IMG/VR virus record: IMGVR_UViG_3300037493_003257
Location: 1 to 41,220 of that record
Source of the DNA: a virus
Length of the DNA: 41,220 bases
Reading direction: 5' to 3' (one strand)
In this document: one piece after another, positions 1-41,220 of the stretch
Position numbering within the stretch: position 1 is the stretch's first letter
Layout of the letters: each line of letters starts with the position of its first letter
Notes under the pieces: generated by a model
The model's input: the letters and a program-made list of their open reading frames with translations, nothing else
Told to the model about the DNA's origin: nothing
Databases searched by the model: none
Program-made: the position numbers and the translations under genes

Positions 1-194
1 GGGGCTGCTTGACGATCAAGAGGACTTGGTCGACGACGGCACCGGCGAGCCGGTCACGGTGCGCACGCGCACCGTCCACTTCGCCGCCGGCACGCTCACG
101 GCGGTCGAGGACGGCACCACAATACTGGTGGGCACCGACACGTACATTGTGCGCGGGCGGCCGATGCCGCGCGAGAACGGCGACATCCTCACCG
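1..194. repeat. Terminal direct repeat, left copy (circular-map overlap)
   Basis: These 194 bases are the same as 41027-41220 except at one position: G at 127, C at 41153. The repeat lies inside one open reading frame that is continuous only when the two ends are joined, so it is most simply the overlap of a circular assembly. A true short terminal repeat cannot be excluded from sequence alone. The mismatch is the third base of a Leu codon (CTG versus CTC) and is silent. Confidence 0.9.
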
Positions 195-220
195 TGCGCG
201 TGGCACAGGCGGCGCCGTGA
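2..220 (+). CDS. Head-tail connector protein, 3' part (continues from 40938-41220)
   Basis: This is the C-terminal part of a protein that starts at ATG 40938 near the right edge; position 1 is the third base of a Trp codon. Joining the edges gives a protein of about 102 residues. The visible part is a small beta-rich domain ending in a run of alternating hydrophobic residues (GDILTVRVAQAAP), typical of head-closure or head-tail joining proteins that sit between the portal and the tail. Position supports this: it follows the capsid and a small head-associated gene, and precedes the tail terminator candidate by a GTGA overlap. I infer the function from position, size and fold appearance; no diagnostic motif is present. 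Confidence 0.6.
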   Translation, partial: GLLDDQEDLVDDGTGEPVTVRTRTVHFAAGTLTAVEDGTTILVGTDTYIVRGRPMPRENGDILTVRVAQAAP

Positions 221-753
221 TCTTAGAGACGGTGCGCATCGTGGCCGATTGGCTGGGCAACGGCACGTACGGACTCAACGCCGTGCGGCTCTCGGTGCCG
301 AAAGACACCGACGTGACCGACTTTCCGGCCGTCACAATTATCGACTCGACCCGCGACGGGCGCGTGACGCGCGGGGGCGTGCCGAATCTACCGCTGACGT
401 TGTTTCCGGCGGTGCTCGTGACGCCGGCCGATCAGCCGATGGATCAAGCCAGCCCGGCGGTGCGGCCGTTCCCACCCGACGCCACGGTCACGGTGTTGGT
501 GCGCTACGCCACCCGCGAGATCGACACGGCGAAAGCGGAGCGCGACGCGAGCCAAACGATCAAGGCCATCTGGTGGCAGATGGGGCAGCTCTTGCTCACG
601 ACCGCCGGGGAGACCGCGCGGACGCGGGCGCAGGTGCAGCTCTACAGCATTCCCAGCATGCAAGCGGCGACCCTGTACGAGTCGTCTGATGACATCACCG
701 TCACGGGCGGGGTGCTGGTGACCTGCCGCGTGCGTTATTTGGGGCCAGTCTGA
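217..753 (+). CDS. Putative tail terminator / tail completion protein
   Basis: 178 residues, starting at GTG 217, which overlaps the previous stop (GTGA). It begins with a short helix (ETVRIVADWL) and contains alternating beta segments, a long helix around residues 105-125 (TAKAERDASQTIKAIWWQMG) and a final strand (GVLVTCRVRYLG). This alpha/beta layout, the length and the position between connector and tail tube resemble the lambda gpU/HK97 gp10-gp11 class that caps the tail and joins it to the head. Family assignment is inference from order and shape. It could alternatively be a second neck protein. Confidence 0.5.
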   Translation: MILETVRIVADWLGNGTYGLNAVRLSVPKDTDVTDFPAVTIIDSTRDGRVTRGGVPNLPLTLFPAVLVTPADQPMDQASPAVRPFPPDATVTVLVRYATREIDTAKAERDASQTIKAIWWQMGQLLLTTAGETARTRAQVQLYSIPSMQAATLYESSDDITVTGGVLVTCRVRYLGPV

Positions 754-899
754 TGCGTGACTATTTCGAGTACGTGACACCGGCCGGCGAGACTGTGCGC
801 GCGCCGTTCCCTGACGATCTCCCGCTCGCCAAGCGCGACGCGTTCATTGCGGCCGCCATCGCGGCGCACCTTCCGCCACCGACGAAAGACAAGAGGTAA
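753..899 (+). CDS. Small hypothetical protein in neck-tail cluster (48 aa)
   Basis: ATG 753 overlaps the preceding TGA (TGATG), and the frame is open to TAA at 897-899. The 48-residue product starts MRDYFEYVTPAGETVRAPFP, is Ala-rich in the middle (FIAAAIAAHL, probably a short helix) and ends in a Lys/Arg tail. I do not recognise it. The translational coupling and the fixed position between tail terminator and tube make a structural or assembly role likely, but nothing in the sequence names it. Confidence 0.6.
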   Translation: MRDYFEYVTPAGETVRAPFPDDLPLAKRDAFIAAAIAAHLPPPTKDKR

Positions 900-905
900 T
901 CACTC

Positions 906-1910
906 GTGCCCACTGCCGCGCGACTCAACCAGGTGATCGGCTACCTCGCCAAAGAGGAAGCCGACTACGGGACCGCCGAAACGCTCTCCAACAGCGCCGA
1001 CGGCATCAATCCGTACATCGGCGACGGCGACCCAGCCGCGCCGGAAAGCTACGACTACGTGTTCGATGGCAATATCGGCCGCGCCGCCGGCAACCTCGCG
1101 CCGCAGCGTCGCACGACGCCCAACGGCCGGTTTCGCACGGGTTCCGTGCAGGTGCTCCCGAAGGGCTTTGGCACGGCGTACAGCGCCGGCGTGTTCCCGC
1201 CGCGCGAAGTGCACCGCATGCTCAAGGGCTCGGGCCTCGACGCGACCTATTCCGCGTCGCCGACGCCGCAGTGGACCTACACGCCGACGCTCCACGGCAC
1301 CACGTTCACGTCGCTGACGCTCCGCCAGTTCGCGCAGGGCATGCAGTTCGACCAAGCCGGCGTGCTGTGCGATTGGTCCTTCGAGACGCAGGGCTTGGGC
1401 GTGCCGGTGTTCACGTTTAACTGGCGCGGCGTGGGCGTGCTGCCGACCGACGTGGCCACGCCAGCCATTACGATTGATTCGCCGTCGGTCATCCCGCCGG
1501 TGGCGTCTGCCATCGTGGGCAATATCGGCGCCTTCACCACGGCCACCATTCGGCGCGTGGCGTTCCGCTTGGGACGCAACGTCGAAACGGCGCGCGTGGC
1601 GCAGAACTTGGCGGGCGGCCATGCGGGCTTTATTCCCGGCGGCATCGCGCCCGAGCTGGAGTTGGAGATCGAGCGGCCGACGCTGGCCACGTTTAACGCC
1701 GAAAGCGAACTGGCGTCGGCCACGTCGCGCGCGGTCGATGTGACGTTCGGCGCGACGCAGTACAACCGCTGGAAGCTGTCCATGCCACAGGCGCAGCTCG
1801 TAAGCGTCGCGCCGGGTGCCGAAGGGTCGCTGGCTACGGTGGTGCTGACGTATCGCGGGTTTGCTTCGACGCCGACCACGAACGACGCCCTGTCGGTGTT
1901 GTTCAACTAG
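906..1910 (+). CDS. Major tail tube protein
   Basis: 334 residues from GTG 906. Tail tube subunits stack in rings to make the DNA conduit of a siphovirus tail. Sequence support: an N-terminal arm (residues 1-60), then a basic segment with RTTPNGRFRTGSVQVLPKG and REVHRMLKGSGLD around 95-140, a style common in siphoviral tube proteins, followed by beta-rich sequence to the C-terminus (final strand SLATVVLTYRGF). Position agrees: downstream of connector and terminator, upstream of the chaperone-like gene and the tape measure. It is the only sizeable candidate for tube in the window. No extra Ig-like domain is obvious. Confidence 0.75.
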   Translation: MPTAARLNQVIGYLAKEEADYGTAETLSNSADGINPYIGDGDPAAPESYDYVFDGNIGRAAGNLAPQRRTTPNGRFRTGSVQVLPKGFGTAYSAGVFPPREVHRMLKGSGLDATYSASPTPQWTYTPTLHGTTFTSLTLRQFAQGMQFDQAGVLCDWSFETQGLGVPVFTFNWRGVGVLPTDVATPAITIDSPSVIPPVASAIVGNIGAFTTATIRRVAFRLGRNVETARVAQNLAGGHAGFIPGGIAPELELEIERPTLATFNAESELASATSRAVDVTFGATQYNRWKLSMPQAQLVSVAPGAEGSLATVVLTYRGFASTPTTNDALSVLFN

Positions 1911-1912
1911 TC

Positions 1913-2602
1913 GTGCGCTACGACGCGGTCACCTGCACGCGCGCCGCGCGTCCGATCACGATCACGATCGGGCGCGCGTCAACGCGTCGCGGGTGGCGCG
2001 TGGTGTCGCGGTGGTGGATTCGGCACGCGCGGACGTGGCACGCCGCGCCGCTGTCGGTGCCGCAGATGCTGGCGCTGCAAGCGGTGGCGTCTGATCCGGT
2101 GGCGTACGTCATCACCATGATTACGACGCTCCGCACGGTGCTCCCGCGCCGCTGGCGGTATCGGTTCCTCGGTGATCCGGTGCGGCTGGTGCTGTCGCTA
2201 CCGCCCGACTTGGTGCCGGTGGTGCTGCGGGCGTTGGTCACGGCGCCAAGCGGCGACGACGTGAGCACGCAACGCCACGACGCCACCGAGGACGTACGGC
2301 GGGCGCAGCGGCGCGCGGTGCACGGGCAGGATGAACGCAGCGGCGGCGTGTCGCTGGCGATGGCGGCGCTCGGGGTCCGGTCGGTCTACGGCGACGCCTG
2401 GTACTTCAATCCCGAGCGGTGGCCGACGACCGACGGTTATGTGCCGTTCGCGGTGGCGCTCTCAGAGTACGCCGGCGTGCAAGCACTCGACGCGCGGCGC
2501 CGGTTGGAGTTTGCCGACGGGTACCACGTGGCGCACGCGAAGGACGCGGCGCGCATGCGGCGGCAACTTGAGCGGCTGGCCTACCCTCCGGAGGTGTGCT
2601 GA
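1913..2602 (+). CDS. Putative tail assembly chaperone
   Basis: 229 residues from GTG 1913, directly between tail tube and tape measure, where siphoviruses encode the chaperone that coats the tape measure (lambda gpG/gpGT). The N-terminus is basic and Trp/Arg-rich (TRRGWRVVSRWWIRHARTW), the middle is Leu/Val-rich, and the C-terminus is a charged helix (DALDARRRLEFADGYHVA region). Chaperones of this place are often made as two products by -1 frameshifting. I looked for a slippery heptamer and a continuing frame and saw neither, so this would be a single product. Function is inferred from position only. Confidence 0.45.
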   Translation: MRYDAVTCTRAARPITITIGRASTRRGWRVVSRWWIRHARTWHAAPLSVPQMLALQAVASDPVAYVITMITTLRTVLPRRWRYRFLGDPVRLVLSLPPDLVPVVLRALVTAPSGDDVSTQRHDATEDVRRAQRRAVHGQDERSGGVSLAMAALGVRSVYGDAWYFNPERWPTTDGYVPFAVALSEYAGVQALDARRRLEFADGYHVAHAKDAARMRRQLERLAYPPEVC

Positions 2603-5094
2603 TGGCGAAACGTGAGGTGACGGTCACGATTGCGGGCGAGGAAACGGTCTCGACGGCGGCCGACTCGGCCGCCGGATCGCTCAAGGGATTCGCGGGCAAG
2701 ATCCCCGGCTGGGCGGCGGGGCTCGCGCTGCTCAAAGTGGGATACGAAGCGGTTGCCAAGGCGATTGCGTTCGCGAAGGACTACGTGCTCGACAGCCTCG
2801 CGGCGTATGACCGATTTGAGCAAACACAGGCGAAGCTCGGGGCGCAGAGCAAGCTCACCGGCATCTCGCAGGACACGCTTCGCAAAAGCATGGAGCTGGG
2901 CCGGAAGGAGTTCGGGCTGTCCGAGCAGGTCGCGGCCGAAGCGGCTATCACGACCGGCAAGTACGCGACGCGCGCGGGCGACGCCACGTTGCAGAACAAT
3001 CTCCTCGCGGCCGCGCTCGACCTAGGCGCCGCCTCGGGGCTCGATGCCGCCGCCTCCATGGAGGCGCTGGAGCAAGGGCTCCGCGGACAAGATGAGGGCT
3101 TCGACAAGCTGCTCGGCAAGAATCCGTCGAGCATCTGGAAAGAGTTCGCCGACGCCAACGGCCTCGCGGTCGGCAAGATGACCGACACCGAAAAGCGCAT
3201 GGCGGAGCTCACGGCCGTCGTCGAGGCGGGCGGGCTGGTGATGGGCGCCTACGCCGGACGGCTCGAAACCGGCGCCGGCAAAAGCGAGAAGCTGAACCAA
3301 GCCATCGAGGAACAAAAGAAGCAATTCGGGCAAGCGATCCAGCCGCTCCGGATTTTCGTCACGCAGGGGCTCATCACGCTCGTGGACGTGCTCGGGCGCG
3401 CCGCGCTCGCGTTTGGTCGCGTGGCGAACGCCATCGGTGTGATCTTGGTCGGCGCCGTGGAAGCGGGGCGCAGCGTGGTCGGCGGCTTTGCGACCGCGCT
3501 CGGCAAGCTCACCGGCAATAAAGAGATGGAGGAGTGGGGCAAAACACAGGCGAACGCCTTCAGTGACTTCACGACCCAGCTCGGCAAGCTCGAAAAGAAG
3601 TACCTCACGACCGGCGACGCGGCCACCGAGAGCGCCGGCAAGCAAACGGCCGCCGTGAAGTCGGTACAGACGACCGCGAAGGCGGCCGCCGAAACGACCG
3701 AGCAGCAGGTGGACCGGCTCGGGAAGGTGCTCGACAGTAAGCTCGGAAAGCCGCTGGAGCTCGCCATCGGCATGACCGAAGGGGCGATCAAGCGGCTCGG
3801 GGATTCGGCGCGCGATCAGCTGCCGCCGGAAACGGCCGCCAAGTTCGCCGCGCACATGCAGACGCTCGCCGACCGCGCGGAAGAGGTGCGGGTCCGGTTG
3901 ACCGACACGAGCGGCGCGATTGAGACCGGGACGAAGAAAAGCGAAAACATGGGCAAGCAGGTCGAAGGCATCGCGCGCGCCGGATTGGACGCGGCGCAAG
4001 CCTTCGGCGTCATCAATGCCAGCGCAGCCTCGACGCTCACGTCAGTTATCAACATGGGCGAAGGGCTGGCGCGTGTGTCCGGTGGCGACCTGACGGCCAT
4101 CCCCGGCATCATCGCGTCGGCCGTCAATCTGATCGCGCAGCTCACCAGCGACGGCGGCCGGCGCAAGCTCATCACCGAGAATACGCGCGCCATGGATCGG
4201 CTGCGCACCGAGCTGGGGAATCTGTCGCTCAACGTGACGGGCGAGGACTTTGGTAAGATTGAGGACGCGCTCCGCGAGGTGCTGCCGCGGATTCAAGGCG
4301 GACGCGGCGCGGCGAATACGACCGACATCATGAACGCGCTGCTCAAGCGCGGCATGAACATGGGCGACCTGAAAAACCTCGCCGACCAGTTGGGCATCCG
4401 GATCTATTCCGATTCGGGCGCGTTGAGCGTGGACGGCATCCGGCAACTGTTCCAAGCCATGGGCATGGTGGAGCTGGGCAAGTTCGGGCAGGACTTCCAG
4501 AGCCAACGACAGGCCACGATGGCGGGCTTCGATGTGAACGCGACGACCGACGTGGGGCAGATTCAAGCGCTCGGGCAGTTGGGCGGCCGCTTTGCCTCCG
4601 CGCTCTCGGGCGTCGTCGATGCCAACGACCTCGCCGGCTCACGCTCACGCTTGGCGGCGCTGTTCCAGCGCATGAACGACGGCGGGCTGTCGGCCTCGGA
4701 ATTGGGCGGACTCACCGGAACCGAGTTCCTCGACTTCATCACCGATATTATCGGCCGCATCGACCGCTTGACGCCAGGCGGCACCACGGGCACCACTGGG
4801 TCCGGCGTGACGGTCGGCACCGGCACCGGCGGCACGGTCACCGTACCGGCGGACTCCATCCAATCCGTGATCGGCGCCATGAACAGCAACTTGGGCGCCA
4901 TCCTCACGACGCACACGGATCTCCACACGCGGGTCGCCACGGCCACCGAGGCCAGCGCCGCGTGGCTGCAATCCATCGACGGCAAGATGGACCGCTTGAT
5001 CGCCGTGAGTACGAGCGTCAACGGCACCGACGAGGCGCTCGAGGACCGGCGCTTTGCGTTGGGCATCCAGCAGGGTCGAGGGCCGACGTTTTGA
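2602..5094 (+). CDS. Tail tape measure protein
   Basis: 830 residues; it sets tail length and is threaded through the tube. The start is ATG 2602, which overlaps the previous TGA and has GGAGG 7 bases upstream; a GTG six bases earlier is less likely. Visible features are an N-terminal hydrophobic stretch (about residues 32-55, GWAAGLALLKVGYEAVAKAI), a long helical, Ala-rich region, a second hydrophobic segment (about 250-300, LRIFVTQGLITLVDVLGRAA), coiled-coil-like charged helices, and a Gly/Thr-rich linker near residue 730 (GGTTGTTGSGVTVGTGTGG). It is the longest reading frame in the window, as expected. No lytic transglycosylase or peptidase motif is evident. It overlaps the hub gene by TTGA. 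Confidence 0.85.
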   Translation: MAKREVTVTIAGEETVSTAADSAAGSLKGFAGKIPGWAAGLALLKVGYEAVAKAIAFAKDYVLDSLAAYDRFEQTQAKLGAQSKLTGISQDTLRKSMELGRKEFGLSEQVAAEAAITTGKYATRAGDATLQNNLLAAALDLGAASGLDAAASMEALEQGLRGQDEGFDKLLGKNPSSIWKEFADANGLAVGKMTDTEKRMAELTAVVEAGGLVMGAYAGRLETGAGKSEKLNQAIEEQKKQFGQAIQPLRIFVTQGLITLVDVLGRAALAFGRVANAIGVILVGAVEAGRSVVGGFATALGKLTGNKEMEEWGKTQANAFSDFTTQLGKLEKKYLTTGDAATESAGKQTAAVKSVQTTAKAAAETTEQQVDRLGKVLDSKLGKPLELAIGMTEGAIKRLGDSARDQLPPETAAKFAAHMQTLADRAEEVRVRLTDTSGAIETGTKKSENMGKQVEGIARAGLDAAQAFGVINASAASTLTSVINMGEGLARVSGGDLTAIPGIIASAVNLIAQLTSDGGRRKLITENTRAMDRLRTELGNLSLNVTGEDFGKIEDALREVLPRIQGGRGAANTTDIMNALLKRGMNMGDLKNLADQLGIRIYSDSGALSVDGIRQLFQAMGMVELGKFGQDFQSQRQATMAGFDVNATTDVGQIQALGQLGGRFASALSGVVDANDLAGSRSRLAALFQRMNDGGLSASELGGLTGTEFLDFITDIIGRIDRLTPGGTTGTTGSGVTVGTGTGGTVTVPADSIQSVIGAMNSNLGAILTTHTDLHTRVATATEASAAWLQSIDGKMDRLIAVSTSVNGTDEALEDRRFALGIQQGRGPTF

Positions 5095-7367
5095 GCGCGA
5101 TTCTGCAACTGTGGGACGCGCCAAGCTGCGAGCCCGGGGCGGTGTGCTTGGGCGTGCTGTCGCCATGGGTGTCGGCCACGGGCAGCGAGGCCGTGGGCAC
5201 GCCGGCCGCGCTCCGCGTGGTGGTGCCGCGCGAGGTCGCTGACGCGGTCGCGCTCGCGGACGGCCAGTGCATCCGCGTGGTAAGTCAGAGCCGTGGCGAA
5301 CAGTGGTGGGTGGTGCAACAGGTGACCGACAGCGACGGCGACGCGGGCGCGGTGACCGTCACGGCGGGACCGCTCCGGACGCTGCTCACGGTGCGCGGGC
5401 TGGTGCGCACGACGGCCGCCGGCTCGCCCTCCTACCGGCTCACGCCGGGGCCGGCCACGGTCACGACCCTGCTGAATACGCTCGTGCTCACCAACCTGTC
5501 CGACGACGGCCTCACGTGGCTCTCGCTTGGCACCATCGACGCCACGGCGGTGCTCGACTTGGGCACGCTGGACCGCGTGACGCGCGCGGGCGTGTTGGAG
5601 CGCATCGAGCAAGCGACGGGCCACACGGCGCGGCTTCGCGCGTTAACGTCGGGGGGCGTGCTGACGGGCTTCGCCATCGACGTGGTGGACGACGTGGCGG
5701 CGGGTCTTGATACGGTGCCGCTCTCCGTGGGCGCCGGCGTGGCGCAGCTCTCGCGCACGCGCGACGCCCTCCGCGCGGCGACGGTGGCCCTCCCCTTTTC
5801 CGCGACCGGCCAGCCGATGGACGGGTGCGAATGGGTGATCGACAGCGTGACGGGTGCGGGTCCGGCATGGATCGCGCTCCGCGATCCGGACGCGGGGCTG
5901 CCGTTCCCGATCCGCGAGGACGACCAGCTGAACGGGTACCGCATCGTGCAGCGCGACGGCACGCAGACGGTTATCACAGACAGCCGATCCAGCGACAGCG
6001 CGGCGCAGGTGTCCACGGTCGGCACGCTCGCGGCGGGGCAGCGGGTCACGATCCTGACCGCGGGGGGCGTCGTGGCGCCGCAGTCGGTGACGACGCCGGC
6101 AGGGCTGGCGGGACCGCGCGGCATCCTCACCGGCACGGTGGTCACGAGCACGACCGATGCGCGGCGCAACGCGGTGGCGAATCCCGTGATGGCCACGTGG
6201 TCGAGCTTGACGGCGGCCACGGATTGGACGCACAACCAAGGCACGGCCGGATCGCCGATTGAGTTTCAACGGTACGCTAGGACAACGCCGACGACGTGGA
6301 CGGCCAACATCAGCCAAGTGATCACGAACGGCGTGGCGTACACGTCGTTGACGTTCACGGGCGCGACGGCCAATAGCATCGTATTCCGCGGTGAGCGGGT
6401 GAACGTGCTTTCGCTCGGCGTCTTTTCGTTTCAGGTGACGCTCAACGCTACGGTGCAAGCCAACGGCTCGGGCGCGGGCACGATCACCTTCGCGTCAGCC
6501 ACGGCACCGGCCACGATCCCGCTCGGCGACGGTACGTTGTCGCTCGTGTCCACGTCAACGCACGCGCAGCGGCCGGCGGCGTTCCCGTCCGAAGGGGCGG
6601 CGGCCGGCGCCGATGTGATGCGGATGGGGTTCGGCTGGACCTTCCACGGATCGGGCGGTTCGCCGGTGCTCAACACGGATCCGCGTGTGGAAAATACCGC
6701 GACGCTCATTCCGTACGACGCGGCGCGGCCGTTCCTGAATCTGCGCGCGGGGTTCACGGTCAAGAACTTCGACGCGAACGTGTTTAACGACTCGCTTGGC
6801 AACTACATGCCGGCGGTCGCGCTCATCGAACCGGGCGGTACCTACGGCATCGTGCGCGCCTCGGCCCAAGCGGCGGGCACGGTGCCCGGCTTCTCCACGG
6901 CGCACGTGGAGGCGACGTGTTCCCTGCAAATGACGGCCGCGCTCACGGTGCGGGCGGCGGCCTACTCCGCCAGCTCGCTCACGCCAACGGGCGCCGCCGT
7001 GAGCACCAGCGGCCTGACGTACCTCCGCTGGGTCTCCATGTGGCTCGCCGCCTCCGCCGACGAGACGCCGATGGGCGTGATGGCCGTATCGGGCAGTAAC
7101 GCCATGTGGCACCGCGCGCAGGACGTGTTACAGACGACGGCCACGGGCACGCGGTACGCCGTGCGCGGCATCGACCTTGAGCGGCTCGTGTCGGAGGTGG
7201 GCGCCCTGTCGCTCGGGCAACGCGTCCGGCTCCGCGCGCCGCGCATCGGGGTGGACGCCACGGTGGCCATCGTGAAACTGGACTACGATTTCGCGGCCAC
7301 GGAAACGCTGGCCGCCGAGCTGGGCGTAATTGCGCCCCGGCTCACGCAAGCGACGGTCGCCCTGTGA
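5091..7367 (+). CDS. Tail hub / tail-associated protein with inserted beta domain
   Basis: 758 residues if translation starts at TTG 5091, which overlaps the tape-measure stop; no closer ATG or GTG suits. Residues 1-345 look like a baseplate hub (gp27/Gp37-like) with alternating strands and a segment rich in TVTTLLNTLV. The last 75 residues (LSLGQRVRLRAP to the end, with VAIVKLDYDF) match the closing domain usual in such hubs. Residues about 355-680 are an insertion of Ser/Thr/Gly-rich beta sequence containing two likely carbohydrate-binding sandwiches (after ARRNAVANPVMATWSS). I infer hub with host-binding insert. The gene precedes rather than follows the Dit-like gene. Confidence 0.6.
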   Translation: MSAILQLWDAPSCEPGAVCLGVLSPWVSATGSEAVGTPAALRVVVPREVADAVALADGQCIRVVSQSRGEQWWVVQQVTDSDGDAGAVTVTAGPLRTLLTVRGLVRTTAAGSPSYRLTPGPATVTTLLNTLVLTNLSDDGLTWLSLGTIDATAVLDLGTLDRVTRAGVLERIEQATGHTARLRALTSGGVLTGFAIDVVDDVAAGLDTVPLSVGAGVAQLSRTRDALRAATVALPFSATGQPMDGCEWVIDSVTGAGPAWIALRDPDAGLPFPIREDDQLNGYRIVQRDGTQTVITDSRSSDSAAQVSTVGTLAAGQRVTILTAGGVVAPQSVTTPAGLAGPRGILTGTVVTSTTDARRNAVANPVMATWSSLTAATDWTHNQGTAGSPIEFQRYARTTPTTWTANISQVITNGVAYTSLTFTGATANSIVFRGERVNVLSLGVFSFQVTLNATVQANGSGAGTITFASATAPATIPLGDGTLSLVSTSTHAQRPAAFPSEGAAAGADVMRMGFGWTFHGSGGSPVLNTDPRVENTATLIPYDAARPFLNLRAGFTVKNFDANVFNDSLGNYMPAVALIEPGGTYGIVRASAQAAGTVPGFSTAHVEATCSLQMTAALTVRAAAYSASSLTPTGAAVSTSGLTYLRWVSMWLAASADETPMGVMAVSGSNAMWHRAQDVLQTTATGTRYAVRGIDLERLVSEVGALSLGQRVRLRAPRIGVDATVAIVKLDYDFAATETLAAELGVIAPRLTQATVAL

Positions 7368-7377
7368 GGAAAACGCG

Positions 7378-8166
7378 ATGCTAGTCTGGCTCAACGACCG
7401 ACCGCTCACCGACACGGTGCGGGATGTGTTCACCATCGAAGGGCACGTGGCGCCGCCGGTTGCGGTGCGCACCGTGCAACCGGTCGCCAACGCGGCGGCG
7501 GTGTGGGGCACGGGCGCGAGCGTCGCACCGCGCGAGATCCGGATCGTGCTCGACGTGTGGCCCGACACGGTGGTCGAACGCGCCACGGTCATGGACACGC
7601 TCACGCGGCGCGCCGGCGGGTTGCGGCTCGTGCGCGTGCAGGACAGTCCGACGCGCGAGCAGTGGGCGCACCTGACGGCCGTGGGGGTAGAGTATTACCA
7701 CCAAGCGATCCCGCGGTGCGTGGTCACGCTGCAATTCACGGCGCTCGACCCGACACGCTACGAGTGCCAGGCGCGGGTCGTCGCGCTCTCCACCGCCCGG
7801 ACGGCTATCTCGGTGGGGACGATGCCATCGGCGCCGCTGGTGTGGATCTACGGCGCGTCGCCCTCGGTGGTTAATCCGGTCGTCATCGTGCGCACGGCGA
7901 GCGGCGACGAGTCGCACCGGCTCACGTTGGCCGGCACGCTGGCCACCAACGACGCGCTGCTCCTAGACACGGCGACGCAGACCATCACGCGGTACGTGGC
8001 GGGCGTCGTGCAGACGGGCGCCAACAGCGGGAACGCGTGGCTCGTGTCGGGCGAGTTTCCGACGATCGACCCGACCGACAGCGCGGCCGGCGACGGCATC
8101 ACGGTCGAGCTCACAAGCACGTCGGGCACGCCGACGGGGCTCTTGCTCATGACAAGGGGGTACTAG
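7378..8166 (+). CDS. Distal tail (Dit-like) protein
   Basis: 262 residues from ATG 7378, with GAGGA 7 bases upstream. Dit proteins form a ring at the tail tip that links tube and hub. Support: the N-terminal half (residues about 1-125) has the Dit N-domain style, with VFTIEGHV, IRIVLDVWPD and VVTLQFTALDPTRYE, the last a common ending of the ring-forming domain. The C-terminal half is a beta-sandwich-like extension (VWIYGASPSVVNPVVIV onward), as in Dit proteins with galectin-like domains. It lies between the hub and a lectin-like protein, all probable tail-tip parts. The identification is by sequence style and context. Confidence 0.6.
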   Translation: MLVWLNDRPLTDTVRDVFTIEGHVAPPVAVRTVQPVANAAAVWGTGASVAPREIRIVLDVWPDTVVERATVMDTLTRRAGGLRLVRVQDSPTREQWAHLTAVGVEYYHQAIPRCVVTLQFTALDPTRYECQARVVALSTARTAISVGTMPSAPLVWIYGASPSVVNPVVIVRTASGDESHRLTLAGTLATNDALLLDTATQTITRYVAGVVQTGANSGNAWLVSGEFPTIDPTDSAAGDGITVELTSTSGTPTGLLLMTRGY

Positions 8167-8903
8167 TGGCGATCCGCGCACCATATCCGGCCACACTGGC
8201 GCGCCGCGCGGTCTCGCCGACGCTCGTGTCGGCCTGTCTGTTCCGCTGGGCGGGCCGCTGGGGGTCGCTCGACGCGATCACGGGGCAGACCGCGACGCTC
8301 ACGCGCGCGAGTACGGCCACGGCGATCGACAGCCTCGGGGTGACCTATACCGCGGGGCACAGCATGCCGCGCTGGGAAGTGCGCTCGGAACAGCTCGGAA
8401 TCCGACTCGGAGCCGATGACCTGACGTGGCCCGCGAACTGGGTGCCGCAGACGCTCACGGCGGCCGTGGTCATCAACGAACAGGGCACGCGCACCACGTC
8501 GGGCGCGGGGCTGCTCTACGTCGGCAACGCGGGGCAGACCGGGGCGCGGCTCGTGATCGACGCGAGCAGCAACCAGTACCGCGCGACCATCCACAACGGC
8601 ACGACCTCGCAGAGCGTGAGCGTGGCCACGGGCACGCCGACCACGGGGCAGATGGCCACGGTGGCCGTGCAGCTGGAGGACACGGGCGGCAGCCAGCGGG
8701 TGCGGCTGCTGCTCCGCGTGGCGGGCGTGGACACGATCACGGCGTGGTCCTCCACGGTCACGCGCGCGGCGACGTGGGGCGCGTCGAGCGCGGTCCGGCT
8801 CAACCGCGTGGGCAGCGCGGGGACACAGGGGTCCACGTGGGTGCGGGATGTCACCGTGGTCGCGGGGCTGCTGTCGCTCGACGACGTGGCGGAGCGGTTG
8901 TGA
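8166..8903 (+). CDS. LamG/concanavalin-like tail-tip protein
   Basis: 245 residues from GTG 8166, overlapping the TAG of the Dit-like gene. The sequence reads as a lectin-type jelly roll: repeated amphipathic strands, GLLYVGNAGQTGARLVIDA, YRATIHNGTTSQSV, QMATVAVQLED, QRVRLLLRVAGVD and a closing WVRDVTVVAGLLSLDDVAERL, the ending seen in many LamG-like phage proteins. This fold binds glycans or protein surfaces, so a role in host recognition at the tail tip is plausible. That role is inference; there is no catalytic motif. It is co-transcribed with Dit and the 57-residue gene downstream (GTGA overlap). Confidence 0.55.
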   Translation: MAIRAPYPATLARRAVSPTLVSACLFRWAGRWGSLDAITGQTATLTRASTATAIDSLGVTYTAGHSMPRWEVRSEQLGIRLGADDLTWPANWVPQTLTAAVVINEQGTRTTSGAGLLYVGNAGQTGARLVIDASSNQYRATIHNGTTSQSVSVATGTPTTGQMATVAVQLEDTGGSQRVRLLLRVAGVDTITAWSSTVTRAATWGASSAVRLNRVGSAGTQGSTWVRDVTVVAGLLSLDDVAERL

Positions 8904-9073
8904 TCGCGGTGCTGGCGTCGTCCGACGGGGCGCTCATTGCGTGGGCGCCGACGGTGGCGGGGCTGCCGCCGATCCCGGCGCGGAGCATCGTGCGCGAGCT
9001 CGCCGAGTGGGACGCGGCGCCGTTACCGCCGTGGGTGTGGAGCGCGGCGGCGGTCACGTGGGTGCTGCCATGA
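8900..9073 (+). CDS. Small hypothetical protein at tail/lysis border (57 aa)
   Basis: GTG 8900 overlaps the stop of the lectin-like gene (GTGA). The 57-residue product has a hydrophobic N-terminus (IAVLASSDGALIAWAPTVAG), a proline pair region (GLPPIPARS) and a C-terminus with PLPPWVWSAAAVTWVLP. Small proteins of this type often end the tail-tip operon in siphoviruses. I do not recognise a family; a structural accessory role is a guess from position. The coupling overlap is the main support for its being real. Confidence 0.5.
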   Translation: MIAVLASSDGALIAWAPTVAGLPPIPARSIVRELAEWDAAPLPPWVWSAAAVTWVLP

Positions 9074-9082
9074 CCGGCGCGG

Positions 9083-9109
9083 CAAAATCGCCCCATAGCG
9101 TACCAGTGG
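9083..9109. repeat. 27-bp repeated element, copy 1 (tail/lysis border)
   Basis: 25 of 27 bases match 36102-36128. The core CGCCCCATAGCGTAC is identical, followed by C/T and AGTGG, and both copies are preceded by an A-run. A 30-codon frame (ATG 9070 to 9162) runs through this copy, but coding here is uncertain. Both copies lie at module borders: this one between tail and lysis genes, the other between packaging and head genes. I read it as a cis element of unknown function. Confidence 0.7.
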
Positions 9110-9152
9110 TGCGCGGAGTGGATCATGGGGCCGACCATTCGGGAGCATCTTC

Positions 9153-9407
9153 ATGGACATGAATATGGAAACCCTCGGCGCCTTCGTGGCCGCCATCGGC
9201 TTAGGTGGCACCGCGATTTATCAAGCGGGCGTGTTACGGGGGCGGTTCGAGCACCACGAGACGACGACAGTGAAGCGGCTCGACGTGCTCGAGGGGTTGG
9301 CGGGGGGACGGGTGACGCGCGAAGAGCTGGACGCGCGGTTCACGTCGATCGCCGAGCAGCTCGGCGCGATTGCCCGAGCGGTGGACAAACTTCACGATAG
9401 GGGGTGA
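9153..9407 (+). CDS. Small membrane-anchored protein of the lysis cassette
   Basis: 84 residues from ATG 9153, with GGGAG about 7 bases upstream. Residues about 7-29 form one membrane segment (LGAFVAAIGLGGTAIYQAGV). The rest is a charged, probably coiled-coil helix (TTVKRLDVLEGLAGG, LDARFTSIAEQLGAIARAVD). This layout, one N-terminal transmembrane helix and a soluble coil, fits holin partners or antiholin-like proteins. It lies immediately before the holin-like gene and the endolysin. The exact role is not certain: holin accessory, antiholin or unrelated membrane protein. Confidence 0.55.
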   Translation: MDMNMETLGAFVAAIGLGGTAIYQAGVLRGRFEHHETTTVKRLDVLEGLAGGRVTREELDARFTSIAEQLGAIARAVDKLHDRG

Positions 9408-9410
9408 TCC

Positions 9411-9605
9411 ATGAAGTTACCGAAGAGCGTGACCGTGTTGGGCGTGGTGCTGGCACTGGCGGCCGTGGTGGTCGATCCCGTCAACGCGCCGTGGCTCACC
9501 GATCTGCTGGGCGCACAAGCGAGCGCCAAGCTCGCGGCCGTGGGCGCCATGCTGGCGGCGTTGGGTCGCGCGGTGTTCGCCACGACGCCTCCGACGGCGC
9601 CGTAA
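9411..9605 (+). CDS. Holin-like protein
   Basis: 64 residues from ATG 9411, with AGGGGGTGATCC just upstream as a ribosome binding site. Two hydrophobic segments are visible: residues about 7-22 (VTVLGVVLALAAVVVD) and about 37-56 (ASAKLAAVGAMLAALGRAVF), separated by a short loop containing Pro and Trp. Small size, two membrane segments and the position next to the M15 peptidase support a holin, which makes the inner-membrane lesion that releases or triggers the endolysin. Holins share little sequence, so this call rests on topology and context. Confidence 0.6.
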   Translation: MKLPKSVTVLGVVLALAAVVVDPVNAPWLTDLLGAQASAKLAAVGAMLAALGRAVFATTPPTAP

Positions 9606-9606
9606 C

Positions 9607-10050
9607 GTGAGCGCGCACGCGCTGCGGCGCGACCGATACCGTGAGTGGCTCGCGTCGCAGGGCGTGCGCTTTGGGTTCGACCGTGAGATCGCGCATCGCG
9701 CGGACGCGGTAGACGGCACGGTGCCGAACGACACGCCCCCAGTGGAGCGGTGGCATCGCATCATCCCGACGGTGCGCGTGGTGGAGTCGCTGCGCGAGGC
9801 GTTCGGCGCGACGACGATCAACAGCGCGTTCCGCTCCAAGGAGTACAACGCGGCGGTCGGCGGCGAGGACGCGAGCTTGCACATGGAAAACAACGCCCTC
9901 GACGTGCGGTGCGCGACGGGGACACCAGCGCAGTGGGCAGAGTTCCTGCGCGGCCGTCGGCGCGACAAGGCGTTCATGGGCGGCATCGGCACGTATGCGA
10001 CGTTCGTGCACGTGGACACGCGCGGCGTCAATCGCGATTGGGTAGGCTAA
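9607..10050 (+). CDS. Endolysin, M15-family peptidase
   Basis: 147 residues from GTG 9607. M15-type phage lysins are zinc peptidases (D-Ala-D-Ala carboxypeptidase or L-Ala-D-Glu endopeptidase class) that cut peptidoglycan peptides. Motifs: INSAFRSKEYNAAVGG (residues about 71-86), then SLHMENNALDV with zinc ligands His92 and Asp99, and the third ligand His135 in FVHVDTRG. Order and spacing agree with peptidase M15. There is no signal peptide or cell-wall-binding domain, so export would depend on the holin encoded just upstream. The exact bond cut cannot be read from sequence. Confidence 0.85.
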   Translation: MSAHALRRDRYREWLASQGVRFGFDREIAHRADAVDGTVPNDTPPVERWHRIIPTVRVVESLREAFGATTINSAFRSKEYNAAVGGEDASLHMENNALDVRCATGTPAQWAEFLRGRRRDKAFMGGIGTYATFVHVDTRGVNRDWVG

Positions 10051-10069
10051 CCGGAACGGGTGAAGAACC

Positions 10070-11089
10070 ATGCCTGACTTAAAGATCTCGCAACTGCCGG
10101 TCGCGTCGGCCACGACGGGCGCGGAACTGTTTCCGGTCGTGCAGGGTGGCGTCACGAAGCAGATCGCGTTGAACGCGGTGCGGCACATCGGCTCGGCGGT
10201 GTTCGACGCGAATGGGAGCATGGCCGTAGACACCAACACGCTGTTCGTGGACGCGGTGAACAACCGCGTGGGCGTGGGGACGGCGACGCCGACGAGGGCG
10301 CTTGACGTTGCAAAAAGCGCGATGGTCAACAGCAGCGGCGTCCTTACGTCTGGTTTCTATGATGGGGTGGGCATTTCAGGCTACGATGCCATCGGGTGGT
10401 ACGGCAGTAGCACGCTGGCGATTGGCGGGTACCGCTCCTCTCAGTGGGGCGCTGTTGAGTTGTACACGGCAGGGGTCAAACGTGTTACCGTAGACGGTTC
10501 CGGCAACCTCGGCCTCGGGGTCACGCCGAGTGGGTGGGGGAATAGGAAAGCATTCCAGATCTCCGGTGGGGCTGTGTATACCGGAGATGGCTCTACTGAT
10601 ACGATTGGTGTAATTCAAAACGGCAGCAATGACGGAACTGGGTGGAAGTATGTCGCCAACGGTTTCGCTTCACGCTATTACCAAAACGCAAGCGGCCACT
10701 ATTGGGACACCGCCCCCAGCGGCACGGCTGGCAACGCCATCTCGTTCACGCAGGCGATGACGTTGACGGCGGGGGGCAACCTTGGCGTCAACTGCCCTGC
10801 TACCAACGCACGGCTTGAGGTACAGGCTGACAGCGGCGAAGTGTTCCGTGCAGACGCAGCAAGCGGGGGCGCTCGCATCGTTGCCAATCAAGACGGCGCG
10901 ACACTAGGTGGAAACATCGCGCTCGGCATCACCACGGCGTTTGGCGGCGGCTCTCGGGTGGTTGCCATTCGTGAAGCGGCAACGGTGCCGACGACCAACC
11001 CAAGCGGCGCTGGCATCCTGTACGTCGAAAGCGGTGCGCTCAAGTACCGTGGTACCAGCGGCACCGTCACCACCATCGCCAACGCATAA
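10070..11089 (+). CDS. Tail fibre-like protein
   Basis: 339 residues from ATG 10070. The N-terminus ([20 protein letters not shown], then VQGGVTKQI) is a start shared by many phage tail-fibre and adhesin proteins. The rest is Gly/Ser/Thr/Asn-rich and beta-repetitive ([42 protein letters not shown]), the turn-rich pattern of trimeric fibre shafts. The C-terminus ([20 protein letters not shown]) lacks an evident intramolecular chaperone. The middle (about 10300-10800) is less G+C-rich than its neighbours, suggesting domain exchange. Host recognition is inferred. Confidence 0.65.
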
Positions 11090-11098
11090 GGAGAAACC

Positions 11099-11344
11099 AT
11101 GTCTCTCATTACCATCAGCACCGCCGTCATTAACTACACCAGCGGCACCACGGACTGCCAACTGTCCGTCGCCGTGGACGTGCCCACCGTTGGCCCCACG
11201 TTCGTCGCCAACAGCGTGTCGCTGTCGAGTGCCGACCTGTGCGAGGATTGGACGGACGCGGAACTCTGCGAAGCGGTGGCGAACAAGCTGGGAGTGGAGG
11301 TGGATGAGGTGGCGGTGGCAAAGAAGCCGGTGGCGGCCGTATGA
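11099..11344 (+). CDS. Small hypothetical late protein (81 aa)
   Basis: 81 residues from ATG 11099, preceded by AAGGAG at ideal spacing, one of the strongest ribosome binding sites in the window, so it is probably highly translated. The N-terminal half is Thr/Ser/Val-rich beta sequence (ITISTAVINYTSGTTDCQLSV); the C-terminal half is an acidic helix with WTDAELCEAVANKLGVEVDE. Three cysteines are present. No family is recognised. It lies between a fibre and small structural-type genes and may be a virion accessory protein. It overlaps the next gene by ATGA. Confidence 0.6.
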   Translation: MSLITISTAVINYTSGTTDCQLSVAVDVPTVGPTFVANSVSLSSADLCEDWTDAELCEAVANKLGVEVDEVAVAKKPVAAV

Positions 11345-11481
11345 ACGTGACCTATGCGTTGCCAGCGGAACTGCGCGAGGCGCTGCTCAAGTACCTGGTG
11401 CAACGGCCGTACGCCGAAGTGGCCGAAGGCGTCGCGCAGTTGAGCGCGTTGCAGCCGATCCCGGCGCCGCCCGATGCCTGA
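11341..11481 (+). CDS. Small conserved-type phage protein (46 aa)
   Basis: 46 residues from ATG 11341 (ATGA overlap with the upstream stop) to TGA 11479-11481. The helix LLKYLVQRPYAEVAEGVAQL resembles a widespread small phage protein in which a PYxxV motif precedes a helix of about ten residues; those are typically annotated only as hypothetical. It sits among fibre-region genes. The PYxxV resemblance and the coupled start are the support for coding. Function unknown. Confidence 0.55.
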   Translation: MNVTYALPAELREALLKYLVQRPYAEVAEGVAQLSALQPIPAPPDA

Positions 11482-11692
11482 TGTGCTGCTTACCGAAGGC
11501 GGCGACCGTCTGGTGCAAGAGGACGGCGCGGCCATCCTGCTCGACGAGCGCGGGGCCGCCGTGGGCGCAGGGCCGTCGGTGAGCTTTGGCGATGTGGTGC
11601 GACCGCGCGTCACGTCGGGCGCCGGGGTGCCGGTGTTCGTGACCGGCGGCGCGGACGTGGGGGTGCGTATCCTTTGGGGGGACGAAGCATGA
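11474..11692 (+). CDS. Small structural-type protein with LLTEGGD motif (72 aa)
   Basis: 72 residues from ATG 11474, overlapping the previous gene by 8 bases. It opens with LLTEGGDRLVQEDGAAILLD, a short repetitive beta-hairpin motif (L-x-x-E-x-G-x) found at the ends of many phage virion proteins. A closely similar motif ends the protein at 15175-15966 (AQEDGWHILLESGDFLLLE). The rest is Gly/Val-rich (VRPRVTSGAGVPVFVTGGAD). I infer a small virion-associated protein. Overlap on both sides (ATGA with the next gene) supports the frame. Confidence 0.5.
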   Translation: MPDVLLTEGGDRLVQEDGAAILLDERGAAVGAGPSVSFGDVVRPRVTSGAGVPVFVTGGADVGVRILWGDEA

Positions 11693-12027
11693 GAGCGCAA
11701 TACCTGTTCGTGAATGAGCGGCTGCGGGTCACGGTGGACCAAGCGAGCGAGGGCGCGGGGTCGTCGCTCACCGCGAAGATCTGCGCGACCGACGCGGGCG
11801 TACCGGCCGCAATTGGCACGCTCTCGGTCACGGTCACGAGCGCGACGGGCACGCCGCCGCAGTACGTGATGGCGTTCAGCAGCGCGACGCTCACGTCCCA
11901 GCTCGCGGCGTTCCTCGAGACGCGGGTGTTCCTGCATGTCTCGAGCGCGACCAACGATTGGTACGAGATCTACCCGATGCAGGTGACGAACCGCGATCCG
12001 GACAACCTGCCGGTACTGCTCGCGTGA
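11689..12027 (+). CDS. Hypothetical late protein, beta-sandwich-like (112 aa)
   Basis: 112 residues from ATG 11689 (ATGA overlap). Alternating strands dominate: QYLFVNERLRVTVDQAS, LTAKICATD, GTLSVTVTSATG, FLETRVFLHVSSATNDWYEI and YPMQVTNRDPDNLPVLLA. This looks like a single Ig-like or jelly-roll domain of the kind used in virion decoration or fibre attachment. A distant parallel is the protein at 15982-16326, which has the same length class and place beside repeat proteins. No catalytic residues are visible. Function unknown; a structural role is inferred. Confidence 0.5.
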   Translation: MRAQYLFVNERLRVTVDQASEGAGSSLTAKICATDAGVPAAIGTLSVTVTSATGTPPQYVMAFSSATLTSQLAAFLETRVFLHVSSATNDWYEIYPMQVTNRDPDNLPVLLA

Positions 12028-12557
12028 CGCGCCGGCACGTGGTCCTTGTGGTGGCGATCCTGCTCGCGCTTGGTGGCGTGTCGGCGGCCGTGTGGCAATA
12101 TGGCGCGGCCCGCTACGCCGATGGGCGCGCGAGCGTCACGGCCACGACCACGGTGGACGACGGCGCACGCGTCACGGCGGGGGCGCTCGCCGACGCGGCG
12201 CGGGACACGGTGGACACGGTGCTCGTGCGCGTGACGACGACGAAGTGGCGCGTCGAAACGCTGCTCGTGTCAGTGCCGGATTCGCTGCGCGAGGTGCCCG
12301 AGATCGCGGAACTGGTACGCGTCACGGGGCTGCTCACGGCGCAGGTGGACACGCTCACGCACGCGCTCGACATGGCACAAGCCACGGCCACGATGCGCGC
12401 GGCGGTGGACGAGGCCGCGCTGGTGGCGGCGCGCCGCGTGACACGCGCGCAAGCGGACACGATTCGCACCCTCAGCCGGCGGCCGACATGGCGCCGCGCG
12501 TTGACATGGACCGCCACGGCAAGCGCGGCGGCGTTCGCCGCGGGCTTTTTGCACTAG
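12024..12557 (+). CDS. Membrane-anchored periplasmic protein, Rz-like spanin candidate
   Basis: 177 residues from GTG 12024 (GTGA overlap). Residues about 5-25 form an N-terminal membrane anchor (VVLVVAILLALGGVSAAVWQ) after an Arg pair, followed by a long soluble Ala/Thr/Val-rich part with predicted helices (LREVPEIAELVRVTGLLTAQ, MRAAVDEAALVAARRVTRAQ), the topology of an inner-membrane spanin. The C-terminus is again hydrophobic (TATASAAAFAAGFLH), which is not typical of Rz. It is 2 kb from the endolysin and no embedded lipoprotein Rz1 is evident in the other frames. A plain membrane protein is the alternative. Confidence 0.4.
   Translation: MTRRHVVLVVAILLALGGVSAAVWQYGAARYADGRASVTATTTVDDGARVTAGALADAARDTVDTVLVRVTTTKWRVETLLVSVPDSLREVPEIAELVRVTGLLTAQVDTLTHALDMAQATATMRAAVDEAALVAARRVTRAQADTIRTLSRRPTWRRALTWTATASAAAFAAGFLH
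12524..12550 (+). terminator. Rho-independent terminator candidate
   Basis: A 7-bp stem CGCGGCG (12524-12530) with loop GCGTT pairs with CGCCGCG (12536-12542), followed by GGC and five T residues (12546-12550). It overlaps the last codons of the spanin-like gene and precedes the next start at 12579, so it would end or attenuate the lysis/fibre transcript here. Confidence 0.6.
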
Positions 12558-12578
12558 CCTCATTCCCGAGACTTTAAG

Positions 12579-12968
12579 ATGCCAATCACGCTGAACGTCA
12601 CGCTCAAGAACACGCTCCTCGATGGACTCGACAGCACGTTCAATAGTGGCACGCTGACCATCTACACGGGCACGGCGCCCGGTGCGGCCAACGCGGCTAC
12701 GGGGTCGGTGCTGGCCGTGCTGTCGCTGCCTGCTGATGCCTTCGCGGCCGCGAGCGGCGGCACCAAGAACGCGCAAGGCACGTGGCAAGACGCGTCGGCC
12801 GATAGCTCCGGTACGGCCGGATATTTCCGGATGGTGGGCGGCTCCAACATTCTAGAGGGCACGGTGACGGCGACCGGCGGCGGCGGCGATCTGACGTTGG
12901 ACAACGTCGCCATCGTGGCAGGGCAGCAGGTGACGGTCACGTCGTTCACCCTGAGCAGCACCAACTGA
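12579..12968 (+). CDS. Conserved virion-type protein (129 aa)
   Basis: 129 residues from ATG 12579, the first gene after the terminator-like hairpin. It resembles a widespread phage protein that starts with a short helix and TLTIYTGTAPGAANAATGSV, continues with a LPADAFAAASGGTKNAQGTW segment and SSGTAGYFRM, and ends in beta strands (TVTATGGGGDLTLDNVAIV, QQVTVTSFTLSS). Such proteins are usually encoded beside tail or fibre genes and annotated as hypothetical. I recognise the style but not a named function. It is translationally coupled to the following gene (TGATG). Confidence 0.6.
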   Translation: MPITLNVTLKNTLLDGLDSTFNSGTLTIYTGTAPGAANAATGSVLAVLSLPADAFAAASGGTKNAQGTWQDASADSSGTAGYFRMVGGSNILEGTVTATGGGGDLTLDNVAIVAGQQVTVTSFTLSSTN

Positions 12969-13378
12969 TGTCGGACAACGTCGGGTACACCCCAGGCAGC
13001 GGCGCGTTGGTGGCCGCTGATGAGATCGACGGCATCCTATTCCAGCGCGTCAAGATGACGCACGGCACGGACGGCACGGCGGTGGACGCGAGCGCCGAGG
13101 CGCCGTTGCCGGTGATTGATTTTTACGCTGCTGACGAGCTTTCGCGGATTCACGCGTTGCTATCCAGCCCGCAGGGCTACGACCGCAGCATCCAACGGTC
13201 GCGCGTCACGGCGACACTTGAAAGCGGCACGGTCACCACGGTCACCACGGTCACGACGGTCACGACGGTCTCCACCGTGTCCAACGTGTCCGCACTTGGC
13301 GGCGATCAAGCGCAACTGCTGACGCGCGGGTCGAACCTGTCCGCGTGGCGCGATTGCGTCCGTTCCCTTATCTCGTAA
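12968..13378 (+). CDS. Conserved virion-type protein with VTT repeats (136 aa)
   Basis: 136 residues from ATG 12968. The N-terminal part (EIDGILFQRVKMTHGTDGTAV) is like a common family of small phage structural proteins in which a GxxYQRVKLxxGxDG motif is followed by a linker. Residues about 88-108 are a short tandem repeat, VTT x4 then VST/VSN, encoded by 9-bp units. The C-terminus (QLLTRGSNLSAWRDCVRSLIS) is helical. The repeat is probably a stalk or flexible spacer. It follows the 129-residue protein and precedes a large structural-type protein. The role is inferred as virion decoration or fibre accessory. Confidence 0.6.
   Translation: MSDNVGYTPGSGALVAADEIDGILFQRVKMTHGTDGTAVDASAEAPLPVIDFYAADELSRIHALLSSPQGYDRSIQRSRVTATLESGTVTTVTTVTTVTTVSTVSNVSALGGDQAQLLTRGSNLSAWRDCVRSLIS
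13232..13276. repeat. 9-bp tandem repeat (VTT codons)
   Basis: Four copies of GTCACCACG or GTCACGACG at 13232-13267, then a degenerate unit (GTCTCCACC). The period is a multiple of three, so length changes keep the frame; it encodes VTT units in the 136-residue protein. Confidence 0.8.
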
Positions 13379-13390
13379 CGAGGACTGAGC

Positions 13391-15004
13391 GTGGCAAACA
13401 ATTTCAAAAAGGTGATCGACCGACTCGTGTGGGCGCAGGTGGCGCCAGCGCCCAACGCGCACGCGGCAGGGTCGTCACTGTGCGCCGACATGCGGAGCGA
13501 CGTGAGCCGGCATCCGTTTGTGCAGAACTTGGTAAGCGCGGCGATCCTGAACCGCTACAACATTGTCACCAAGGCGTGGCAGCTTTCCGTCAATCCCGGA
13601 CTTGGCGGCACGTTCGGCGCGGGGGCAACGTCGGCGTTTGCGCCGAGCTTTGCGGCCGTGGGCACGATTGCAGCGGGCGCGACCACGACGACCTTCACGC
13701 TGTCCACTGCGCTGCCGGCGGCGGTAGGCGTCAACACGTTGGCGAATCGCGGCGGCTCTGGGGATTACGGATTTAAGATCCGCATCATCGACACGACCGC
13801 TGGCAAAGTCGAAGAGCGGTTCATCGTGGCCAATACGGGCGGCACGACGCCGGTAATTCGCGTGGATAATGCGTTCACGTTCACGCCAGCCGCGGGCGCG
13901 CGCTACGAATTGCTGTCGGGCCGCGTGATGATGCTGTCAGCCGGCGCGCTGGCGGCGACCATCTTTCGGTCCTACGAAGTCGGCACGAACGCGTTGGCGA
14001 ACCTGACCAACACCAACCTGCCGGCCACCATTGGCACCGACAGCGCCATGACGGTGCTCGACGAGCAGTACACGCCGTACAACTGCGAGCCGGGCGAAGG
14101 GATGGTGAAGGGCGCGTTTACCTACGACACCAACATCGTAACGCGCAAAGCGCTGGCCGCGACGGCGGCGGCGGCGAGCACGATCACGGGACAGGCGACG
14201 TTGGGCGATGCGGTCGTGGCCGCGAACGAGTACCGGAACTTTCAAATCCGCATCGTGCAGGATCTGACGACGCCAGCGGCCGTCGGGCAGCGGCGTATCA
14301 TTGCGTCGCACACGGCTGGCCCGTCGGCGGTCTACACGCTCGGCACGGCGTGGGCAACGACGCCAAGCGCGAGCGCGAAGTTCGTGATCGAGCAGCCCAA
14401 CCTCCTGCTGCTGCGGTCGTCGGCCGTCACCACCACGTTTGTGTACAACTACACCGACGCCACGATCAACAACGGGACGAACAACATCGTGGCGAACGCG
14501 TGGAGCACGACGTACTTTGGCGTGGCGCCGGCCGCCAACGCCGTGGGCGGCCTGTGGTGTCCGTCGTTCGGCATCGAGGTCGATCCGGCGCGCAATGCGC
14601 GGCACAGTTTTAATTATTTCTTCCGCGGCGGCGCGGTGACGCTCGACCTGCTGGACATTGCAGGCAGCATTACCGGCACATGGACAGGCGGCATTGTGTA
14701 CGACGGCGCCGTTAACGCGTTCGGCGCGGGCACGACGGGCTGCTATGCGCCCTTCGGGCAAGAGGGGCGGTTCAGCTACGTGAACGTGTACGTGGCCAGC
14801 ACCATCAACCAGCTGTACCGATTCGACGCGAAGAACCGCGTATTCAGCCCGCACACGGCGACGGACTTTTTGCAGGCTGGCACGGCGACCGCTGGCAGTC
14901 GGATGGCGGCGTATGCGGCGCTCGACGGGACGGATAAGTACGACGTCATCCTGCTCGAATCCCACCTGAGCACGGTCGCTCAGGAACTCATCGCGCTGGT
15001 GTAA
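13391..15004 (+). CDS. Large late structural protein, unrecognised (537 aa)
   Basis: 537 residues from GTG 13391, with GAGGA upstream. It begins with a helix (NNFKKVIDRLVWAQVAP) and MRSDVSRHPFVQNLVSAAIL, then is Thr/Ala/Gly-rich with many short strands (TTTTFTLSTALPAAVG, GTTPVIRVDNAFTFTPAAGA, AVYTLGTAWATTPSASAKFV). The C-terminal third has YVNVYVASTINQLYRFDAKN and ends HLSTVAQELIALV. The composition is that of a virion protein, plausibly a large baseplate/adhesin part or shell protein, and many phages carry such a gene with the two small proteins upstream. No enzymatic motif is seen. It is the biggest late gene here whose job is not clear. Confidence 0.5.
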   Translation: MANNFKKVIDRLVWAQVAPAPNAHAAGSSLCADMRSDVSRHPFVQNLVSAAILNRYNIVTKAWQLSVNPGLGGTFGAGATSAFAPSFAAVGTIAAGATTTTFTLSTALPAAVGVNTLANRGGSGDYGFKIRIIDTTAGKVEERFIVANTGGTTPVIRVDNAFTFTPAAGARYELLSGRVMMLSAGALAATIFRSYEVGTNALANLTNTNLPATIGTDSAMTVLDEQYTPYNCEPGEGMVKGAFTYDTNIVTRKALAATAAAASTITGQATLGDAVVAANEYRNFQIRIVQDLTTPAAVGQRRIIASHTAGPSAVYTLGTAWATTPSASAKFVIEQPNLLLLRSSAVTTTFVYNYTDATINNGTNNIVANAWSTTYFGVAPAANAVGGLWCPSFGIEVDPARNARHSFNYFFRGGAVTLDLLDIAGSITGTWTGGIVYDGAVNAFGAGTTGCYAPFGQEGRFSYVNVYVASTINQLYRFDAKNRVFSPHTATDFLQAGTATAGSRMAAYAALDGTDKYDVILLESHLSTVAQELIALV

Positions 15005-15008
15005 CGCC

Positions 15009-15173
15009 ATGACTATCGGGGAGCTGATCGCGCTGGCGCAAGCACGCCTGGCGCACCTCAACAACCGCATGGCGTCGGCCACGATGGCCGGCGACGTGTC
15101 GGCCATGGCGGTCCTCGAACAGAGCATTGCCGAGACTGAGGACACCATCGCGCGACTGATCGCGGCGGCGTAG
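15009..15173 (+). CDS. Small conserved-type helical phage protein (54 aa)
   Basis: 54 residues from ATG 15009 to TAG 15171-15173. The sequence starts MTIGELIALAQARLAHLNNR and continues with a second helix ending in AETEDTIARLIAAA. This two-helix pattern, starting L-x-x-LAQ-x-RL-x-x-LN, recurs in many siphoviruses beside fibre-region genes and is usually left unnamed. Gene boundaries are tight: 4 bases after the previous stop and 1 base before the next start. Function unknown. Confidence 0.6.
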   Translation: MTIGELIALAQARLAHLNNRMASATMAGDVSAMAVLEQSIAETEDTIARLIAAA

Positions 15174-15174
15174 C

Positions 15175-15966
15175 ATGTCGCTGCTGACGCTGCTCCAGAC
15201 GCTGGGGGGCGGCGCCGTCGTCGGCGTTGGCGGCGCGGCGTTGGGGCTGGCCGTGGCCGCCAGTGGCGGGGTCGCGGTACAAGGGAGCGGCGGGGCCGCG
15301 CTCGGGATCGCGGCGCAGAGCACCGGCCGCGTGATGGTGCGTGGCACGGGCGGCGCGGCGCTCGGGATCTCGGTATCGGGTGCGGCGGTCGCACCGATCA
15401 CCGGCACCGGTGGCGCCGCGCTGGGCCTCGGTGTCTCGGCGCGTGGCGGTCGCGTTATCGCGGTCACGGTGGTCGATGCATCGGGGCGGCGCGTCACCCT
15501 GTCCGACACGAGCGGCGCCCGGGTGCAGTTGCTCGACGCGTCGGGCCAGCGGGTGGCTGTGGCCGACACGAGCGCGGCACGGGTGCAGCTCGCGGACGCG
15601 TCGGGGCTGCGCGTCACGGTGGCCGATGGGCGCCTCATCCTCACACCCGACCGCGCACGCGGTGGCGTCGGGGCGGCGCCGCTCGGCATCGCGACCATCG
15701 CCACGGGACGCACCGGCATCGTGGGCACGGGCGCCGCGGCGCTCGGACTGAGTGTTACCAGTGCGGGGCGCGTGCGCGTGGGTGGCACGGGCGCGGCGCC
15801 GTTGGGGCTCGGCGTCACGAGCACGGGGCGCGCGTACTTCTTCGCCGTCGGCGGCGCGGCGCTTGGCATCGCGGTCACGGCGACGGGCGACTCCGCGCAA
15901 CGCCTCGCGCAAGAGGACGGGTGGCACATTCTGCTTGAATCGGGCGACTTTCTGTTGCTGGAATAA
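15175..15966 (+). CDS. Periodic repeat protein: 20-residue x4, 10-residue x5, 20-residue x4
   Basis: 263 residues from ATG 15175. GGAALG motifs start at residues 19, 39, 59 and 79, an exact period of 20. Residues 101-150 are five 10-residue units of D-A/T-S-G-x-R-V form. GAAPLG/GAAALG/GGAALG motifs then start at 166, 186, 206 and 226, again a period of 20. The C-terminus (AQEDGWHILLESGDFLLLE) is a short hairpin motif like that of the gene at 11474. The design suggests a regular beta-helix or solenoid. Similar Gly/Ala beta-repeat proteins occur in phage fibre regions. A virion surface or fibre role is inferred. Confidence 0.6.
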   Translation: MSLLTLLQTLGGGAVVGVGGAALGLAVAASGGVAVQGSGGAALGIAAQSTGRVMVRGTGGAALGISVSGAAVAPITGTGGAALGLGVSARGGRVIAVTVVDASGRRVTLSDTSGARVQLLDASGQRVAVADTSAARVQLADASGLRVTVADGRLILTPDRARGGVGAAPLGIATIATGRTGIVGTGAAALGLSVTSAGRVRVGGTGAAPLGLGVTSTGRAYFFAVGGAALGIAVTATGDSAQRLAQEDGWHILLESGDFLLLE

Positions 15967-15981
15967 ACCAACGGGGGCGGT

Positions 15982-16326
15982 ATGTCGTGTGAAGTGGAAC
16001 TGATCTCAGGGCTCGATGACTTGGCGTACGACGTGACGCTCACCGACGCGGCGGGCGCGGCCATCACCACGGGCGTGGTCACGATGTCGCTCTGCGCGTC
16101 CGGCACGGTAGCGCCATTGGGCGGACTCGCGGCGTCGTCGCAAGCGCTCACGCACCAGGGCGCCGGCCGATGGACGGGCACGCACGACGACACGAACGTC
16201 GCGCTCGCGATCGCACCGCTCTCCATCGGGCAGCAATTCGACCGCGTGCTCACGGTCACGGGGCTGGCGGTGCGACGCATCGCGCCCTGCCAACGGGTGG
16301 CGGTCGTGCAACGGGTGTGCGCATGA
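15982..16326 (+). CDS. Hypothetical late protein, beta-sandwich-like (114 aa)
   Basis: 114 residues from ATG 15982, with a G-rich Shine-Dalgarno (ACGGGGGCGG). It reads as one beta sandwich: VELISGLDDLAYDVTLTDAA, TTGVVTMSLCASGTV, HQGAGRWTGTHDDTNVALAI, FDRVLTVTGLAVRRIAPCQR. Three of its four cysteines lie in strands. It follows the periodic repeat protein and overlaps the phosphoesterase gene by ATGA. In size and style it parallels 11689-12027. A virion accessory role is likely by context; nothing identifies it further. Confidence 0.5.
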   Translation: MSCEVELISGLDDLAYDVTLTDAAGAAITTGVVTMSLCASGTVAPLGGLAASSQALTHQGAGRWTGTHDDTNVALAIAPLSIGQQFDRVLTVTGLAVRRIAPCQRVAVVQRVCA

Positions 16327-17462
16327 GGGTGAAGGGCGCCAACTATCGACCGTGGGCGCCCGACGAGCTCGCGATCCTCGAACAGGCCGCGCGCTCGATG
16401 ATGACCTCCGAGCAGATGGCGCAGCGGTACTTTCCGCACCGCACGCCGAACGCCATCGCGCAGAAGGTGCGCTCCATGGGATGGGGCATGTACGCCATCC
16501 GCGACACGGTGCCGCTGCCGCTGGTGCGCCCCGTGGCGCAGTACACGGCGCCCGACGGGCCGACGCTGGCCGAAGCCTACGCGCCCCTCGACAGTGCGGA
16601 GGAGGACGAGGAGGCGTTCATGGCGCGGATGGTGAACACGGCGACGGCGCACGTGCAAAAGGCAGCCGCGCAACGGCACGCGCGGCTCCGCATCGCGTCG
16701 AAAGGTCCGGTGGCGATCTCGCTCCTGAGCGACGCGCACGTCAGTCCGCACGGCACCGATCTCGCGGCGCTGCTGGAGTACGCCGACTTCGTGGCCGCGA
16801 CGCCTGGCCTTTACGCGCTCGGCATGGGCGACTTGCTGGACAATCCCATCAAGCACAAGGGCGGCAACGTCGGGCAGATCGCCGACGACCTGCGTTTCCT
16901 CGACCTGCTCGTGGCCCGATTCCGCGGCAAGCTGCTCGGCACCACGTCGGGCAATCACGACGACTGGAGCAAGGTGCTCGCAGGGACAGACCACCTTCTC
17001 GCGTTGGCGAAGCGACATAAAATCCACTACGCGCCCGACGAGCTGCTGTGGGTCGTGGAGGTCGTGAATCCCGACGACGCCGACGACGTGACGGCGACGT
17101 ATCGCGTCCACACGCGGCACCAGTGGCGGCGCGGGTCCGCGCTCAATCCCTGTCATGCCTGTTGGACGTGGTGGCAAGAGGAGGGCGTAAATTGGGACGG
17201 GTTCCCCGACGTGTTGGCGATCGGACACAACCACGTGAGCGCCGTGGAGTCGAGACAGTTTGAGTCGCGCGACATGTGGGCCATTCGACCGGGCACGTTC
17301 CAGAAAGATTCGAGCTTCGCGCGCGCGAAAGGCTACGGCCGGTATCGGGCCACGACGCCCACCATCGTGCTGCCGCCGACGCGAGCCGACCGCATTGTGT
17401 GCTTCGCCGATCCGGTGGACGCGGTGCGGTTCATGAACGGCGACCGGACGGACGCCGCGTGA
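16323..17462 (+). CDS. Calcineurin-like metallophosphoesterase with N-terminal HTH-like domain
   Basis: 379 residues from ATG 16323 (ATGA overlap). Residues about 1-60 resemble a SANT/homeodomain-like helical DNA-binding domain (WAPDELAILEQAARSMMTSE, then HRTPNAIAQKVRSMGW). The C-terminal two thirds carry metallophosphoesterase motifs in order: SDAHV (metal Asp/His), GMGDLLDN, TSGNHDD, TRHQW and GHNHV. The family is binuclear-metal phosphatases and nucleases (SbcD/Mre11 and others). I infer a DNA-directed phosphoesterase. It lies between late virion genes and the early region. Whether it cuts DNA or removes phosphates cannot be read here. Confidence 0.75.
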   Translation: MRVKGANYRPWAPDELAILEQAARSMMTSEQMAQRYFPHRTPNAIAQKVRSMGWGMYAIRDTVPLPLVRPVAQYTAPDGPTLAEAYAPLDSAEEDEEAFMARMVNTATAHVQKAAAQRHARLRIASKGPVAISLLSDAHVSPHGTDLAALLEYADFVAATPGLYALGMGDLLDNPIKHKGGNVGQIADDLRFLDLLVARFRGKLLGTTSGNHDDWSKVLAGTDHLLALAKRHKIHYAPDELLWVVEVVNPDDADDVTATYRVHTRHQWRRGSALNPCHACWTWWQEEGVNWDGFPDVLAIGHNHVSAVESRQFESRDMWAIRPGTFQKDSSFARAKGYGRYRATTPTIVLPPTRADRIVCFADPVDAVRFMNGDRTDAA

Positions 17463-17737
17463 GCCGACGCAAGGCGACAGCGTGGGCGCCGCCGAGCGGC
17501 CTTAAGATCGAGGTGTGCGTCTCGCGCGGCGACTGCTACTTCAAAGCCGAGGCGGCCGTCTCCGACGCGCTGAACGTGGCGCGGCTGCTGACCGCCATGG
17601 CGCGACAGCTCACGGCCGACGCGCCGGACCTGCTGCCAACAGCCGACAGCGTGCCGGGGACGGTGATCTCGTACGATTGGGACGAAGAGTTTTTCGGCGG
17701 CGGGCGGGTCAAACCACCGAAGCCGGTCGGGTTCTGA
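17459..17737 (+). CDS. Hypothetical protein after the phosphoesterase (92 aa)
   Basis: 92 residues from GTG 17459 (GTGA overlap). A basic N-terminus (SRRKATAWAPPSG) is followed by a strand-rich segment (LKIEVCVSRGDCYFKAEAAV), a helix (SDALNVARLLTAMARQLTAD), then an acidic/aromatic stretch (VISYDWDEEFFGGG) and a Lys/Pro end. Two cysteines (CVSRGDC) are spaced six residues apart. I do not recognise a family. Coupling to the phosphoesterase suggests they act together. Confidence 0.5.
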   Translation: MSRRKATAWAPPSGLKIEVCVSRGDCYFKAEAAVSDALNVARLLTAMARQLTADAPDLLPTADSVPGTVISYDWDEEFFGGGRVKPPKPVGF

Positions 17738-17758
17738 AAAAGATTCGATGGGGGGGGG

Positions 17759-17787
17759 TTGCGCTATTCCAATGGCACATGTATATA
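17759..17787 (+). promoter_or_regulatory. Possible sigma70-type early promoter
   Basis: TTGCGC at 17759-17764 and TATATA at 17782-17787 are separated by 17 bases. The match to consensus is only moderate (3 of 6 and 4 of 6), but this 118-bp gap (17738-17855) is the first long non-coding stretch after the late genes and precedes the early-type genes. A palindrome lies about 45 bp downstream. Assignment is inference. Confidence 0.4.
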
Positions 17788-17831
17788 TCCTCTCGTGCAG
17801 CGCACACGGCGCCGCAACCACCGATTACGAT

Positions 17832-17842
17832 GTAGTCACTAC
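17832..17842. promoter_or_regulatory. Palindromic box GTAGTCACTAC, candidate operator 1
   Basis: This 11-bp palindrome has half-sites GTAGT/ACTAC around a central base. It ends 13 bp before the start at 17856 and, with one base on each side, shares 12 of 13 bases with a second box at 18589-18599. The pair may be operators for a phage regulator such as the small HTH protein encoded between them (18371-18574). No binding evidence is available from sequence. Confidence 0.45.
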
Positions 17843-17855
17843 CGGAGATACGACG

Positions 17856-18128
17856 ATGACCAAAATCAACTGCGATGCCAACAACGCCCTTGAGATCTTC
17901 GACGCGATCATTGATGATGCGCACGAGCCGCACGTCAGCACGATGTCGCACGACGCGCTGGTTGATGCGGCTATTGCGCAGGGCGAGCATTATTACCGCA
18001 ACATCAACGCGGTTGAGGCCCGTTTGATCGCCACCGCCTTGCTGGAGTGGCGTGGGGCCGACAACAGCAACGATAAATGGTATGTGCGGGACGATCTTCG
18101 GGAAGCGGTCGAATCGGCGAGGGCGTGA
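17856..18128 (+). CDS. Hypothetical early protein (90 aa)
   Basis: 90 residues from ATG 17856, with CCGGAG about ten bases upstream. It is acidic and helical: LEIFDAIIDDAHEPHVST, DALVDAAIAQGEHYYRNI, LIATALLEWRGADNS, YVRDDLREAVESARA. It is the first gene after the candidate promoter and palindrome, and so likely among the first expressed. No family is recognised. The overall acidity would fit a small protein that binds a host factor, but that is speculation. Confidence 0.55.
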   Translation: MTKINCDANNALEIFDAIIDDAHEPHVSTMSHDALVDAAIAQGEHYYRNINAVEARLIATALLEWRGADNSNDKWYVRDDLREAVESARA

Positions 18129-18131
18129 CTC

Positions 18132-18374
18132 ATGCAGATCACACTAGAGCAGTTTCGCGCCGGATACGCGCGCAACGCCGTATCCCTTCAGAAGCGGTAC
18201 GAGAAGATTGCGGCAAGCGGCAAGAACCGCACGGGCTTCACCTTGGACGAATTGAAAGGACACGCCGACAGCTCACTGCGGTTGTCCCTGCTGTCCGACG
18301 AGGAGTTGCGCGCGCACCTCTCGGGCGTGGTGCGTGCCATGCAAGCGGCGACTGCGGCACGGGCGGCAGCATGA
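18132..18374 (+). CDS. Hypothetical early protein (80 aa)
   Basis: 80 residues from ATG 18132, 3 bp after the previous stop. It is helical and basic: ITLEQFRAGYARNAVSLQKR, YEKIAASGKNRTGFTLDEL, LSDEELRAHLSGVVRAMQAA. No motif is recognised. It is coupled to the HTH gene by ATGA at 18371. Its position suggests early expression together with that regulator. Confidence 0.5.
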   Translation: MQITLEQFRAGYARNAVSLQKRYEKIAASGKNRTGFTLDELKGHADSSLRLSLLSDEELRAHLSGVVRAMQAATAARAAA

Positions 18375-18574
18375 CCGGCGCCGACCTCGCCGACGCACGG
18401 CGCCGCTTGGGGCTCACCCAACGCGCCCTCGCGCTCAAGCTCCACGTGACGGCCAACAGCGTGGCGCGCATGGAGCGGGGCGAGCGCGTGGTCACGGCGC
18501 GCACGGCGGCGGCGGTGGAGGCGCTGCTCGCGCTCAACGCGTGCACGGTGGCGGCGCGGGGTGCGTCGTGTTAA
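18371..18574 (+). CDS. Small XRE-type helix-turn-helix protein
   Basis: 67 residues from ATG 18371. A Cro/C1-type HTH is clear: LADARRRLGLTQRALALKLH with recognition helix VTANSVARMERGE, then a closing helix (TARTAAAVEALLALNA). The length is that of a minimal Cro-like or antitoxin-like protein, with no oligomerisation domain. It may regulate the early region, and the near-identical GTAG palindromes at 17832 and 18589 flank it as possible targets. No opposing repressor gene is present, so a lysogeny switch is not established. Confidence 0.7.
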   Translation: MTGADLADARRRLGLTQRALALKLHVTANSVARMERGERVVTARTAAAVEALLALNACTVAARGASC

Positions 18575-18588
18575 GTTCGGGCCGTGGT

Positions 18589-18599
18589 GTAGTCTCTAC
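18589..18599. promoter_or_regulatory. Palindromic box GTAGTCTCTAC, candidate operator 2
   Basis: This box has GTAG/CTAC half-sites around TCT and lies 19 bp before the start at 18619, in the 44-bp gap after the HTH gene. It matches the box at 17832-17842 except for one inner base. A shared regulator is inferred. Confidence 0.45.
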
Positions 18600-18618
18600 C
18601 ATTAACCGGACCCCATCC

Positions 18619-18819
18619 ATGACCATCAGACCGAAGCGCGCGCCCCGGCTGCGCGTGGTGCAATCGCTGCACATGGCGCCTGACGAGCACGCCGATGTGA
18701 CGGCGGCGGCGCAGCTGTCGGGCGAGTCGATCGCCCAATTCATCCGCGCGGCGGCGGCCGACCGCGCGGCCTCCCTTCTCCCCACCGACCGACCCACCAC
18801 CGAGGAACCGACCCCATGA
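18619..18819 (+). CDS. Hypothetical small protein, possible ribbon-helix-helix (66 aa)
   Basis: 66 residues from ATG 18619. The centre has a basic strand followed by two helices (APRLRVVQSLHMAPDEHADV, then AAQLSGESIAQFIRAAAADR), the pattern of ribbon-helix-helix or MobC/antitoxin-like DNA-binding proteins. The C-terminus is Pro/Thr-rich. The RHH reading is tentative. It is preceded by candidate operator 2 and coupled to the next gene by ATGA. Confidence 0.45.
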   Translation: MTIRPKRAPRLRVVQSLHMAPDEHADVTAAAQLSGESIAQFIRAAAADRAASLLPTDRPTTEEPTP

Positions 18820-18977
18820 AACGCATCGCGCATTACCTGAGCCACGACGGCGAACGCCGATACTCTGGCCCGATCCGTGACGGCGTCACGCCGGCGCAGA
18901 CCATGACCACCAAAGACGGCACAGAGCTCAGGCTCGTGATGGTGTGGACCGCCGACGTGGACGAGGTGGCGGCATGA
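18816..18977 (+). CDS. Small hypothetical early protein (53 aa)
   Basis: 53 residues from ATG 18816 (ATGA overlap) to TGA 18975-18977. It begins MKRIAHYLSHDGERRYSGPI and ends VMVWTADVDEVAA. It is a compact strand-rich sequence with no motif I recognise. Coupled overlaps at both ends support coding. Confidence 0.5.
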   Translation: MKRIAHYLSHDGERRYSGPIRDGVTPAQTMTTKDGTELRLVMVWTADVDEVAA

Positions 18978-19447
18978 GCCACGACCTCGAGCCATCCGAC
19001 GACCCGACGCTCTCGCACACGCTCGACCTGCTGGTGTCGTCCCTCGCGGCGCGCCGTGCGGAACGCGACCGGCACATGGAGCTCGTGCGCGTGAAACGCG
19101 AAGAGGCCGACCTCGCGATGGCGGCCGACGTGGCCGCGCTCTATCAGATCAAGGCCGACGTGAACAGCCTTGAGGCCGAAATCCGGAGCCTCGCGCTCCT
19201 GCTGTATGCCAAGACGGGCGACAGCAAACCGACGACGGGCGTCTCGGTCGTGCAAACCAAGGGGTACGAGATCGACGAGGCGGCCGGCCTCGCGTGGGCG
19301 CGGGTGCATCGGATGTGCCTCGTGCCCGAGCAGCTCGACCGCAAGGCGGTGGAGAAAATGTGCACGGTCGTGCCGCTGCCGTTCGTCGTCGTGAGCACGG
19401 TGCCGGCCGTGCGGATTGCCACCAATCTTATGGAGTCTATGACATGA
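18974..19447 (+). CDS. Coiled-coil recombination-associated protein (Gp157 / nuclease-inhibitor-like)
   Basis: 157 residues from ATG 18974 (ATGA overlap). The N-terminal half is a long coiled coil with charged heptads (RRAERDRHMELVRVKREEAD, IKADVNSLEAEIRSL). The C-terminal half follows the pattern of phage Gp157-like or host-nuclease-inhibitor-like proteins: VSVVQTKGYEIDEAAGLAWA, then LDRKAVEKMCTVVPLPFVVV and VRIATNLMES. It lies directly before the candidate annealing protein, as many phage recombination pairs do. The role (protecting DNA ends or assisting recombination) is inferred from pattern and neighbour. Confidence 0.5.
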   Translation: MSHDLEPSDDPTLSHTLDLLVSSLAARRAERDRHMELVRVKREEADLAMAADVAALYQIKADVNSLEAEIRSLALLLYAKTGDSKPTTGVSVVQTKGYEIDEAAGLAWARVHRMCLVPEQLDRKAVEKMCTVVPLPFVVVSTVPAVRIATNLMESMT

Positions 19448-20268
19448 GCGAGGACATGAGCACCGAGACGGGGATCGTGAAACGCAGCGCCTTCGGGCCG
19501 GAAGCCGAGGCGCGGATCGCGGAGAACAAGGCCAAGAATCGCATGGCGGCGGCGATCCGTGGGACGCAGTGGAGCAAGGATTTGTCGGGAGAGGGCATCT
19601 ATGCGCTGGCGGAGTACTGCCGCAGCAACGGGCTGGACCCGCTCCGACACATCGAGGTGTTGGGCGGCAAGCCGTACCTCACGGCGACGTTGTACGAAGA
19701 GCGCGCGGCGCCGCTGATTCAGTCCGGCATGCTGATCCCGCACGAGCCCGAAATGGTGCACGTGGACGCGCGGCTCGACCAGCTCGCGCTCGCCGGCGAC
19801 GCCTGGGCGATTGAGGAGAGCACCAAGCGCATGCGCGCCCGCATCACGCACGGCGTCCCCGAGAAGGCGGCGGCGGCGGTCGTGTTCCGCATCACCGTGG
19901 CGGCGACGGGCAAGACGGTCGTTGGCGTGAACTGGTGCGGCGGCGGCACGCGGCAGCGCGACCCGGTGGGCGACGCGGAGCCGACCAAGACCGCGATCAC
20001 GCGCGCCGGCCGTCGGGCGTGGAAGCAGATCGCCGACGCCGTGCCGATGTACGCCGCGGCGGTGCCGCTCGCGGAACCGTTGGGCGTCGAGATCCGGCAC
20101 GCGACCGAGATCGCAGCGGCGCCGGCGCCGAAGCAACTGAGCGTGACCACCGATCCGTACAACGAGGGCGACGGCATGCCTGACCGCGCGGCGGCACTGG
20201 CCACGGCGCGGCGGGCGTTGGCGCAGCCGGACCCCTACGGGATTCCGGACATTGAGGTGGTCACATGA
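19444..20268 (+). CDS. Candidate single-strand annealing / recombination protein (RecT-like)
   Basis: 274 residues from ATG 19444 (ATGA overlap). LSGEGIYALAEYCRSNGLDP, then IEVLGGKPYLTATLYEERAA, is a style seen in RecT/Red-beta-like phage proteins. EKAAAAVVFRITVAATGKTV leads to TKTAITRAGRRAWKQIADAV, a basic helix like the TRAxRRAL motif near the end of their core. The C-terminus is Pro-rich and disordered. Such proteins anneal complementary strands in phage recombination. No exonuclease gene is adjacent, but a RusA resolvase is encoded at 30834. I am moderately sure of the class. Confidence 0.45.
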   Translation: MSEDMSTETGIVKRSAFGPEAEARIAENKAKNRMAAAIRGTQWSKDLSGEGIYALAEYCRSNGLDPLRHIEVLGGKPYLTATLYEERAAPLIQSGMLIPHEPEMVHVDARLDQLALAGDAWAIEESTKRMRARITHGVPEKAAAAVVFRITVAATGKTVVGVNWCGGGTRQRDPVGDAEPTKTAITRAGRRAWKQIADAVPMYAAAVPLAEPLGVEIRHATEIAAAPAPKQLSVTTDPYNEGDGMPDRAAALATARRALAQPDPYGIPDIEVVT

Positions 20269-20393
20269 GAGTCACGCCGTTTTGGGTGTCTTACGCCGTG
20301 GTGCTCATCGGGCTGTACATCTGGGCGCGGAGCCTCGTCAACGAGATGACGCAGCCGGACGACGACACGGCCGACCGTGAGGGGGAGCCGTGA
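20265..20393 (+). CDS. Small single-span membrane protein (42 aa)
   Basis: 42 residues from ATG 20265 (ATGA overlap) to TGA 20391-20393. Residues about 5-22 are hydrophobic (PFWVSYAVVLIGLYIWARSL), followed by an acidic tail (NEMTQPDDDTADREGEP). The expected topology is one membrane span with a short soluble tail. No family is recognised; small early membrane proteins often affect superinfection or host functions, but nothing specific is visible. Confidence 0.5.
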   Translation: MRVTPFWVSYAVVLIGLYIWARSLVNEMTQPDDDTADREGEP

Positions 20394-20641
20394 AGAACCG
20401 ACTCACCGACCTCAATGACCTGCTGTTTGCGCAGCTCGAGCGGCTGACCGACGAGTCGCTCTCAAGCGACGCGCTCGCGCAGGAGATCAGCCGGACGACC
20501 TCGGTCGTGCAGGTGGCCGACCGGATCGTGGACACGGCCGCGTTGCAGCTGCAAGGCGCCAAGCTGATCGCGGAGCACGGCGGCAGCATGCTCAAGGCGC
20601 TGCCGTCCACCATGGCGCTGTCCGCGGGGGCGGCCGCATGA
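20390..20641 (+). CDS. Conserved-type small helical phage protein (83 aa)
   Basis: 83 residues from GTG 20390 (GTGA overlap). LTDLNDLLFAQLERLTDESL, then EISRTTSVVQVADRIVDTAA, is a pattern common in phages: L-N-x-x-LF-x-QLERL, an ExxR helix and a VxxVAxxIxxxA helix. Such proteins occur near early regions and are normally unnamed. The C-terminus is Ala/Gly-rich. Family recognition is by style. Function unknown. Confidence 0.6.
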   Translation: MKNRLTDLNDLLFAQLERLTDESLSSDALAQEISRTTSVVQVADRIVDTAALQLQGAKLIAEHGGSMLKALPSTMALSAGAAA

Positions 20642-20805
20642 AGTTCAATCTCATGATTGCCAGACGCGGAATGAAGATGTGGGCGCGCCGGCACGAGTGG
20701 CCGTTCCGCATCGTGTGGAAACGGCAGTCGCTGCGCGATCTGGCGCCGCGCCGTCGGCAGTTGCAGCACCGGATGCGCGAGTGGCGCAAGCTGGAGCACG
20801 CATGA
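20638..20805 (+). CDS. Small basic protein (55 aa)
   Basis: 55 residues from ATG 20638 (overlap) to TGA 20803-20805. It is very Arg/Trp-rich (RRGMKMWARRHEWPFRIVWK), with later DLAPRRRQLQHRMREWRKLE, probably helical. The basic charge would fit nucleic-acid binding; this is inference. It is coupled to the HNH gene by ATGA. Confidence 0.45.
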   Translation: MKFNLMIARRGMKMWARRHEWPFRIVWKRQSLRDLAPRRRQLQHRMREWRKLEHA

Positions 20806-21644
20806 ACGGGCGCCGCATTGCCTACTCGGCCGACGAGCTGCTGTTCGTCTGTGCACGGCGCGAGCTGCCGCGCGCGGAGCTCCACCGGGAGTTCGTGGCG
20901 CGCTTCGGGCGGCACGATGTCGAGGTGCGGCACCTTAAGGCGCTCTGCACGCGCAACGGGTGGACCACGGCCCGCGCGGCCTTCACGACGGCCGACGACG
21001 CCGTGTTGCGCGAGCGGTTTGCGGACACCACGTCGGCGGAGATCGCGGCAGACATGGGACGCAGCTACGGCAGCGTGGTGGCTCGGGCCAAGTTCGTCGG
21101 GCTTAGCAAAAGCGACGCGTTCCGCGCGAGCCGCGCGTCCGGCCGGCTCCAGCCCGGGGATAGGATCGGCGCCGCGACGGCGTTCCAGCGAGGGCACGCG
21201 CCCAAGAACAAAGGCGTGAAGCGTCCGGAAGGGTGGTCACCTGGACGCATGCGCGAGACGCAATTCGGCAACGGCCGGCCGGCGTGGAACCACAAGCCGA
21301 TTGGCAGCGTGCGCGTGATCAACGGCTACGAGTTCACGAAGGTGACCAACGAGGCCAACGTCGCGTGGACGACCAACTGGCGGCAGACGCATGTGATCAA
21401 CTGGGAAGCCCTGCACGGGCCGGTCCCTGCGGGCCATTGCCTGAAATGCGCGGACGGCAACCTTCGCAACACGGCGCCGACGAACTGGCATGTGATCCCG
21501 CGCAACCTGCTGCCACGGCTCAACGGCAGCCGTGGCACGCGGCTCCGGTACGACGAGGCGCCGGCGGAGCTCAAGCCGATTCTCTTGACCACGGCCAAGC
21601 TCGCGCACGCCGTGAAGGCGCGCAGCAAACAGGCGGCCTCATGA
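20802..21644 (+). CDS. HNH endonuclease with Myb-like domain
   Basis: 280 residues from ATG 20802 (ATGA). The N-terminal part has Myb/SANT-like helices (TADDAVLRERFADTTSAEIA, MGRSYGSVVARAKFVGLSK). A basic linker has FQRGHAPKNKGVKRPEGW and ETQFGNGRPAWNHKPIG. The C-terminal HNH fold shows TNWRQTHVINWEALHGPVPA, then GHCLKCADGNLRNTAPTNWH. This resembles the phage HNH type with histidine in RHxxW and GHxxxxxDGN. Homing or host-DNA cleavage are both possible. Confidence in the nuclease fold is good; its biological role is not visible. Confidence 0.7.
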   Translation: MNGRRIAYSADELLFVCARRELPRAELHREFVARFGRHDVEVRHLKALCTRNGWTTARAAFTTADDAVLRERFADTTSAEIAADMGRSYGSVVARAKFVGLSKSDAFRASRASGRLQPGDRIGAATAFQRGHAPKNKGVKRPEGWSPGRMRETQFGNGRPAWNHKPIGSVRVINGYEFTKVTNEANVAWTTNWRQTHVINWEALHGPVPAGHCLKCADGNLRNTAPTNWHVIPRNLLPRLNGSRGTRLRYDEAPAELKPILLTTAKLAHAVKARSKQAAS

Positions 21645-21865
21645 CGAACGAGGAGCTCGCCAAGCACCTGCGCGTGCTACGCCATCACGCCGAAACTATC
21701 GTCGTGCGCTGCCGCGCCGTGGAGGACGCCATCACGCGCGGCGAGATGTTCAACGCGCCGGTGCCATCGGGCAGCATTGAGCGACACGTGAAAGCCATCG
21801 AGCAGCGGTTCACCGCCGCTGCGCGAATGATCGGAATACAACCACCAACTGAGGGGGCCCCATGA
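21641..21865 (+). CDS. Small hypothetical helical protein (74 aa)
   Basis: 74 residues from ATG 21641 (overlap with the previous stop). It is helical: NEELAKHLRVLRHHAETIVV, then RAVEDAITRGEMF and SGSIERHVKAIEQRFTAAAR. There is one cysteine and no motif. It may be a small coiled-coil dimer. It is coupled to the glycoside-hydrolase-like gene by ATGA at 21862. Confidence 0.5.
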   Translation: MTNEELAKHLRVLRHHAETIVVRCRAVEDAITRGEMFNAPVPSGSIERHVKAIEQRFTAAARMIGIQPPTEGAP

Positions 21866-22743
21866 TGGGACTATTTTCCGCGATCCGTCGGCTGTTCGGG
21901 CGACCGACGCCGACATTGCCACCGTACACGCCACGCCCTGCCGCGACCGTCGTCGGCATCAACATCCACCGTGGTGGGCAGCAGGAAATGGACATGCTGC
22001 AAGACCTCGGCACGAAGCACGCCCGGATCACGATGTACCTAGAGGAGTGGCACCAGCCCAACCGTGTGGCGGCGTGGCACGCGATGCTGACGCATTTCGA
22101 CCACATCGGCGTTGAACCGTTGCTGGTGCTGCATATGTCGACCCGCCGTGATTGGGCGAAGGCGGCGGCAGAGTTTAAGGGCCGCACGTGGCAGTTGGGC
22201 AACGAAGTGGACGCGACGACGATAAGCGCGACGCAGTACGCGGCCGTGATCGCGACGGCCATCCGCGAGATGCTGGCGGCCGATCCGACCGCCACGTTCG
22301 TCGCGTCAGGGCTGGCGCGTACCGACGGGCAAGGCACACACGATACAAGCGACCTGTCACGGTGGACAGAATGGGCATCTGCCCTCATGGAGCTACCCCA
22401 GGGGACGTTGCAAGCGATCTGCCTCCACGCCTACACCGACGACACGTTGCCCATCGTTGGGTTAGTGCAAGCCGTGAACAACGTGGTCCGTGGACGGGTG
22501 CCGTTGTGGGTCACCGAGTTCGGGCCAGTGCAGCACGGTGGGCCGAACGGCATCGTGCCAGACGACGAAGCTGGTGTAGTAGTGCGAGCACACCGCAACC
22601 GTTTGCCAGCGTGGGGCATTGAACGTGTGTACTGGTACTGCTTGAACGACGGGATGGACTTCGCGCACGGGCTGGTGAGGTCAGATGATACCAAGCGTCC
22701 GGGGTATGGTGCGGTCAAACAGTGGATTGGGGGTGGGGCATGA
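21862..22743 (+). CDS. Glycoside-hydrolase-like TIM-barrel protein
   Basis: 293 residues from ATG 21862, with a second ATG three bases later and GAGGGGG upstream. Segments match a clan GH-A (beta/alpha)8 barrel: VVGINIHRGG near strand 1, WQLGNEVDA with candidate acid/base Glu115 after Asn114, LHAYTDD, and LWVTEFGP with candidate nucleophile Glu219, then VYWYCLNDGMDFAHGL. Asn-Glu on strand 4 and Glu on strand 7 is the clan A signature. There is no signal peptide; the first 20 residues are short and basic (FSAIRRLFGRP). It sits in the early region, not among tail genes, and may be an acquired moron gene. Substrate unknown. Confidence 0.6.
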   Translation: MMGLFSAIRRLFGRPTPTLPPYTPRPAATVVGINIHRGGQQEMDMLQDLGTKHARITMYLEEWHQPNRVAAWHAMLTHFDHIGVEPLLVLHMSTRRDWAKAAAEFKGRTWQLGNEVDATTISATQYAAVIATAIREMLAADPTATFVASGLARTDGQGTHDTSDLSRWTEWASALMELPQGTLQAICLHAYTDDTLPIVGLVQAVNNVVRGRVPLWVTEFGPVQHGGPNGIVPDDEAGVVVRAHRNRLPAWGIERVYWYCLNDGMDFAHGLVRSDDTKRPGYGAVKQWIGGGA

Positions 22744-23294
22744 TTGACGAAGCAAGCACGACGACGTGGGAGACACTCGTTGAGCAGTACCGCGAGCGGG
22801 CCGCGCGTGATGACGCGCGCATCGACGAGTTGCGACAGAGCACGGAGCACTGGCACGACACGGCTGAGATGCTCATGCGGCAGCGGAATACCGCCGAGGT
22901 GGAGCTGGATATCTGGAAGACGAGGGCAAAAACGGTTGAAGAGCAGCGGGAAGCGGCAAGGGATGAGGCAGATCGCTGGAAGGGCAAGTGGGTGGTGGCC
23001 GAGCAGGATCGGAAGCTCCTCCGCAAAAACATGGACGACTTGATCGTCAATGTTAACGCAGCGATGGCCGAGCGGGAGGCCGCGCTTCAAGCCGAGCTTC
23101 TATTGCTGCTCGAGCAGCTGCGACACCAGAGCCACACGCTTGCCGCGCTCCAAGAGCCGAGCACCTCTGTTCTGATCGCTATGCAATCTGCCGATTCGCA
23201 CGGCGATGTGACCGACGCGCAATGCATCGAGATGCTTCGTGCAGCCCTTACCGCCGCGCTGGCGGTGCAGCCTACAACCGGAGAGGAAGCATGA
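22740..23294 (+). CDS. Coiled-coil early protein, paralogue 1 of 3
   Basis: 184 residues from ATG 22740. It is almost wholly coiled coil (YRERAARDDARIDELRQSTE, QRNTAEVELDIWKTRAKTVE, EQREAARDEADRWKG). The last twelve residues, ALAVQPTTGEEA, recur in the two downstream genes, and the DNA across the gene junction (23253-23304) is repeated at 23786-23836. Long charged coils of this type are common in phage early regions and have no assigned function. I infer tandem duplication with the next genes. Confidence 0.55.
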   Translation: MIDEASTTTWETLVEQYRERAARDDARIDELRQSTEHWHDTAEMLMRQRNTAEVELDIWKTRAKTVEEQREAARDEADRWKGKWVVAEQDRKLLRKNMDDLIVNVNAAMAEREAALQAELLLLLEQLRHQSHTLAALQEPSTSVLIAMQSADSHGDVTDAQCIEMLRAALTAALAVQPTTGEEA

Positions 23295-23304
23295 GTGAGC
23301 CGAC
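23253..23304. repeat. Gene-junction direct repeat, copy 1
   Basis: The 52-bp stretch spans the stop of paralogue 1 and the start of paralogue 2, encoding ALAVQPTTG and MSEP. Copy 2 (23786-23836) is closely similar; a weaker, shorter third copy lies at 24192-24232. The pattern marks duplication of a whole gene unit. Confidence 0.7.
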
Positions 23305-23830
23305 GCTGCAAGACCTTGAGCAAATTGCACGCGCAAATGGATACTGGCACCGCATCGCCCCATTCCATGAGCAGGTCACCGCGATTGGTGAGGTGATGGA
23401 CGCCAAGATTCGTGAACTCACGCAGCGAGCGGAGGCGGCGGAAGCGGAGCGGGAGAGCGTGTCATCGCAACTGTGGGACTGCATGAACGAGCGGGAGGCA
23501 CTCCGCGCCGAACGCGATGCGCTGCGAAAGGGTCTGCTTGATCTGCTTGCGGTCGTGCATCGCGATGGCGGGCACCATACGGAAGCGGTCGGAACTCGGC
23601 AGTCTGTTGTCGATGCGGAACTCGCGGTCCATGCGCTGCGGAAGGATGCGGCGCGATTGAACTACTTAGACACGGTGCGTGATCCGTGTCCGCACCATGC
23701 GCGGCGTGGAGTGTTCGGAACCGAGTGGAGCATTGTCTTCACGCATCCCGCAACGCACACGCCGACGATCCGTGAAGCCCTCGACGCCGCGCTGGCAGTG
23801 CAGCCTACGACGGGAGACAAGCATGAGTAA
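23291..23830 (+). CDS. Coiled-coil early protein, paralogue 2 of 3
   Basis: 179 residues from ATG 23291 (overlap). The coil segment DAKIRELTQRAEAAEAERES, then REALRAERDALRKGLLDLLA, precedes a segment with ALRKDAARLNYLDTVRD and an end ALDAALAVQPTTGDKHE. The LRKDAARLxxL block matches LRKDAARYRWLR in paralogue 3, and the ending matches both neighbours. A region with GGHHTE and CPHHARRGVF is unique to this copy. Function unknown; three tandem copies suggest diversification of one scaffold or binding protein. Confidence 0.6.
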   Translation: MSEPTLQDLEQIARANGYWHRIAPFHEQVTAIGEVMDAKIRELTQRAEAAEAERESVSSQLWDCMNEREALRAERDALRKGLLDLLAVVHRDGGHHTEAVGTRQSVVDAELAVHALRKDAARLNYLDTVRDPCPHHARRGVFGTEWSIVFTHPATHTPTIREALDAALAVQPTTGDKHE

Positions 23831-23836
23831 GCCGAC
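23786..23836. repeat. Gene-junction direct repeat, copy 2
   Basis: This is the partner of 23253-23304. It spans the stop of paralogue 2 and start of paralogue 3 (MSKP). It differs by scattered substitutions and one base in length. Confidence 0.7.
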
Positions 23837-24233
23837 ACAGGAACAGATCGACGCCGTCTTTGCGGAGCTTGACATTGCGTTTCCACTTCGCAACGAAATC
23901 ACTATCGCAAAGGCGCTCGTCGAGGCCCGCGTGACTCTTGCCGCTGCTGCGAAGAGAGCGGATGCGGCGGAAGCACTCCGCGATGTGTGGGAGCTGAGGG
24001 CGCGGAAGGTGGTGCAGGAGCGGCGAACGTTGCGGGTTGAACGCGATGCGCTGCGGAAGGATGCGGCGCGGTATCGGTGGCTCCGAAGTCGGGACGTTGG
24101 CCCGTCGGGAATATGGGAGCTGTATGCAGGCGAAGCGTATCCATTGCACATGACGCTGAAATGCGAGATTGCGCTTGACGAAGCCATCGACGCCGCGATG
24201 GCGGTGCAGCCAACAACGGGAGGAGCAAAGTGA
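23823..24233 (+). CDS. Coiled-coil early protein, paralogue 3 of 3
   Basis: 136 residues from ATG 23823 (overlap). LVEARVTLAAAAKRADAAEA and a long helix (LRARKVVQERRTLRVERDAL) lead to RKDAARYRWLRSRDVGPSGI. That block resembles a common phage motif in which RYRWLR precedes a short variable segment and a final helix, here LDEAIDAAMAVQPTTGGAK. It shares its start (MSKPTQEQ against MSEPTLQD) and end with paralogue 2. It is coupled to the Ala-rich coil gene by GTGA. No function is known to me. Confidence 0.6.
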   Translation: MSKPTQEQIDAVFAELDIAFPLRNEITIAKALVEARVTLAAAAKRADAAEALRDVWELRARKVVQERRTLRVERDALRKDAARYRWLRSRDVGPSGIWELYAGEAYPLHMTLKCEIALDEAIDAAMAVQPTTGGAK

Positions 24234-24991
24234 TCACTACAGAGCAAGAGGCAGCAATCCGTGACACGCTGGCGACGATGCCGCACCTCGCCGTGGGCGT
24301 GGGCACCGCTGAACAAGCGTGTAGCATTGCCGCATTAAACCTCGCACTCACGGGCACACTGACCGACGACGTGCCCGACTGCATGAGTCTTGTGATCGGA
24401 CGCTGGATCATCTCCGTGCAAGATCGGATGCCAGCGACGATCCGCGACAGTGCCGAGTGGCGTGAATTGCTGGTGCTGGCGGCTGGCACGGGACGCGAAC
24501 ACGAAGAAGCACGCATCGCGCTAGTGCTGGCGTGGATGTGGGACGCGCTCGCGGTGGTGCAGCCGCGAGCCGACGCCGATGGGTACGGCGAGGCGTGGGC
24601 GACGATGCTGCGTGAGCGGACAGCGAAGGCAGCCACAGCCGCAGACGCAGCCGCACGCGCAGTCTCATCCGCACACGCAGCCGCATACGCACACGCAGAA
24701 GCCTCAGCCACAGCCGCAGCCGCACGCGCAGCCTCAGCCGCAGACGCAGCCGCAGACGCAGCAGCCTCAGCCGCAGACGCAGCCGCAGACGCAGCAGCCT
24801 CAGCCGCATACGCAGCAGCATACGCAGCAGCCTCAGCCGCATACGCAGCAGCCTCAGCCGCATACGCAGCAGCCGGATACGCAGCCGCATGGCAGGCAAT
24901 CGACCCCGTGGGCTGCTTGCGTCGACTGGTGGCGGTGACGTTCGACGAAGCGGTCACGACTGCGCTCGACCTTGCCGAGGCGGCCAAGTGA
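24230..24991 (+). CDS. Early protein with hendecad/heptad alanine coil
   Basis: 253 residues from GTG 24230 with GGGAGGAG upstream. Residues 1-115 are a mixed helical domain (PHLAVGVGTAEQACSIAALN, MSLVIGRWIISVQDRMP). Residues about 130-220 are Ala-rich; from 169 to 215 they follow S-AAD-AAAD-AAA twice, S-AAY-AAAY-AAA, then S-AAY-AAA twice, that is three 11-residue and two 7-residue units. This 3-4-4 then 3-4 spacing suits a right-handed then ordinary coiled coil. A helical C-terminal segment follows (CLRRLVAVTFDEAVTTALDL). Similar Ala-coil proteins exist in phages; function is unknown. Confidence 0.6.
   Translation: MITTEQEAAIRDTLATMPHLAVGVGTAEQACSIAALNLALTGTLTDDVPDCMSLVIGRWIISVQDRMPATIRDSAEWRELLVLAAGTGREHEEARIALVLAWMWDALAVVQPRADADGYGEAWATMLRERTAKAATAADAAARAVSSAHAAAYAHAEASATAAAARAASAADAAADAAASAADAAADAAASAAYAAAYAAASAAYAAASAAYAAAGYAAAWQAIDPVGCLRRLVAVTFDEAVTTALDLAEAAK
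24734..24874. repeat. 33/33/33/21/21-bp tandem repeat in the Ala coil
   Basis: Units start with TCAGCCGCA. Units 1 and 2 (24734-24766, 24767-24799) are identical 33-mers, unit 3 (24800-24832) is a 33-bp variant, and units 4 and 5 (24833-24853, 24854-24874) are identical 21-mers. The 12-bp difference keeps the frame and changes an 11-residue to a 7-residue unit. Slippage during replication is the simplest origin. Confidence 0.85.
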
Positions 24992-25281
24992 CCGCCGTGT
25001 GGGTGGTGCGCCCTCCGGTGATGACGTTGCAATGGCCGGTGCGCTATTTCAACGAAGAGAACATTGCGCGTGAAGTGCTGAAGTCACATCACGAGTTCGG
25101 CATCGAAAGCACAATCACCCGCGAAACCCTCCTCACCCCGGCACACGCGGCGGTGATTGGAACGGTGAAGCAGTTTCTTGACATCTACAACAACGAAACG
25201 GTCAGTGATCCCAACGCAGCCGCTTGGGCGATTGGAGAGATGGAATGCGCCGTTGCCACCCTTCGTGAACTGGAGACATAA
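24988..25281 (+). CDS. Hypothetical early protein, AVATLRELE family member 1 (97 aa)
   Basis: 97 residues from GTG 24988 (GTGA overlap). The N-terminus is VWVVRPPVMTLQWPVRYFNE; a helix with VIGTVKQFLDIYNNE follows, and the end is EMECAVATLRELET. The nine-residue ending AVATLRELE recurs in the protein at 25490-25804, so the two genes probably share an ancestor or a C-terminal module. No function is recognised. Confidence 0.5.
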   Translation: MTAVWVVRPPVMTLQWPVRYFNEENIAREVLKSHHEFGIESTITRETLLTPAHAAVIGTVKQFLDIYNNETVSDPNAAAWAIGEMECAVATLRELET

Positions 25282-25283
25282 AC

Positions 25284-25493
25284 ATGAGCAACATCATGAA
25301 GCGCGTAAGTTATCGCTGGCCCCGCAATGCGTTCCTCTCTGCGGCTAGCGTGCTGGCGGTACTGCAACTCATAGGTGTCACATCGGAGCCGGTCTTTATG
25401 GCCGCTGCAATACTGTGGGCATGCACGGTATTGTGGTCTATTGGGGCCGTCGTCTGGAATGCGTGGGTGGCGACGAAGGCGGTGCAGCAATGA
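25284..25493 (+). CDS. Two-span small membrane protein (69 aa)
   Basis: 69 residues from ATG 25284. After a basic N-terminus (IMKRVSYRWPRN) there are two hydrophobic segments: FLSAASVLAVLQLIGV and MAAAILWACTVLWSIGAVVW, joined by a short loop (TSEP). The topology is a small hairpin membrane protein. It has a holin-like size but is far from the lysis genes, so another membrane role is as likely. Confidence 0.5.
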   Translation: MSNIMKRVSYRWPRNAFLSAASVLAVLQLIGVTSEPVFMAAAILWACTVLWSIGAVVWNAWVATKAVQQ

Positions 25494-25804
25494 CAGCGCA
25501 CCAAGACTCAGGCCTTCGCTGCCTTGTGTTTCACGGCGACGGCGGTGGGCAGTGCATCGAGTGTACGTGCGGCGTGACGGTGAGGCCGAGGGAGTGGCAA
25601 GCGCACCTTGACTTCAACAGACAAGAGGACGCACGGCTCAAACGCTTGGCTCGACTGCCTGAAGCTGAGAAGGCGGTGATTGAGGCGGCGAAGGTGATGG
25701 CGCACCAAATCCCAATTTCTGACAGCTATCACAGATGGGTGGCCGCGCAAAACGGGTTGCTGGCCGCCGTGGCCACCCTTCGCGAACTGGAGGGCGAGGT
25801 ATGA
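25490..25804 (+). CDS. Hypothetical early protein, AVATLRELE family member 2 (104 aa)
   Basis: 104 residues from ATG 25490 (overlap). The N-terminal third has several Cys and His residues (LRCLVFHGDGGGQCIECTCG), a possible metal site though not a standard zinc finger. A helix follows (RQEDARLKRLARLPEAEKAV), and the end is AAVATLRELEGEV, like the protein at 24988. Function unknown. Confidence 0.5.
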   Translation: MTAHQDSGLRCLVFHGDGGGQCIECTCGVTVRPREWQAHLDFNRQEDARLKRLARLPEAEKAVIEAAKVMAHQIPISDSYHRWVAAQNGLLAAVATLRELEGEV

Positions 25805-25989
25805 GAGGCGAAACAATCTGGAACGGGTACGGACCTGAGATTTGCCGCATCAACGGGGACGGCTCGACGACCTACAATTGGGATGCCATCACCGCCGAAG
25901 CCGCAAAGTGGAAGCCCCATAATGTCAACATTACAACTTGCATCGCCAAACTGCTGATTCCATTCAAACCAAAGGAGGGCGAGGCATGA
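25801..25989 (+). CDS. Small hypothetical early protein (62 aa)
   Basis: 62 residues from ATG 25801 (ATGA overlap). It has a glycine/aromatic N-terminus (GETIWNGYGPEICRINGDGS), then a short helix (WDAITAEAAKWKPH) and a strand/Pro/Lys ending (CIAKLLIPFKPKEGEA). There are two cysteines. No family is recognised; coding is supported by overlaps on both sides. Confidence 0.5.
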   Translation: MRGETIWNGYGPEICRINGDGSTTYNWDAITAEAAKWKPHNVNITTCIAKLLIPFKPKEGEA

Positions 25990-26252
25990 CCGGCACTTAC
26001 GGAGTCACCATCACCGGCAACGTGGCCGTTGTCACACTGTCAATCTCCGCGCTCTGGTGGCTCGCCGTGACGGTGCTGGCAGGGTTGTTCCTCACCTGGA
26101 CGACGGTGCGGGAGTGGGTGGGCGGTGTGCTGGCGCGGGTGTGGCAGGAGGACAAGAAGCCGGCAAGGGTCGGGACTGGGTGGGCATCCACTACTGACCT
26201 TATTCAGCCCTGCGCCGCAAACACTCACAAGGGGCTGAAGGTATGGGAGTGA
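25986..26252 (+). CDS. Small membrane protein (88 aa)
   Basis: 88 residues from ATG 25986 (overlap). Two hydrophobic stretches are visible: NVAVVTLSISALWW and LAVTVLAGLFLTW; they may form one long or two short membrane spans, followed by a basic soluble tail (VREWVGGVLARVWQEDKKPA). The last ten bases overlap the first winged-helix gene. Function unknown. Confidence 0.5.
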   Translation: MTGTYGVTITGNVAVVTLSISALWWLAVTVLAGLFLTWTTVREWVGGVLARVWQEDKKPARVGTGWASTTDLIQPCAANTHKGLKVWE

Positions 26253-26671
26253 ACGGCTATCGGACGCCGAACGGCCGCGACGCGGCGCGGGTGCGTCGGG
26301 CGAGCATCCGGCACGCGGTCGCGGTGGGCATCGTGCAGCATCCCGGCGCGACGGTGCGGACGCTCGCGCGGGCGCTGCATCTCGAAGATCTGAGCGTCAA
26401 GAAGGCGCTCGAACACTGGCGCTCCCGTCGGTTCATGCGGAGCGCGCGCGTGGCCGACTGCAAGGGGGTGGCGTGCCTGTGGTTCGCGGAGGACGAGCTG
26501 GTGGCGCTCGTGCAGTCGGGCGCGATTCAATCGCTCAAGGCGCTTGACGTGGCCGACGGCGCGGCCTCGATCCCGAATCCGTGGACGCATCCGTACCGCA
26601 TCGGGCGCAGCCTGAGCACGCGCGAGGCGGCGCCGTTGGACTATGCGTCACCGATGTGGGGGGCGGCGTGA
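26243..26671 (+). CDS. Winged-helix protein, tandem paralogue 1 of 3
   Basis: 142 residues from ATG 26243. A winged-helix-type segment is visible: VRRASIRHAVAVGIVQHPGA, TVRTLARALHLEDLSVKKAL, EHWRSRRFMRSARV and a wing-like strand (CKGVACLWFAED). The C-terminus ends PLDYASPMWGAA, a motif kept in the next two genes (VDYGSP and LDYADP). I infer DNA binding from the HTH pattern and duplication from the shared ending and adjacency. Target unknown. Confidence 0.55.
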   Translation: MGVNGYRTPNGRDAARVRRASIRHAVAVGIVQHPGATVRTLARALHLEDLSVKKALEHWRSRRFMRSARVADCKGVACLWFAEDELVALVQSGAIQSLKALDVADGAASIPNPWTHPYRIGRSLSTREAAPLDYASPMWGAA

Positions 26672-27105
26672 GAGACTATCGGATTTCCAAGCAGTGGCCG
26701 GCCGTTGAGGCGCGGGCCGTGGTGCCCTACGACGTATTCCGGCACCGCATGATGGACGGGTGGAGCGCGATCGACGCGGCGATGACGCCGGCGCGGACGT
26801 ATGTGAGCACGGCGGCGCGGGTGCGCGAGGCGGTGGCGAATACGCCAGGTATCACCACGACCGCGCTCGCGGCGACGCTCGACGTGACGCCGCTCCAGAT
26901 GCATTTCACCGTCGCGCGGGAGTGCCGCGAGGGGCGCATGACGCGCACGCTCGTGGCGAAGGGCGCCAAAGGCCAGCGGCCGGTGTATGCGGTGGAGATG
27001 GCGGAGGTGGCGATCACCATGGCGCCGGTGGTCACGGAGGTCGTGCTCGTGCGACGCGCCCCGACGGTGGACTACGGGTCACCGTTCGCGCGGAGGGCGT
27101 CATGA
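26668..27105 (+). CDS. Winged-helix protein, tandem paralogue 2 of 3
   Basis: 145 residues from GTG 26668 (GTGA overlap). The N-terminus has VVPYDVFRHRMMDGWSAIDA, then AARVREAVANTPGITTTALA and ECREGRMTRTL, a winged-helix pattern. It aligns with paralogue 3 over most of its length (both have RxRMxxGW, an Arg-rich helix and PGIT before the HTH). The end is PTVDYGSPFARRAS. Role inferred as DNA binding, possibly as homo- or heteromers with its neighbours. Confidence 0.55.
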   Translation: MRDYRISKQWPAVEARAVVPYDVFRHRMMDGWSAIDAAMTPARTYVSTAARVREAVANTPGITTTALAATLDVTPLQMHFTVARECREGRMTRTLVAKGAKGQRPVYAVEMAEVAITMAPVVTEVVLVRRAPTVDYGSPFARRAS

Positions 27106-27626
27106 CCTCGACCCGGAACCGAATCATCGTGGAGCGCACCGGCTTCCGCGACACGGCGGAACAGTGGGCGCTACTGAAGGACCGGTGCGTGGTGGACCGC
27201 GAGACGCTGCGCGACCGCATGCGACGTGGCTGGGCGCTCGAGACGGCGCTCGTGATGCCCAAGGCGTGGCGGCGGCCGGTCATCGCACGGATCCGCGCCA
27301 TCGTGCGGCAGTCGCCGGGGATCACGTTTGAGGGCGTGCGGGCGGCGGTGCCGGACATGGCGCCGTCCATCGTCGAGCGGACGCTCGGGCGCGAGGTCAC
27401 GGCGGGACGCCTTCGCGTCGAGGCGGGGGCGGTTCCGCGGTATTGGGTGGTGGCAGACGACGAACAGCCACGGCCGCGCGGGCGCCCGCACGTTGAGGAC
27501 GCTTGGACACCGGCGGCGTGGCTTCATCCGATCCGTGCGGCGGCCACAATGCCAGAGGCGATGCCGGTGCGACGGGCGGCGGATGTGCGACCGTTGGATT
27601 ATGCGGACCCGCGGAGGGGCGCGTGA
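27102..27626 (+). CDS. Winged-helix protein, tandem paralogue 3 of 3
   Basis: 174 residues from ATG 27102 (ATGA overlap). VVDRETLRDRMRRGWALETA, then ARIRAIVRQSPGITFEGVRA and ERTLGREVTAGRLRVEA, is a winged-helix pattern matching paralogue 2. It has a longer C-terminal part with a basic/Pro segment (DEQPRPRGRPHVEDAW) and ends PLDYADPRRGA. The three genes are translationally coupled. They may set a regulatory or replication-related complex, which the sequence does not show directly. Confidence 0.55.
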   Translation: MTSTRNRIIVERTGFRDTAEQWALLKDRCVVDRETLRDRMRRGWALETALVMPKAWRRPVIARIRAIVRQSPGITFEGVRAAVPDMAPSIVERTLGREVTAGRLRVEAGAVPRYWVVADDEQPRPRGRPHVEDAWTPAAWLHPIRAAATMPEAMPVRRAADVRPLDYADPRRGA

Positions 27627-27805
27627 GCGGCTCGCGGATCCGGATTTGGAATCGTCAGACCCGGTGGCTAGGGTTCATGGTCGGTGTTGATGCCACCGAC
27701 GCAGGTTCTGTGGACGATCAACGCCCCGGAGTCTCCGTGCCCACGGCGCAAGCGGTGGGGCATCACGCGGAGGCTCGGGGCGTTTTTTGTGGGGACAGGG
27801 GATGA
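27623..27805 (+). CDS. Uncertain small ORF spanning hairpin region (60 aa)
   Basis: The frame runs from GTG 27623 (GTGA overlap with paralogue 3) to TGA 27803-27805, which overlaps the HNH start at 27802. The product is SGSRIRIWNRQTRWLGFMVG followed by low-complexity sequence ending VFCGDRG. A terminator-like hairpin with six T residues lies inside it, so coding and termination compete here. The junction overlaps favour a gene; the hairpins favour a non-coding regulatory region. Confidence 0.3.
   Translation: MSGSRIRIWNRQTRWLGFMVGVDATDAGSVDDQRPGVSVPTAQAVGHHAEARGVFCGDRG
27680..27700 (+). other. Perfect 7-bp hairpin upstream of the terminator
   Basis: GTCGGTG (27680-27686) and CACCGAC (27694-27700) form a perfect stem with a 7-base loop. 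It lies 20 bp before the larger hairpin at 27721-27788. The pair could be an attenuator or RNA-binding site. Function is inferred only. Confidence 0.5.
27721..27788 (+). terminator. Rho-independent terminator or attenuator with long hairpin
   Basis: ACGCCCCGGAGTCTCCG (27721-27737) pairs almost completely with CGGAGGCTCGGGGCGT (27768-27783), one bulge and one wobble apart, around a loop with its own partial GTGCCCAC/GTGGGGCA pairing. Six T residues follow (27783-27788). It separates the winged-helix genes from the HNH/helicase genes and could end or attenuate that transcript. Confidence 0.65.
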
Positions 27806-28248
27806 TGACGCGAGACGGTGGAGAGACGGCGCAGGGCGATCCGGTGACGAGGGTGGCGTCGGTTGCGCGATTGATTGAGCGGATGGAGCGCGTCAGTAAG
27901 GGGCTCCGCGCCATGACGATGGGCAGCAAGGGGACCAACCTGAGTGTGCCGCGCGCCGTGTTGGAGCACCACAGCAGCGCCGTGGATGGCGTGTTGGCCG
28001 ACTTGCGCGGCCTCGATGGCGCGACGCCGGAGCGAAAGGTCACGGCGCGAGACCGTCATGCCGTGTTGCTCGCGGCGTGGGATGCCGGCCGTGGCGGCTG
28101 GTGGTGCGCGAAATGCGCCGCCCATGTGACGGAGCGGTCGGGTGTCCATGTGGACCATGTGGTGCCGTTGGCACGAGGCGGGAGCAATGGGCGCGACAAC
28201 CTGCAAATCCTGTGCGCCGCCTGCAACTTGGCTAAGGGGGCCGCATGA
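27802..28248 (+). CDS. HNH endonuclease (148 aa)
   Basis: 148 residues from ATG 27802 (a second ATG follows at once). The C-terminal half is a classical HNH domain: WWCAKCAAHV, VHVDHVVPLARGGSNGRDNL and LCAACNLAKG, with two CxxC pairs and catalytic-type HVDHVVPLARGG, N of GRDNL. The N-terminal half is helical and basic. HNH enzymes nick or cut DNA; this type is frequent in phages as free-standing nucleases. It lies before the helicase gene cluster, coupled by ATGA to the next gene. Confidence 0.8.
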   Translation: MMTRDGGETAQGDPVTRVASVARLIERMERVSKGLRAMTMGSKGTNLSVPRAVLEHHSSAVDGVLADLRGLDGATPERKVTARDRHAVLLAAWDAGRGGWWCAKCAAHVTERSGVHVDHVVPLARGGSNGRDNLQILCAACNLAKGAA

Positions 28249-28763
28249 GTGCCTTATTGGTGGCGGTGCGGGTGCCTCGATCGGATCATTTGGGGTTAGA
28301 CGACCCAGACGGCGCGTGGCGCCTAACGCCACGGGCGCGCATGGTCACGATGCGGTCGATGGCAAAGGCCATGCAGATCACGCCGTTGGCGCCGTATGTG
28401 CGAGTTGGGCAGGGGGTGGGCGTGGTGCGCGCGACGGCGGTTCGGGCGTTGCGTCGGCAGTTTGACGACGGGGCGGCGCTGGCGTCGGAGTGCCTGAGCT
28501 GCCGGACGCTGTCGCTCGCGGCGGCATACAAGGGGATGGACCCGTCCGTGCGATGGGCCGATATGGGCGAGCTCGACGAGTGGCCGATGGCGCTGCGGGT
28601 CGATGCGCGGCGATTGGCGGAGCGGTTTACCGTGCTTGCGTCGGCCCTGTGGTGCCTGGCGTGCGACAGCGAACCGGCCGCCTCGGCGGGGCTGTGGTGC
28701 CTCTGGTGCGAGCATCACGCCAACCCGCCGCGCGCGGCGTCGGGCACCCGGGGGCCGACATGA
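28245..28763 (+). CDS. Hypothetical protein with CxxC pairs (172 aa)
   Basis: 172 residues from ATG 28245 (ATGA overlap with the HNH gene). The C-terminal half has three CxxC pairs (CLSC, CLAC and CLWC followed by EHH), which suggests one or more zinc-binding sites. The N-terminal half is basic and strand/helix mixed (LTPRARMVTMRSMAKAMQIT). I do not recognise a family. With the HNH gene before and the helicase two genes after, a DNA-related role is plausible but not shown. Confidence 0.45.
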   Translation: MSALLVAVRVPRSDHLGLDDPDGAWRLTPRARMVTMRSMAKAMQITPLAPYVRVGQGVGVVRATAVRALRRQFDDGAALASECLSCRTLSLAAAYKGMDPSVRWADMGELDEWPMALRVDARRLAERFTVLASALWCLACDSEPAASAGLWCLWCEHHANPPRAASGTRGPT

Positions 28764-29212
28764 CGGCCACGACCGCGCGCCGGAGCGTGCCGGCTTGGAT
28801 CGACGACGCGCAGCACGCGTTGACCGAGTGGGCCGACGGGCGCGCCGCGGCGCTCTCCGTGGACACGTTGCGGGCGCTGGTGGCGACGCCGCAGCGGCCG
28901 ATCCGCTCGGCAACCGACCGACATACTTACTGGAGCGAGACGTATGAGCGCATGATGAAAGAGCAGCTGCGGGACGGCGTGCCGCTGGACGGCGGCGCTG
29001 ACGTGGTGGACGCGTGGCGCGCCCGACAGGATGCGCGGCAGTCGGCCATGGATGACGTGCTCGACGCGCACGCCGAGTGCCTTGTGGCGTCGGCCTCGTT
29101 GGCGGTGGGGACGGGCGGCGACCGAGGGGCAGGACCGGCACGCCGGCGGCCGTCCAAGCGGCGCCGCACGTCGGCGGATGCCTATTTGGCGTCGATCGGG
29201 GGTGACGCATGA
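28760..29212 (+). CDS. Hypothetical protein before the helicase (150 aa)
   Basis: 150 residues from ATG 28760 (ATGA overlap). It is helical, with WIDDAQHALTEWADGRAAAL, HTYWSETYERMMKEQLRDGV and a basic tail (GPARRRPSKRRRTSADAYLA). The basic C-terminus suggests nucleic-acid contact. It is coupled to the helicase gene by ATGA, so it may be a helicase accessory or loader. That role is inference; there is no loader motif. Confidence 0.45.
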   Translation: MTATTARRSVPAWIDDAQHALTEWADGRAAALSVDTLRALVATPQRPIRSATDRHTYWSETYERMMKEQLRDGVPLDGGADVVDAWRARQDARQSAMDDVLDAHAECLVASASLAVGTGGDRGAGPARRRPSKRRRTSADAYLASIGGDA

Positions 29213-30600
29213 GCGTGCGACCGGCGTTGGCGCGCACGACCTACACGTTCACCGACACCGGCAACGCGCGGCGCCTCGTGGACACGCACGGGCGGGACTT
29301 GCGGTGGGTGGCGCGTTGGAAGGCTTGGTACGTGTTTGACGGGCGCCGATGGGCCCGCGACGAGACGGGGGAAGTCGAGCGGCGCGCCAAGTCGGTGGTG
29401 ACTGACATGTTCGAGCACGCCCTGACGCTCGACGGCGAAAAGCGGTCGGCCCTCCTGTCGCACGCCCTGCGGTCTGAGGCGGCGGGGCGGCTTGAGGCCA
29501 TGGTCAAGCTAGCGCGATCGGAGCCGGGGGTGGCCATCAGTCACAGCATGCTCGACGAGCAGCCATGGGTGCTGACCTGCCGCAATGGAACGATTGACCT
29601 CCGGACGGGCAAGTTGGGCCCGCACAACCGGAGCGATTTGTCCACCAAGATGACGAATATTGATTACGACCCGGACGCCCTCTGTCCGACGTGGATTAAG
29701 ACGCTTCGGGTCTTGTTCGCGGGCGACCAAAGCTTGATCGACTACGTGCAACGGGCGATCGGGTATAGTCTGACCGGCGACACACGCGAGCAGGTGCTCC
29801 ATTTGTGCTATGGGACCGGCGCCAACGGCAAGAGCACGATGCTCGACGTGTTGGCCCAGCTGAGCGACGAGTACGGCATGCAGGCCGACTTCCAGACGTT
29901 CCTCGACGCCGGCAACCGCTCTGGGCCTCGCAACGATGTGGCGCGGCTCGCCGGCGCAAGGCTCGTGCGATCGTCTGAGGTCGGCGAAAACAAAAAGCTC
30001 AACGAGGGGCTGATTAAGTCGTTGACCGGCGGCGACATCGTGTCGGCGCGGTTTTTATATTCGGAGGACTTCGAGTTTAAGCCGCAGTTTAAGCTCTGGC
30101 TCGCGGCGAACCACAAGCCGGTGATCCGTGGCACCGATTACGCCATCTGGCGCCGCATGCGGCTGATCCCCTTTGAGGTCACCATCAGCCAGGAGCAACG
30201 CGACGAAACGCTCCCGGCGACGCTCCGCGCCGAGCTGCCGGGGATTCTGGCGTGGGCGGTGTCCGGCTGCGTGCAATGGCTCGCCGGCGGGCTCCGGCCG
30301 CCTGAAGTGGTACTGGCGGCAACCGATGCCTACCGCCACGAGTCGGACACCATCGGCGCTTTCTTGGATGAAGAGTGCGAAATCGGGGCGGGCTTCGAGA
30401 TGTCGGCCGGCCTGTTATACCAGGCGTATACGCGATGGGCAAAGGACAACGGCGAATATGCCATTACCGCCACGGCGTTCGGGCGTCGGCTGTCTGAGCG
30501 GGGGCATGCGGTCATCAAGCGGGCAGGGCTCAAGTTCCGCGAAGGGCTGCGGGTGGCCAATGAGCGGGCTGGGCGGCCGGATTGGCGTGATGACGGCTGA
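29209..30600 (+). CDS. SF3 helicase of D5/P4-primase family
   Basis: 463 residues from ATG 29209 (ATGA). Residues about 60-190 look like the D5_N domain; Walker A is GTGANGKST (about 202-210). The SF3 C-terminal motifs follow: EVGENKKLNEGLIKSLTGGD, then FKLWLAANHKPVIRGTDYAI and WRRMRLIPFEVTI. This is the helicase half of phage/plasmid replication initiators. No archaeo-eukaryotic or TOPRIM primase domain is visible at the N-terminus, and no DNA polymerase gene was found, so host polymerase and a primer source are needed. It lies immediately before the candidate origin (30601-30833). Confidence 0.85.
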   Translation: MSVRPALARTTYTFTDTGNARRLVDTHGRDLRWVARWKAWYVFDGRRWARDETGEVERRAKSVVTDMFEHALTLDGEKRSALLSHALRSEAAGRLEAMVKLARSEPGVAISHSMLDEQPWVLTCRNGTIDLRTGKLGPHNRSDLSTKMTNIDYDPDALCPTWIKTLRVLFAGDQSLIDYVQRAIGYSLTGDTREQVLHLCYGTGANGKSTMLDVLAQLSDEYGMQADFQTFLDAGNRSGPRNDVARLAGARLVRSSEVGENKKLNEGLIKSLTGGDIVSARFLYSEDFEFKPQFKLWLAANHKPVIRGTDYAIWRRMRLIPFEVTISQEQRDETLPATLRAELPGILAWAVSGCVQWLAGGLRPPEVVLAATDAYRHESDTIGAFLDEECEIGAGFEMSAGLLYQAYTRWAKDNGEYAITATAFGRRLSERGHAVIKRAGLKFREGLRVANERAGRPDWRDDG

Positions 30601-30625
30601 CGGGCGGCGCTGTGGGCAGATGGGT

Positions 30626-30726
30626 AGGACGGTTAGGACGGTTAGGACGGTCCTCCTTACTCGTTAATTACTACACACATATGTGGGGGTTTTATGTATA
30701 ACTATCCTAACTGTCCCAACTGTCCT
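30626..30726. other. Iteron palindrome, candidate replication origin
   Basis: Three tandem 9-mers AGGACGGTT/AGGACGGTT/AGGACGGTC (30626-30652) face three reverse-oriented 9-mers, AACTATCCT/AACTGTCCC/AACTGTCCT (30700-30726). The consensus is AGGACRGTT in each arm. The 47-bp core has 17 G+C (36%) in a much richer genome and contains a perfect 10-bp palindrome CACATATGTG (30676-30685) near the centre. The region lies directly after the SF3 helicase gene, whose relatives bind short iterons at their origins. Alternatives are packaging-protein sites or an RNA hairpin (G-to-A changes keep G-U pairing). Confidence 0.65.
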
Positions 30727-30747
30727 GAAAAAAGAAAAAAACAGGAC

Positions 30748-30783
30748 GTAATAAAAACCGGCGGCGTAGTAAAAACCGGCGGC
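30748..30783. repeat. 18-bp tandem repeat in the origin region
   Basis: GTAATAAAAACCGGCGGC (30748-30765) and GTAGTAAAAACCGGCGGC (30766-30783) differ by one base. A partial third unit (GTATTAAA) follows. They extend the structured gap between helicase and RusA and may be further protein-binding sites. Confidence 0.75.
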
Positions 30784-30797
30784 GTATTAAACCACCG

Positions 30798-30818
30798 CCG
30801 TGCTGTGCACGGGCTTTT
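30798..30818 (+). terminator. Short hairpin with T-run before rusA
   Basis: CCGTGC (30798-30803), loop TGT, GCACGG (30807-30812), then GC and four T residues. It sits 15 bp before the RusA start and may terminate early transcription from the helicase side. The T-run is short, so efficiency is doubtful. Confidence 0.45.
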
Positions 30819-30833
30819 GTGTGAGCTGGCAGG

Positions 30834-31358
30834 ATGACAAAGACGGCGCGTACACGACCCGCTGACGGCGCGATGACGGGCGGGAAGGGGCAAGGGAAGG
30901 GCGCGGCAACAAAGCGCGTCAGATCGCCACGGAGCGCCCCACGGCCCGATCCGCTGACATGGGCACGGGCGACGGCGGACCCATTACCGAGCGGCGGGTG
31001 GCGGTTCACGATGCCGGTGGTGACCTCGGCCAACCGGACGTGGCGCATGGGGAAGGGGCGGACGTACAAGGGGGGCAAGGCGACGGCCGATACCAAGGCC
31101 GCGGCGACGGCGTTTTGCCGGATGGTGCCGATGGGGGGAGAGCTCGCGGTGTCCATCGTCTGGTATCGCGCGCAACGGTCTGGGGATGTGGATAATCGCA
31201 TCAAGGGCACGCTCGACCTGCTCCGGGGAATTGCCTACGCCGACGACGCGAGCGTGGCGCGGGTGAGCTGCGAGCGGGTGGACGACGGGAGTCCGGCGCG
31301 ATTGGTGGTGGATGTGCAGCCGGCTGGGATTCGAGCGTGTCAGACTTTTTCAACATAG
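30834..31358 (+). CDS. RusA-like Holliday junction resolvase
   Basis: 174 residues from ATG 30834. RusA-family enzymes resolve four-way junctions during phage replication and recombination. Core motifs: FTMPVVTSANRTWRMGKGRT, then GDVDNRIKGTLDLLRGIAYA and DDASVARVSCE, with the conserved DxDN and later paired Asp residues that hold metal. The basic N-terminal extension of about 55 residues is longer than usual for this family, so a later start is possible (ATG 30873). It lies downstream of the helicase and the candidate origin. Confidence 0.8.
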   Translation: MTKTARTRPADGAMTGGKGQGKGAATKRVRSPRSAPRPDPLTWARATADPLPSGGWRFTMPVVTSANRTWRMGKGRTYKGGKATADTKAAATAFCRMVPMGGELAVSIVWYRAQRSGDVDNRIKGTLDLLRGIAYADDASVARVSCERVDDGSPARLVVDVQPAGIRACQTFST

Positions 31359-31367
31359 GGGGGGGGG

Positions 31368-32132
31368 ATGGCGCAGCTAGTCATTGCAGGACTCGAAGGG
31401 GTGAAGGTGTCGCTAGAGCAGCTCGGGGACGACGCGCCGGCGGCGGTGCGGATCGCCACCACCATGATCGGGGAGCGGGCACAACGGGCGATGCGGCAGA
31501 AGATCGGGGAGCGGTTCAGCTTCCGCGGCACGTTGGGCGGGTTCCAGCGGGCGGTGGTGTTCGTGGCGCCGAAGAACACGGCCAAGCGCAAGGTGGTGGC
31601 CTTGCTGAAGGTGGGGAGCAGCCAAGGCGGCACCAAGGCGACCGCGACCCGCAACCTTGGCGTGCTACTGGCGCGGCATGAGGAGGCCGAGACGCGAACG
31701 GAATCCGGCCAGGTGTACTTCAACGGGCGCGGAAAAGCGATGACGGGGCTTGGTTTCTTCCTGCCCGCCAAGGGTTTGCGGACCTCAACGACCAACGTGC
31801 CGAGGTCGATGTACCCCTCCAGTATTGGTGCGGCTCTGCGGATGACGCCGACAACGCTGACGCTCGCGAAGGGCACGAAGAAAGGCAGCAAGAAGAAGGG
31901 CACGGGACGCAGCTACTTCGCCACGCGCCAAGGCATCTTCGAGCGTCGTCACACGGCGTTCGGTCGGGCCGACGTGAAGGCGATCTGGTGGTTCGTTCCA
32001 CGAGTTCGGACCCCGGCACGCCTTGGCCTCTGGCAGACGGCGCAGGAGATCTTCGACCGCTATGCGAAGGCGTATGCGATGGACGCCATCGACACGGTGA
32101 TCGAGCGCACGTCACCGAAGGGGTTGCGGTGA
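31368..32132 (+). CDS. Putative minor structural protein (tail completion-like), far from the tail genes
   Basis: 254 residues from ATG 31368, with a G-rich Shine-Dalgarno directly upstream. It has a helical N-terminus (EGVKVSLEQLGDDAPAAVRI), basic loops (TKATATRNLGVLLARHEEAE), a GTKKGSKKKGTGRSYFATRQ segment and an end helix (AQEIFDRYAKAYAMDAIDTV). The end helix and basic loops resemble HK97 gp10/minor tail Z-type proteins, which join tail to head. It is placed between RusA and an HNH gene, upstream of terminase, which is unusual for a tail part. Assignment is tentative. Confidence 0.4.
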   Translation: MAQLVIAGLEGVKVSLEQLGDDAPAAVRIATTMIGERAQRAMRQKIGERFSFRGTLGGFQRAVVFVAPKNTAKRKVVALLKVGSSQGGTKATATRNLGVLLARHEEAETRTESGQVYFNGRGKAMTGLGFFLPAKGLRTSTTNVPRSMYPSSIGAALRMTPTTLTLAKGTKKGSKKKGTGRSYFATRQGIFERRHTAFGRADVKAIWWFVPRVRTPARLGLWQTAQEIFDRYAKAYAMDAIDTVIERTSPKGLR

Positions 32133-32135
32133 GAG

Positions 32136-32144
32136 TTATCCACA
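32136..32144 (+). promoter_or_regulatory. DnaA box 1 (TTATCCACA)
   Basis: This is a perfect 9-bp DnaA consensus, directly after the stop at 32132. A second identical box lies at 32158-32166, 22 bp on (about two helical turns) in the same orientation. It lies in the 80-bp gap before the HNH gene at 32213. It may recruit host DnaA for replication or regulate transcription. Confidence 0.65.
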
Positions 32145-32157
32145 CGGTGGACGATAG

Positions 32158-32166
32158 TTATCCACA
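32158..32166 (+). promoter_or_regulatory. DnaA box 2 (TTATCCACA)
   Basis: This box is identical to 32136-32144, same strand. The surrounding bases also match in part (AGTTATCCACA then C/T and GGTG), so the repeat extends to about 16 bp. Confidence 0.65.
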
Positions 32167-32212
32167 TGGTGAACGACGGAAAGTCTCAAGGTACTTCCCG
32201 GAGGGGGGCCCG

Positions 32213-33370
32213 ATGCGGATTCCCGCGGACGTCCCCAATCGCCCAGAGAATGATTTTCCATTATCGGTTGCACTTGCTCCTGATTCGGTCGAAAAGATTG
32301 AGGCATTTATTGCAACCAAGGCAAGGGAGAGAGGCAAGCTGGCAAATTCGCAGAAAAAGGAGATTCTTGAGCGGTTCTGTCGCGGCGAGAAAGTTGAGGT
32401 AATTGCCGGATCGTTCGGCATTCACCCGTTGACCATTTACAGATTTTCTAGAACAGCGGGGGTATCCCGCCCCCGCCGACTGCGACGGAAGGCGCCTCGC
32501 ACTTGGCAGGACAAGGCCAAAGAGCAGTACGAGAACGGTGTGCCGTGCGCCGTAATCGCCGATAGCCTCGGTCTGGCCACGGCAACGATAGAGCAGCAGT
32601 CGTACACGGAAAACTGGCAGCGCAAGCAAGCGCTCTGCTCAGACTGCGGGGCGGCCGTGCCGCTCGGCATCGCGGCGAACCGCGCCGTGCGCCGGGTGTG
32701 CGAACCGTGCCGGAAGGAGCGAAAGAAGACGAACCTATGTCGCACCAAAGAAGCTAGGCGCGCTGCCCGTGAACGCTTCACGCTACGGCACAAGGGACGG
32801 AAGCTCATCACGAAAGAAGACCGAGAGGCGCAAGGCAGGCAGCGCGAAGCGGAACGCCGCGCGCGTCCGTTTGTACAGCTAGGTCGGTTTCGCCACTACG
32901 GGGAGCAGCCGACGACGCGCGAAGGCGCGCTGGCCGTTCTTCAGGCAACCATGAGCAGATTGCTGGACGTACGGTGCGCCGAACAGGGCGTGTGCCGCGA
33001 GACGGTCGAATACAACAGCCGGTATAGGAGCGACGACCTTTTCCGCGCCAAGGAGAAAGCCAAGGCTGTTCGCAACCGCGCGCGGCGGGAGCAAATGCCA
33101 GACGATGGCACCCTGACCTCAGGTGTGGTCCGCGATCTCTTCGCCGCGGCCAAGTGCTGCGCCTACTGCGATAAGCCGATCAGCGGCAAGGATAAGACCC
33201 TCGACCATATGCATCCCGTGTCCCGTGGTGGGCTCCACAGCATCCACAACGCCGTGATTTGCTGCTACTCCTGCAACTCAAGGAAGCGCGATATCCCGTT
33301 TGACCAATGGCTAAGGCGCATTAAGTCGGACATTGCGTCTCGCTTTCACAAGACCGAGCGTGCCGCATGA
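32213..33370 (+). CDS. HNH endonuclease with tandem HTH and Cys-rich linker, next to terminase
   Basis: 385 residues from ATG 32213, chosen for the strong GGAGGGGGG about 5 bases upstream; GTG 32129 would add 28 residues over the DnaA boxes. Two HTH segments are visible (KKEILERFCRGEKVEVIAGS, KAKEQYENGVPCAVIADSLG), then CxxC pairs (CSDC, CEPC), a basic linker, and a C-terminal HNH: CCAYCDKPI, LDHMHPVSRGGLHSIHNAVI, CCYSCNSRKRD. HNH proteins near terminase genes help cos cleavage in HK97-type phages, which fits this place. Its first 250 bp are less G+C-rich than the flanks, hinting at acquisition. Homing is the alternative. Confidence 0.75.
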   Translation: MRIPADVPNRPENDFPLSVALAPDSVEKIEAFIATKARERGKLANSQKKEILERFCRGEKVEVIAGSFGIHPLTIYRFSRTAGVSRPRRLRRKAPRTWQDKAKEQYENGVPCAVIADSLGLATATIEQQSYTENWQRKQALCSDCGAAVPLGIAANRAVRRVCEPCRKERKKTNLCRTKEARRAARERFTLRHKGRKLITKEDREAQGRQREAERRARPFVQLGRFRHYGEQPTTREGALAVLQATMSRLLDVRCAEQGVCRETVEYNSRYRSDDLFRAKEKAKAVRNRARREQMPDDGTLTSGVVRDLFAAAKCCAYCDKPISGKDKTLDHMHPVSRGGLHSIHNAVICCYSCNSRKRDIPFDQWLRRIKSDIASRFHKTERAA

Positions 33371-33858
33371 GCGACCGCTGGATCTCCCTCAACCAGTTGG
33401 CCGACGAGACCGGCCTCGCGGTGCGGACGCTGCAATACATCCGCGCGCAGGAGCCCAGCGTCCTGACGACGCGCCAGCGGAAGGCGCTGGAGTACAAGCA
33501 GCCCGACTGCGCCATCGCCCTGAGAAAGCGCGAGGCCGAAAAGGCCATCGCCGACGCCAATCCCGGCGACCTCGACACGGCGCGGACCCGCAAAGCCAAC
33601 GCCGAAGCGGAGCTGGCCGAGATCGAGGTGGCCAAGGCGCGGGGCGAAGTGGTAAGCGTGGCCGACTACGAGGCGGCGCTGGCCCGCGTGTTGGACCGGC
33701 TGACGGCGCGGCTGCGGGCCATGCCGGTGCGCCTGGCGCATCTCGGGACCGAGGCCGAACTGGCGGCCGAAACGGAAGCCGAGCGCATCGTGGTCGAGCT
33801 CGCGGCGTTTGACGAGGATGTGATCGACGAACCGGAACCGATCAAGGGGGCTGCATGA
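33367..33858 (+). CDS. Terminase small subunit (Nu1-like)
   Basis: 163 residues from ATG 33367. It has an N-terminal winged-helix-type DNA-binding segment (ISLNQLADETGLAVRTLQYI), a basic helical centre (LRKREAEKAIADANPGDLDT) and a long charged helix (TRKANAEAELAEIEVAKARG), with an acidic C-terminus (EDVIDEPEPIKGAA). The layout and position before a GpA-type large subunit support lambda Nu1-like function: recognising the packaging site and recruiting the motor. The preceding HNH gene is overlapped by ATGA. Confidence 0.75.
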   Translation: MSDRWISLNQLADETGLAVRTLQYIRAQEPSVLTTRQRKALEYKQPDCAIALRKREAEKAIADANPGDLDTARTRKANAEAELAEIEVAKARGEVVSVADYEAALARVLDRLTARLRAMPVRLAHLGTEAELAAETEAERIVVELAAFDEDVIDEPEPIKGAA

Positions 33859-35792
33859 CGCACGCCCTCGGCCGCGAGGCCCTCAACCGCGTGACGCGCG
33901 AACGGTTCCGCCGGCACTGTCGCCCCCTGCCCCGACTGTCGATGAGCCAGTGGGCCGAGAAATACCGCGTGCTCAGTCCCGAGGCGACGGCCAATCATGG
34001 CCCGTGGCTCAATGCCATGGTGCCGTACCTGCCGACCATCATGGACGTGGTGAGCGACCGGACGACGCAGGAGATCGTGGTGGTGAGCCCCAGCCAAGCC
34101 GCGAAAACGGAACTGATCTTGAACGCCATCGGCTATTTCACGCACCAAGAACCAAGCCCGATGCTCTGCGTGCAGCCGACCGTCGAGACCGCGGAGTCGT
34201 TCAGCAAGGACCGCGTGGCGCCGATGATCCGCGACTGCGGCGCCCTCGCCGCTCTGGTCGCGCCAGCCCGATCACGCGAGAGCAACAACACCATCCTGAG
34301 TAAGGCGTATCCCGGCGGCCAGCTCGACATGACCGGCGCCAACGCTCCGAGCGGCTTGGCGATGCGCCCGAAGCGGGTCGTCCTGCTCGACGAACGGGAC
34401 CGCCACCCGCGATCGGCCGGCACCGAGGGCGACGTGAAAGCGATCTCGCGGGCGCGCACGCGGTCGTTTCAGCGGCGCCGGAAGATTGTGGAAGTGTCCA
34501 GCCCGACGAGCGCCGAGGAGTCGCTCATCTGGCCGTCGTACTTGGAAGGAACACAGGAGGTCTACGAGGTGCCCTGCCCCGACTGCGGACACTTCCAGAC
34601 GCTGCACTTCGACCGGCTCAAGTGGGCCATCGACGCGGCCGGCAAGGTGGACCCGTCGTCCGTGGCGTACCAGTGCGCGGCGTGCGAGCACCTCATGCCA
34701 GCGCGTGAAAAAGGGGCGCTGCTTCGCGCTGGCCAGTGGACACAGACCGCCGAGCCCCGGGTGCCGCACAAACGGTCGTTCCATATTCACGGGCTGGTGG
34801 CGGCGTTCGCGCTCTGGGAGGAAGTGGCGCAGGAGTTTGTGACCGCAAACGGACAGCGCGATCCCGCAATGCGGGCCGAAATGCTCAGGGCGTTCTTCAA
34901 CACCACGTTGGGCGAGCTCTATCGGGACCAAACGGCGGAGACGGTCAAGTCTACCCTCCTCGCGCGCGCCAAGCGGTACGACAGCGCCGACGACATCGCC
35001 CCGATCACGTGGCACGTCCCGCGCGAGGCGGGCATCATCACGGCCGGCGTGGACCTTCAGCACGACCGCGGCGAGATCGTGGTCCGCGCGTGGGGCGTCG
35101 GGGAAACGTCGTGGCTGGTGGAGCGGGCCATCCTGCGCGGCGACACGAGCCAACCGGAATGGTGGGCACGGCTGGAGGACTACCGGACGCAACGCCGCTG
35201 GACACACGAAAGCGGGGCGCTCATGGCGATTCGGTCGCTCACCATCGACGCCGGCGACGGCACGCACTCCAAACAGGTCTACACGTACTGCGCGCCACGG
35301 CTTGCGTTTCACGTGTACGCCATCAAGGGGTCGAGCAATCCCACGGCGCCCATGGTGCCGTCCAAACCGACCAAGGTGAAGCCTGGGCGGCTCTACATCC
35401 TCGGGGTGCACGCCATCATGGACCGGCTGTACCGGCGCCTCGCGATGGACGAAGCGGGGCCGGGGTATCTGTACCTGAACCAGCACGCCGACGACGACTA
35501 CCTCACACAGCTCCTGTCCATGCGGCGGCGCGTGGACGAAAAGACGCGGAAACGGAAGTGGGAAGCGACGCCAGGCGTGCGCAACGAGGTGGCCGACTGC
35601 GAGGGCTACGCCTACGCCGCGCTCCTGCTTGGTCCGGTGCCGGTCGCGTCGCTGTCGTCCGAAGTGGATCGCGTGAACGCCGAGGGCACGGGGGGCAAGG
35701 CGGCGCCGCTCAAGGTGCCAACGCCCCCACCACCAGCCCCAGCCCCACGACCCGCCGGCACGTGGATTCCGCGCCGCAAGGGGTGGCGGTAA
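33855..35792 (+). CDS. Terminase large subunit (GpA family)
   Basis: 645 residues from ATG 33855 (ATGA overlap). This is the ATP-driven packaging motor and nuclease. The N-terminus is typical of the GpA family (LSMSQWAEKYRVLSPEATAN). Motifs: Walker A variant SPSQAAKTE (about 78-86), Walker B VVLLDERDRHP (about 175-185), motif III SSPTS, a CxxC pair (CPDCGH, CAACEH) and the nuclease-like start AGVDLQHDRGEIVVRAWG. DERDRHP differs slightly from the usual DExDxxP spelling, but the acidic pair is kept. The GpA type generally means cos-type packaging. Confidence 0.9.
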   Translation: MTHALGREALNRVTRERFRRHCRPLPRLSMSQWAEKYRVLSPEATANHGPWLNAMVPYLPTIMDVVSDRTTQEIVVVSPSQAAKTELILNAIGYFTHQEPSPMLCVQPTVETAESFSKDRVAPMIRDCGALAALVAPARSRESNNTILSKAYPGGQLDMTGANAPSGLAMRPKRVVLLDERDRHPRSAGTEGDVKAISRARTRSFQRRRKIVEVSSPTSAEESLIWPSYLEGTQEVYEVPCPDCGHFQTLHFDRLKWAIDAAGKVDPSSVAYQCAACEHLMPAREKGALLRAGQWTQTAEPRVPHKRSFHIHGLVAAFALWEEVAQEFVTANGQRDPAMRAEMLRAFFNTTLGELYRDQTAETVKSTLLARAKRYDSADDIAPITWHVPREAGIITAGVDLQHDRGEIVVRAWGVGETSWLVERAILRGDTSQPEWWARLEDYRTQRRWTHESGALMAIRSLTIDAGDGTHSKQVYTYCAPRLAFHVYAIKGSSNPTAPMVPSKPTKVKPGRLYILGVHAIMDRLYRRLAMDEAGPGYLYLNQHADDDYLTQLLSMRRRVDEKTRKRKWEATPGVRNEVADCEGYAYAALLLGPVPVASLSSEVDRVNAEGTGGKAAPLKVPTPPPPAPAPRPAGTWIPRRKGWR

Positions 35793-36145
35793 TGGGCGCG
35801 CCGCTCGCGGTGCCGCCGGTGGTGCAACAGGCGCTCGGGGACGTGCAGCTCCCGAGCATGGCGCGGCTGATGATGTGGCACCTCGCGGCACGGCTCGACT
35901 TTCACGAGTGGCGCGAGATGAAGGCCGCGAGCTTGGCGTCCGAGATGCGGATCCGCGACACGACCGTCGGGCAGATGCTCACGGTGCTCGTGGCGCGGGG
36001 CTATCTCGATCAGCGGCCGACGACGCGACGCTCGCGCGCGTTCCGGATGCCGTGGTCGCGCCGGCCGATCGCGGCGACGGAGCCACCGAAGGGCAAACGG
36101 CCAAAAACGCCCCATAGCGTACTAGTGGACGCCCCTCTTATATAG
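35792..36145 (+). CDS. Winged-helix protein after terminase (117 aa)
   Basis: 117 residues from ATG 35792, overlapping the TAA of the terminase gene by one base. It is a compact winged helix: PSMARLMMWHLAARLDFHEW, then EMKAASLASEMRIRDTTVGQ and VARGYLDQRPTTRRSRAF. The C-terminal residues are basic/Pro-rich (TEPPKGKRPKTPHSV) and run through the 27-bp repeat (36102-36128). A DNA-binding role in packaging or late regulation is possible. No close named family is recognised. Confidence 0.55.
   Translation: MGAPLAVPPVVQQALGDVQLPSMARLMMWHLAARLDFHEWREMKAASLASEMRIRDTTVGQMLTVLVARGYLDQRPTTRRSRAFRMPWSRRPIAATEPPKGKRPKTPHSVLVDAPLI
36102..36128. repeat. 27-bp repeated element, copy 2 (packaging/head border)
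   Basis: The partner of 9083-9109 (25 of 27 bases). This copy overlaps the last codons of the winged-helix gene. It is followed by CTCTTATATAGG, a possible -10-like stretch, and by the head gene start at 36178. A late promoter or protein-binding site is possible, but the copy at 9083 lacks the same downstream AT-rich stretch. Confidence 0.7.
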
Positions 36146-36177
36146 GCACCGACGGGCGGTGTGGTCACGTTTCGTTC

Positions 36178-36714
36178 GTGTCCACACTCACCGCGGTTCC
36201 GTTGCAGGTTATGGCCGGCGATAGCGTCGCCGTGACACTGGCGTACCCCGATTATCCGGCGCCCACATGGGTGCTGTCGCTGGCGTTGGCGGGACCGAAC
36301 ACGGTCTCGACCGTTTCAACGCCCAACGGCACGGCGCACGACCTCGCGCTCACGGCCGCGCAGACTTCCGCGCTGTCTGCGGGGCTGTATCAGTGGCGCG
36401 TGCGGGCCACGTCGGGCGCCGTCGCGACGACGTTGACCACCGGCACGCTCACCGTGGTGGCCGACCTCGCGACGCTCTCGCCCGGACAAGCGGTGAGCTA
36501 CTGGCAGACACTCAAAGAGGCCGCGCAGTCGGCGCTTGTGTCGCTCATGGATGGCGGCGCCGTGCAGATGGCGACCATCCTTGGGCGTCAAACCATGTTC
36601 CGCAGCCCGAAGGAGTGCCTCGCGGTGATCGCGCAGTGCGACGCGCAGATCACGGCCGCGCAATCGCGCACGTTCGGCACGCCGATGCTGTTGAACGTGG
36701 TGGGGATGCGATGA
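36178..36714 (+). CDS. gpW-like head-tail joining protein with N-terminal beta domain
   Basis: 178 residues from GTG 36178. Residues about 1-95 look like an Ig/beta sandwich (DSVAVTLAYPDYPAPTWVLS, YQWRVRATSGAVATTLTTGT). Residues about 105-165 fit the lambda gpW pattern: AQSALVSLMDGGAVQMATIL, GRQTMFRSPKECLAVI, against the gpW scheme of A-LHDLM-G--V----GR-V-F---L---I. gpW binds the portal ring and completes it for tail attachment. Position between terminase and portal agrees with lambda. The two-domain form is longer than gpW (68 residues), and similar two-domain proteins exist in prophages. Confidence 0.55.
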   Translation: MSTLTAVPLQVMAGDSVAVTLAYPDYPAPTWVLSLALAGPNTVSTVSTPNGTAHDLALTAAQTSALSAGLYQWRVRATSGAVATTLTTGTLTVVADLATLSPGQAVSYWQTLKEAAQSALVSLMDGGAVQMATILGRQTMFRSPKECLAVIAQCDAQITAAQSRTFGTPMLLNVVGMR

Positions 36715-38240
36715 AGCTCACCGCGCGGCTCAAGTATCTCACGACCGCGATCACGGGGCGCGTCGGCGCCACCAAGGTGCGCACCTACGGCGGCGCGGCC
36801 AATACGCGCATCGTGGCGCGCTGGTTCGCGGATCTCGCCGACGCGAACGAGGAGATCCGCTACGATTTGACCGAATTGCGGGCCCGTTCGCGGCAATTAG
36901 TGCGCGATAACGGCGAAGCGGCGGGCCTGTTGCTTGACTTCGAGGCCGATATTGTCGGCGCGGCGGGCGCGCGGCTGCAATTCCGCGCACGGCGCCCGCG
37001 TGGCGTGCCGATGGATGCGTTGAACGATCGCGTGGAAGCCGAGTGGAACAACTGGTCGCACCGCGACACGTGCACAGCGGGCGGCGATTATTCGTTGGCC
37101 GGATTGCAGCGGCTCGTGATGCGGTCGGTGATCCAAGACGGCGAGTTCCTCGCGATCCGCGAGCGCGACCCGCGCCGGCCGTACGGCTACACGCTCCGCG
37201 TGATCGACCCCGACCAGCTCGACGAGGGCGAGAACCGGACCGTCAACGGCACGCAACGCGCCATCATCATGGGCGTCGAGATCGACAACGCCGGCCGTCC
37301 GGTGGCGTACCACATTTGGGACCGCCATCCGAGCTTACCCGGACGCGTGAAGCTGGTGCTGCCGGCCGACGACGTGCGCCATGTGTTCAAGCGCACACGC
37401 GTGGCGCAGCGCCGCGGGGTGCCGTGGTTCGCGCCGGCGCTCGTGCAGTGGAAGCTCGGCGACCGCTACACCGAGGCGGAGTTGTATCAGTCGTTGTTGG
37501 CGGCGGCGCAGGGCGGATTCTTCGTCAACAAGGACGGGAGCGGCGGCATCGAGGCGCCTCGCGACGCGGACGGCAACGTGGTGCCGCTGGTGATGGAAGC
37601 GGAGCCCGGGGCGGCGCGTGTGCTGCCTGGCGGATACGAATTTCAGGCGTGGGAGCCGAAGCATCCGACGGCGAACTTCAGCAACTTTATGAAGGTCGTG
37701 AAACGCGGCATCGCGCGCGCCTTCGGCCGTTCGTACGCGTCGCTCACGGGCGACCTGTCCGACGTGAACTTCAGCAGCATGCGCACCGACCGGCTGCGCG
37801 AGATGGCGCAAAGCAAGATGCACCAGCAGGACTTGCTCGTGGAGCAGTTCCTCGCGCCGACGTTCGCGGATTGGGTGCGCATGGCATCCATCACGGGCGC
37901 GCTCGGCGTGGTGCCGTACGACGCGGCGCAGATGACGCAGTTCGCGACGTTCATGTGCACCGGCTGGCCGTGGATTGATCCCGTGAAGGACGCCACGGCG
38001 GCGGCAATGGAGCTCAACATGGGCACCACGAGCCCGCAACGCATCTGCGCGGAGAAAGGGCGCGATTTTTACGAAGTCATCGACGAGATCGCTGACGCCA
38101 AGGCGTACGCGCTGTTGAAAGGCATCACGCTCGAATCGGTGCCGCTGGCCGTCCAAGTGACGACGCCGACGGCGGACGACACCGAGGACACCACCACAAC
38201 CACGGGGCGCGTATTACCGCTCCGGAAGGGGACCGCATGA
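36711..38240 (+). CDS. Portal protein (lambda gpB family)
   Basis: 509 residues from ATG 36711 (ATGA overlap). It forms the dodecameric ring that admits DNA and joins head and tail. Support: N-terminal RSRQLVRDNGEAAGLLLDFE, a stem/wing part with LRVIDPDQLDEGENRTVNGT, RKHVFKRTR-like VFKRTRVAQRRGVPWFAPAL, then MRTDRLREMAQSKMHQQDLL and the end motif GWPWIDPVKDATAAAMEL, common in lambda-type portals. The last 50 residues are Thr/Asp-rich and disordered. It lies between the gpW-like gene and the protease-capsid fusion. Confidence 0.85.
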   Translation: MKLTARLKYLTTAITGRVGATKVRTYGGAANTRIVARWFADLADANEEIRYDLTELRARSRQLVRDNGEAAGLLLDFEADIVGAAGARLQFRARRPRGVPMDALNDRVEAEWNNWSHRDTCTAGGDYSLAGLQRLVMRSVIQDGEFLAIRERDPRRPYGYTLRVIDPDQLDEGENRTVNGTQRAIIMGVEIDNAGRPVAYHIWDRHPSLPGRVKLVLPADDVRHVFKRTRVAQRRGVPWFAPALVQWKLGDRYTEAELYQSLLAAAQGGFFVNKDGSGGIEAPRDADGNVVPLVMEAEPGAARVLPGGYEFQAWEPKHPTANFSNFMKVVKRGIARAFGRSYASLTGDLSDVNFSSMRTDRLREMAQSKMHQQDLLVEQFLAPTFADWVRMASITGALGVVPYDAAQMTQFATFMCTGWPWIDPVKDATAAAMELNMGTTSPQRICAEKGRDFYEVIDEIADAKAYALLKGITLESVPLAVQVTTPTADDTEDTTTTTGRVLPLRKGTA

Positions 38241-40177
38241 CCAAGTACGACGAACAGCGACGCCAGCCCGCGACCGCCGAGAATCCGGCTGGCGTGCGGT
38301 ACCGCGAGGTCGTGGTGTCGCGCGCGTACGATGACGAGACGCCGATAAAAAACGGCGACGAGTCCGACGACGCCGACGAGATGGAGGAGATGACGCCGGT
38401 GGCCGTGGCGCTGTCGTCGGAGGCGCCGGTGGAACGCTACGACTGGCGCACGGACGAGTACTACATGGAAGTGCTCGACCATAGCCCCGACGCCATTGAT
38501 CTGAGCTACGCGGCCGACGGCTTGCCCTTCTGTCTCGACCACACGTTGTCGGCGCAGATCGGACTTATCGACGCCGTGACGATTGGCGACGATCGCGTGG
38601 CGCGTGGCGTCGCGCGTCCCGGCTCGCATCCCGAAGCCGAGTGGGTGTTTAAAGACATGCGCGCGGGGATTCGGAAGAAGATCTCCATCGGCTATTGGCC
38701 GGGGGACGTGTACACGCAAACCAAGGACGCCGCGGGAACCATCACGCGGCGTTACTCGGGCTGGACGCTGTATGAGGCGTCGAGCGTAGCAGTACCGGCG
38801 GATTATTCTGTCGGTGTGGGGCGGAGCGCATCCGGCGCGCCGCTCGATAGACTGGCCGGTGGTGGCCCGGCCCTTTCGACGGAGTCGAAGATGGCGGATG
38901 TGATTCAGTCGGAGCGGGGCGTGGCCCTGACTCCGGACACACGCGCGGCCGAGCTGGCGGCGCTGGCAACGAATGGTGGCATGCCCGAGAAGGCGGCCGA
39001 GTGGATCGTGGGCAACGTGTCGGTCGACAACGCCCGCGCGGAAGTGTTGGCCACGTTGCGCAGCAAGGCCGAGGCTCGCGCCCCGATGTCGAGCGCGGCG
39101 CCGGTGATCGAAGTCGGCCGCGATCGTGCGGGCGATGCGCCGTGGAGCGCGGACGGAGCGGACTTCTTCCGCGCCGTGGTGTCGGCCGGCCGTGGTGGCC
39201 ATGTGGATGCGCGGCTGTCGGCCTCGCGTGCCCAGAACACGCTCATGGGTGAAGAGGGCGGGTTCGCGGTGCCGGCGCCGGTGGTGCAAACGTTCCTCGA
39301 AGCCACGATGACGGGCGGCGAGATCCTGTCTCGCGTCTCGACGCGTCCCGTAACCACGGGCAACAGCTACGTCGAGACCTTGGTGAAGGAAGAGGCCCGC
39401 ACCAACGGCGCCCGCAACGGCGGCGTGCGTGGCTACTGGTTGGCTGAAGATGGCACGTACACCGAGTCTCAGGCCGCGACGCGGCAGCTCGACCTCAAGC
39501 TCCAGAAGCTCGGCGCGCTGGTCAAGCTCACTGAAGAGCAGATCGAGGACGGCCCTGCACTGGTGTCGTTCCTGAACGAGCAGGTGCCCGAGGAACTGCG
39601 GTTCGTCGCGGAGCAGGCCGTGTGGGAAGGCGACGGCACCGGCAAGCCGCTCGGCGCCATCGCGTCCGGCGCGCTGGTGACGGTGGCCATTGAGTCGGGC
39701 CAGACGATCGCGAACACTGCTGGTCACATCTGGCAGAACGCCGCCAAGATGTATTCCCGCATGCCGGCGCGCATGCTGCCGGGGTCGGCCTTCTTCATCA
39801 ACCAGCAGTTGTGGTCGAAGATCCTGACCTCGACCGCCGGCACGGCGGGTGCGTCGCATCCGATGTTCATCATGCCCGGCAACTTGGCGGCGTTCCCGAA
39901 CGGCGCCATCTACGGCCGTCCGATTGTGCCCGTCGAATACGCCAGCGCCGAGGGCACGGTCGGCGACCTCGTGTTCGCGAACTTCTCCGATTACCTGCTC
40001 ATCTCCAAGGGCGGCATCAAGCAAGCGACCTCGATGCACGTCGAGTTCACGCGCGACCGGCAGCTCATGAAGTTCACGTGGCGGGTCAACGGCGCGCCGC
40101 GCACGCGTGTGCCGCTCACGCCGTTTAAGGGCAGCGACACCATGTCGCCGTACATCGCCCTCGCGGCCCGCAGCTAA
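38237..40177 (+). CDS. Fused prohead protease and HK97-fold major capsid protein
   Basis: 646 residues from ATG 38237 (ATGA overlap). Residues about 60-200 are an HK97-type (S78) prohead protease: LPFCLDHTLSAQIG with candidate His102, MRAGIRKKISIGYW with candidate Ser150, and LYEASSVAVPADY with Glu180. Residues about 200-325 are helical and may act as scaffold/delta domain. The major capsid domain begins near SRAQNTLMGEEGGFAVPAPV (about 330) and continues through FLEATMTGGEILSRV, QLDLKLQKLGALVKLTEE and PGSAFFINQQLWSKI to the end. A fused form is known in some phages. Self-cleavage must free the capsid protein. Confidence 0.85.
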   Translation: MTKYDEQRRQPATAENPAGVRYREVVVSRAYDDETPIKNGDESDDADEMEEMTPVAVALSSEAPVERYDWRTDEYYMEVLDHSPDAIDLSYAADGLPFCLDHTLSAQIGLIDAVTIGDDRVARGVARPGSHPEAEWVFKDMRAGIRKKISIGYWPGDVYTQTKDAAGTITRRYSGWTLYEASSVAVPADYSVGVGRSASGAPLDRLAGGGPALSTESKMADVIQSERGVALTPDTRAAELAALATNGGMPEKAAEWIVGNVSVDNARAEVLATLRSKAEARAPMSSAAPVIEVGRDRAGDAPWSADGADFFRAVVSAGRGGHVDARLSASRAQNTLMGEEGGFAVPAPVVQTFLEATMTGGEILSRVSTRPVTTGNSYVETLVKEEARTNGARNGGVRGYWLAEDGTYTESQAATRQLDLKLQKLGALVKLTEEQIEDGPALVSFLNEQVPEELRFVAEQAVWEGDGTGKPLGAIASGALVTVAIESGQTIANTAGHIWQNAAKMYSRMPARMLPGSAFFINQQLWSKILTSTAGTAGASHPMFIMPGNLAAFPNGAIYGRPIVPVEYASAEGTVGDLVFANFSDYLLISKGGIKQATSMHVEFTRDRQLMKFTWRVNGAPRTRVPLTPFKGSDTMSPYIALAARS

Positions 40178-40185
40178 CTGATTGA

Positions 40186-40212
40186 CCGGAGGGGTCACGA
40201 CGACCCCTCCGG
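40186..40212 (+). terminator. Perfect 11-bp hairpin after the capsid gene
   Basis: CCGGAGGGGTC (40186-40196) and GACCCCTCCGG (40202-40212) form a perfect stem around ACGAC. The following bases are CTTCCCTTCG, without a true T-run, so it may attenuate transcription or stabilise the capsid mRNA rather than fully terminate it. It lies 9 bp after the capsid stop. Confidence 0.55.
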
Positions 40213-40243
40213 CTTCCCTTCGTATCTCTGAGGCAACAGACCG

Positions 40244-40726
40244 ATGCGTGTGTATCCCGAAATGATTCACGTGGTGGACGTGATGGCGCCGGCCGCAGAC
40301 GCGGCAGGGCGCAACAGCGACGCCGTGAGCCTGAAGAACTTCAACCTCGCGATCGTCGAGGCCAGCATCAACCAGGGCAACGCGGCGACCATCGCCCTCA
40401 CGTTGCAGCAGTGCACGGCCGTGGACGGCACGGGCGCCAAGGCGCTCACCGTGAACGTGCCCATCTTCGCCTCGCAGGACGTGGGCGGCGCCTCGGGCGA
40501 CGTGCTCACGCGGCAGACCGACGCCGTGGCGTTCACCACGTCGGCGGCCCTCACCCGCAAGACGATCCGGTTCGTGATTGATCCCGCGACGCTCGACCTC
40601 GCCGGCGGCTTTGATGCCATCCGCATCGTGACCGGCGCAAGCAACGCGGCCAACATCACGTCGGCCCGCGTGATCCTCACGCCGACCTACGCGCAGACGC
40701 CGCAGACCTCGGCGCGGATCAACTAA
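40244..40726 (+). CDS. Putative capsid decoration protein (160 aa)
   Basis: 160 residues from ATG 40244. It is beta-rich throughout (NFNLAIVEASINQGNAATIA, LTLQQCTAVDGTGAKALTVN, ALTRKTIRFVIDPATLDLAG, ITSARVILTPTYAQTP). Size, composition and place right after the capsid gene are those of head decoration or stabilisation proteins; the family itself I cannot name. It follows the strong hairpin at 40186. Head completion is the alternative. Confidence 0.5.
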   Translation: MRVYPEMIHVVDVMAPAADAAGRNSDAVSLKNFNLAIVEASINQGNAATIALTLQQCTAVDGTGAKALTVNVPIFASQDVGGASGDVLTRQTDAVAFTTSAALTRKTIRFVIDPATLDLAGGFDAIRIVTGASNAANITSARVILTPTYAQTPQTSARIN

Positions 40727-40938
40727 TGCTGGTCCGGCTCACGTTCGGTCATCAGGCGGGCGACGTCATCGACGCGCAACCGTGGGAGGCGCGTGCTATG
40801 TTGGCCGACGGCCGCGCCGTGATGCCGGACGTGATGCCGCCCGCGGCGCCGATCGACTCGGTGGCCGTGGTGCTCGACGAGGTCACGCGGCGCGTGGATC
40901 GCGGGGTGCCGCGCCATCGCCGACGCGCGGGGCGCTAA
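40726..40938 (+). CDS. Small head-associated hypothetical protein (70 aa)
   Basis: 70 residues from ATG 40726 (TAATG overlap on both sides). A short strand start (LVRLTFGHQAGDVIDAQPWE), a helix (ARAMLADGRAV), a Pro-rich linker (MPDVMPPAAPID) and a basic tail (RRVDRGVPRHRRRAGR). It lies where siphoviruses encode small neck or head-completion proteins. No family is recognised. Confidence 0.55.
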   Translation: MLVRLTFGHQAGDVIDAQPWEARAMLADGRAVMPDVMPPAAPIDSVAVVLDEVTRRVDRGVPRHRRRAGR

Positions 40939-41220
40939 TGCCGATGGACACGCGGCGCATGGCGCTGAACAATTTCCGACTCGCCCCGGACGCCAAGCGG
41001 CTGACGGTGGGCACGGCGCAGACGTGGGGGCTGCTTGACGATCAAGAGGACTTGGTCGACGACGGCACCGGCGAGCCGGTCACGGTGCGCACGCGCACCG
41101 TCCACTTCGCCGCCGGCACGCTCACGGCGGTCGAGGACGGCACCACAATACTCGTGGGCACCGACACGTACATTGTGCGCGGGCGGCCGATGCCGCGCGA
41201 GAACGGCGACATCCTCACCG
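40938..41220 (+). CDS. Head-tail connector protein, 5' part (continues at 2-220)
   Basis: The gene begins at ATG 40938 (TAATG overlap) and runs through the right edge; the frame continues at base 2 of the window. The start MPMDTRRMALNNFRLAPDAK and the following acidic-basic mix belong to the same 102-residue connector described at 2-220. A second in-frame ATG at 40944 is possible. It follows the small 70-residue gene and precedes the tail terminator candidate. Confidence 0.6.
   Translation, partial: MPMDTRRMALNNFRLAPDAKRLTVGTAQTWGLLDDQEDLVDDGTGEPVTVRTRTVHFAAGTLTAVEDGTTILVGTDTYIVRGRPMPRENGDILT
41027..41220. repeat. Terminal direct repeat, right copy
   Basis: It equals 1-194 except C at 41153 versus G at 127. 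See the left copy. It is most likely a circular-assembly overlap. Confidence 0.9.

Follow-up and report, generated by a model that had tools for sequence, protein, structure and literature searches.

What is the function of the non-coding gap at positions 30601-30833 of this 41-kb phage genome, directly behind the gene of a D5/P4-type SF3 helicase? The window analysed here (41,220 bp) spans an entire virus record and carries portal, major capsid, capsid-protease, GpA-type terminase and Nu1 genes. The first-pass annotation had noticed three AGGACRGTT units in each orientation around a core of 36% G+C in the gap. It proposed a phage replication origin, with terminase binding sites or an RNA hairpin as alternatives. 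Both the inverted array and its location behind the helicase gene were borne out. The helicase stop codon is at 30600, the first iteron starts at 30626 and the next gene at 30834, i.e. the array is in non-coding DNA directly 3' of the helicase gene, Table 1.

The helicase matches the Pfam families D5_N (4.4e-34) and Pox_D5 (1.5e-5), PHROG primase families down to 1e-134 and, by sequence, the DNA primase 7ola. An AlphaFold2 model (pLDDT 88) has a fold that matches ASFV C962R and MPXV E5/D5 (poxvirus helicases), and it ends in a winged helix with helices at residues 400-413 and 421-430 and wing strands at 435-438 and 441-449. The combination of a D5_N domain with a C-terminal winged helix is that of the initiator class. 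The primase domain, fused to the helicase in many relatives, is absent from this gene, and no primase match was obtained among the neighbouring and upstream ORFs of the window that were scanned. The order helicase, gap and RusA is also found in cluster K mycobacteriophages.

Table 1. Features of the gap and of the genes on its two sides, with positions in the window, strand and remarks.
Feature	Positions	Strand	Remarks
D5/P4-type SF3 helicase gene, 463 aa (D5_N, SF3 ATPase, C-terminal winged helix), proposed initiator	29209-30600	+	Pfam, PHROG, AlphaFold2
Wing codons, residues 433-446 of the helicase	30505-30546	+	Segment covarying with the iterons in relatives; model strands, permutation tests
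Left iteron 1	30626-30634	+	AGGACGGTT
Left iteron 2	30635-30643	+	AGGACGGTT
Left iteron 3	30644-30652	+	AGGACGGTC
A+T-rich core, presumed melting site	30653-30699	.	47 bp, 36.2% G+C; holds the palindrome CACATATGTG (30676-30685), not kept in L001
Right iteron 1	30700-30708	-	AGGATAGTT; + strand letters AACTATCCT
Right iteron 2	30709-30717	-	GGGACAGTT; + strand letters AACTGTCCC
Right iteron 3	30718-30726	-	AGGACAGTT; + strand letters AACTGTCCT
Two 18-bp tandem repeats	30748-30783 (30748-30765, 30766-30783)	+	GTARTAAAAACCGGCGGC; absent in L001, probably accessory
Terminator-like hairpin	30798-30818 (hairpin 30798-30812)	+	CCGTGC-TGT-GCACGG then GCTTTT; in L001 with a loop change (CGTGCTTCGCACGGGCTTT)
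RusA-type Holliday junction resolvase gene (flank)	30834-31358	+	Pfam RusA 5.1e-12

Some other genes of the window can be described briefly. Three are HNH endonuclease-like (20679-21644, a weak match, 27787-28248 and 31988-33370), and the last of these also matches helix-turn-helix families. The ORF at 24230-24991 contains long alanine-rich repeats (AAAYAA/AAASAA) and has no family match. The best plasmid match of the helicase (52%) is on Gemmatirosa kalamazoonensis plasmid 1 (NZ_CP007129), together with a gap similar to that of the window, a hint that the host of the phage is Gemmatimonadota-like.

The two iteron sets flank the A+T-rich region, as in the origins of D5/P4-type SF3 initiators, and the units are in exact 9-bp tandem register in both arms. 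Such a 3+3 array was obtained in 0/1000 dinucleotide shuffles of the gap, and no second one exists elsewhere in the window. The tandem score of the gap was reached by 0/1000 shuffles and its inverted-repeat score by 0/300. The single 9-mer, allowing one mismatch, is unremarkable (13 found vs 8.3 expected); the improbable part is the arrangement of the 9-mers and not the single 9-mer. A window scan detected no GC-skew switch at the gap, and a search against Rfam returned a chance match only. Among viral contigs, the exact iteron pattern with the first base of each unit fixed as A had no match, and with this base free 11 stretches match, several of which are coding repeats.

The gap had also been described as containing a poly-A stretch, two 18-bp repeats, a hairpin and the palindrome. 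All of them are present, but not all are conserved. Between diverged flanks, the six iterons and the hairpin are retained in L001, the closest relative (97% helicase identity), which lacks both 18-bp repeats as well as the poly-A stretch and the palindrome. Because of this lack of conservation the three elements were set aside, and they probably lie outside the working core. The hairpin 3' of the iterons is most likely the transcription terminator of the helicase gene. Two relatives with 70% identical helicases have the same layout with other iterons, TGACCGATA and TGGGCGATA.

For a family-wide test we collected 160 relatives of the helicase from genome and viral collections, cut out the DNA surrounding the stop codon of each helicase gene and dereplicated the set. 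An inverted repeat was called significant when it beats all 15 shuffles (chance about 1/16), and three control regions were used. Just 3' of the helicase a significant inverted repeat is present in 75/132 dereplicated relatives, compared with 6/133, 9/123 and 6/115 in the controls. Significant tandem repeats occur in 53/133 vs 6/133, 9/116 and 6/111, and an iteron caller score of at least 10 is reached by 72/131 vs 1/133, 2/120 and 4/113. The first unit starts at a median of +3 nt past the helicase stop in the relatives surveyed, and the unit spacing is mostly 9 (114) or 10 (92) bp. Read towards the core, the orientation of the units is conserved, with GTG preferred over CAC in 30 loci vs 8 and TGA over TCA in 34 vs 11. 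When 127 loci were aligned in register the common form was TG(A/G)(A/C)(G/T)(G/A)GTT, which the AGGACGGTT of the window fits. Whether in a phage, a prophage or a plasmid, the array is kept next to unrelated genes and in genomes with other terminases, for instance in Listeria phage LP-101, where a VRR-NUC gene is downstream.

About a third of the family, mostly members with a gene directly behind the helicase, has no detectable iterons there, and the iteron caller is unsuccessful in a similar share. In 44/132 relatives no inverted repeat is significant and the iteron score stays below 12, more commonly where a gene follows at once. Where the gap is 180 nt or longer the inverted repeat is significant in 44/63 loci, as opposed to 12/34 where a gene lies 30 nt away or less. 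In Microbacterium phage Albright, Vibrio phage 1.160.O and a Kitasatospora plasmid the D5-type helicase is followed at once by an ORF or annotated gene, no clear iterons are seen, and the origins may be elsewhere or work differently.

Individual loci differ in where and how the array is built. At one locus (L027) the left iterons (CTTGAAGGA) lie inside the helicase coding sequence near its 3' end, from 49 to 31 nt before the stop codon, where they are translated as LKD repeats and the 9-bp unit keeps the frame. Two others (L162 and L168) have very large symmetric arrays behind the helicase, with CGGACACTT units spaced 12, 43 and 9 bp and repeated as a mirror image. Such arrays suggest more than one ring-loading site per side.

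Covariation of the 9-mers with the helicase had been named in the first-pass annotation as a check, and the outcome was positive. Extra close relatives were gathered for three clusters, and the test used 448 pairs within 10 clusters of similar helicases, with permutation within clusters. Iteron similarity tracks the identity of the wing (residues 433-446) with a rho of 0.49, and the partial correlation on all other segments is 0.42 (p=0.001), staying at 0.35 to 0.51 on leaving out any one cluster. The ATPase core does not track (rho 0.08, partial -0.08), and the tail behind the wing, located between it and the iterons, gives a partial rho of 0.24 (p=0.007). Among pairs with a core identity of at least 0.93 the median iteron similarity is 0.77 for near-identical wings vs 0.60 for different wings (Mann-Whitney p=1e-5, the pairs not being independent). 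An example is L163 vs L167, where the rounded core identity is 1.00, the wings are KKKTNQGIMY vs RKKSMGVIVY and the iterons are TGAATAGT vs GGGATAG. Mutual information calculated column by column over all 127 loci was noisy, with single hits in the wing and the recognition helix and no clear regional mean. Because of this noise (misregistered iterons, a gappy wing) the within-cluster pair tests were preferred. On the DNA only a short distance separates the wing from the iterons, so that recombination or co-transfer could add to the correlation, an effect that the test reduces and does not remove.

The mycobacteriophages served as an out-of-sample set; only ZoeJ among them had been used in the analyses above. 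The helicases of LindNT and Tachez are identical at 420/425 positions before the wing and at 5/11 in the wing, and their iterons are AGTACGGGT/AGTACAGAT and GGCACAGAT, respectively. LastHope and Tachez have the same residue at 399/427 positions before the wing and at 11/11 wing positions; the iterons of LastHope are mainly of the GGCACAGAT type. The first 20 nt past the helicase stop are identical in all three phages, so the iterons were not simply swapped together with everything near the wing. The start-associated repeats of cluster K (PMC3203893) are excluded as the source of the LindNT iterons, since 8/9 iteron matches in this 60-kb genome are in the helicase-RusA gap, away from these repeats. 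As judged from these comparisons, the iteron sequence covaries with the helicase wing and not with the ATPase core, which appears to be new. In relatives, the covariation supports the C-terminal domain of the initiator as a candidate reader of the iterons.

The gap is very probably the replication origin of the phage, as had been proposed. This reading is supported by iterons that stay with the helicase across unrelated neighbours, by their covariation with the wing and by their location at the place of known origins. Points against it are the 44/132 relatives described above, the negative GC-skew scan at the gap and the negative primase scan of the ORFs. In the mechanism that we propose, the helicase from the gene directly upstream would use its C-terminal winged helix to bind the six iterons of 9 bp. 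With one array on each side of the A+T-rich core, two rings would assemble head-to-head and melt the core, and bidirectional replication would start; a primase, which the helicase gene does not encode, and the host polymerase would follow. We also lean, by a small degree, towards an evolvable recognition code. Here the wing hairpin would set part of the 9-10 bp iteron within the common form given above, phages would alter wing and iterons together with the rest of the replication machine unchanged, and the code may span from bacterial phages to archaeal plasmids.

Other functions of the gap have to be weighed against this. According to the stem-loop model (Berkner et al. 2014) it would be a functional RNA or a cruciform hairpin. 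The arms can pair if G-U is tolerated, the DNA fold has a z of -2.6 and the RNA fold is weakly better than shuffles (z -1.96), and in pRN1 the whole stem-loop region is needed. However, a search for compensatory changes disfavours the hairpin: the arms of the window and L001 do not compensate (unit 2 has A-C in the window and G-T in L001), and both keep AGGACRGTT-type units. The arm spacings can also differ in relatives, as in phage A2 with 12 bp on the left and 8 bp on the right, which fits protein sites and not a stem, and a perfect 9-bp tandem periodicity is needless for a hairpin. In SCCmec, moreover, Cch2 binding survives removal of the inverted repeat and is lost without the direct repeats (PMC7581432). 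On arm compensation and spacing we rejected a hairpin as the main function, and consider it very unlikely.

A cosB-like binding region for the terminase (Nu1) near a packaging site is a shade less probable still. Repeats of such size are typical of terminase sites, and genes for a Nu1-like small terminase (33367-33858) and a GpA-type large terminase (33855-35792) are 2.7 kb downstream of the gap. But the array follows the helicase and not the terminase: it is found behind the helicase in genomes with other terminases and in the terminase-free plasmids pRN1 and pHEN7, and in LindNT the terminase (1.6-3 kb) is 44 kb from the iterons (47.4-47.7 kb). Covariation with the helicase wing is a further argument against packaging, and it also counts against an operator array for a phage repressor or activator, in which the helicase would not be the binder. 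Tandem inverted operators are common and a terminator-like hairpin follows the array, but no promoter-like site was found in the gap, and the position of the array is fixed to the helicase stop across unrelated neighbours. We regard the operator array as the least probable of the three.

What lifts the finding beyond a single origin is the family-wide rule together with the covariation of wing and iterons. The rule can be used to find origins: directly behind a D5-type helicase gene, inverted tandem units of 8-12 bp around an A+T-rich core. More than 1000 public phage records contain a relative of the window helicase, and most of those looked at have no annotated origin. LindNT and Tachez are an example of natural pairs that grow on a laboratory strain; with them, the specificity between initiator and iterons becomes directly testable, as do incompatibility of origins and phage resistance based on the origin. 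A joint change of the iteron "address" and one small helicase loop suggests how phages switch the address read by their replication machinery; if true, the wing code would spare related phages the mutual titration of the initiator.

Several known origins can be compared with the gap. For phage A2 the record lists a rep_origin immediately after the primase gene, in which ACGGGAGGAT units in inverted orientation flank an A+T-rich core. The gene family (primase-helicase about 39-40% identical), the place, the inverted short iterons and the core are the same as in the window, but the iterons differ in sequence and have a spacing of 8-12 bp. The record of Sfi21 annotates a 302-bp ori directly behind the primase gene. 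Here too the gene family, the location and the inverted short iterons around an A+T-rich core agree, whereas the units are of an 8-bp TTAGTTAC type and the helicase gene is from a more distant branch. In P4, crr is directly behind alpha and contains type 1 repeats of either orientation at a spacing of 9 bp, but there is a second ori several kb away, a TOPRIM primase and another order of orientations. A P4-type origin (TOPRIM alpha, split ori/crr) was rejected for the window, where the helicase has no primase domain and the 3+3 array is single. For A2, Sfi21 and P4 the origin data come from record annotations and general background.

Iterons located immediately 3' of the respective genes are bound by SaPI Rep and by SCCmec Cch2 (D5_N type) via the C-terminal domain (PMC7581432). 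These systems share with the window an initiator helicase with a C-terminal DNA-binding domain, an origin directly 3' and, on either side of an A+T-rich stretch, a set of iterons (PMC7581432, PMC6092414). They differ in being satellites or cassettes and in their shorter iterons (AAGTG, 5 nt, in Cch2); the window is a phage of 41 kb that encodes portal, capsid and terminase itself. The window was rejected as a PICI/SaPI satellite, as portal, major capsid and TerL genes are present. Two iteron sets flanking an A+T-rich region were described in 2018 as common to PICIs and "no other known bacterial replicon" (PMC6092414). Our survey contradicts this uniqueness; the PICI-like layout is widespread in ordinary phages and plasmids, which appears to be new.

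The pRN1 family of Sulfolobus plasmids has an element of about 100 bp directly behind a gene for an AEP-SF3-winged-helix protein. In pRN1 the 100-bp element restores replication together with the replication operon, alongside which it is necessary and sufficient, and the authors described it as having no iteron structure (PMC4234260). We find that the pRN1 arms consist of two 9-bp units, ATGTCCATA GTGTCCAAC (period-9 p=0.001), and those of pHEN7 of GTCACCACT GTCACAACT (p=0.0013); the Rep proteins of the two plasmids are 77% identical, yet their iteron units differ. The period is marginal in pRN2 (p=0.054), no clear 9-bp units were found in pDL10, and in BIP-1, for which Berkner cites a stem-loop, an inverted repeat is present but no obvious iterons were seen. 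The plasmids are archaeal, were published as having a stem-loop without iterons, and their Rep is about 24% identical to the window helicase. The arms of the pRN1 "stem-loop" are 9-bp iterons, which recasts a proven origin as an inverted iteron array and appears to be new. As a predicted initiator-origin pair, the window helicase and its gap join the known pairs of SaPI/PICI, SCCmec Cch2, A2 and pRN1.
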